Positions 1 through 21,205 of a stretch of 21,205 nt of DNA are shown in pieces. The notes below the pieces were generated by a model. That model saw only the letters and a program-made list of their open reading frames with translations. It was not told the origin of the DNA and ran no database searches. The DNA is from a virus. Made by a program: the position numbers and the translations under genes. How positions within the stretch are numbered: the first letter of the stretch is position 1; the number at the start of each line of letters is the position of its first letter. The DNA lies in the IMG/VR virus record IMGVR_UViG_3300013006_000149, positions 1 through 21,205 of that record. One strand, written 5' to 3'.

Positions 1-162
1 CAGAGAACAATTGGTCCTAATGATTTTGCTCCTCGTGTTGGTCTATTAACCCGTTATGGCGTTGTAGATAACATCTTTGGTGCTAATCTTTATTACCACG
101 TTATTATCTTGACCGGTCTCGGTGTTGCGTTCACACCCGGAACTCAATCGGTATTCTTTTAA
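1..162 (+). CDS. C-terminal end of a probable gp23-like major capsid protein (partial)
   Basis: An open frame enters from the left edge and stops with TAA, giving the last 53 residues of a protein. The stretch with P-R-V-G-L-L-T-R-Y-G-V-V and then N-L-Y-Y-H resembles the C-terminal end of T4-family gp23 capsid proteins, which carry a TRYG-x-V element followed by a YYR-like element. It is followed closely by a strong intrinsic terminator, as would suit a very highly expressed late gene. The N-terminal part lies outside the window, so the assignment rests on a short stretch. Another virion protein with a similar terminal fold cannot be excluded. Confidence 0.5.
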   Translation, partial: QRTIGPNDFAPRVGLLTRYGVVDNIFGANLYYHVIILTGLGVAFTPGTQSVFF

Positions 163-225
163 GATTTAAAAGAATATTGGGTCAAAAAAAGAAAACACTT
201 TCACCTAGTACGTCCTAGGAACTTT

Positions 226-257
226 AAAAAAAGGCCTCTTGCGGGGCCTTTTTTTTT
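226..257 (+). terminator. Intrinsic terminator after the capsid gene
   Basis: A run of seven A precedes GGCC (233-236). An 8-nt spacer leads to GGCC (245-248) and a run of nine T (249-257). The A-tract/GGCC stem with a T-tract is a classic rho-independent terminator and could work in both directions. A smaller CCTAG/CTAGG hairpin (204-219) lies just upstream. Confidence 0.85.
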
Positions 258-286
258 GTCTATTATAAAAAAAGATACTATATAGG

Positions 287-294
287 AATAAATA
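287..294 (+). promoter_or_regulatory. T4-type late promoter-like octamer AATAAATA
   Basis: AATAAATA differs from the T4 late consensus TATAAATA at the first base and ends 5 nt before the ATG at 300. With T4 late spacing, transcription would begin at the start codon itself. No Shine-Dalgarno sequence is visible. Confidence 0.6.
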
Positions 295-299
295 TTAAT

Positions 300-695
300 A
301 TGGCAACAGATTATATTTCAACAGCTCCTTGGAACGACCCTTTTAACGCATGGCCTTACTATACACAGGCTACTGTTGGTACTAGTAAGCTACCATTAAC
401 TGCAGTAACCTTGGCCGCTTTTGATCCAGAGGCTGGAACAATTAGCTATACAAATGGTGGTGGTGTATCATTATCTTATAATGACTCTTTAACAAGATGG
501 ACATTATCAAATGGCTCTTGGTCGTTATCTGCATCAGGAGGCCGTGGACTACCGTATATAACTGCAACCCCAGGGGTAAGTGCATGGGGCAGAGCTGCAG
601 GTGCACCCGGGTCAACTGATTCTATTACTGTAGCCGCTGTAGTTGAAAGCCTGACAGATTGGACTAAGCGCGCTAAATGGAATAGCGAAGGTTAA
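300..695 (+). CDS. Hypothetical late protein, probably virion-associated
   Basis: This is a 131-residue protein I do not recognise. It is rich in Ser, Thr, Gly and Trp, with alternating polar and hydrophobic stretches suggesting beta structure. No signal peptide or membrane segment is visible. The start is set by a late-promoter-like octamer 5 nt upstream. It lies just downstream of the capsid protein terminator and ends 1 nt before the stop of the convergent queF gene. Position and composition suggest a small head or tail component, for example a decoration protein, but this is inference only. Confidence 0.7.
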   Translation: MATDYISTAPWNDPFNAWPYYTQATVGTSKLPLTAVTLAAFDPEAGTISYTNGGGVSLSYNDSLTRWTLSNGSWSLSASGGRGLPYITATPGVSAWGRAAGAPGSTDSITVAAVVESLTDWTKRAKWNSEG

Positions 696-696
696 T

Positions 697-1617
697 TTAC
701 TGTCTAACGGTTTTAGTAAAGTACTTCCACTTATCCCACATAACGTTATTCTGCTTTAATAGCTCTTGGCTATTAGCTCTAATAGGATTAATATCAATAC
801 CACCACGCCTAACATACAGACATGATACCATTAGCTCTTCTGGCTTAACTAAATCATATAAGCGCTTGTAAATGGTTTCACAAATTTCTTCATGAAAATG
901 ACATTCATCTCTAAATGAGACAATGTACTGTAATAATGAGGTTTGGTTAAGCTGATAGGGTCCTTTATAATGAATATAAACATCCCCCCAGTCAGGCTGA
1001 GATGTGACCCTGCAATTACTCTTCAATAGGGCTGAATGAAAGCGCTGTACATTATTCGAATCACCTTCTGTCCAGCCGAGTAAGGAAGGATCTTCCTTAT
1101 AACCGCGAGACTTAATTGACGTAACGTCTATATTATTTTCTAAAGTAGGATAGTTAGCGGTAGAGAATAAAGGCGGATAATACATCGCATCATCAATAGC
1201 CTTTGTAAGCCTAACACAGACTCTAACTTCTGTTTCTAATAGTTTAGATAAATCATTTTCCATTACTGCCTCAAGCTGTTGCAATACACTGATAATATTA
1301 CCCTGGTACGTCTCCATATTAAACGAATTCATATAGAGCTTAATAGACTTTGACTCAACGATATATTTGTTAGTAGCAGGGTATACAACCTTAGCAATGG
1401 CAGCAATTGGCATCCCTTCATTAGTCAAGCACGATACTTCATACGCATTCCACACATCATACCCGCAAAACGGCGGCGCATCATCACTAATACCTAAATG
1501 TTTTCTATTGTTCTGTCTTGGCTCGCGAACCAAAAGAGAGGGGTCATAGGTACATTTGTACCCTGTTATTCTACCAAGATGCTTTGATATATTACTGTTA
1601 TCTAATTCCGTATTCAT
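697..1617 (-). CDS. queF: NADPH-dependent 7-cyano-7-deazaguanine (preQ0) reductase QueF, long type
   Basis: QueF reduces the nitrile of preQ0 to the aminomethyl group of preQ1 using NADPH. At 306 residues it matches the long two-module (E. coli-type) family, usually about 280 residues. Visible signatures are YDPSLL near residue 24, WNAYEVS (56-62), ESKSIKLYMNSFN (88-100), catalytic Cys202 in LLKSNCRVTSQPDWG with Asp209, FHEE (241-244), and the C-terminal RRGGIDINP. It is the last gene of a six-gene leftward operon and overlaps the upstream kinase by 20 nt. In the same operon as dpdA its likely product is preQ1 for insertion into phage DNA rather than tRNA queuosine. No preQ0-synthesis genes (folE, queD, queE, queC) are in the window, so preQ0 must come from the host or from elsewhere in the phage genome. 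Confidence 0.93.
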   Translation of the reverse strand: MNTELDNSNISKHLGRITGYKCTYDPSLLVREPRQNNRKHLGISDDAPPFCGYDVWNAYEVSCLTNEGMPIAAIAKVVYPATNKYIVESKSIKLYMNSFNMETYQGNIISVLQQLEAVMENDLSKLLETEVRVCVRLTKAIDDAMYYPPLFSTANYPTLENNIDVTSIKSRGYKEDPSLLGWTEGDSNNVQRFHSALLKSNCRVTSQPDWGDVYIHYKGPYQLNQTSLLQYIVSFRDECHFHEEICETIYKRLYDLVKPEELMVSCLYVRRGGIDINPIRANSQELLKQNNVMWDKWKYFTKTVRQ

Positions 1618-2176
1618 TAAGTTTTATTTTAATTGCTTCCATTCGTTCTTCAACTGTTCCTTTTAAAATAGTTACCTTACCTTTTAATCTTTCATCGGAT
1701 AACCAAAAGTTCTCATACTTATCAATTATTGCATCTCTAAATTCTTTATTAATACTTCTCTCTCCATCATCCACCAGCGGAACATCATGGGGGCTTGGAT
1801 AAAAGATATGATCATACCTATGAATATGATTCACATAGTACATTAATCCCAGACTATTAGATACAGGAAAATCATTTAGCCTGTCTCGAGCAAAATAACT
1901 TGTAAACACCATTCCATCCATTATACAACGATCATGTAATATACCTTGAAAATTAAAACCTTTATAATCATAAAACAAATTTTCAAACTCTTTATTAAGA
2001 ATTAAAGTCTGAGTTACATCGTTTGCACCCGTCTCATTAATGTCAACACCATACTCGCGTTTAATTAGCCTCGTAACCTCATCAATATAACACAATTTCG
2101 AACCATAATACTCTTTACACTTCTTTAATAGTGTAGTCTTACCTGAACACTGCGGACCTGTAAAAGTAAATATCAT
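1598..2176 (-). CDS. P-loop nucleotide kinase-like ATPase (NadR/AAA_28-like)
   Basis: A 192-residue protein with an N-terminal Walker A motif GPQCSGKTT (residues 7-15), a following IDE-type acidic segment, a DR motif (LHDRCIMDG) in the middle and a C-terminal helical lid-like part. This arrangement fits small P-loop kinases such as the NadR kinase domain or deoxynucleoside monophosphate kinases. The start at 2176 is preferred over the upstream ATG at 2185 because it gives an ATGA overlap with the stop of the preceding gene. Inside a 7-deazaguanine DNA-modification operon a nucleoside or nucleotide kinase role is plausible, but the substrate cannot be read from the sequence. Confidence 0.8.
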   Translation of the reverse strand: MIFTFTGPQCSGKTTLLKKCKEYYGSKLCYIDEVTRLIKREYGVDINETGANDVTQTLILNKEFENLFYDYKGFNFQGILHDRCIMDGMVFTSYFARDRLNDFPVSNSLGLMYYVNHIHRYDHIFYPSPHDVPLVDDGERSINKEFRDAIIDKYENFWLSDERLKGKVTILKGTVEERMEAIKIKLNEYGIR

Positions 2177-2520
2177 TTGCCCCACTTACCATTATATACT
2201 ATTTCCGCAATAATGCCATACACTGCAGAATCTCTAAACGCATCCATAACTGGCTCATTTGCAGAGCTCATTGCCTTCTTCTTTAAAACTAAATTAATTA
2301 AGCGCTGAATTTTATCATTAAGACGAACCACAATAGCGGATATTGCAGCAAATTTATCTTCTTGTTTTACTAAATCTGAGCCAAGAGAAATATTGCCTGG
2401 GCCGTAGTCAAACTGCTTTTTACAGAATGTCTCATATAATTCAGCTTGTATTTTCTGAAACTCTTTACACGTCTCCGGAAAATTTTTTTCTACGTATTTA
2501 ATGGCATCCTCTTTATTCAT
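2173..2520 (-). CDS. Nmad1 (DUF1599)/MazG-like nucleotide-modification-associated protein
   Basis: This is a 115-residue all-helical protein. It shows a DYGPGNIS element (residues 39-46), a charged helix with NDKIQRLINL, and NEPVMDAFRDSAVYGIIAEIV towards the end. That pattern (DYG, then R-x-x-DK-x-x-RL-x-NL, then NE-x-x-x-D-x-x-x-D-x-x-x-Y) fits the small phage family called nucleotide modification associated domain 1, which resembles MazG-like NTP pyrophosphatases. The ATG follows GGTGAG by a few bases, a recognisable ribosome binding site, and overlaps the guaC stop by 4 nt. A role in cleaning or channelling (deoxy)nucleotides for DNA modification is inferred from family and context. Confidence 0.7.
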   Translation of the reverse strand: MNKEDAIKYVEKNFPETCKEFQKIQAELYETFCKKQFDYGPGNISLGSDLVKQEDKFAAISAIVVRLNDKIQRLINLVLKKKAMSSANEPVMDAFRDSAVYGIIAEIVYNGKWGK

Positions 2521-3476
2521 AATCTCACCCCGTAATTCACTTTATTTAAATTTAACGAACCGAGATTGCAACCACCTGCATAACTAATTGCACTCTGTAA
2601 ATCCTGCTTTATTTCTTCAAGTTTTTCTAGATACGTAAAGGTATCAGTATCCATAAGCTTCATTGTACCTTCAATATTCTTTTTTTCAATTTTATTATGT
2701 ACACTGGCTGATCCAAAGTATTGCTTAAACCGTCTTCCACTTGCATCTTTAACAAGAGGTGCAGGACTATCAGAACATGCAGCAAATATGGACCCACACA
2801 TCACCATATTAGCACCTGCAACCAATGCCTTAGCAATATCACCATTACTACGCACACCGCCATCCGCAATAATAGAAATATTTTTATCTTTAGCACACTC
2901 CATAATACAGCTAAACATCGGATAAGTGAATCCTGTCTTGTCTTTTGTTGTACATGCATATCCGCCACCAATACCAATCTTTACAGCATCAGCTCCTGCA
3001 TCATGTAAATACTCTACACCTTGAAATGAGGCTACATTACCAGCGATAATTTTAGCGGACGGTAGTACTTGTTTAATATGCCTAATCTGATCTGCTACTT
3101 TTAAATGATGACCATGCGCAACATCTATTGTAATAAAATCGACCTTCATCATGCTTTGCCCAATAGCTGTTAATATATCTTTATCTTTCCGCTGTATACC
3201 GATGCTTATAGATATAATATTAAATTTACGTGAATTTGCATACCGAACAAAGCTTTGTATATCATTATCAAACCGGTGCATAATATAGAAATAACCGTGT
3301 TTATCCAAAAGCTCGCATGTGCTCTCATCAACACAGCATTTCATATTAGCAGGAAGGACTGGTAGTTTGAAATCATATCCACAGAATAATACGTTTGTAT
3401 CAATCTCTGCTCTCGACTTTATTGTATTATAATTAGGCTTGAGAAATATATTCTCGTAATGTAGCGATATATCCAT
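2517..3476 (-). CDS. guaC: GMP reductase (IMPDH/GMPR superfamily, GuaC type 2)
   Basis: GuaC converts GMP to IMP and ammonia using NADPH. The 319-residue TIM-barrel protein follows the Bacillus-type GuaC along its length: LPVLPANMKCCVDE near residues 39-51, YFYIMHRF (62-69), ITIDVAHGHH (115-124), AGNVAS, the catalytic loop KIGIGGGYACTTK with Cys175, IIADGGVRSNGDIAKAL, and the C-terminal DLQSAISYAGG. These last features and the lack of CBS domains favour GMP reductase over IMP dehydrogenase. It sits 1 nt after the formyltransferase and overlaps the next gene by 4 nt. In this operon it may rebalance purine pools or recycle guanine released during base exchange. A retargeted activity on a deazapurine nucleotide is possible but unproven. 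Confidence 0.9.
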   Translation of the reverse strand: MDISLHYENIFLKPNYNTIKSRAEIDTNVLFCGYDFKLPVLPANMKCCVDESTCELLDKHGYFYIMHRFDNDIQSFVRYANSRKFNIISISIGIQRKDKDILTAIGQSMMKVDFITIDVAHGHHLKVADQIRHIKQVLPSAKIIAGNVASFQGVEYLHDAGADAVKIGIGGGYACTTKDKTGFTYPMFSCIMECAKDKNISIIADGGVRSNGDIAKALVAGANMVMCGSIFAACSDSPAPLVKDASGRRFKQYFGSASVHNKIEKKNIEGTMKLMDTDTFTYLEKLEEIKQDLQSAISYAGGCNLGSLNLNKVNYGVRL

Positions 3477-3477
3477 T

Positions 3478-4050
3478 TTATCGTTCTAAAATCTTATATG
3501 CTGTAAAAAAGCTTTTCCAGAGGTCCAGAGCAGTATCACGTAGTGCACCATATACACCATCCAGAGTCATGCCTTCAATGCTTACTCCCTGACTCATTAA
3601 TATCTCTCCCTCATCTACACCGGGTGTAACTTTATGTATAACACAGCCTGCAAGTTTATAGCCTTCTGTAAAAGCTCTCTCTTGAGGGTTATAACCTTTA
3701 AGCGAAGGAAATTTATCTATAAGCCCGGGATGTAAGTTATATATTTCATATTGCTCGCAAATTTCTTTTGGAAGAATTCTTAGATATCCGTGTAATGTAA
3801 TTATAGGGTCTTTATACTTAGATAAAACATTTTTATAATCGATTAATTCAGGTTTAGGTGGGATATGACACCAGCAATGCGTCATATTAAGCTTTGTTGC
3901 CCTAAATGTTGTCAGCTCAATTAGCTTTTTATTCACCCCATCTGTATTATGCTTATTAAGGATTACACAATCAGGATATACTCCTAATGCATTACTAAGA
4001 TCATAAATCTCAGTACCTGTTTGCGAAAAAAATGCTACCCAAGGTCTCAT
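3478..4050 (-). CDS. GART/PurN-fold formyltransferase, candidate preQ1 formyltransferase
   Basis: A 190-residue formyltransferase-fold protein. The family's catalytic triad is visible as Asn105 and His107 in YNLHPGL and Asp146 in PGVDEGEIL. The supporting elements LHGYLRILP (residues 86-94) and FPSLKGYNPQERA (114-126) are also present. PurN transfers a formyl group from 10-formyl-tetrahydrofolate to GAR, and related enzymes formylate other amines. Here the gene starts inside the dpdA stop (ATGA overlap) and is followed 1 nt later by guaC, so it belongs to the DNA-modification operon. A formylated preQ1 derivative has been reported in some phage DNAs, which makes the aminomethyl group of preQ1, free or in DNA, the most attractive substrate. 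That substrate is inferred. Purine biosynthesis is the alternative. Confidence 0.85.
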   Translation of the reverse strand: MRPWVAFFSQTGTEIYDLSNALGVYPDCVILNKHNTDGVNKKLIELTTFRATKLNMTHCWCHIPPKPELIDYKNVLSKYKDPIITLHGYLRILPKEICEQYEIYNLHPGLIDKFPSLKGYNPQERAFTEGYKLAGCVIHKVTPGVDEGEILMSQGVSIEGMTLDGVYGALRDTALDLWKSFFTAYKILER

Positions 4051-4853
4051 CTACGAATAATTTTCTTAAACATTGTAGTATTATACTTTACTAGTTCAAG
4101 CTGATCATCTGTAAAATTATGCGTAATAAGATCAGCTAATTTTGTTGCTGGCTTATTATCTAGCCCATAATCAGCATCGTACTTCAATCCATGTATAGCA
4201 GCAACAACGGGATTACTGGTATCGCAGCTAACAATATTGTAAATATTTCTATCAACATAAAATCTAAATTCCTTAGCTAAAGAGCAACCAAGCAGGTGAT
4301 GGGGTTTATTCCAATTCCATATTCCATTATTTATCAAATCTTCAATAAAGCGCTGACGACCAGTACACCATTTTTCAAGATGTGACTTCCCCTCACCAGT
4401 AATCTGATAATAACTAAAATCAAAACTTATTGCAATCATATCTGCGTTATCAGACATAAACTTATAACACTCTTTTAGTTCATACCAAGTTTTACCTTGT
4501 ACTGCGCCTATAGCTTTTGTATGAAAGTGTTCCTTGATATCTTGTGTATATAAAAGAAATTCCTTATAACTCTGCACAGTACCTTGCATATCTTCTAAGA
4601 CATCCGGAACAATAAACATATTAGGCTTAATTTCTTTAGCTTTTGTCCAAAATTCTCGACTATCAAAAGCTTTACCTAATTCAAAAATAGAGTTATCAAG
4701 CAGCACTTCTCTATCATAGGTAGACCTAGCAGATTTAAAAAAATCGTTATATAGGGGGTATTGATCTAATAAATGTACTAGACAGTAATCAAAATCATTA
4801 TATTCACGAGAAAAATCAAGTAAGGATATAGGCGACTCGTGTGATACTTTCAT
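4047..4853 (-). CDS. dpdA: DpdA-like DNA guanine transglycosylase (7-deazaguanine insertion)
   Basis: DpdA proteins are relatives of tRNA-guanine transglycosylase that exchange guanine in DNA for a 7-deazaguanine base. The 268-residue protein shows LLDNSIFELG (residues 51-60, candidate catalytic Asp53), PDVLEDMQGT (83-92), GAVQGKTWYEL, ISFDFSYY, KPHHLLGCSLAKEFRFY and SCDTSNPVVAAIHG (candidate nucleophile Asp211). This matches the short phage DpdA type. I chose ATG 4853 because AAGGA lies 7 nt upstream; ATG 4859 is possible. The longer frame to 4991 would overlap the divergent spike gene and is unlikely. It is the first gene of the operon dpdA, formyltransferase, guaC, Nmad1, kinase, queF, which strongly supports a role in DNA modification against host restriction. 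Confidence 0.88.
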   Translation of the reverse strand: MKVSHESPISLLDFSREYNDFDYCLVHLLDQYPLYNDFFKSARSTYDREVLLDNSIFELGKAFDSREFWTKAKEIKPNMFIVPDVLEDMQGTVQSYKEFLLYTQDIKEHFHTKAIGAVQGKTWYELKECYKFMSDNADMIAISFDFSYYQITGEGKSHLEKWCTGRQRFIEDLINNGIWNWNKPHHLLGCSLAKEFRFYVDRNIYNIVSCDTSNPVVAAIHGLKYDADYGLDNKPATKLADLITHNFTDDQLELVKYNTTMFKKIIRR

Positions 4854-4865
4854 TAGCATATCCTT

Positions 4866-4894
4866 ATTATAAATGTAAATAATAGATAGATCAA
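4866..4894 (-). promoter_or_regulatory. Candidate sigma70-type promoter for the DNA-modification operon
   Basis: On the minus strand TTGATC (4889-4894) and a perfect TATAAT (4866-4871) are separated by 17 bp, ahead of dpdA. Its expected start near 4859 would leave almost no leader. It overlaps the divergent late promoter-like box of the spike gene. Confidence 0.45.
4868..4875 (+). promoter_or_regulatory. Late promoter-like octamer TATAAATG before the spike gene
   Basis: TATAAATG differs from the T4 late consensus only at the last base. It lies 20 nt before the ATG at 4896, a longer spacing than for other genes in this window. Confidence 0.4.
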
Positions 4895-4895
4895 C

Positions 4896-7736
4896 ATGAA
4901 TTATCCGAAATATTATGGTAATTATCTGGGTATAGTTGTACAAAATAATGACCCACAAAAAAGAGGTAGAGTTAAAGTTTTTGTACCCCATGTCTCACCT
5001 ACTGTTTATAAGAAATGGAATGAAGTATCAAAAGACAAGAAATTTAGATTCTTAGGGGCAAACGTTTGTAGTGATTTGACAGAAATTCTAGAAGATCTTA
5101 AGAAAATATTACCTTGGGCAGAATTAGCAACCCCACTTGTAGGCGAGAGCGCTAGCGGTAGATATAATGCTCATTTAAATGCCGCTACTATTAGCGATAG
5201 TAACGATGTAAGTACAGCGTTTTCAAGTATAACATCATATGAACCGTCAACGGATACAGATCAATATAATCAGAATCAAGACAATATCGGTGAAAAGCCG
5301 GGTAATATATTTGATATATCTTATTATAAGTTAAAAGATGCGTTTTCTGATCCTAACGAAACAGGTGTTAATAATGTTAATATTTTTTCATTTAACTATA
5401 CACCTGAATGCTATAGTAATTGTGCAAAAGGATCATTTCCTTTATTGCGTGTAGGTTCCCATGTTTGGGTATTTTTTAATAGCGGAGACCCTCTTAGCCC
5501 TGTAATATTTGGCGCCTCGTATGGATCTGAGGATTGGAAGAGTATACACGACATACCGGACACCAGCATTGCTTCTCTTTCTGCACAATCTGACGAGGGC
5601 ATCGATTACCCAGGTACGTACGAGAATATTTCACAACAGCAAAACGATACGTATGATATTAATACCGAGACATATCGTAACAAATATATTATAAATCAAA
5701 AAGGTGGCACCCTATCTTTTGTTAATACAGATAACAAAGAAATGCTGAAATTAACACATTACTCCGGTTCATTTAAAGAATTTAATAATTATACAACTAT
5801 TGAATTAGCTACAGGAAATGATCAAAAATTAGTCTTAAACGATCAATTTTTAACTGTAAGAGGTTATAGAAATGAGTATACAGACTTTGATTACGACCTT
5901 ACAACCCGCGGTGATGTATATAGAAAGATAGGTAATTTAAATCGCGCTGCACATCAATCATGGAAGGATATATACAAAGATGTTGCTGATACAAAGCAGC
6001 TATTTGAAATACAAAGATCCGCGGGAGCAACAGGAACGGGCGGTATATCGCTAGCTTCTAGTCTTCAAAGTAGAGCAGGTGCACCAGATGACTGCCCAGT
6101 TTGTAATAAGAATATTAATACCTACAATGTAGTTAATAATTCTTACAATGATAATACGTTTATAAATAAAACTAACCCTACAACCTCAAGCAGCAAAGGT
6201 AATCAAGTTTTTGGAAACTCGGTATCACCATCTGGAGTTATTAAGAGCGTCTTAAACCCGGGTAATCTAGGAAATACATTTCGTGCTACACCTACACAAT
6301 CATTAGATAATTCTGTCGATGGTTCCACTGGTTTTAACGCACCTGGATATATTCACGGTGTTAAATGCCCGTATTGTAAAGGTACAGGTAAAAATCCGGG
6401 ATCACGTGGTGGCAGTTGGAATAAAGATCCAAGAAAGCAAAATCTTTCTGGACTTATTAAGAGTAAGATGAGGCCTCTTGCTGCAGCAGAAAAAGAAATG
6501 GGTCTTGGTGGAAGCGAGATAGTTGAAATAACTAAACATAAAATCGAAACAATAGGTATGGTGATGAATGATTATGGGTCATTGCGTATTGACCCGGAGG
6601 GAAAGAGCTATATATCCGAAGTAAATGTTGGAAAATACGGCACATTTTATAATAGAGCTGCAACCCCTTTAATTGAACCTGTACATACTGATGATTTTCC
6701 TAGTGGTAATTATACTCTAACCGTCGGTAATAAATATAATATACTTGTTGGTGCCGGAGGTGTTAACTTAAAATCATATGGTCATGTTAACATAAGTGGG
6801 GCAATAACAACAGTTGCGGGGTCGCAAGTAAATATTGGGAGTGAGAATGAAATTAACATTGACGGCGGAAAGCGTATCAGCCTTATAGCTGATGTCATTA
6901 GTATAAGACAAAGAAAGAAAAAACAAGTCGTCGTCGACGGCTCTTTAGGCGTTACAACCAATCTTGTAATTGGCGGTGGCTTGCATGTAGAAGGTGAATT
7001 AACAGTTAACCATATTACAGGCCCTGCAGAAGTTCATTCTACAGAAGAAGCATATTGTTTTGCCTCACCTGCCACCGATGTAGGAAACGGACGCGGTGGT
7101 ATAATAGGGTTTGGTGTTCCTCTCTATGATCTACCAGTACCAGTACAGGAGGATGCTGGTAGTAATTTTGACCCCGAAAACATACCTGGTGGTGAACCTG
7201 CGTTTGTGGGAGTTACGGATAGTACTCGAGTTGTAGGTCAAATAGGATTAGGAGCACCTATTATAATTGGTTATATACCACCTGAAACAGTAATTACTGA
7301 AGTTGCAGGTGGGGTAGGTACTAAAAATATACTCCCCATACCTATATACGGTGGTATACCTGATGCGTTTGACCCCGCCGGTGCACCTGTTAGTGTTGCA
7401 CCTTCGCCTTGTGTAAATGGAACAGATGATCTCGGTCTAGCAAACGTTAGAGGCGCTTATGGTGCAGGCCCGCTAGCACCTGAAGCAATTAATAATACTA
7501 GTGCTAAATTCATGCCAATTGTTATCTACGGAACTGGTGCAGATCCCGATAGTATATTAGTTAGTAAGCATAGCCATTTGTTTAAAACAATAGCTTCAAC
7601 TTTAACAGAAACAAATAAACAAACAAGAGATGTAATGCGTAATGCGGGTTATACTGCAGCACCTGCTCAGCCTGTCTCCAATGCACCGAATGGCGCTAGC
7701 GGTAGTACAGACAACGGTAATGCAGAAGGTAGCTAA
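4896..7736 (+). CDS. gp5-like baseplate central spike/hub protein with OB-fold and zinc motifs
   Basis: A 946-residue protein. The N-terminus (GIVVQNNDPQKRGRVKVFVP, residues 13-32) is the typical start of a gp5/VgrG-type OB-fold domain, continued by PWAELATPL and by FPLLRVGSHVWVFFNSGDPLSPVIFG. A long middle part carries two zinc-type pairs, CPVC near residues 400-403 and CPYCKGTG near 491-498. Next comes a beta-repeat region (about 600-720) rich in short G/N/I/V repeats typical of the trimeric spike beta-helix. No lysozyme domain is visible, unlike T4 gp5. The C-terminal 230 residues are Gly/Pro/Ala-rich with a late SKHSHLFKTIA segment. The product would form the membrane-piercing tip under the tail tube. 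It is divergent from dpdA and convergent with a small leftward gene 4 nt away. Confidence 0.82.
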   Translation: MNYPKYYGNYLGIVVQNNDPQKRGRVKVFVPHVSPTVYKKWNEVSKDKKFRFLGANVCSDLTEILEDLKKILPWAELATPLVGESASGRYNAHLNAATISDSNDVSTAFSSITSYEPSTDTDQYNQNQDNIGEKPGNIFDISYYKLKDAFSDPNETGVNNVNIFSFNYTPECYSNCAKGSFPLLRVGSHVWVFFNSGDPLSPVIFGASYGSEDWKSIHDIPDTSIASLSAQSDEGIDYPGTYENISQQQNDTYDINTETYRNKYIINQKGGTLSFVNTDNKEMLKLTHYSGSFKEFNNYTTIELATGNDQKLVLNDQFLTVRGYRNEYTDFDYDLTTRGDVYRKIGNLNRAAHQSWKDIYKDVADTKQLFEIQRSAGATGTGGISLASSLQSRAGAPDDCPVCNKNINTYNVVNNSYNDNTFINKTNPTTSSSKGNQVFGNSVSPSGVIKSVLNPGNLGNTFRATPTQSLDNSVDGSTGFNAPGYIHGVKCPYCKGTGKNPGSRGGSWNKDPRKQNLSGLIKSKMRPLAAAEKEMGLGGSEIVEITKHKIETIGMVMNDYGSLRIDPEGKSYISEVNVGKYGTFYNRAATPLIEPVHTDDFPSGNYTLTVGNKYNILVGAGGVNLKSYGHVNISGAITTVAGSQVNIGSENEINIDGGKRISLIADVISIRQRKKKQVVVDGSLGVTTNLVIGGGLHVEGELTVNHITGPAEVHSTEEAYCFASPATDVGNGRGGIIGFGVPLYDLPVPVQEDAGSNFDPENIPGGEPAFVGVTDSTRVVGQIGLGAPIIIGYIPPETVITEVAGGVGTKNILPIPIYGGIPDAFDPAGAPVSVAPSPCVNGTDDLGLANVRGAYGAGPLAPEAINNTSAKFMPIVIYGTGADPDSILVSKHSHLFKTIASTLTETNKQTRDVMRNAGYTAAPAQPVSNAPNGASGSTDNGNAEGS

Positions 7737-7739
7737 AAA

Positions 7740-7937
7740 TTAAATTCTCGTCTTTTTCCAATTATTTCTGTGATTACTTACCCAGTCAATTAAAGCACGC
7801 TCAAAACCAACATCTCTACCTTCCTTTTCAGACATACACCATTTATGCTTATGAATTTCTTCTCTTTCTGCAGTAAATTCTCTATATAGATTTGAATTAT
7901 AGAGCAAAACTTCTAACGACGAGAGTGCCGCTACCAT
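7740..7937 (-). CDS. Small conserved hypothetical protein with HKW-x-MSEK-x-GRDVG motif
   Basis: The 65-residue protein starts at an internal ATG (7937), chosen because an AATAAATA box ends exactly 5 nt upstream; the open frame continues to 7973 but nothing supports that start. The second half contains HKWCMSEKEGRDVGFERALIDW, very similar to a motif in small proteins of marine T4-like phages and in DUF4032-like proteins. It has no membrane segment. The function is unknown. It lies between the spike gene and a structured intergenic element and is likely a late gene. Confidence 0.72.
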   Translation of the reverse strand: MVAALSSLEVLLYNSNLYREFTAEREEIHKHKWCMSEKEGRDVGFERALIDWVSNHRNNWKKTRI

Positions 7938-7942
7938 AATAT

Positions 7943-7950
7943 TATTTATT
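7943..7950 (-). promoter_or_regulatory. Late promoter-like octamer AATAAATA
   Basis: The minus-strand AATAAATA ends 5 nt before the ATG at 7937. The same sequence and spacing, with the same ATATT spacer, precede the gene starting at 16777. Confidence 0.6.
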
Positions 7951-7954
7951 TTAA

Positions 7955-8040
7955 TTTGAACAAAAAAATACAATTACACCAGTAACCTCAAAGGTTCCCA
8001 CCAACCCACCCCTGGTGTACTACGTACAACTTCTCCTTCA
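7955..8040 (-). ncRNA. Candidate structured G-rich small RNA or complex terminator
   Basis: Read on the minus strand, this interval lies downstream of a perfect TATAAATA (8045-8052). It contains an 8-bp stem, TACACCAG (8019-8012) with CTGGTGTA (7982-7975). The stem encloses a G-rich segment GGGGTGGGTTGGTGGG and an inner AACC/GGTT hairpin (7984-7996). A run of seven T follows (7962-7968), as in an intrinsic terminator. Together these could form a short promoter-to-terminator RNA of about 75-80 nt. As an alternative, the same strand has an open frame without a start codon, ending at 7972, that could be a frameshifted extension of the preceding gene. No known RNA family was recognised. Confidence 0.35.
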
Positions 8041-8044
8041 GATT

Positions 8045-8052
8045 TATTTATA
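8045..8052 (-). promoter_or_regulatory. Perfect late promoter consensus TATAAATA without a following start codon
   Basis: A perfect minus-strand TATAAATA lies right after the stop of the 8053-8277 gene. No ATG or GTG follows at the usual 5-nt distance; AAGGAG lies downstream instead. It may drive the structured element at 7955-8040 or a longer transcript reaching the 7740-7937 gene. Confidence 0.55.
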
Positions 8053-8277
8053 TTATTCCTGAAGCTTTTTTTTAAGAGAGTCAAACACTTCTTTTTTTTC
8101 TTCCAGGGCTTGCGACTTGAGTACATCTATTATACGAAACGTAATATCTTTTTTTAACATTTTAACAAAATTAAATGTTGCTTGAATACCCAACGGTTCT
8201 AGGTATTTCTGACAAATTAAGAATAATATAGAAAGCTCTTCTTCATTGAGCTCATTAAGCGTTTGTGTAAAAAACAT
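8053..8277 (-). CDS. Hypothetical protein downstream of nrdB
   Basis: A 74-residue, mostly helical, charged protein I do not recognise. Its ATG overlaps the nrdB stop by 1 nt (TAATG), so it is translationally coupled to the ribonucleotide reductase genes. Near the end a run of eight A in CTTAAAAAAAAGC is a potential slippery or error-prone site. Loss of one A would fuse the protein to a further open frame of about 29 codons reaching 7972. There is no membrane segment or signal peptide. A role with nucleotide metabolism is suggested only by position. Confidence 0.65.
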   Translation of the reverse strand: MFFTQTLNELNEEELSILFLICQKYLEPLGIQATFNFVKMLKKDITFRIIDVLKSQALEEKKEVFDSLKKKLQE

Positions 8278-9341
8278 TATAGTTCAATATCGCTAAAAGT
8301 ATCTTCTGTTATATTCGTATCACGTGCGCCTATTTTATAGGCAGATATCTCTGTCTCTTGGGGAGCAACCTGTACTTTACTGCTATCTAAATAACTATCA
8401 AGCCAGCCTGCAATAGGATTTTCTTTTTGATTAAAGAGTTTTTTATAACCGAGAGATCTAAGACGATTATCACATAGCCATTTTGAATAACCACCAAGCA
8501 CATCGGCATTTAAACCTAATAGAGACCCTTTACTAAATAAATACTGTGCCCATTCAATCTCGTTCTTTACTGCTTGTTCATAGACGGCATAAATTTTATC
8601 TTCACTCTTTTTCGCAATCGTTGTAAATCCCTCCCTATCTTCATCGCGAAAGATTTTTAAAAGATTTTGTGTAATACCAAAGTGTAGTGCTTCGTCGCGC
8701 TGAATAAATTTAATTATTTTTGCATTACCTTCCATTTTACCGCGGTAGCCAAAATAAAAACTACACGCAAACGAAACATAGAATATTAATCCTTCCATAA
8801 CATTAGTTGCGAGTACACAGTCAAATATCTTTTCTTTTTTATCTTTCTTCTCATCAGAACCTAAGATTTTATCATAATTATTTCTTATAAGCTCTGCTCT
8901 ACTAACAATCTCTTTATCTTCCATTATACTATCAAAAAATTTTGTAGCATCAGGATGTACGTTATTTAGTAAGTAGGAATATGAATAACTATGAATACCT
9001 TCAAATCTAGCCCACGTGTTCATACATATCTCTAATTCTGGATTAGTAACATATTCTTTTAATGAGTGTATAGATCGAGAGAGCATACTATCACCGAGTG
9101 TTTGAAATCGTAAATTCTTATCGAAAACAAATCGCTCTTCTGCAGTTAACTCTCTATAATCACTTCGATCCTTCTGAAGAGCTATTTCATGAGGCCACCA
9201 AAAAAATTCTTCTTGTTTCTTAAACAATTCAAAAAAGATAGGATACTTAAATCGATCGTATCTCTGTAAATTAAGATCTTCACCAAGAAATATTGGCTGC
9301 TTGGTATAGTCAATATTTTTAATATTAAGAACAGATTTCAT
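8277..9341 (-). CDS. nrdB: Ribonucleoside-diphosphate reductase class Ia small subunit (beta)
   Basis: NrdB houses the di-iron/tyrosyl radical cofactor that starts ribonucleotide reduction. At 354 residues it is of usual size. The metal ligands are all visible by comparison with E. coli: Asp84 (FQTLGDS), Glu114 and His117 (FEGIHSYSYSY), Glu183 (NVMEGLIFYVSF), Glu217 and His220 (RDEALHF). The radical tyrosine is Tyr121. The C-terminus ends in an acidic tail (DTFSDIEL) of the kind that docks on NrdA. It lies 12 nt after nrdA. An AATAAATA octamer overlaps the end of nrdA and sits 6 nt before the nrdB ATG, so nrdB may also be transcribed separately late in infection. No intron or inserted endonuclease is present. 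Confidence 0.96.
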   Translation of the reverse strand: MKSVLNIKNIDYTKQPIFLGEDLNLQRYDRFKYPIFFELFKKQEEFFWWPHEIALQKDRSDYRELTAEERFVFDKNLRFQTLGDSMLSRSIHSLKEYVTNPELEICMNTWARFEGIHSYSYSYLLNNVHPDATKFFDSIMEDKEIVSRAELIRNNYDKILGSDEKKDKKEKIFDCVLATNVMEGLIFYVSFACSFYFGYRGKMEGNAKIIKFIQRDEALHFGITQNLLKIFRDEDREGFTTIAKKSEDKIYAVYEQAVKNEIEWAQYLFSKGSLLGLNADVLGGYSKWLCDNRLRSLGYKKLFNQKENPIAGWLDSYLDSSKVQVAPQETEISAYKIGARDTNITEDTFSDIEL

Positions 9342-9347
9342 ATTATA

Positions 9348-9355
9348 TATTTATT
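9348..9355 (-). promoter_or_regulatory. Late promoter-like octamer AATAAATA before nrdB
   Basis: The minus-strand AATAAATA overlaps the nrdA stop codon and ends 6 nt before the nrdB ATG. Confidence 0.5.
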
Positions 9356-11606
9356 ATAGTTTACATGCTCCACCGGAACAATCCATTTCTTTGTTTGTCG
9401 ATTGTTCTTTGTCCCCGTCATCTGTATTGTTGTAATACAAGCTTATAAGACCCATACTATACGCATACATAATTTCCTTCATTACCTTTGAATCCGGTAA
9501 AACATTATTTTCATAATGACTATAATTATAATATAAATTTGTTGATATTGCCATATCGATATATTTTTGAATTATAGCGTTCACGTTAATTATACCTGTA
9601 TTATCTATAAAGCTGTATGCAAACTCATAATTCTCATCATATTTCCCTATTCCAGGAACCAATACAGGTAGTTTACCCATCTTAGATGTTTTGTATGTTA
9701 CTAGTGATCGAACTGGCTCTACTCCATTAGTTGAGCTCTGAATAACAGAACTCGATTCGCAAGGCATGCAGCACGATAATGTGGAATGCCTCAAGCCATA
9801 CTGCTTGATATCTTTTCTTAATGATTCCCAATCTAAATCGAGCTTTCGTTTTAAAATATTCTCGACATTCTTTTTGTACGTATCAATAGGTAAAATACCT
9901 TTTGCATACTTTGTATTATTAAACTTCTCACACTTACCACGTTCTTTCGCAAGCTGTACACTAGATCTTAAAAGATAGTATTGAAAGCGCTCCATATATT
10001 CATCTAACAATGTAAGAGCGGCTTTTGAGTTATATGAGACATTATTTTTTGCAAAGTATGCAGCGAGATTAGTTATTCCAATACCAAGACTACGTCTCTT
10101 TTTTGCAAAATTTTCTGCAGCTTTATTGAAATATATCTGTATATCAACAATCTCTTCTAGAAACCTAACAATGAGATCGCATGTTTTTTCGAGATCCTTC
10201 CAGTCCTTTATTTCAAGCATATTAATTGCTGATAAAATACACATTCCGATTTCTGCTTCTTGATCATGATAATCAGTAAGAGGTATAGTAGGATGTATCA
10301 CTTCTGTGCAAAGATTACTCATAGTTATCTTATCTAACCATGAGCTATGCTCATTAGCGGTATCGACATTTAAAATATAAATTCTACCAGTTTCGACTCT
10401 TTCTTTAACAATGAGAGAAAAGAGCTTTCTTGCGGATATTTTTTTCTTAAATTTTATTTTTTTATCATCTTCACACTCTTCATAGACTTTATTAAATTTC
10501 GACGTACCCCATGCATCATAAAGATGGGGTACCTCATGAGGGCTGAATAGAGTTACATCTTCATTTCTTATTACTCTATCATAAAAAAGTTTAGACATAC
10601 CTACAGTATAGTCAAGCTTTCTAACCCGATTATCATCGGTACCGGCGTTATTCTTAAGTACAACGACATCATCAATTTCATAATGCCACCATTGAATATT
10701 TGTAGTAGCTGAGCCGCCTCTTAGACCATTTTGCTGCCACGCTTTAACAGAAGCTTCAAATATTTTTAAAAACGGAATCAAGCCTGTATGTACAACCTCG
10801 CCATTGTTCACCGGGGCTCCTATCGCCCGTATCTTTGATACATCTATACCGATACCACAGCGGCTGGCGGTAGCGATCGAAACGGCAGTACCAGAAGCTG
10901 TAATTGACTCTTTATTATCATCAACACCAATCAAGCAGCAGCTAGCATAGCTTTTTGAGTTAGTCCTCAGCCCCGCCATAACCGGGGTAGGAAGATTAAT
11001 TTTATGTCTCGATATTGCGTTATAAAATCGCTGGACGTATTCTAATCGAGCGTTACGCGGATAATTTATAAAAGCATATGCTGCTATTAGCACATACGCA
11101 AATTGCGGCGTTTCAAATATTTTTCCTGTAACTCTATTTTTTATTAGATACTTGTCGCAAAGCTGCTTGATACCGGCATATGTAAAAACTAAATCTCGAT
11201 CATGATCGACAAATTCTCCTATCTTATTAATTTCATCTTCTGTATACTTCGCTAAGATATTCTCATCATAAACCTTATTCTTGATACCTGAATGTATAAC
11301 ATCGATTAACCTTGGCGCGTGCTTCCCTCCCCAGACGTCTTTTCGAAGCTGATAATTTTGCAATCTACTAGCAACAAACTGATAATTCGGTTTCTCTAAA
11401 GAAATTAAATTTGCCGCTGATTCAATTAATACCTGGTGTATCTCATGAGTAGAAATATTTTCAGCAATATTAAGCTTTGCATTAATTTCAATCTCAGAAA
11501 GACTAACCCCTGTAATCCCCTGTGTTGCCCAATTAATAACTTTATTAATTTTTTCTATATTAAATTTCTCTAATTCCCCATCGCGTTTTTTTACCATTAT
11601 ATGCAT
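9354..11606 (-). CDS. nrdA: Ribonucleoside-diphosphate reductase class Ia large subunit (alpha)
   Basis: NrdA reduces ribonucleoside diphosphates to deoxyribonucleotides, using a radical passed from NrdB. The 750-residue protein begins with an ATP-cone (about residues 4-92). Active-site Cys appears at SYASCCLIG (223/224), with MSNLCTEV (Cys433, Asn431, Glu435) as the radical site, and SCCMPCESSS at 611-620. Tyr692-Tyr693 (NLYYN) match the radical-transfer pair, and the redox-active C-terminal pair is Cys743/Cys748 (CSGGACKL). All essential residues seem present. The start could be ATG 11606 or ATG 11597. A GATAAATA box lies 34 nt before the first, and TTGATT-18 bp-TATAAT lies just before the second. 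It is followed 12 nt later by nrdB. Confidence 0.96.
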   Translation of the reverse strand: MHIMVKKRDGELEKFNIEKINKVINWATQGITGVSLSEIEINAKLNIAENISTHEIHQVLIESAANLISLEKPNYQFVASRLQNYQLRKDVWGGKHAPRLIDVIHSGIKNKVYDENILAKYTEDEINKIGEFVDHDRDLVFTYAGIKQLCDKYLIKNRVTGKIFETPQFAYVLIAAYAFINYPRNARLEYVQRFYNAISRHKINLPTPVMAGLRTNSKSYASCCLIGVDDNKESITASGTAVSIATASRCGIGIDVSKIRAIGAPVNNGEVVHTGLIPFLKIFEASVKAWQQNGLRGGSATTNIQWWHYEIDDVVVLKNNAGTDDNRVRKLDYTVGMSKLFYDRVIRNEDVTLFSPHEVPHLYDAWGTSKFNKVYEECEDDKKIKFKKKISARKLFSLIVKERVETGRIYILNVDTANEHSSWLDKITMSNLCTEVIHPTIPLTDYHDQEAEIGMCILSAINMLEIKDWKDLEKTCDLIVRFLEEIVDIQIYFNKAAENFAKKRRSLGIGITNLAAYFAKNNVSYNSKAALTLLDEYMERFQYYLLRSSVQLAKERGKCEKFNNTKYAKGILPIDTYKKNVENILKRKLDLDWESLRKDIKQYGLRHSTLSCCMPCESSSVIQSSTNGVEPVRSLVTYKTSKMGKLPVLVPGIGKYDENYEFAYSFIDNTGIINVNAIIQKYIDMAISTNLYYNYSHYENNVLPDSKVMKEIMYAYSMGLISLYYNNTDDGDKEQSTNKEMDCSGGACKL

Positions 11607-11640
11607 TATAATAACCTGTTTTTTAATAAATCAAAAAAAG

Positions 11641-11648
11641 TATTTATC
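11641..11648 (-). promoter_or_regulatory. Late promoter-like octamer GATAAATA upstream of nrdA
   Basis: The minus-strand GATAAATA lies 34 nt before the first nrdA ATG. It would give a short leader, unlike the 5-nt spacing elsewhere. A sigma70-like pair TTGATT (11629-11634) and TATAAT (11605-11610) with 18-bp spacing is an alternative. Confidence 0.4.
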
Positions 11649-11669
11649 TCTTTTTAAAGAGAAAACGCG

Positions 11670-12251
11670 TTAAAAATTGTATTTTTTTACCACAGTGTGA
11701 AGAAAATTATTTGTTGTTGTTTTATATAAATTTTTATTACTTAAGACATAAATAACAAAATAACCGAATGATTGAAAATTAGAAGATTCTGTTTTCTCTA
11801 ATACATGATTGTAAAGATCTTTTTGAGTCATTTTTAAATTTGTAAAAACGTTCAAGTGCTCACCATCGATCGGGTATATGCCTTTTCTCAAAAAAGCAAA
11901 ACAATTGTTACAACTCAATCCATATTCATTAAGCATTTCTACATAAAAATTTTTATTAATTTCTGTTGATGCAGTACTGCCAAGCGCTTCTAGTTTAGTA
12001 ATTAAATAGTTATATTTCGGCTCAATTTTAACTTTTATACCTCTAAAGAATTTTGGTAGTATTGCTTCTCCGGGAACAAAGTGAATAACATCTACCGGCT
12101 TATACTCCGGTTTAATAATTAATCTCTTTTGATCATATAAATTTTTTAATTGAAAACCGAGAATAGTAGCAGGGTAATCTGCATCACTAAGATATGAAAA
12201 CGAGTCGATATCTAGGGGTTGTTCAACGAGATTTATATCTAGCATATTCAT
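11670..12251 (-). CDS. Hypothetical protein, unrecognised
   Basis: A 193-residue protein of mixed alpha/beta composition. It has a hydrophobic middle (VIHFVPGEAILPKFFRG), a Cys pair CNNC (near residue 135) and a hydrophobic C-terminal segment FGYFVIYVLSNKN. I do not recognise the family. It is the last of a leftward group (13012 to 11670) that starts at a late promoter-like box and includes a small beta-rich protein and a coiled-coil membrane protein, so a structural or morphogenetic role is possible. A second ATG at 12245 is an alternative start. Confidence 0.7.
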   Translation of the reverse strand: MNMLDINLVEQPLDIDSFSYLSDADYPATILGFQLKNLYDQKRLIIKPEYKPVDVIHFVPGEAILPKFFRGIKVKIEPKYNYLITKLEALGSTASTEINKNFYVEMLNEYGLSCNNCFAFLRKGIYPIDGEHLNVFTNLKMTQKDLYNHVLEKTESSNFQSFGYFVIYVLSNKNLYKTTTNNFLHTVVKKYNF

Positions 12252-12281
12252 AAACCGATTATATGAACCGTTTTATCTATA

Positions 12282-12776
12282 TCAACCGTTTATTCGCTTA
12301 ATAAGCTCTGCCAATAATAGAACAAATACAGATGTAAAAGATGCGAGTGTTGATGTGATAAGAGCTGTTTTAAAATTCCATACACCAGCTGACTCTGTAC
12401 TACGACGACCGAATTCACTTGCTATTTGAGTAGAAATATTATTAAAGCGCTCAGTAACAATATCAGTAATATTTTTAAATTTTAATTCTATTTCTTTTTC
12501 TAAGCTCACTATTTTAGTATTAAAATTTTCATCTATGTTTTCTACTTTACGATCTACAAGATTGACAACATCTGCGATTTTTAATCTTATCTCCTCTTCT
12601 ATTCTACCCAATCTTTCATCTAGCTGCTCATGCTGGGATTTTAACTTACCTTCTAAATTAGATAACTGTGTTACTAGTGATGGCTTTCCATTACCTTGAT
12701 AAATTGTTTTATAAATCTGCTTTACTTCATCCTGTAGTTTCTTAGCCGAACTACTTATAGCTCTTTTTTTCTTCAT
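12282..12776 (-). CDS. Coiled-coil protein with C-terminal membrane anchor
   Basis: A 164-residue protein: a basic N-terminus (MKKKRAISSSAKK), then about 100 residues of charged heptad-like coiled coil (roughly residues 35-120), then a hydrophobic segment (about 136-157, ALITSTLASFTSVFVLLLAEL) and a short basic tail. This is the topology of a tail-anchored inner-membrane protein. Phage proteins of this shape include holin-associated and spanin-like or XhlA-like factors, but no family-defining motif is visible. It starts 2 nt after the stop of the preceding small gene and is probably co-transcribed with it. Confidence 0.72.
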   Translation of the reverse strand: MKKKRAISSSAKKLQDEVKQIYKTIYQGNGKPSLVTQLSNLEGKLKSQHEQLDERLGRIEEEIRLKIADVVNLVDRKVENIDENFNTKIVSLEKEIELKFKNITDIVTERFNNISTQIASEFGRRSTESAGVWNFKTALITSTLASFTSVFVLLLAELIKRING

Positions 12777-12778
12777 AA

Positions 12779-13012
12779 TTAATTAATCTGAAATGAATAT
12801 GAAAGAATGCCTTTTGGTAGACTGTAAACTTTACCTCTCATTTTTCCATATGAGTCTTTTGTTACTACAGTCATCTTATTTTGCGTAACTACTGGACCAT
12901 TAACGATTTCAACATTACCAAGATTTAGACTATATGTCTTAATACCTTTACGAACGTCGAAAACATTTATTGTGTTTTTTCCTGCTAAAACAGCAGAATA
13001 GAGCTTATCCAT
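12779..13012 (-). CDS. Small beta-rich protein, possible beta-propeller-blade-like repeat
   Basis: A 77-residue protein with alternating hydrophobic strands and turns. INVFDVRKGIKTYSLNLG and GKVYSLPKGILSYSF read like two successive WD40/PQQ-type strand pairs (x-V-x-D/S-x-x-K-G-x-x-x-Y-S). The start at 13012 is well supported by GATAAATA 6 nt upstream. It heads the leftward group 13012-11670 and is divergent from the tail fibre gene. Family unknown; a small virion protein is plausible from its late promoter. Confidence 0.68.
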   Translation of the reverse strand: MDKLYSAVLAGKNTINVFDVRKGIKTYSLNLGNVEIVNGPVVTQNKMTVVTKDSYGKMRGKVYSLPKGILSYSFQIN

Positions 13013-13018
13013 ATTAAG

Positions 13019-13026
13019 TATTTATC
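13019..13026 (-). promoter_or_regulatory. Late promoter-like octamer GATAAATA
   Basis: The minus-strand GATAAATA ends 6 nt before the ATG at 13012. It is paired with a divergent AATAAATA for the tail fibre gene 20 bp away. Confidence 0.55.
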
Positions 13027-13046
13027 GTTGGTAATTGCAATTTTAG

Positions 13047-13054
13047 AATAAATA
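13047..13054 (+). promoter_or_regulatory. Late promoter-like octamer AATAAATA before the tail fibre gene
   Basis: The plus-strand AATAAATA ends 9 nt before the ATG at 13064, divergent from the box at 13019-13026. Confidence 0.5.
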
Positions 13055-13063
13055 CTATTAATT

Positions 13064-14257
13064 ATGGCAGAAACAATCACAAAGATTTTAATTCGTCAAG
13101 GTACTGACATACAGCGAAGAACAGCTAACCTTACAGGTGTTGTTTTTAATAGCGGCGAGCCCGGCTATTGTGTTGATACAAAAAGGCTTTATATTGGCGA
13201 TGGAAGCACTAGTGGTGGAAACGCCATCGGTATACAGAATCTTGGCATAGTTCCTGTTTTATTTGGCAACGATACAAACGGCTGGTCTTATGAAGCATTA
13301 GAAGTATTCGGTACAAAAGGAGCTGCTGCGGGCGATATAATTTACGATCGCGATACTAGAAGTCTTTATGCCCTTTCCAGTGTAACATCTTTCCCGCCTA
13401 CAACTGCAGATCTTGTCCAATACGATTTCTCAACTCTTATTAACGCCTCACAGTTTGAATATAATACTAGTAAGCAGCTACAAATAAAAAACGGAGGTAT
13501 AGGTCCAACACTGCTCAGTCTTACAAACGTCGACGGAGAGACGCTAACAAAACCATCTCTTGGTGCACCTATCTCTGTTAAAGAAAATGGTATTACTAAT
13601 CTTTATCTTGACAAAACACCATCAAATAGTATTAAAGGCAATTTTAGAGAGTTTACAGAAACACCTCAAGACTTTTCTGTACCTCCAAATACCGTTGTAG
13701 GAAGAACAGCTACATCTAATCTAACAGCGTTCCCCTTTTCAACCGTTCTCAATACTGCGGTGTTCGGCGGTCAAAATGGTATACTTGTAGATCAAACAGG
13801 TACTGTTCCCATATGGAAGCTTGATCCTGCATTGCTTACAGTTACAAGTGCTGCTATTACCCTTAAGAAAAATTCTTTCATTCAAGGATTTATCGATATT
13901 ACCGGTAATACTATTGTTCGCGGTACTACTCAGTGTTACGGAGACGTTATTGCTTACTATACCCCTTCGGATAGACAGATAAAAGAAAATATTAAGATTC
14001 TAGTTTCACCACTTGATAGAATCGATAAGATCTCAGGTTACGAATTCAAATTCAATAATAATGCTCCTAAACACTTGCAAGGTAAAGAATCATATGGTGT
14101 CATAGCTCAAGAACTCGAAGAGGTGCTACCTGCTGCTGTAGAATTTAGAGGTGAAGAAAATATTAAGGGTGTAAACTATGAATTAATTATACCTTTATTG
14201 ATTGAAGGTATAAAAGAGCTAAGAAAAGAAATTAAAAAATTAAAAAATGAAATTTAA
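13064..14257 (+). CDS. Tail fibre/spike protein with C-terminal peptidase S74 intramolecular chaperone
   Basis: A 397-residue fibre protein. The N-terminus (about residues 9-50) has the common fibre start with SGEPGYCVDTKRLYIGDG. The middle is beta-rich. The last 96 residues form a peptidase S74 domain beginning at Ser302 in SDRQIKENI, with Lys307 as the expected partner of the Ser-Lys dyad. It continues with GYEFKF, YGVIAQELEEVLP and VNYELIIPLLIEGIKELRKEIKKLKNEI, the last a coiled coil. In this family the domain helps trimer assembly and then cuts itself off before the Ser, leaving a mature fibre of about 301 residues. A late promoter-like box precedes the start. The small gene 14247-14441 begins inside its last codons. 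Confidence 0.88.
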   Translation: MAETITKILIRQGTDIQRRTANLTGVVFNSGEPGYCVDTKRLYIGDGSTSGGNAIGIQNLGIVPVLFGNDTNGWSYEALEVFGTKGAAAGDIIYDRDTRSLYALSSVTSFPPTTADLVQYDFSTLINASQFEYNTSKQLQIKNGGIGPTLLSLTNVDGETLTKPSLGAPISVKENGITNLYLDKTPSNSIKGNFREFTETPQDFSVPPNTVVGRTATSNLTAFPFSTVLNTAVFGGQNGILVDQTGTVPIWKLDPALLTVTSAAITLKKNSFIQGFIDITGNTIVRGTTQCYGDVIAYYTPSDRQIKENIKILVSPLDRIDKISGYEFKFNNNAPKHLQGKESYGVIAQELEEVLPAAVEFRGEENIKGVNYELIIPLLIEGIKELRKEIKKLKNEI

Positions 14258-14441
14258 TTTGTTGGTAAATAGCTTGCTGGAAGGGTTTAACAATTTTCCA
14301 CAAAACCAAACTGCTCCAAGTACAGGTCCAGATATAGGTATGACTAGCGGCGATCAACAGAATACTTTTCCAAGTAAAATGGAAACATTAACACTAAAAT
14401 TACCTAAAAAGAAAAAACTTAAGAAGCTGAAAAAAGACTAA
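14247..14441 (+). CDS. Small Lys-rich protein with capsid-targeting-like N-terminus
   Basis: A 64-residue protein. Its first 12 residues, MKFNLLVNSLLE, closely match the start of the lysozyme encoded convergently next door (MRFNRLVNVILE) and end in LLE. T4 internal head proteins carry such leaders, which the head protease gp21 removes after (I/L)xE. The body is Gly/Ser/Thr/Gln-rich and the tail is strongly basic (LPKKKKLKKLKKD), suitable for DNA binding. The gene overlaps the fibre gene by 11 nt and is presumably on its transcript. Packaging in the head is inferred. The 3' end overlaps the lysozyme gene by 23 nt. Confidence 0.72.
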   Translation: MKFNLLVNSLLEGFNNFPQNQTAPSTGPDIGMTSGDQQNTFPSKMETLTLKLPKKKKLKKLKKD

Positions 14442-14985
14442 TAATTTTCTCAGCTCTTTTGCCTACTTGTGTAGCCCATTTACTGTTTTTCAACTCGCTT
14501 GCTGCACTTTTGTAATCACCGCTAGTAATAAATTGTTTTGTCTTAACAAATTTACTTAACCGACCGTAGCCTAGGTTGAAGGACATATCTAAAAGCCCTA
14601 GTTTAATATTTCGCGGTAAATTATCAAAAGAAGGTATATATTGCTTTACATCTTTGTAAGCTATCTGCATACACATTTCAAAAAGCTTTTTTATCTGCTC
14701 TTTATTAAGATCATCTGTACCATTCTTAATGTTATCATAATTTGCGTTTACTCTTGCTAATAAATCTTTAGCATCGGGTCTAAGTAAATTAAAACCAATA
14801 CCAATGGTAGGTATACCGCGAGAATCTAAATAAACATGAGGTCTCACGCCTTCATGCGCTTGAATTAAGTCTTTTATATCATCGAATGTAAGTTTTGTAT
14901 CTTCTGCTTTTCGTATTATTGCAGGAGGCGGCGGCATATCTGCCACAGCTTCCAATATAACGTTAACTAGCCTGTTAAATCGCAC
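14419..14985 (-). CDS. T4-type lysozyme (glycoside hydrolase 24) with capsid-targeting-like leader
   Basis: A 188-residue muramidase that would cleave the NAM-NAG bond of peptidoglycan. The GH24 catalytic triad is visible as Glu45 (AHEGVRPHVY), Asp54 (YLDSRG) and Thr60 (IPTIGIGFNL). The C-terminal helices NLPRNIKLGLLDMSFNLGYG and NSKWATQVGKRAEKI match the family. The first 12 residues (MRFNRLVNVILE) resemble those of the neighbouring Lys-rich protein and end in ILE, a T4 gp21-type cleavage site. A Pro-rich linker (MPPPPA) follows. The start is GTG at 14985, supported by ATTAAATA 5 nt upstream. It could be an ejected, head-borne lysozyme or a conventional endolysin; a signal-anchor role for the N-terminus is the alternative. 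Confidence 0.9.
   Translation of the reverse strand: MRFNRLVNVILEAVADMPPPPAIIRKAEDTKLTFDDIKDLIQAHEGVRPHVYLDSRGIPTIGIGFNLLRPDAKDLLARVNANYDNIKNGTDDLNKEQIKKLFEMCMQIAYKDVKQYIPSFDNLPRNIKLGLLDMSFNLGYGRLSKFVKTKQFITSGDYKSAASELKNSKWATQVGKRAEKIISLFSAS
14425..14455. terminator. Possible bidirectional terminator between convergent genes
   Basis: AGCTGA (14425-14430) pairs with TCAGCT (14450-14455). The stem extends weakly into A- and T-runs, with T-rich sequence on both sides. It lies exactly where the rightward 14247-14441 and leftward lysozyme genes meet and overlap. Confidence 0.4.
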
Positions 14986-14990
14986 TTAAT

Positions 14991-14998
14991 TATTTAAT
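14991..14998 (-). promoter_or_regulatory. Late promoter-like octamer ATTAAATA before the lysozyme
   Basis: The minus-strand ATTAAATA ends 5 nt before the GTG start at 14985. It overlaps the stop of the upstream 3D-domain gene. Confidence 0.45.
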
Positions 14999-15569
14999 TA
15001 AGCACTGCTACCTTTACAATTTTTGGATGTGAGTCTGCAAAATCAATAGCATCACTTTTGTTAACAAAGAATACATCAATAACGGGAAGCTTACCACCGG
15101 AAGCTACCTTACCCACAACAGCAGAGCCTGTATCAACAGCCTTAACTAGACCCACGTTAGGTATGATAACTTCTTTATTATAGGGGATGATACGCGGATC
15201 AACAGCAATAGAATCACCTTGCTTAAGGGTATATCCTGTTGAGCTTCTCATTCTGCGACTATCCGCATCGGTGCCTGCTCCACGCGCCCAATATACAGTC
15301 AATCTAACTGTAAGTACTTTGTATTCGCCGCTATCTGTATTAGGAATAAAAGCGCCATTATATTTCATACCGTCCTTCTTTACTTCAATTTTCTTAGCTA
15401 CCTCTTGTTCCTTTGCTGGTGTTAGCGATTTTAGTTCTTTCTTAACATCCTTAACAGTTAGCTTCTTTTCTATTCGCTGAAAAGCTGATATGCTAACAGG
15501 ATTAGTAGTTATAATTAATCCTGCGATGATTAGTATTAGTTTATTTGTTTTTGTGTTTTTTGTTTTCAT
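14994..15569 (-). CDS. Secreted 3D-domain (MltA/RlpA-like double-psi barrel) cell-wall protein
   Basis: A 191-residue protein with a basic N-terminus and hydrophobic core (LILIIAGLIITTNPVSISAF, residues 11-30) typical of a Sec signal peptide. A charged linker (about 31-75) follows. The C-terminal domain has VYWARGAGTDADSRRMRSSTGYTLKQGDSIAVDP, then VKAVDTGSAV, then PVIDVFF. The Asp residues in the last two match the 3D domain of MltA-type lytic transglycosylases and related double-psi beta-barrel proteins. It lies 8 nt before the lysozyme gene, so the two probably act together on host peptidoglycan during lysis. It lacks the rest of MltA, so catalysis is likely but not certain. Confidence 0.78.
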   Translation of the reverse strand: MKTKNTKTNKLILIIAGLIITTNPVSISAFQRIEKKLTVKDVKKELKSLTPAKEQEVAKKIEVKKDGMKYNGAFIPNTDSGEYKVLTVRLTVYWARGAGTDADSRRMRSSTGYTLKQGDSIAVDPRIIPYNKEVIIPNVGLVKAVDTGSAVVGKVASGGKLPVIDVFFVNKSDAIDFADSHPKIVKVAVLN

Positions 15570-15573
15570 AGAT

Positions 15574-15597
15574 TAAAAAAGAAGTCGCAACGCGACG
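15574..15597 (-). terminator. Intrinsic terminator after the phosphoribosyltransferase gene
   Basis: On the minus strand GTCGC (15596-15592) and GCGAC (15588-15584) form a GC-rich hairpin with a GTT loop, followed by TTCTTTTTT. It ends the leftward phosphoribosyltransferase transcript just before the 3D-domain gene. Confidence 0.75.
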
Positions 15598-15628
15598 GCC
15601 AAATAGGCGTTAATGTATGTATTAATAT

Positions 15629-16087
15629 TTAATCTAGTTTAGAGGTTTCCCAAGGAAAGTCAAGCCATATTTCGTCGGCAAATTTCTTTACATAAAAATT
15701 CGGAACAAATTTAGTATTTTTCTTCATATAAAGAGTAGCAAATTTAAAGTTTGTAAATTGACAAGATTCAAAATAATCTTTTGCCGCACTTAGTGTTGCG
15801 CCTTTGTCGGATAGATCGTCAACAACTATAACGCGCTTATCTCTAAATTCAGAATTAAACTTAACCCCTGGGATTTGATTAATAATTATTTCGCCGGCCC
15901 TTTCATCCTTATATGAAGACATGGAAAAATTAACTATGGGTATATTATGCAAATATGCAATAAATGTACCGGGTATAAGACCCCCGCGACCAATAGCTAC
16001 TATAGCATCACATGATCCAATATCTCTTGCAAGTTCCTTACAGTCTCCAAGAAGCGTACCCCAACTTATATCATAGCGTTGCGACAT
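15629..16087 (-). CDS. Purine phosphoribosyltransferase, Gpt-like
   Basis: A 152-residue type I phosphoribosyltransferase. The PRPP-binding signature VIVVDDLSDKGATL spans residues 86-99 (Asp90-Asp91), and an N-terminal AIVAIGRGGLIPG loop (29-40) contacts pyrophosphate. Size, the hydrophobic start and the short C-terminal WLDFPWE segment resemble xanthine-guanine phosphoribosyltransferase (Gpt), where a W-x-x-F/Y-PWE motif is common. It would convert guanine, xanthine or hypoxanthine plus PRPP into the nucleotide. With dpdA and guaC in the same window it could salvage guanine set free from DNA, though this link is inferred. A perfect ACGTTA/TAACGT inverted repeat (16088-16102) lies directly upstream of the ATG, and a terminator follows. 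Confidence 0.85.
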   Translation of the reverse strand: MSQRYDISWGTLLGDCKELARDIGSCDAIVAIGRGGLIPGTFIAYLHNIPIVNFSMSSYKDERAGEIIINQIPGVKFNSEFRDKRVIVVDDLSDKGATLSAAKDYFESCQFTNFKFATLYMKKNTKFVPNFYVKKFADEIWLDFPWETSKLD

Positions 16088-16102
16088 ACGTTATTTTAAC
16101 GT
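16088..16102. repeat. Inverted repeat ACGTTA-TTT-TAACGT upstream of the phosphoribosyltransferase
   Basis: A perfect 6-bp inverted repeat with a 3-nt centre touches the start codon of the leftward phosphoribosyltransferase gene. It could be an operator or an RNA hairpin hiding the start. No direct evidence for either. Confidence 0.4.
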
Positions 16103-16117
16103 ATATGCATTTAAAGT

Positions 16118-16390
16118 TCAATTATTATTTATTACCTCAGATATGTCCTTATGAAGTTGCTTCATGTTCATAAGGATATACGAATAATCTTCCTTAAGAC
16201 CTCTGCCAGCTCTTTTTGACATATTATTCAATTCAGCTGCAATACGCTTTTTAATACCACTAGCTTCTTCTTGCTCATTACGCATATTACCGTAGTCTAT
16301 AACCTTATGGCTATAGCCGGTATTATTCGCAGTAGTATGATTTATACCCTGATTATAGGCCTCGCTAATAGCCTTAATATCACTGTTCAC
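16118..16390 (-). CDS. Small protein with T4-like capsid-targeting leader (possible internal head protein)
   Basis: A 90-residue protein starting at GTG 16390, supported by CATAAATA 5 nt upstream. The first ten residues (MNSDIKAISE, then AYNQG) end in ISE at residues 8-10, followed by Ala. This is the same position and motif as in T4 internal protein leaders (I-A-E/A). The protein encoded at 17026-17373 starts alike (MNNDCHLIYE, then AYTSQG). The body is helical and charged, with several Lys/Arg and Asn. I do not recognise it beyond this. Packaging with DNA and delivery into the host is the natural inference, by analogy with T4 IPs. Confidence 0.72.
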   Translation of the reverse strand: MNSDIKAISEAYNQGINHTTANNTGYSHKVIDYGNMRNEQEEASGIKKRIAAELNNMSKRAGRGLKEDYSYILMNMKQLHKDISEVINNN

Positions 16391-16397
16391 TTAAATA
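16390..16397 (+). promoter_or_regulatory. Late promoter-like octamer CTTAAATA
   Basis: The plus-strand CTTAAATA ends 8 nt before the GTG at 16406 and begins on the first base of the divergent gene's start codon. Confidence 0.35.
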
Positions 16398-16403
16398 TTT
16401 ATG
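16396..16403 (-). promoter_or_regulatory. Late promoter-like octamer CATAAATA
   Basis: The minus-strand CATAAATA ends 5 nt before the GTG at 16390. It overlaps the opposite-strand box, so the two divergent genes share about 14 bp of promoter. Confidence 0.5.
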
Positions 16404-16405
16404 CT

Positions 16406-16636
16406 GTGGATAAAAATAAAAAGCGTAAAGAAGAAGCAGCCAAGAAAATATGTGAATATGCAATGTATTATAAAGTTTGTGAAGGTTGTGAGTCGGTTAT
16501 ACTTTTCGATAGTACTTTTTGTCCGGTATGCGAGGGCTATAGGTTTGATGAAGATATTAACCGTGTAATAAGGACTGCTAGCGCATTAGCAAAAAAAGAA
16601 AAAACGGATATATTACCCTCTGACGATTTTATCTAA
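16406..16636 (+). CDS. Small zinc-ribbon protein
   Basis: A 76-residue protein with a basic helical N-terminus (DKNKKRKEEAAKK). A four-Cys zinc ribbon follows, CEGC then CPVC (about residues 25-42, FDSTF between). The C-terminal helix is rich in Lys and Ala. GTG at 16406 is chosen because the open frame upstream runs through the divergent gene without a plausible start. Small zinc ribbons like this often bind nucleic acid or RNA polymerase; a regulatory role is possible but not shown. It ends convergently, overlapping the next leftward gene by 24 nt. Confidence 0.7.
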   Translation: MDKNKKRKEEAAKKICEYAMYYKVCEGCESVILFDSTFCPVCEGYRFDEDINRVIRTASALAKKEKTDILPSDDFI

Positions 16637-16777
16637 CGGAATATAGTCGTTAAGATATTTTGAAAGGAGTATAACGCGTCTCATTATTTCTTCCTTTTTA
16701 ACGCCTTTATTTTTTTTAGCCTTCTCGTAAAGGTCTAAAATCTCATCAGCGGTAACTTTTTTTCTATCCGCTTTCAT
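16613..16777 (-). CDS. Small helical charged protein, unrecognised
   Basis: A 54-residue protein. The start at the internal ATG 16777 is supported by AATAAATA exactly 5 nt upstream, with the same spacer as at 7937. The sequence is helical and Lys-rich (ILDLYEKAKKNKGVKKEEIMRR...) and may form a short helix-turn-helix-like bundle, but no family is recognised. It overlaps the convergent zinc-ribbon gene by 24 nt at the 3' end. Confidence 0.62.
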   Translation of the reverse strand: MKADRKKVTADEILDLYEKAKKNKGVKKEEIMRRVILLSKYLNDYIPLDKIVRG

Positions 16778-16782
16778 AATAT

Positions 16783-16790
16783 TATTTATT
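16783..16790 (-). promoter_or_regulatory. Late promoter-like octamer AATAAATA
   Basis: The minus-strand AATAAATA ends 5 nt before the ATG at 16777. Confidence 0.55.
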
Positions 16791-16834
16791 CTTATCAAAG
16801 TTGCATTCCTATGCAAGCATGTTAATATAAACAT

Positions 16835-17029
16835 ATGTCAAACATTAATCCCCTCACATTACAAGAACACGTCGCAACCTTCACTGCCGAATACGAGAAG
16901 TTTTCTGGCGGTAATAACGCAGCGGGTACCCGCGCGCGCAAAGCCCTTCAGGAAGTAATTAAATTTGCTCGTGAAGCACGTAAGGGCGTTCAAGAAGAAA
17001 AGAACGCTCGTAAAGCTTCTAAGTCTTAA
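16835..17029 (+). CDS. Histone H1-like (Hc1-type) DNA-binding protein
   Basis: A 64-residue basic protein. The segment YEKFSGGNNAAGTRARKALQ and the following AREARKGVQEEKN match the bacterial histone H1-like family (chlamydial Hc1 type), in which a YxKGNKAAGTRxRKxLQ helix is the hallmark. The Lys/Arg-rich end (ARKASKS) fits DNA binding. The first residues (NPLTLQE then H) also end in LxE at 9-11, so a cleaved leader is conceivable but less clear than in its neighbours. It may condense phage or host DNA. A TATAAACA sequence (16826-16833) lies just upstream. Its stop codon is shared in a CTTAAG palindrome with the convergent gene. Confidence 0.75.
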   Translation: MSNINPLTLQEHVATFTAEYEKFSGGNNAAGTRARKALQEVIKFAREARKGVQEEKNARKASKS

Positions 17030-17373
17030 GTTTTCTTTGCTAGACGCTTCCGTTCATTGCGGTGAACGGAAGCTACAGCTTGTACCACTTGCGTTGCTCG
17101 GTCTAAACCGTCAACCGTTCTATATACTGCCTCTACAATATCGTAAGCTGCATGTATTGCTTTACGGTCTGTATCAATATCTTCCAAAGTAATTGTTTTC
17201 GTCTTTTTTGGTTTTTCTTCGTTTTCCGCTCTGCTCATAGAGGCAACAGAAGGTGGCGGAGTAACAGGTGTACTTACCTTTGGTGATAAATTAGTTGTCG
17301 CTGAATTAAGCGATACCGCAGGTGTACCTTGGCTTGTATAGGCTTCATATATAAGGTGACAATCATTATTCAC
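17026..17373 (-). CDS. Protein with T4-like capsid-targeting leader (possible internal head protein)
   Basis: A 115-residue protein starting at GTG 17373, supported by AATAAATA 5 nt upstream. The leader MNNDCHLIYE, then AYTS, ends in IYE at residues 8-10 and matches the leader of the protein at 16118-16390. Next comes a low-complexity Ser/Thr/Pro linker (about 15-60) and a Lys/Arg-rich helical C-terminus (ASVHRNERKRLAKKT), which could bind DNA. Family not recognised. The 3' end encodes a perfect 11-bp hairpin and overlaps the stop of the H1-like gene by 3-4 nt. Confidence 0.72.
   Translation of the reverse strand: MNNDCHLIYEAYTSQGTPAVSLNSATTNLSPKVSTPVTPPPSVASMSRAENEEKPKKTKTITLEDIDTDRKAIHAAYDIVEAVYRTVDGLDRATQVVQAVASVHRNERKRLAKKT
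17046..17073. repeat. Perfect 11-bp inverted repeat within a coding end
   Basis: GCTTCCGTTCA (17046-17056) and TGAACGGAAGC (17063-17073) are perfectly complementary around a 6-nt loop. It lies 17 nt after the H1-like stop and inside the codons of the convergent gene. With no T-tract on either side, it is better seen as a 3' stabilising or blocking hairpin than as an ordinary terminator. Confidence 0.7.
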
Positions 17374-17378
17374 CTAAT

Positions 17379-17386
17379 TATTTATT
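17379..17386 (-). promoter_or_regulatory. Late promoter-like octamer AATAAATA
   Basis: The minus-strand AATAAATA ends 5 nt before the GTG at 17373. Confidence 0.55.
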
Positions 17387-17405
17387 CGTTAGACGAATAA
17401 TAATG

Positions 17406-17600
17406 TTACCAATGATGTATAGCGTTTGCTATAATAAAACCACACGTAATAAAATTAACCAGAACAATAAGTGTACGAATCAAGAGACTGATGTTTGCAT
17501 CTCGTACACGAAGAGTAGGTACGTCTGGTTTGCATTCATCGGTTAAGCCTACCCGATGATCTACTGCACGCGACCAAATAAGCCAGAGTTTAGTGAGCAT
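17406..17600 (-). CDS. Small single-pass membrane protein
   Basis: A 64-residue protein with a short amphipathic N-terminus (LTKLWLIWSRAV), a polar middle and a hydrophobic C-terminal segment (about residues 38-62, SLLIRTLIVLVNFITCGFII). One membrane pass is predicted. The ATG overlaps the stop of the upstream 48-residue gene by 1 nt (TAATG), so the two are coupled. Size and topology would allow a holin-like or membrane-anchoring role, but there is no diagnostic motif. Confidence 0.62.
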   Translation of the reverse strand: MLTKLWLIWSRAVDHRVGLTDECKPDVPTLRVRDANISLLIRTLIVLVNFITCGFIIANAIHHW

Positions 17601-17746
17601 TAATATTTTTTACGCTTAGTGCCTTTATCTGAACGGGTTGCGCGAATACTTGTACCGCACCACTTACGCGCATAAGCTGCATAACTCTTTGTTACACGAT
17701 GTGAGGGATTACCTCTATTAAATGCCGACTTTGGTTTATATGCCAT
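17600..17746 (-). CDS. Very basic 48-residue protein
   Basis: A short open frame from ATG 17746 encodes 48 residues rich in Lys and Arg, with a single Trp-Cys pair (RKWCG) and the ending GTKRKKY. The net charge is strongly positive, suggesting a nucleic-acid- or ribosome-binding protein. The 1-nt stop/start overlap with the next gene supports that it is real. A perfect palindrome CTCTTAATATTAAGAG (17747-17762) touches the start codon, and AATAAATA lies 35 nt upstream. No family recognised. Confidence 0.62.
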   Translation of the reverse strand: MAYKPKSAFNRGNPSHRVTKSYAAYARKWCGTSIRATRSDKGTKRKKY

Positions 17747-17762
17747 CTCTTAATATTAAGAG
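17747..17762. repeat. Palindrome CTCTTAATATTAAGAG at a start codon
   Basis: A perfect 16-bp palindrome lies immediately before the ATG of the basic 48-residue gene. It may be an operator or an RNA hairpin; which is unknown. Confidence 0.45.
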
Positions 17763-17780
17763 AAACTATATTAATTGCAA

Positions 17781-17936
17781 TTATTTATTAAATGTTTTTT
17801 TTACTAAAAGCGCTTGTTGACGAAGTAATACTTGTTGTGCATATTGACACTGTAGCTGCCCACCCATCTTTTCAATAATTGCATCACATTCTTTTAGAGT
17901 AAGTTGATTAACTTTTTTATTCTTTTTTTCGGACAT
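17781..17936 (-). CDS. Small hypothetical protein
   Basis: A 51-residue charged protein (SEKKNKKVNQLTLKECDAII at the N-terminus, ending LLVKKTFNK), mostly helical. The start at internal ATG 17936 is supported by CTTAAATA 5 nt upstream; the longer frame to 18068 overlaps the divergent LCIB-like gene. Its last codons form an AATAAATA octamer that may serve the next leftward gene. No family recognised. Confidence 0.6.
   Translation of the reverse strand: MSEKKNKKVNQLTLKECDAIIEKMGGQLQCQYAQQVLLRQQALLVKKTFNK
17782..17789 (-). promoter_or_regulatory. Late promoter-like octamer AATAAATA at a gene end
   Basis: The minus-strand AATAAATA overlaps the last codons and stop of the 17781-17936 gene. It lies 35 nt before the ATG at 17746, with a palindrome between. 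Confidence 0.35.
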
Positions 17937-17941
17937 GTAAT

Positions 17942-17949
17942 TATTTAAG
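17942..17949 (-). promoter_or_regulatory. Late promoter-like octamer CTTAAATA
   Basis: The minus-strand CTTAAATA ends 5 nt before the ATG at 17936. Confidence 0.4.
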
Positions 17950-17977
17950 CCAAAATAATAAAAAATGCAGATTATGA

Positions 17978-17985
17978 TATAAATA
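17978..17985 (+). promoter_or_regulatory. Perfect T4 late promoter consensus TATAAATA
   Basis: A perfect TATAAATA ends exactly 5 nt before the ATG at 17991. With T4 late spacing the transcript would begin at the A of the start codon. It heads the LCIB-like/tail-collar/adhesin cassette. Confidence 0.75.
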
Positions 17986-17990
17986 CATGT

Positions 17991-18998
17991 ATGGCACAAG
18001 TACCCAATAGAAATGATCAACTTAGACGTCAAGTCAACGCAGCTCGAAGTATTTTCAATGTGAACCACGTATTGCGTAAAAGCAGTGGCAATGCAGTATT
18101 GGCAAATGTACCAGTAACACCTTCCCCGCAGCCCGCCTACACTGCCACAGTGAGAGCAACATATGCCAATGCAGTATTAGCGGAAGACTTTGGTGATAGA
18201 TGCGCCACCTTCATACAGTCTTTGTGTGGATATGCACCGAGTAATGTGGTGTCTGCTGCATGCATTTGTTCAGATGATAAAAATGCTCCCATCTTTCCTA
18301 ATAACACTTTTGGTCAATACCCTGAATCTTTGCAACAATTTTCTGGACCTTTCTTTGCCGGGGGCATTGGTGGTTATCCTTTCACAGGTATAGTAGGTAC
18401 CTTTGCATGGTCCTCCCACATCACTGACACTGGTGCCTTGTTCTACTACATTCAACCACACATTGGTATTACAGCTGCCGGGCAAGTGGGGTTCATGATC
18501 AGGCAAGGTCAGGCAACTGTATCAGCCACATGTGGTGCACTCAATGTGGCACAACAGTATGTGGCTACCGGTGGTGCAGAACCTACCTTCCCAGGTGCAT
18601 TTCCCTTTGGTGAATATGATTATCAGCAGTATGTACTAACAGAAAACCTGTACAGTGCAAATAGTGGTGCAGTAAGAACCAGTCTGGTGAACAACTACAA
18701 CACATACCAAGACAGTGCAGCTAATCCTAATGCCCTGGGCTATGGTGTGAGAATGAAGATTGCCACAGATGCCACCAGAGATGCTGCAGCTGCTGCATTC
18801 AAGGCCAACATATTACCTGCAGCTTATAACGCCTTGTTTGGTGCAAATAAATCTAGAGATGTGTTTGTGAGCGTGGGTACTTTCATTAATGTGGATGATG
18901 GTTTCAAAGCTTACATTGACTCTACTAGCTTTGAGAGATACAATCCGGTTACAGAAGACTACACCAATTACACTACAGCATTCAACAACGGCTTGTAA
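17991..18998 (+). CDS. LCIB-type beta-carbonic-anhydrase-like protein
   Basis: A 335-residue protein. After a short N-terminal helix and Pro-rich linker (residues 1-50), a core resembles the limiting-CO2-inducible B/C (LCIB) carbonic anhydrase family: CSDDKN (93-98), GGIGGYPFTGIVG (124-136), SSHITDTG (141-148), PHIGIT (156-161), RQGQ (171-174) and TCGAL (180-184). In that family two Cys and one His bind zinc; Cys93, His143 and Cys181 are the natural candidates. A phage copy might act on CO2/bicarbonate in the infected cell, or be a virion protein reusing the fold. A perfect late promoter precedes it and tail-tip genes follow on the same strand, which favours a late or virion role. The identification is by motif memory only. 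Confidence 0.68.
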   Translation: MAQVPNRNDQLRRQVNAARSIFNVNHVLRKSSGNAVLANVPVTPSPQPAYTATVRATYANAVLAEDFGDRCATFIQSLCGYAPSNVVSAACICSDDKNAPIFPNNTFGQYPESLQQFSGPFFAGGIGGYPFTGIVGTFAWSSHITDTGALFYYIQPHIGITAAGQVGFMIRQGQATVSATCGALNVAQQYVATGGAEPTFPGAFPFGEYDYQQYVLTENLYSANSGAVRTSLVNNYNTYQDSAANPNALGYGVRMKIATDATRDAAAAAFKANILPAAYNALFGANKSRDVFVSVGTFINVDDGFKAYIDSTSFERYNPVTEDYTNYTTAFNNGL

Positions 18999-19013
18999 AG
19001 CATAAGTAATCAC

Positions 19014-19571
19014 ATGGCCGACGTAACCATTGGTAACCTACCTCCGGGCATTGCTTTGGGTCAATGTTTTGTACCTTTATCCGACACTGTAGCTACAGTT
19101 AAAGTGCGTGTGTCTGCCTTGCAAGTAGATTATAGTAACATCACTGGTAAGCCAACAAATACCATTCCTGCAGGGTTCATAGGACTGTGGTCAGGTGCAG
19201 CCAATGCCATACCTGCAGGATGGGCGTTATGTAATGGTGCCAATGGTACACCCAATCTAGTTGATAGATTTGTATTAGGTGCAGGCACTAGCACGCCAGC
19301 TGTGGGTGCAACAGGTGGAAGCAAAGACGCCATAGTAGTAAGTCACACACATACTGCATCTGATTCAGGGCATAGCCATTCTATTCCAGGTGCAAATAGT
19401 GGTCGAAACGGGTCCGCGAGTGGTGTTTTAGCCGTTACCGGTGGACAAGCTGGCACCGGTGCGACAACTAATGCAAGTAGCGCTAACATTACTGTAGCTG
19501 CAGCTGGTCAATCGGGTACCAATGCTAATCTGCCCCCTTATTATGCTTTGTGTTACATCATGAAGACTTAA
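19014..19571 (+). CDS. Phage tail-collar domain protein (receptor-binding candidate)
   Basis: A 185-residue protein. Residues 1-48 are nearly identical to the start of the next fibre gene and likely attach it to the virion. Then comes the tail-collar signature: GFIGLWSGAANAIPAGWALC (about 55-74), NGTPNLVDRFVLGAG, SHTHTASDSGHSHSIP with repeated HxH pairs, and the ending LPPYYALCYIMK. HxH repeats in phage fibre tips can bind iron. It follows the LCIB-like gene by 15 nt without its own late promoter and is presumably co-transcribed with it. It would form a short fibre or collar contacting the host surface. Confidence 0.85.
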   Translation: MADVTIGNLPPGIALGQCFVPLSDTVATVKVRVSALQVDYSNITGKPTNTIPAGFIGLWSGAANAIPAGWALCNGANGTPNLVDRFVLGAGTSTPAVGATGGSKDAIVVSHTHTASDSGHSHSIPGANSGRNGSASGVLAVTGGQAGTGATTNASSANITVAAAGQSGTNANLPPYYALCYIMKT

Positions 19572-19639
19572 GGTCTTTTTTGTCAAAAAGAGGGGAGGGG
19601 GTATACTTACGAGCGAAGCGAAAAGGCACGGCCCAGATT
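19572..19639. other. Spacer with hairpin and polypurine run between two fibre genes
   Basis: It holds TCTTTTT/AAAAAGA (7 bp, 4-nt loop) just after the stop, then GAGGGGAGGGGG and GAGCGAAGCGAAAAGG. The hairpin has no T-tract after it. No gene is visible. Confidence 0.4.
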
Positions 19640-19647
19640 ATTAAATA
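19640..19647 (+). promoter_or_regulatory. Late promoter-like octamer ATTAAATA
   Basis: The plus-strand ATTAAATA ends 6 nt before the ATG at 19654, allowing the adhesin to be made independently of the preceding collar gene. Confidence 0.45.
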
Positions 19648-19653
19648 TTACAT

Positions 19654-20433
19654 ATGGCTGATGTAACCATTGGTAACTTGCCTCCAGGTATTGCTCTAGG
19701 TCAATGTTTTGTGCCTTTATCCGACACTGTAGCTACAGTTAAAGCACGTGTGTCAGCCTTACAAGTAGATTATAGCAATATAACCAGTAAGCCAACAATA
19801 CCAGCAGCTCAAGTTAATTCAGATTGGAATGCAAGCTCTGGGGTTGCTCAAATATTGAATAAGCCAACAATACCCACAATTGTAGGGTTTTCTGCAATTG
19901 TCTCGCTTGCCACTGTGGGTGCTGGAACGTGGGCCAAGCCTGCAGGCATAACTTGCATCAAGGTGACTGTTGTGGGAGCAGGTGGTGGTGGTGGCGGGCC
20001 TAATTTTCAAGGCACTACCGCCTTGGCAGGTGGAGCATCAGTGTTTGATACTGCTGGTATTAATGTAACAGGAAATGGTGGAGGTGCAGCTTCTGGAATA
20101 GGAACAAGAGGGGTGGGTGGAACTGGTGCTAATGGTGGTGTAAATATAACAGGTGCAGCTGGCTTTCCTGGAGGCAACGGCGGCAGTGGAGGAAGCTGGG
20201 GTGGAGGTGGACCAGGGCTTGGTCAATATGGGGTGGGTGGCTACGGCTTAGTAAATGGCAATACAACGTATGCTGGTGGAGGTGCAGGCGGTATAGCAAT
20301 AAAATACATGACTATTACATCTGCAGCAACAAACTATTTATATACTATTGGGGCTGGTGGGAGAGGTTCATCTGGTGGATCTGCAGGTAATGCGGCAGCT
20401 GGTAATTCAGGTATTATTATAATAGAATATTGA
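19654..20433 (+). CDS. Glycine-rich tail-fibre adhesin sharing its N-terminus with the collar protein
   Basis: A 259-residue protein. Residues 1-48 differ at only two positions from the collar protein encoded at 19014. A fibre linker repeat follows (NSDWNASSGVAQILNKPTIP, about 55-74). Next, WAKPAGITCIKVTVVGAGGGGG opens a glycine-rich domain with many GG/GGG runs, ending in SGIIIIEY. This is the common architecture of T4-like gp38-type and other phage adhesins whose Gly-rich loops determine host range. It probably uses the same attachment site on the virion as its neighbour. It is preceded by its own late promoter-like box. Confidence 0.83.
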   Translation: MADVTIGNLPPGIALGQCFVPLSDTVATVKARVSALQVDYSNITSKPTIPAAQVNSDWNASSGVAQILNKPTIPTIVGFSAIVSLATVGAGTWAKPAGITCIKVTVVGAGGGGGGPNFQGTTALAGGASVFDTAGINVTGNGGGAASGIGTRGVGGTGANGGVNITGAAGFPGGNGGSGGSWGGGGPGLGQYGVGGYGLVNGNTTYAGGGAGGIAIKYMTITSAATNYLYTIGAGGRGSSGGSAGNAAAGNSGIIIIEY

Positions 20434-20618
20434 TTAAGTGCACTTTACCGTAAAGTAACTCCAATAAGAACTATATAAAAATTCTGCAAAAAAAATTATA
20501 AAATTTTTTAGCATGCACCTATATAGAAACCAAACGCTTTCTTCTATATGTATAAATTCCCGTACTGGGGTCTATATCCCCATGGGGGTTTCTGAGCCCA
20601 CCTGGGGGTTTTAGAACA
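20434..20618. other. Structured intergenic region without genes
   Basis: No convincing gene is seen. Just after the stop is a hairpin ACTTTAC/GTAAAGT (20442-20456). An A-run and a T-run flank TTATAA near 20490-20510. TATAGAA and TTCTATA flank a 20-nt loop near 20520-20555. A G/C cluster then follows: GGGG (20567-20570) with CCCC (20578-20581), the palindrome CCCCATGGGG, and two copies of TGGGGGTTT. Some of these may end the rightward adhesin transcript or the leftward genes. Confidence 0.5.
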
Positions 20619-20780
20619 CTACTCCTCTTTTAGATACCATGGTCTAGAATTAAAGACCACCTCTTGATCCACATCACCATACCACTTATGTTCACCTTCC
20701 ACATAACGATCTATTTGTTTCTTTCTACTTAAGAAGTACTCCATAGCTGTTAACGTCTTTGTCTCTGTTGTATTATCCAT
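20619..20780 (-). CDS. Small hypothetical protein (53 residues)
   Basis: An open frame from ATG 20780 to a TAG stop encodes an acidic 53-residue protein with a central EYFLSRKKQIDRYVEGEHKW segment and an aromatic C-terminus (FNSRPWYLKEE). It lies 25 nt after the next leftward gene and in line with it, supporting a small operon. Composition is protein-like, but no family or ribosome binding site is recognised. Confidence 0.5.
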   Translation of the reverse strand: MDNTTETKTLTAMEYFLSRKKQIDRYVEGEHKWYGDVDQEVVFNSRPWYLKEE

Positions 20781-20805
20781 TATGATAATGATACAGGATA
20801 ATGTC

Positions 20806-21105
20806 TTAGCTAGCTAGACCTTCATACCGCTTCAATGCCTCATCAATACTGCAACACGTCCATCCAGTAATGCCCCACAGCGATGATCCTGGATAGGTCT
20901 CTGCAGGCTCAATAGTCATACCACCCATCACATAGCCATTATGTCTACCTATCTTAACTACCTCATATACGTTTAGGCTACTACCCTCTCTTGTCTGTTG
21001 GAAGATAGCCCTCTTACCCTCTCTCTTTAATTGCGTATAGACAAAGCCCTTCTTCTTAAACTGCGTTGGTATCGTTTTATATTCTTTAGTCTCTATATTC
21101 ATCAT
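20806..21105 (-). CDS. Conserved phage hypothetical protein
   Basis: A 99-residue protein. The start at 21105 (or 21102) is preferred because the longer frame to 21150 overlaps the upstream gene. Motifs such as YEVVKIGRH, a middle segment PAETYPGSSLWGITGWTC and a final helix (IDEALKRYEGL) are typical of a small, widespread phage protein of unknown function with a P-x-x-E-x-YP...WG-x-x-GWT pattern. It is soluble, with no signal peptide. It lies about 20 nt after a partial leftward gene. Confidence 0.65.
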   Translation of the reverse strand: MMNIETKEYKTIPTQFKKKGFVYTQLKREGKRAIFQQTREGSSLNVYEVVKIGRHNGYVMGGMTIEPAETYPGSSLWGITGWTCCSIDEALKRYEGLAS

Positions 21106-21124
21106 GTGGTATATTGTATAGGGA

Positions 21125-21205
21125 TTAAGCCAACTGCTCAAGCTCTTCACGACGATTGGTATGCATCACCGCACCCTCGGATACATATGACTCCAAAAGA
21201 TGCTC
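21125..21205 (-). CDS. C-terminal end of a leftward gene (partial)
   Basis: An open frame enters from the right edge and stops with TAA at 21125-21127, giving the last 26 residues (ending RREELEQLA). The helical, charged sequence gives no clue to function. It is in line with, and about 20 nt before, the 20806-21105 gene. Confidence 0.55.
   Translation of the reverse strand, partial: EHLLESYVSEGAVMHTNRREELEQLA

Follow-up and report, generated by a model that had tools for sequence, protein, structure and literature searches.

A P-loop kinase as constant partner of LDN-type DpdA, and a viral operon predicted to place formylated preQ1 in DNA

Described systems related to the locus

In Flavobacterium phage vB_FspM_immuto (NC_055915), dpdA is followed by a hypothetical gene, a formyltransferase gene, an AAA_28 kinase gene and queF. 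Four of these genes are shared, in the same order, with the window, by which we mean the whole stretch of viral DNA analyzed here (21,205 nt). The operon core of DpdA, formyltransferase, kinase and QueF is therefore of an already known kind. In immuto, folE, queD, queE and a phosphoribosyltransferase gene are located nearby, but guaC and Nmad1 are missing from the cluster and a PRA-PH/MazG-type hydrolase is encoded upstream of dpdA instead. The original prediction had called the gene combination unusual and had suggested a distinct modification route. With formyltransferase, kinase and QueF already together in immuto, the first part does not hold for these three; guaC and Nmad1 are variable extras. 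A distinct route acting at the nucleotide level is possible.

The Campylobacter Firehammervirus CP220 encodes a small DpdA with 45 % identity to that of the window, directly followed by an AAA_28 kinase, but unlike in the window neither queF nor a formyltransferase gene lies beside dpdA. For this genus, replacement of dG is reported to be complete. The modified base reported for the group is dADG, and a route via modified dGTP has been proposed for the Campylobacter phages (PMC6884629). Cellulophaga phage phiST combines an LDN-type DpdA with a P-loop kinase directly upstream, a MazG protein and a phosphoribosyltransferase; its kinase is of the AAA_18 type, and the stretch read contains no queF or formyltransferase gene. 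The DpdA1 systems of Enterobacteria phage 9g and its relatives also have a TGT-family DpdA with preQ0 genes nearby, like the window's kind. In contrast, DpdA1 is of the LDSG type, mostly has a length of ~300-325 aa, is often encoded beside a clamp or polymerase, has no kinase and is associated with partial modification. A further parallel is the hydroxymethyl-dCMP pathway of phage T4, which consists of a dCTPase, a hydroxymethylase and a dNMP kinase. It shares the logic of nucleotide hydrolase, modifier and kinase, but base and enzymes differ, and for the present locus action at the nucleotide level is a hypothesis.

Layout of the operon and identity of its products

All six ORFs were found on the minus strand at 697-4853, and the measured junctions from queF to dpdA are -20, -13, -4, +1 and -4 nt, in agreement with the predicted leftward operon with a 1-nt gap or overlaps of 4-20 nt. 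The features are as follows:

4047-4853, minus strand: small DpdA, DNA guanine transglycosylase with TGT fold, 268 aa, LDNS type (predicted structure and conserved aspartates)
3478-4050, minus strand: PurN-like 10-formyl-THF formyltransferase, likely a (d)preQ1 formyltransferase, DpdN-like (Formyl_trans_N, 1e-15)
2517-3476, minus strand: GMP reductase GuaC (PF00478, IMPDH/GMPR, 5e-54)
2173-2520, minus strand: Nmad1 (DUF1599)-like all-helical protein, possible NTP pyrophosphohydrolase (phrog_1485, 3.5e-12)
1598-2176 (listed ORF to 2185), minus strand: AAA_28 P-loop kinase, thymidylate-kinase/NadR-like (AAA_28, 1.1e-12)
697-1617, minus strand: QueF, preQ0 nitrile reductase, long bacterial form (Pfam QueF_N 1e-33, QueF 5e-23)
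15629-16087, minus strand, outside the operon: phosphoribosyltransferase, candidate guanine salvage enzyme (PF00156, 5e-15)

Comparison with relatives places the probable start of the kinase at ATG 2176, codon 4 (M4) in the ORF as listed, and not at GTG 2185, so that its overlap with the Nmad1-like gene would be 4 nt (ATGA) instead of 13. The dpdA ORF is readable from 4991; the start at 4853 is conserved among relatives and has an AAGGA upstream. A chance arrangement can be dismissed because the order dpdA-ftN-(guaC)-nmad-kinase-queF is kept in ~60 of 80 related viral loci from IMG/VR.

A Pfam search with DpdA gave no match, TGT included, and its profile matched none of the PDB sequences. However, all top PDB matches listed by Foldseek for its AlphaFold (AF2) model (pLDDT 93) are TGTs, and VIA aligned the model to archaeosine and queuine TGTs with Z-scores of ~18 over 226-235 residues. 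D53, D84 and D211 are invariant in 42 relatives (D53 and D211 also in 26/26 sequences of a wider set) and were assigned by motif and order as the equivalents of TGT D102, D156 and D280. The protein is a single short domain that lacks the TGT zinc motif CxCxxC. Its closest named relatives are the DpdA of immuto (44 % identity) and the unannotated CP220 protein, and it clusters with both in a tree; it is a candidate DpdA3. The predicted membership in the DpdA/TGT family was thus borne out by fold and retained aspartates. Given the same two features, a placement of the protein outside this family was not obtained.

QueF reaches 264 bits against the TIGR03138 equivalog (cut-off 293). Its motifs SNCRVTSQPDW and FHE are conserved, ESKS and the NADPH motif are present, and the catalytic Cys, Asp and His-Glu are retained in 71/71 aligned sequences. 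Across the loci, the queF position of the operon is filled by two diverged QueF lineages. Together with the TGT fold, these nitrile-reductase residues support the proposed deazaguanine DNA-modification operon with preQ1 chemistry. The preQ0 genes are indeed absent from the window, but only since the record covers no more than 21 kb of a genome; they are expected outside it and are not missing from the pathway. FolE, QueD, QueE and QueC, which were to be looked for elsewhere in the genome, are all encoded at other places on large relatives.

The nearest PDB relatives of the formyltransferase are GAR transformylases, and N105, H107 and D146 (catalytic Asn, His and Asp) are invariant. It scores 56 bits against the PurN equivalog, far under the cut-off of 150. 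In the window and in many relatives, its gene is the next one after dpdA. Every complete locus that has this gene also has queF, but some have queF alone; both lie within 6 kb in 65 loci, with queF further off in one more (Fisher 4e-6). Such dependence is expected if the enzyme acts on the QueF product. We take it to be DpdN-like, DpdN being the predicted dPreQ1 formyltransferase reportedly described in a 2023 paper, and a role on preQ1 or dPreQ1 appears likely, although it could also just boost purine supply. The expected preQ1 chemistry is supported, but the end base should accordingly be formyl-preQ1 and not plain preQ1.

GuaC scores 333 bits against the GMP reductase model NF003966 (cut-off 344) and matches the GMP reductase 1ypf in the PDB with 9e-75. 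A conserved CTT-type catalytic loop, a C-terminal EG motif and GMPR-type sequence are present. The gene occurs in 36 loci at two recurrent positions (28 in the operon, 8 upstream) and more than half of the loci lack it, which shows that GuaC is not essential. The Nmad1-like protein of the window alone had no Pfam match, but 13/17 members of its family match DUF1599/Nmad1 (best 1.8e-4). For its model, Foldseek gave no match below E 1, and VIA gave a best Z-score of 7.3 to AF_0060 with MazG-related chains placed 32nd and 48th, which is suggestive only.

A P-loop kinase adjoins LDN-type DpdA

The kinase has a Walker A motif and belongs to the P-loop kinase fold family. Matches in the PDB are remote and weak, to NadR, thymidylate kinases and a deoxynucleoside kinase, and do not separate these substrate classes. 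A P-loop kinase adjoins the small LDN-type DpdA in all 79 testable loci of the window's family, but in 0/12 DpdA1 controls, many of which have dpdA near a sliding clamp or polymerase gene instead. The new finding of this analysis is therefore that a P-loop kinase is the constant partner of LDN-type DpdA; within the operon it is the invariant member, and GuaC and Nmad1 form the variable part.

Across lineages, the kinases in this place come from three or four families that appear unrelated: AAA_28 in the window, immuto, CP220 and Campylobacter phage CC_R7, AAA_18 in phiST and MA9V-3, a further family in Youna2 and BSP7, and a weakly DNMK-like protein beside the DpdA homologue of Vibrio phage Bakedbeans. 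No kinase was found near the LDN-type DpdA of Brevundimonas phage StAshley and Rhizobium phage RHph_I1_18. CC_R7 had first appeared to have the kinase without DpdA, which was rejected when a divergent DpdA was found with the kinase directly after it. CP220 and CC_R7 have a second, paralogous kinase adjoining a dUTPase, and a different substrate is therefore probable for the DpdA-linked copy. A match to the fecal contig MT836760 was spurious.

The phosphoribosyltransferase is present in 10/10 large relatives as well as in immuto and phiST. Above the cut-off, it was detected in 12 of 16 small-DpdA phages and in none of the 12 DpdA1 phages (Fisher 7e-5). In CP220, BSP7, Youna2 and MA9V-3 the kinase is not accompanied by a phosphoribosyltransferase, and the putative recycling set is therefore not uniform. 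An NTP pyrophosphohydrolase was rejected as second constant partner, since MazG/PRA-PH proteins occur in few of the phages and also in Achromobacter phage ART, which has DpdA1.

Thus, the kinase is constant with one DpdA type and absent from the other; a phosphoribosyltransferase often accompanies it, and a GMP reductase sometimes does. This partnership makes the question of how some phages swap all guanine for 7-deazaguanines tractable by a few enzyme assays. The kinase next to this DpdA and the added GMP reductase suggest that the phage either handles displaced guanine or builds the altered letter before copying.

Exchange in DNA, and its alternatives

From the identity of the genes, their order and co-occurrence, and the fold and catalytic residues observed here, we infer that the operon encodes the final steps of guanine replacement in DNA, with formylation and guanine recycling, and give this reading a probability of about 65 %. 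Phage-encoded FolE, QueD, QueE and QueC, located elsewhere in the genome, would turn GTP into preQ0, which QueF would reduce to preQ1. The small DpdA would exchange guanine for preQ1 in phage DNA; sequence and model favour such an exchange, probably at most or all guanines by homology to Firehammervirus. The PurN-like formyltransferase would formylate the nitrogen of the aminomethyl group, either on the free base or once it is in the DNA, presumably giving 7-(formylamino)methyl-7-deazaguanine, and the resulting DNA would resist restriction. A group of uncultivated phages is now predicted to carry such formyl-preQ1 DNA. In other DpdA phages, 0.02-32 % of Gs are modified (Hutinet 2019, PMC6884629).

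Full exchange would free one guanine for each modified site, which in a relative amounts to 58,181 per genome. We therefore read phosphoribosyltransferase, DpdA-linked kinase and GuaC as recycling enzymes, which most likely either feed guanine back into the GMP/GDP/GTP pool, where it can serve a further round, or channel it to IMP, while the Nmad1-like protein probably trims a guanine nucleotide pool. The set suggests a reason: a guanine-exchanging phage would need its poorly soluble product removed. A dedicated recycling kinase is surprising, however, because the host should supply GMP kinase.

An alternative, which we regard as unlikely, is an exchange that precedes replication. Here, the small DpdA would swap the base on dGMP released by Nmad1 or another hydrolase, and the resulting 7-deaza-dGMP, no substrate for the guanylate kinase of the host, would be phosphorylated by the neighbouring kinase and then incorporated by the polymerase, in the manner of T4 hydroxymethyl-dCMP synthesis; GuaC would drain competing GMP. 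The constant kinase from several families and its absence beside DpdA1, the extra dUTPase-linked paralogues, the short DpdA without zinc motif, the complete replacement reported for Firehammervirus and the modified-dGTP route proposed earlier all fit. On the other hand, StAshley and RHph_I1_18 have no nearby kinase, DpdA1 controls also lack the zinc motif, and charge, considered as an indicator that DNA binding was lost, does not divide the types, as their isoelectric points overlap. The link to an NTP pyrophosphohydrolase is undiscriminating and the Nmad1 function only putative. Furthermore, a study of Campylobacter nucleotide pools reportedly detected no phosphate of dADG, and a study from 2023 is said to have concluded that insertion is post-replicative. 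That LDN-type DpdA acts on free dGMP or dGTP, with the kinase making the modified dNTP and formyl-preQ1 DNA being built during replication, is quite unlikely; if true, it would parallel the T4 hydroxymethylcytosine route by means of base exchange. We favour exchange at the DNA level with recycling of the freed guanine.

It is improbable that the DNA contains plain dPreQ1 and that formyltransferase, GuaC, Nmad1 and kinase serve purine supply and only share the operon. The formyltransferase is PurN-like, phages commonly carry PurN, GuaC and dNMP kinases as auxiliary genes, and GuaC and Nmad1 also lie close together in phages without a nearby dpdA, but the dependence of the formyltransferase on queF, its place directly after dpdA and its low PurN score argue against this. 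A supply of host tRNA queuosine instead of DNA modification, to which QueF as a member of the queuosine pathway would be suited, was rejected as highly improbable, given that the part of TGT which binds zinc is missing from DpdA and that the relatives of DpdA are annotated as DNA transglycosylases or occur in phages with replaced dG.

Six-gene operon and identity of DpdA

The six leftward open reading frames of the original prediction are all present, with junctions of -20, -13, -4, +1 and -4 nt. Relatives favour ATG 2176 over GTG 2185 as the kinase start, which shortens the 13-nt overlap to 4 nt.

697-1617, minus strand: QueF
1598-2176, minus strand: P-loop kinase
2173-2520, minus strand: Nmad1-like protein
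2517-3476, minus strand: GuaC
3478-4050, minus strand: formyltransferase (ftN)
4047-4853, minus strand: DpdA

The window spans the entire 21,205-base virus record, which is probably a fragment. Pfam clearly identified QueF, GuaC, the formyltransferase and the AAA_28 P-loop kinase; the DpdA candidate gave neither a Pfam TGT match nor a PDB sequence match. Its predicted structure (pLDDT 93) matches TGT ahead of all else (Z ~18), and D53, D84 and D211 correspond to the TGT catalytic aspartates, judged by motif and order. The structure and these residues keep the candidate within the DpdA/TGT family; a placement outside it would have counted as a refutation of the prediction. By DpdA, the closest named phages are immuto, a Flavobacterium phage whose protein (44 %) is annotated as DNA guanine transglycosylase, and the firehammerviruses of Campylobacter, for example CP220 (45 %). 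Weak matches to Pfam DUF6610 (PF20314; best 2e-4) from 18 of 42 DpdA relatives in alignment A1 indicate that this family may be TGT-like.

A scan of IMG/VR yielded 80 loci, usually in the order dpdA-ftN-(guaC)-nmad-kinase-queF. Using neighbour models seeded from matches to the window's own proteins, we found the kinase in all 79 loci with enough sequence for partner counts and all five partner families in 31, in metagenomic contigs that are possibly incomplete. GuaC was the sole missing partner in 28/79; Nmad1, formyltransferase or QueF was missing in smaller subsets.

Kinase beside small DpdA

A search of 50,697 annotated phage records for proteins related in sequence to the window kinase found them in immuto and Campylobacter phages alone, the phages that also carry this DpdA. 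A P-loop kinase adjoins DpdA in Weizmannia Youna2, Bacillus BSP7, Cellulophaga phiST, Chryseobacterium MA9V-3 and Vibrio Bakedbeans as well, and the DpdA-adjacent kinases of small-DpdA phages fall into several distinct families. Campylobacter CC_R7, a blind case examined after the other lineages, has the order queC-dpdA-kinase-polymerase. Brevundimonas StAshley and Rhizobium RHph_I1_18 carry the LDN motif in DpdA and no kinase beside it. Within 4 kb of DpdA1 (LDSG type, phage 9g and relatives), a kinase-size Walker-A protein was found in 0/12 control lineages, many of which adjoin a sliding clamp or polymerase. By lineage, a DpdA-adjacent kinase is present in 7/9 with small LDN-type DpdA versus 0/12 with DpdA1 (p = 3e-4), or 8/10 including CC_R7 (p = 1.4e-4), values that are a rough guide only because the lineages are related.

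In CP220 and CC_R7, another kinase from this family is linked to dUTPase, which suggests a different substrate for the DpdA-linked copy. In CP220, a fusion of HD phosphohydrolase and P-loop kinase domains (locus L002:8868-9899) lies immediately upstream of dpdA. A second AAA_28-like kinase, besides the DpdA-adjacent one, is located near queE at L117:4973-5710 (104973-105710 of the related large contig G004) and L126:464-1213.

QueF, preQ0 supply and formylation

The nitrile-reduction residues of QueF are conserved in 71/71 aligned sequences. A second QueF lineage, ~33 % identical (SRCRHTKQKDTG, FHEFCAE), occupies the queF slot in L032, L035, L036, L039, L042, L044, L045, L047-L051 and L055 with the rest of the operon retained, an in-place gene replacement. 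The preQ0 genes are absent from the window and occur elsewhere on large relatives: FolE in 13, QueD in 13 and QueC in 12 of 20 contigs, with a QueE-like protein adjoining QueD. The GTP-to-preQ1 pathway is thus phage-encoded. These QueE-like proteins have the cysteine spacing CNLTC, 11 residues, C, instead of the usual radical-SAM motif CxxxCxxC.

L117:3161-3904 (G004:103161-103904); also L124, L126 and L127: QueE-like protein, odd cysteine spacing

The formyltransferase retains the PurN-type catalytic Asn, His and Asp and scores far under the PurN cut-off. No complete locus has it without queF, and six have queF without it, which fits an enzyme acting after QueF. The core of DpdA, QueF-made preQ1 and formylation is of an already known kind: Cui et al. 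are said to have named, in 2023, DpdN as the predicted dPreQ1 formyltransferase and DpdA3 as a complete-replacement subfamily. New are GuaC and Nmad1 in the operon, the operon's broad spread among uncultivated phages, the rule of a kinase beside small DpdA and the DpdA1 control for it, and an enrichment of phosphoribosyltransferases (PRT). A cupin replaces the formyltransferase immediately after dpdA at L069:2554-3006, and a putative cysteine dioxygenase holds this position in the DpdA1 phage Achromobacter ART, which may point to a new tailoring enzyme.

Proposed fate of exchanged guanine and further window genes

15629-16087, minus strand: candidate PRT, outside the operon

A PRT is encoded by 10/10 large relatives, immuto and phiST, and scored above the cut-off in 0/12 DpdA1 phages (12/16 small-DpdA versus 0/12 DpdA1 phages, p = 7e-5). 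Complete dG replacement has been reported for firehammerviruses (PMC10273834), compared with 0.02-32 % of Gs modified in other DpdA phages (PMC6884629). A 157-kb relative contains 58,181 G residues, counted on both strands. Complete replacement in the window phage would free tens of thousands of guanines per genome copy; for a cell with roughly 100 copies, arithmetic puts the freed guanine near 10 mM in a femtolitre. The solubility of guanine is far below this. Acting together, PRT, kinase and GuaC would feed the guanine back into GTP or into IMP, and we prefer this recycling of exchanged guanine as the reading of the operon.

That small DpdA works on dGMP and the kinase produces a modified dNTP would agree with a constant, independently recruited kinase partner. 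A nucleotide-pool study of Campylobacter phages, which reportedly detected no modified nucleotide, speaks against it, and overall this alternative appears unlikely. A modified-dGTP route had been proposed for these phages while no DpdA was yet found there (PMC6884629).

The nearest family of GuaC is the GMP reductases; at 28 loci its gene is part of the operon, and at 8 it sits upstream of the baseplate gene. The Nmad1 assignment is weak for the window protein and valid in 13/17 relatives. GuaC/IMPDH-type and Nmad1-like genes also lie within ~4 kb of each other in Microcystis phage Mel-JY01 (L132) and the crAss-like cr108_1 (L133), with no dpdA nearby, which suggests a common guanine-nucleotide role.

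Two further features lie on the plus strand.

17991-18998, plus strand: LCIB/C-type beta carbonic anhydrase family protein, 335 aa (PF18599, E 1.6e-25, 90 bits versus cut-off 25)
19014-19571 and 19654-20433, plus strand: two consecutive proteins with a near-identical N-terminus of ~45 residues (MADVTIGNLPPGIALGQCFVPLSD...), divergent beyond

The carbonic-anhydrase-like protein, which would be unusual on a phage, has no relative among the 50,697 annotated phage records and a 56 % identical copy in G004 (L119:10951-11961). It sits just ahead of tail-fibre-like genes, and the shared N-termini of the two consecutive proteins resemble swapped tail-fibre anchors.

Follow-up and report, generated by a model that had tools for sequence, protein, structure and literature searches.

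Head proteins that enter the host cell with the DNA have their precedent in IPI and Alt of T4 (PMC3012670, PMC9026906). Ten residues suffice for targeting in T4, an Asp at position 10 stops the cutting and not the targeting, and the specificity of the prohead protease gp21 is L/I-X-E (PMC9026906). In the giant phage SPN3US, cleavage follows A-x-E or S-x-E, and several of the propeptides are longer than 100 residues (PMC5694885). The Dar proteins of phage P1 are reported to act against restriction, to associate with the head and to be connected with its morphogenesis (PMC12810830).

The window, as we call the DNA analyzed here, comprises 21 kb (21,205 nucleotides) from IMG/VR and is a fragment of a T4-like bacterial virus that has not been cultivated. 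It encodes four proteins with short N-terminal leaders ending in a Glu. We think it probable, at roughly 0.77, that these leaders are modular capsid-targeting propeptides cut by gp21, resembling those of the T4 internal proteins but with new leaders and new cargo. This reading, already proposed in the initial annotation, draws its support from gp21 and gp23 in related contigs, from the match to L/I-X-E and from the exchange of leaders at the predicted Glu.

Four leader-bearing genes in the window

All four reading frames and their leaders are as the initial annotation had described them, with the Glu at residues 12, 12, 10 and 10, and the bodies behind the leaders are unrelated to one another, as it had also claimed. 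One is a GH24 lysozyme, the only one of the four with a name; the proteins of 64, 90 and 115 aa have no family in Pfam or PHROGs. The leaders end in LLE, ILE, ISE and IYE, all fitting L/I-X-E.

The 64-aa protein (14247..14441, + strand, ATG start) has a 12-codon leader of the class we call A, MKFNLLVNSLLE, followed by GF (14247..14282), with the cut predicted after Glu12 (LLE|G). Its gene overlaps the 3' end of a tail-fibre gene and converges on the lysozyme gene. The protein is very basic, and its C-terminus is very Lys-rich. Among orthologs in about 13 contigs, nearly all have (I/L)LE|(D/G)F while leader residues 3-9 vary, and two with a shortened leader end in E|DF nonetheless.

The 188-aa lysozyme (14419..14985, - strand, GTG start; PF00959, 5e-11) also has a class A leader, MRFNRLVNVILE (14950..14985), with a predicted cut after Glu12 (ILE|A), where leaders are exchanged among orthologs; AVADMPPPPAII follows. 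Residues E45, D54 and T60, which we take to be catalytic from knowledge of T4 lysozyme, are invariant in the ortholog alignment. Directly upstream lies a gene for a secreted-looking 3D-domain protein (PF06725; 14994-15569, - strand) that is kept in relatives; in one of them, G002, an additional 220-aa ORF stands between the two.

The other two proteins have leaders of a second class, which we call EAY. That of the 90-aa protein (16118..16390, - strand, GTG start) is MNSDIKAISEAY (MNSDIKAISE|AY; 16355..16390), with a predicted cut after Glu10 (ISE|A). Its orthologs have phi-x-E in 11 of 13 cases; I/L and Glu are kept except in L008 and L068, which are without the Glu, and the residue preceding the Glu is free (S, A, N, C, V, I). 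The 115-aa protein (17026..17373, - strand, GTG start) begins with MNNDCHLIYEAY (MNNDCHLIYE|AY; 17338..17373), with a predicted cut after Glu10 (IYE|A). Behind the leader are a disordered variable linker and a C-terminal helical hairpin with a basic end. AlphaFold2 places helices at 6-13, 63-86 and 90-114, with low confidence for 14-57, middling confidence for the hairpin and a mean pLDDT of 62; leader helix, disordered linker and helical hairpin, as seen in both sequence and model, fit a T4-type layout. Nearby, at 16835-17029 (+ strand), is a 64-aa Hc1 histone-like protein (PF07432) at whose N-terminus neither leader class can be clearly recognized; it is 94-100% identical across relatives, whereas its neighbours are only 40-70% identical.

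In three of the four genes, the GTG start stands directly behind an AAATA element resembling the T4 late promoter. These elements are TAATTAAATAATTAA directly upstream of the lysozyme GTG (14986..15000), AGCATAAATATTTAA upstream of the 90-aa gene (16391..16405) and CGAATAAATAATTAG upstream of the 115-aa gene (17374..17388), all on the - strand.

Leader classes and head genes in related contigs

When the lysozyme and the 115-aa protein served as queries, 18 loci were recovered, including contigs of 158, 140, 76 and 67 kb. Both leader classes occur throughout this clade of uncultivated T4-like phages. The exact DNA pattern for MNKDxxLI(F/Y)EAY matched 76 stretches in IMG/VR, and a permuted peptide of equal degeneracy matched 0; we estimate the chance expectation at 0.01, assuming 5e10 bases and two strands. 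The 77 EAY ORFs fall by their bodies into 17 BLAST clusters, two of which are probably the same lysozyme-like protein, leaving about 16 unrelated bodies. The protein sequence of the leader is kept while the codons vary, giving 68 different 36-mers among the 77. A scan for leader A, M(K/R)F(N/D)xLVx..LE, gave 46 stretches in 23 clusters, or about 16 once truncated and implausible ORFs are removed. The clusters being BLAST-made, remote relations between bodies are possible in both counts, and the IMG/VR collection is redundant. Since orthologs in other contigs retain the window leaders, the matches far exceed both expectation and control, and the codons vary, the recurrence is above chance.

The two classes share a record in several cases (L087 and L157, which are one contig; G001). 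The scan beyond the window that the initial annotation had called for thus widens its set of four: all four are real, but the 158-kb relative G001 alone has about 10 proteins with these or similar leaders. Elsewhere the cargoes include GH24 lysozymes, SleB-like hydrolases (PF07486), a DUF5661 protein, an ExoX-C-like protein, two weakly ParB-like proteins (below the Pfam cut-off) and many small basic proteins. Leaders are 10-12 residues long in the window and about 20 or about 48 on other proteins, and they persist across a clade with 40-70% protein identity. The residue P1' behind leader A is variable (A, G, D, K, Q, N). In one contig (IMGVR_UViG_3300046698_000515; L091 and L098), three EAY ORFs whose bodies are unrelated follow one another, possibly as a cargo island.

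A relative of leader A without the Glu, MKFDxLVxxIL(Q/M/T), is found on a CTP_transf-like protein. In G001 this is a NadM-like nucleotidyltransferase (L033 5232-5882; G001:100232-100883) starting MKFDTLVEQILQ, with Gln replacing Glu; its relatives have Met or Thr at that position.

The elements seen in the window recur with the leaders. An AAATA element lies within 20 nt of the start for 63 of the 77 EAY leaders, versus 27-33% of large ORFs. An (L/I)xE lies within residues 6-14 in 26% of the 225 ORFs whose starts are late-promoter-like, versus 11% of 238 other ORFs; the associated p=4e-5 is optimistic because the ORF sets include orthologs.

The initial annotation had named a gp21-type protease as a check on its proposal. 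Both gp21 (PF03420, E ~1e-35) and gp23 (PF07068) are present in four relatives (G001, G002, G004 and G005), and gp21 is found in all six further leader-bearing records of at least 109 kb; none was found in the 21-kb window, as expected of a fragment. The GELNHP and SSR motifs of T4 gp21 are kept. The gp22-like scaffold contains 14-17 (L/I)xE, versus about 6.0 +/- 2.1 in shuffles (2.3-2.8 fold, p<=0.0005), which is expected if the protease has the specificity of T4 gp21. A conserved pro-piece of gp23 ends KWCFE|A near the T4 gp23 cut site, although the alignment is loose there.

Identity to cyanophage gp23 is below 33% among the matches listed, and judged by such comparisons the clade is far from named phages. 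Searches of named phages by tblastn with the gp5-like protein, the leader alone and the 300-aa EAY family gave no matches, and the clade could therefore not be linked by sequence to any phage whose virion proteome has been published. To our knowledge, there is no virion proteomics for the clade itself. Named-phage homologs of the small basic protein, the nucleotidyltransferase and the SleB-like enzyme are distant, and their starts are not decisive; C48C1 has the start MKKFKQYIDEG, which is like the T4 CTS by eye.

Leader boundaries at the Glu

The strongest evidence, as read from the alignments, is a natural leader swap at phi-x-E. The window lysozyme and its orthologs in L001, G002, G005 and L159 have leader A, while those in L119, L011/L015 and G004 have an unrelated leader B of about 48 residues, starting M(H/D)xExxxQLYGG(E/D)ISD(Y/F)Y. 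In G001, the lysozyme slot is occupied by a SleB-like hydrolase with the same kind of leader. This enzyme has leader A in G001, L007, L064 and others and leader B in L008, so that each of the two leaders is found on each of the two enzymes, four combinations in all. At every junction, phi-x-E stands immediately before a common PP-rich linker, D(x)PPxPPAI (ILE|AVADMPPPPAII, LLE|AAVDLPPQPPAIV, VRE|AADLPPLPPAII, FKE|GVDVPPPPPAII, LKE|EIDLPPQPPAII, VKE|AIDLPPPPPAII).

Further leader-A SleB-like hydrolases, 40-44% identical to the G001 enzyme, occur in L140, L156, L158, L164 and L169. A junction of the wall-hydrolase type is also seen on a third unrelated body, a 368-aa protein (L033 2909-4015; G001:97909-99013) with ...NWLME|AIADAPPPAPN about 33 residues in. 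Module B was considered as a third leader with many cargoes, but a pattern scan gave a single BLAST cluster, consisting of the two hydrolases and small proteins of 57-139 aa; its spread is therefore narrower than that of the other two leaders.

In the EAY class, 60 of 74 proteins have a second (L/I/V)xE between residues 13 and 24; in the three 12-residue segments that follow, the counts are 3, 4 and 3 of 74. The scan had demanded E10, but not this second site. Counted once per cluster, the figures are 9/16 versus 1/16 (p=0.006).

For the lysozyme and its SleB-like replacement taken alone, the enzyme could be an endolysin or a head-borne hydrolase for entry. A plain lysis endolysin, its leader incidental or serving to keep the enzyme inactive until lysis, would fit the finding of just one GH24 or SleB-like gene in each relative and the usual position of that gene directly downstream of the 3D-domain protein. 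We nevertheless consider it less likely than not, since non-lytic proteins, small basic and nuclease-like ones among them, have leaders of the same class, and since the swapped-in leader of about 48 residues likewise ends in phi-x-E at the same junction.

An alternative for all the leaders is that they may dock elsewhere in the virion, as uncut peptides for the neck, tail or baseplate, and that the Glu recurs as one residue of the motif used for docking. The leader genes lie between tail-fibre genes, module B also exists away from the head cluster as a small protein of its own, and the two 90-aa orthologs and the leader-A relative without the Glu keep the remainder of the leader. Those three exceptions also mean that cleavage is not universal and that targeting may not always involve it. 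However, the swapping of unrelated leaders precisely at phi-x-E and the second phi-x-E that the scan had not demanded point to a protease, and in T4 the gp21-type protease acts only in proheads. We regard docking outside the head as improbable, and the Asp10 result in T4 (PMC9026906) could accommodate the exceptions under capsid targeting. That the shared starts are a DNA-level effect, a recombination or translation-start element with no targeting role, is very improbable even though they sit at the start codon beside late-promoter-like elements, since residues are kept while codons vary and the leaders endure across so diverged a clade.

Proposed delivery with the DNA and comparison with known systems

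The computation shows that the leaders are conserved, modular and exchanged at the Glu, that they occur with late-promoter-like starts, and that relatives have gp21, gp22 and gp23; under capsid targeting and cleavage by gp21, the steps we infer are docking, cleavage, packaging and injection. Late in infection, the leader would dock its protein into the prohead, at a scaffolding core of the gp22 type. A protease of the gp21 type would cut after the Glu of (I/L/V)-x-E, releasing the mature protein inside the head, where it would be packed with the DNA to be ejected into the next host. The leader would then be a reusable address: one leader could serve many unrelated cargoes, and one cargo could switch leaders at the scissile Glu. 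Probably, then, the four window proteins travel in the head and reach the cell together with the DNA, and the exchange at the Glu would give a sharp prediction of their mature N-termini.

The suggestion that the four form a co-injected anti-host or anti-defence set found no support. The analogy to T4 IPI is its only basis; PADLOC models gave no match to the four window proteins, nor was there any defence-related match, and one of them is a lysozyme with intact catalytic residues. For the leader class as a whole, an anti-host role is plausible by the precedent of IPI and Alt, and no more than that. At 697-4991 (- strand), the window has QueF-like (PF14819/PF14489), GMP reductase-like, formyltransferase-like and kinase genes and a gene for a 314-aa protein; a QueE-like gene is present in G001 as well. 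Taken together, they hint at DNA modification with 7-deazaguanine, which, if true, would make head-borne anti-restriction proteins interesting.

The lack of any relation among their bodies makes it difficult to find the phage proteins that accompany the DNA into the cell. Should the leaders prove to be signals for capsid targeting, searching with a pattern of 36 bases already yields about 30 families of candidate injected proteins in this uncultivated clade. Tentatively, we extend this to a plug-in delivery code of the clade, in which interchangeable leaders, exchanged where gp21 cuts, would bring a changing assortment of proteins into the host. Among these would be a wall hydrolase carried in the head, of GH24 or SleB-like type; it could stand in for the lysozyme domain that the gp5-like baseplate protein of the clade lacks, only an OB domain having been found there. 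Were this true, injected proteins could be listed directly from environmental sequence, and the wall hydrolase would be head-borne rather than baseplate-borne.

Among known systems, P1 Dar is similar in having head-associated proteins but belongs to another phage family (PMC12810830). The giant phages phiKZ and SPN3US likewise have many inner-head ejection proteins cut after Glu at a short motif, by a gp21-related protease; this clade differs in having leaders of 10-50 residues and the motif (I/L/V)-x-E. The closest likeness is to T4 IPI-IPIII and Alt, which have a CTS cut by gp21: in both systems a short N-terminal propeptide ending in (L/I)xE is common to unrelated proteins, and the clade likewise has gp21, gp22 and gp23. 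Beyond the short motif, the window leaders are unlike MKTYQEFIAE in a by-eye comparison with the T4 copies, which were located, and the system of the clade is predicted from sequence. It also differs from T4 in having two widespread leader classes and a third module, and in its cargo of GH24 and SleB-like wall hydrolases and ExoX-C-like, weakly ParB-like and small basic proteins.

Follow-up and report, generated by a model that had tools for sequence, protein, structure and literature searches.

An LCIB/C-type carbonic anhydrase domain as the head of a probable modular virion-surface protein in a T4-like phage

The window analysed in this study (the whole stretch of 21,205 nucleotides of viral DNA, positions 1 to 21,205 of IMG/VR record IMGVR_UViG_3300013006_000149) carries a 335-aa ORF with an ATG start (17991–18998, + strand), whose product is best explained, at a probability of roughly 0.6, as a modular fibre-type protein on the virion surface of a T4-like phage, made late and composed of a docking module and an LCIB-type head with an intact Cys-His-Cys site, Asp and Arg. 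This virion reading is preferred over a metabolic one because the N-terminal modules are exchangeable, some of them being common to fibre-like proteins, and because the LCIB genes are found in structural-gene neighbourhoods. A preliminary description of this DNA had proposed that the gene is metabolic or, alternatively, that the fold has been taken over by a virion protein; the virion part of that proposal is favoured by the modules and neighbourhoods, while takeover of the fold as a dead enzyme appears less likely because all putative catalytic residues are kept.

The LCIB family has been studied in the context of CO2 concentration by algae. The elements that had been likened to LCIB/C proteins were all found in place in the window protein (CSDD at residues 93–96, GGIGGYPFTG at 124–133, SHI at 142–144, PHIGI at 156–160 and TCGAL at 180–184), and homology extends beyond these motifs across the entire domain. 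The PF18599 profile (LCIB_C_CA) matched the protein with an E value of 1.6e-25 and 90.1 bits (cut-off 25), which rules out chance, while phmmer matched PDB 6kfs (E 1.5e-14) and PtLCIB4 (1.6e-10). The homology can thus be stated with high confidence; sequence matches to Chlamydomonas LCIB (4.3e-5) and LCIC (5.4e-5) were also obtained, and all 11 records of relatives that were tested exceed the PF18599 cut-off.

Fold analysis rests on a 49-sequence model of the domain alone (residues 46–335), with a mean pLDDT of 91.9 and a pTM of 0.92; an earlier 12-sequence model (mean pLDDT 63.3, poor at residues 85–145) was set aside. Comparison with PtLCIB4 (5b5y_B) gave a Z score of 27.5 and 2.2 Å over 239 residues, and six LCIB-family entries rank at the top (Z 27.5, 27.4 for 6kfs, 27.3, 25.9, 22.4 and 21.5), identity to the solved LCIB structures being 21–22%. 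Foldseek also matched the model to 6kfs (E 7.8e-14), and no match at E ≤ 0.001 was obtained in the BFVD viral library. Structure prediction thus recovered, with high confidence, the LCIB fold rather than an unrelated one, and the Cys-His-Cys residues are present in the sequence. Membership of the canonical beta-carbonic anhydrases was rejected because these are listed after all LCIB entries, from Z 12.6 downward, as opposed to 27.5 for LCIB. The features of the gene and its surroundings are compiled in Table 1.

Table 1. Features at and around the LCIB-type gene, in window coordinates
Feature	Position	Strand	Basis or remark
T4-type late promoter octamer TATAAATA	17978..17985	+	Exact match; starts 13 nt upstream of the ATG
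N-terminal module type A, residues 1–46, putative virion-docking piece	17991..18128	+	Beyond the PF18599 match
LCIB/C-type beta-carbonic anhydrase head, residues 47–335	18129..18995	+	PF18599, model, PtLCIB4 Z score
C93 (first putative zinc Cys), S94 (counterpart of PtLCIB4 S47) and D95 (candidate catalytic Asp)	18267..18275	+	Alignments
H143, putative zinc His (counterpart of PtLCIB4 H88 when counted along the alignment)	18417..18419	+	82/82 phage, 35/35 bacterial
R171, candidate dyad Arg	18501..18503	+	82/82 phage, 35/35 bacterial; role inferred
C181, second putative zinc Cys	18531..18533	+	82/82 phage, 35/35 bacterial
Tail collar fibre-like protein, 185 aa	19014..19571	+	phrog_1800 tail collar fiber, E 1.6e-23
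Fibre-like protein rich in Gly, 259 aa	19654..20433	+	phrog_9729 tail fiber, E 6e-16

In an alignment of 82 different full-length proteins from phages, C93, D95, D96, H143, H157, R171, C181, G182 and N300 are each present in 82/82, S94 in 78 (Ala in the others) and Q212 in 79, where it is to be considered that the search patterns partly enforce C93, D95 and the GTFIN segment, and another pattern the GG..GYP segment, while H143, R171 and C181 lie outside all printed search patterns. The set omits the truncated L019, L046, L051, L076, L078, L141, L183 and L188, as well as the partner copies L018 6868–7989, L029 6689–7909 and L030 8811–9668; the first two of these partner copies passed the pattern checks and the third retains CADD, SHI, KRRG and TCGA. 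Furthermore, C93, D95, H143, H157, R171, C181, Q212 and N300 are conserved in 35/35 homologues from Bacteroidota and related bacteria, these proteins being derived from 36 loci of which one (L090) yielded none by the motif rule. The wild-type PtLCIB4 chain reads CSDE and the S47R chain CRDE; S47 is therefore placed directly after the first Cys, a position at which the phage proteins carry the wild-type Ser, or Ala. The idea that the Arg of the Asp-Arg pair had been lost (CSDEVNR in 6kfs versus CSDD.NA in the phage proteins) was dropped because Asn occupies that position in most of the bacterial homologues (19/35, with Arg in 4/35) while R171 is invariant. The review PMC5876011 describes inactive LCIB members in which His162/161 and Arg194/193 are disordered, and R171 is a candidate for the latter residue based on its spacing and that review. 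Judging from these conserved residues, the putative Cys-His-Cys zinc site of the head is intact in sequence and probably catalytic. Half of the known LCIB proteins assayed in the original LCIB structure study were reportedly inactive, and an intact-looking site is therefore no proof of activity.

In the phage proteins, the LCIB domain lies at the C-terminus, as a head joined to N-terminal modules of no fewer than six kinds, the types of which were assigned by eye. Module A is that of the window protein (approximately residues 1–46), module B has about 80 residues and the motif SNDFxNLID, module D 45–50 residues and a PGSL-like motif, and module E 131 residues; modules F and G differ over the first ~36 residues and have the remainder in common, and further modules are represented by type H and by another type in L133–L136. 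At least seven changes of module label are required by the tree. Additionally, the heads of L081 and L082 (92% identity) and of L080 and L082 (93%) are closely related, yet the starts of these proteins differ, while L061 and L066 have 100% identical heads and 70% identical modules. A set of 1434 non-LCIB ORFs from the loci was searched with HMMs of the modules. The type A HMM produced nine matches in five loci (eight non-LCIB ORFs, including one RCC1 protein, and one truncated LCIB gene), the type D HMMs produced overlapping sets of 13 (D1), 26 (D2), 26 (D3, of which two are truncated LCIB genes) and 24 matches (D4), and those of F and G produced seven and five, respectively; the E and H HMMs had no match among these ORFs and that of B only one, a truncated LCIB gene. 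Modules A, D and F/G are thus common to non-LCIB ORFs, and B, E and H are not. Other heads carried on type A or D modules are RCC1 (L001 4126–6669), a BspA-type LRR (L044 4789–5991) and Fib_succ_major (L043 8906–9949), which point to a wider set of exchangeable phage heads. Two results were counted against the virion reading, namely that the type A module of the window and four tested modules had no match in named phages, and that PHROGs gave weak or no matches to the modules (phrog_22781, of unknown function, to the group B module at E 0.0013 and 0.0088, and phrog_20242, tail fiber, to the group G module at E 0.029). No PHROGs family matched the window LCIB protein.

These modules bear directly on the suggestion that the gene specifies a soluble auxiliary metabolic enzyme, i.e. 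a cytosolic carbonic anhydrase that feeds bicarbonate or CO2 to host or viral metabolism such as nucleotide synthesis, which we consider improbable. While the site is intact in sequence and the window holds ribonucleotide reductase, IMPDH/GMP-reductase-like, QueF, thymidylate-kinase-like and phosphoribosylglycinamide-formyltransferase-like genes, as would suit such an enzyme, each phage copy either has a module or adjoins a copy that does, whereas the bacterial homologues (about 210–265 aa, chromosomal) are devoid of an added module. Moreover, the modules are exchanged and common to fibre-like proteins, and the gene is accompanied by a late motif and structural neighbours and not by nucleotide genes. 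Since exchange of docking-type modules, which is usual in fibre proteins, is hard to fit with a soluble enzyme, display on the virion is favoured. Annotation alone would read viral carbon metabolism into this gene, while modules and context point to the particle, and caution is therefore warranted in calling an LCIB match an auxiliary metabolic gene.

Relative to its counterpart in L001, the head has a dN of 0.109 and a dS of 1.137, while the N-terminal module is saturated; the head is under purifying selection and, because of this difference, represents the conserved half of the protein. Selection is of consequence for a second role on the virion, that of an adhesin, in which the LCIB fold would act as a receptor- or glycan-binding fibre head, with a zinc site that has a structural role or forms a ligand pocket, its chemistry being irrelevant. 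The companion heads on the same modules have binding-type folds (RCC1 propeller, BspA LRR, Fib_succ_major) and collar/fibre genes flank the LCIB gene in the window, both in line with an adhesin. However, in receptor-binding proteins it is usually the tip that diverges and the docking end that is maintained, and here it is the head that is conserved (dN/dS about 0.1) and the module that is saturated; in addition, the putative catalytic residues are invariant in 82/82 proteins, including an Asp and an Arg that do not bind metal, and we therefore regard a purely adhesive role as unlikely. An invariant metal site, Asp and Arg within a conserved head are hard to fit with a binding tip and favour a head that is probably active. 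Fibres are usually trimers while beta-carbonic anhydrases are dimers or multiples thereof, which was counted against the fibre reading.

Collar and adhesin genes had been proposed downstream of the LCIB gene, and the PHROGs matches of the two products (Table 1), which belong to one and the same ORF cluster, agree with this; Pfam Collar matched the first of them at E 0.025 only, which is below the cut-off. Phage LCIB genes are often located beside portal, capsid or fibre genes. In one part of group B the LCIB gene follows the portal (phrog_213, E 2.6e-107) and sheath stabilizer (phrog_227) genes, and in another part it follows those for the major head protein (phrog_138, E 1.2e-82) and the head maturation protease (phrog_207), while in L081 it is positioned between the major head protein and head-tail adaptor genes. 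L037 has a major head protein of a different family (phrog_11589) five ORFs upstream, and the different capsid protein families near LCIB genes thus indicate that at least two phage lineages hold the domain. In groups B and F/G, LCIB genes adjoin genes for the portal or the major head protein, which would also be compatible with an internal or ejected virion protein, the domain residing inside the capsid and entering the cell with the DNA; we judge this very improbable, as the shared modules also carry RCC1, LRR and Fib_succ_major heads, which suggest an outside location, and the window gene has fibre-like neighbours.

Certain relatives possess an anchor-less LCIB copy (L018, L026–L029 and, in L030 and L031, the copy lying downstream), which in 7/7 contigs lies only a few bases from an anchored copy. 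In L018 (6868–8930), L029 (6689–8813) and L030 (7602–9668), the anchored and anchor-less copies are arranged in tandem and both carry the putative catalytic residues. Active sites of beta-carbonic anhydrases are situated at the dimer interface, and by analogy the two copies may dimerise with one subunit tethered, so that the tandem copies in some relatives may represent a tethered hetero-dimer.

The late promoter that had been described upstream of the LCIB gene is supported by an exact octamer match (Table 1) and by core placement beyond chance, though not by the number of octamers in the window, which is no higher than chance (4 versus 5.04 expected). ATAAATA cores are located 8–20 nt upstream of a same-strand ORF start at 6 of 19 sites in the window (0.195 expected), and none of 5000 random placements reached six. 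LCIB genes of T4-like groups are preceded by a late-promoter motif. Among the relatives, a late motif is present at most 20 nt (9–14 nt) before the LCIB start in groups B (12/12), A (4/6, window excluded) and H (2/3); elsewhere it is sparse (D 7/29, C 0/5, E 0/1, F/G 0/4), which was counted against the late-expression and virion reading. In the window, ATAAATA begins 12–16 nt before six starts (300, 9341, 13012, 13064, 17373 and 17991). T4 late promoter spacing, if valid here, would place the start of transcription at or near the start codon, and the late mRNAs would then be leaderless or nearly so.

Two further window genes were noted. A QueF-type 7-cyano-7-deazaguanine reductase (697–1617, − strand) is encoded beside the IMPDH/GMP-reductase-, thymidylate-kinase- and formyltransferase-like genes, and together these perhaps constitute a phage deazaguanine or nucleotide pathway. 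Additionally, a 946-aa protein (4896–7736, + strand) has a short N-terminal match to Phage_base_V (gp5-type OB, E 9e-9) and a long unmatched remainder.

A search for phage relatives, as had been advised, identified these in about 103 distinct IMG/VR contigs among the matches listed (80 of 90 confirmed matches in one scan), this being our own tally over several scans, with overlap between loci and with many contigs from samples that resemble one another. No relative was present in 50,697 named phage records searched with the window protein and L020, and no report of an LCIB-type phage or virion protein was found in the available portions of the literature. Of 395 genomes sampled within the Bacteroidota phylum group, 35 carry an LCIB-type protein, even though it was in algal CO2 concentration that the family became known. 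A quickly built tree comprised 59 phage and 35 bacterial rows, with L052 and L057 as long branches; in it, the phage rows occupy one side of a branch with a support of 99; the bacterial sampling consists of Bacteroidota and near kin, and the tree is therefore silent on algal and other bacterial LCIBs.

In the mechanism that we propose, the LCIB gene would be expressed late in infection and the short N-terminal module would dock its product to the particle, so that the protein would reside on the virion (on head, neck or tail). The head would bind zinc and interconvert CO2 and bicarbonate, or act on a closely related small substrate, beside the host envelope. A broader proposal, which we put forward tentatively and at somewhat less than even odds, is that a functional carbonic anhydrase is displayed on the particles of several aquatic phages that are unrelated to one another, each using its own docking module and some using a tethered dimer of anchored and anchor-less copies; while the phage adsorbs or enters, the enzyme would act at the host surface on CO2, bicarbonate or protons. 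Fibres with enzyme heads that target polysaccharides are known; a carbonic anhydrase head, if true, would add an acid-base and gas-handling enzyme to virions and would place the LCIB family in a non-photosynthetic setting.

The phage protein has whole-domain homology and the fold in common with the LCIB/LCIC family (PF18599; PtLCIB4, Chlamydomonas LCIB/LCIC and 6kfs), together with the Cys-His-Cys residues, Asp, Arg and a Ser equivalent to PtLCIB4 S47, but differs from it in being a phage protein with an exchangeable N-terminal module, encoded in structural clusters and 21–22% identical to the solved structures. The Bacteroidota LCIB-type proteins (L052–L057, L087–L116) possess the same domain and invariant residues, yet they lack an added module and are chromosomal, and the phage copies form a clade separate from those sampled. 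Putative metal-binding domains on a fibre are likewise a feature of the Alteromonas phage R22Y tail fibre, for which the accessible text of PMC11705849 describes putative iron-binding domains, a different proposed metal site and apparently no carbonic anhydrase. Finally, the arrangement resembles that of modular phage fibres and spikes with depolymerase or deacetylase heads, which, according to the excerpts available of PMC8262889 and PMC9569702, consist of an N-terminal docking module and an exchangeable C-terminal enzyme head; the heads of those fibres target polysaccharides and diverge with the host, whereas the phage LCIB head is strongly conserved.
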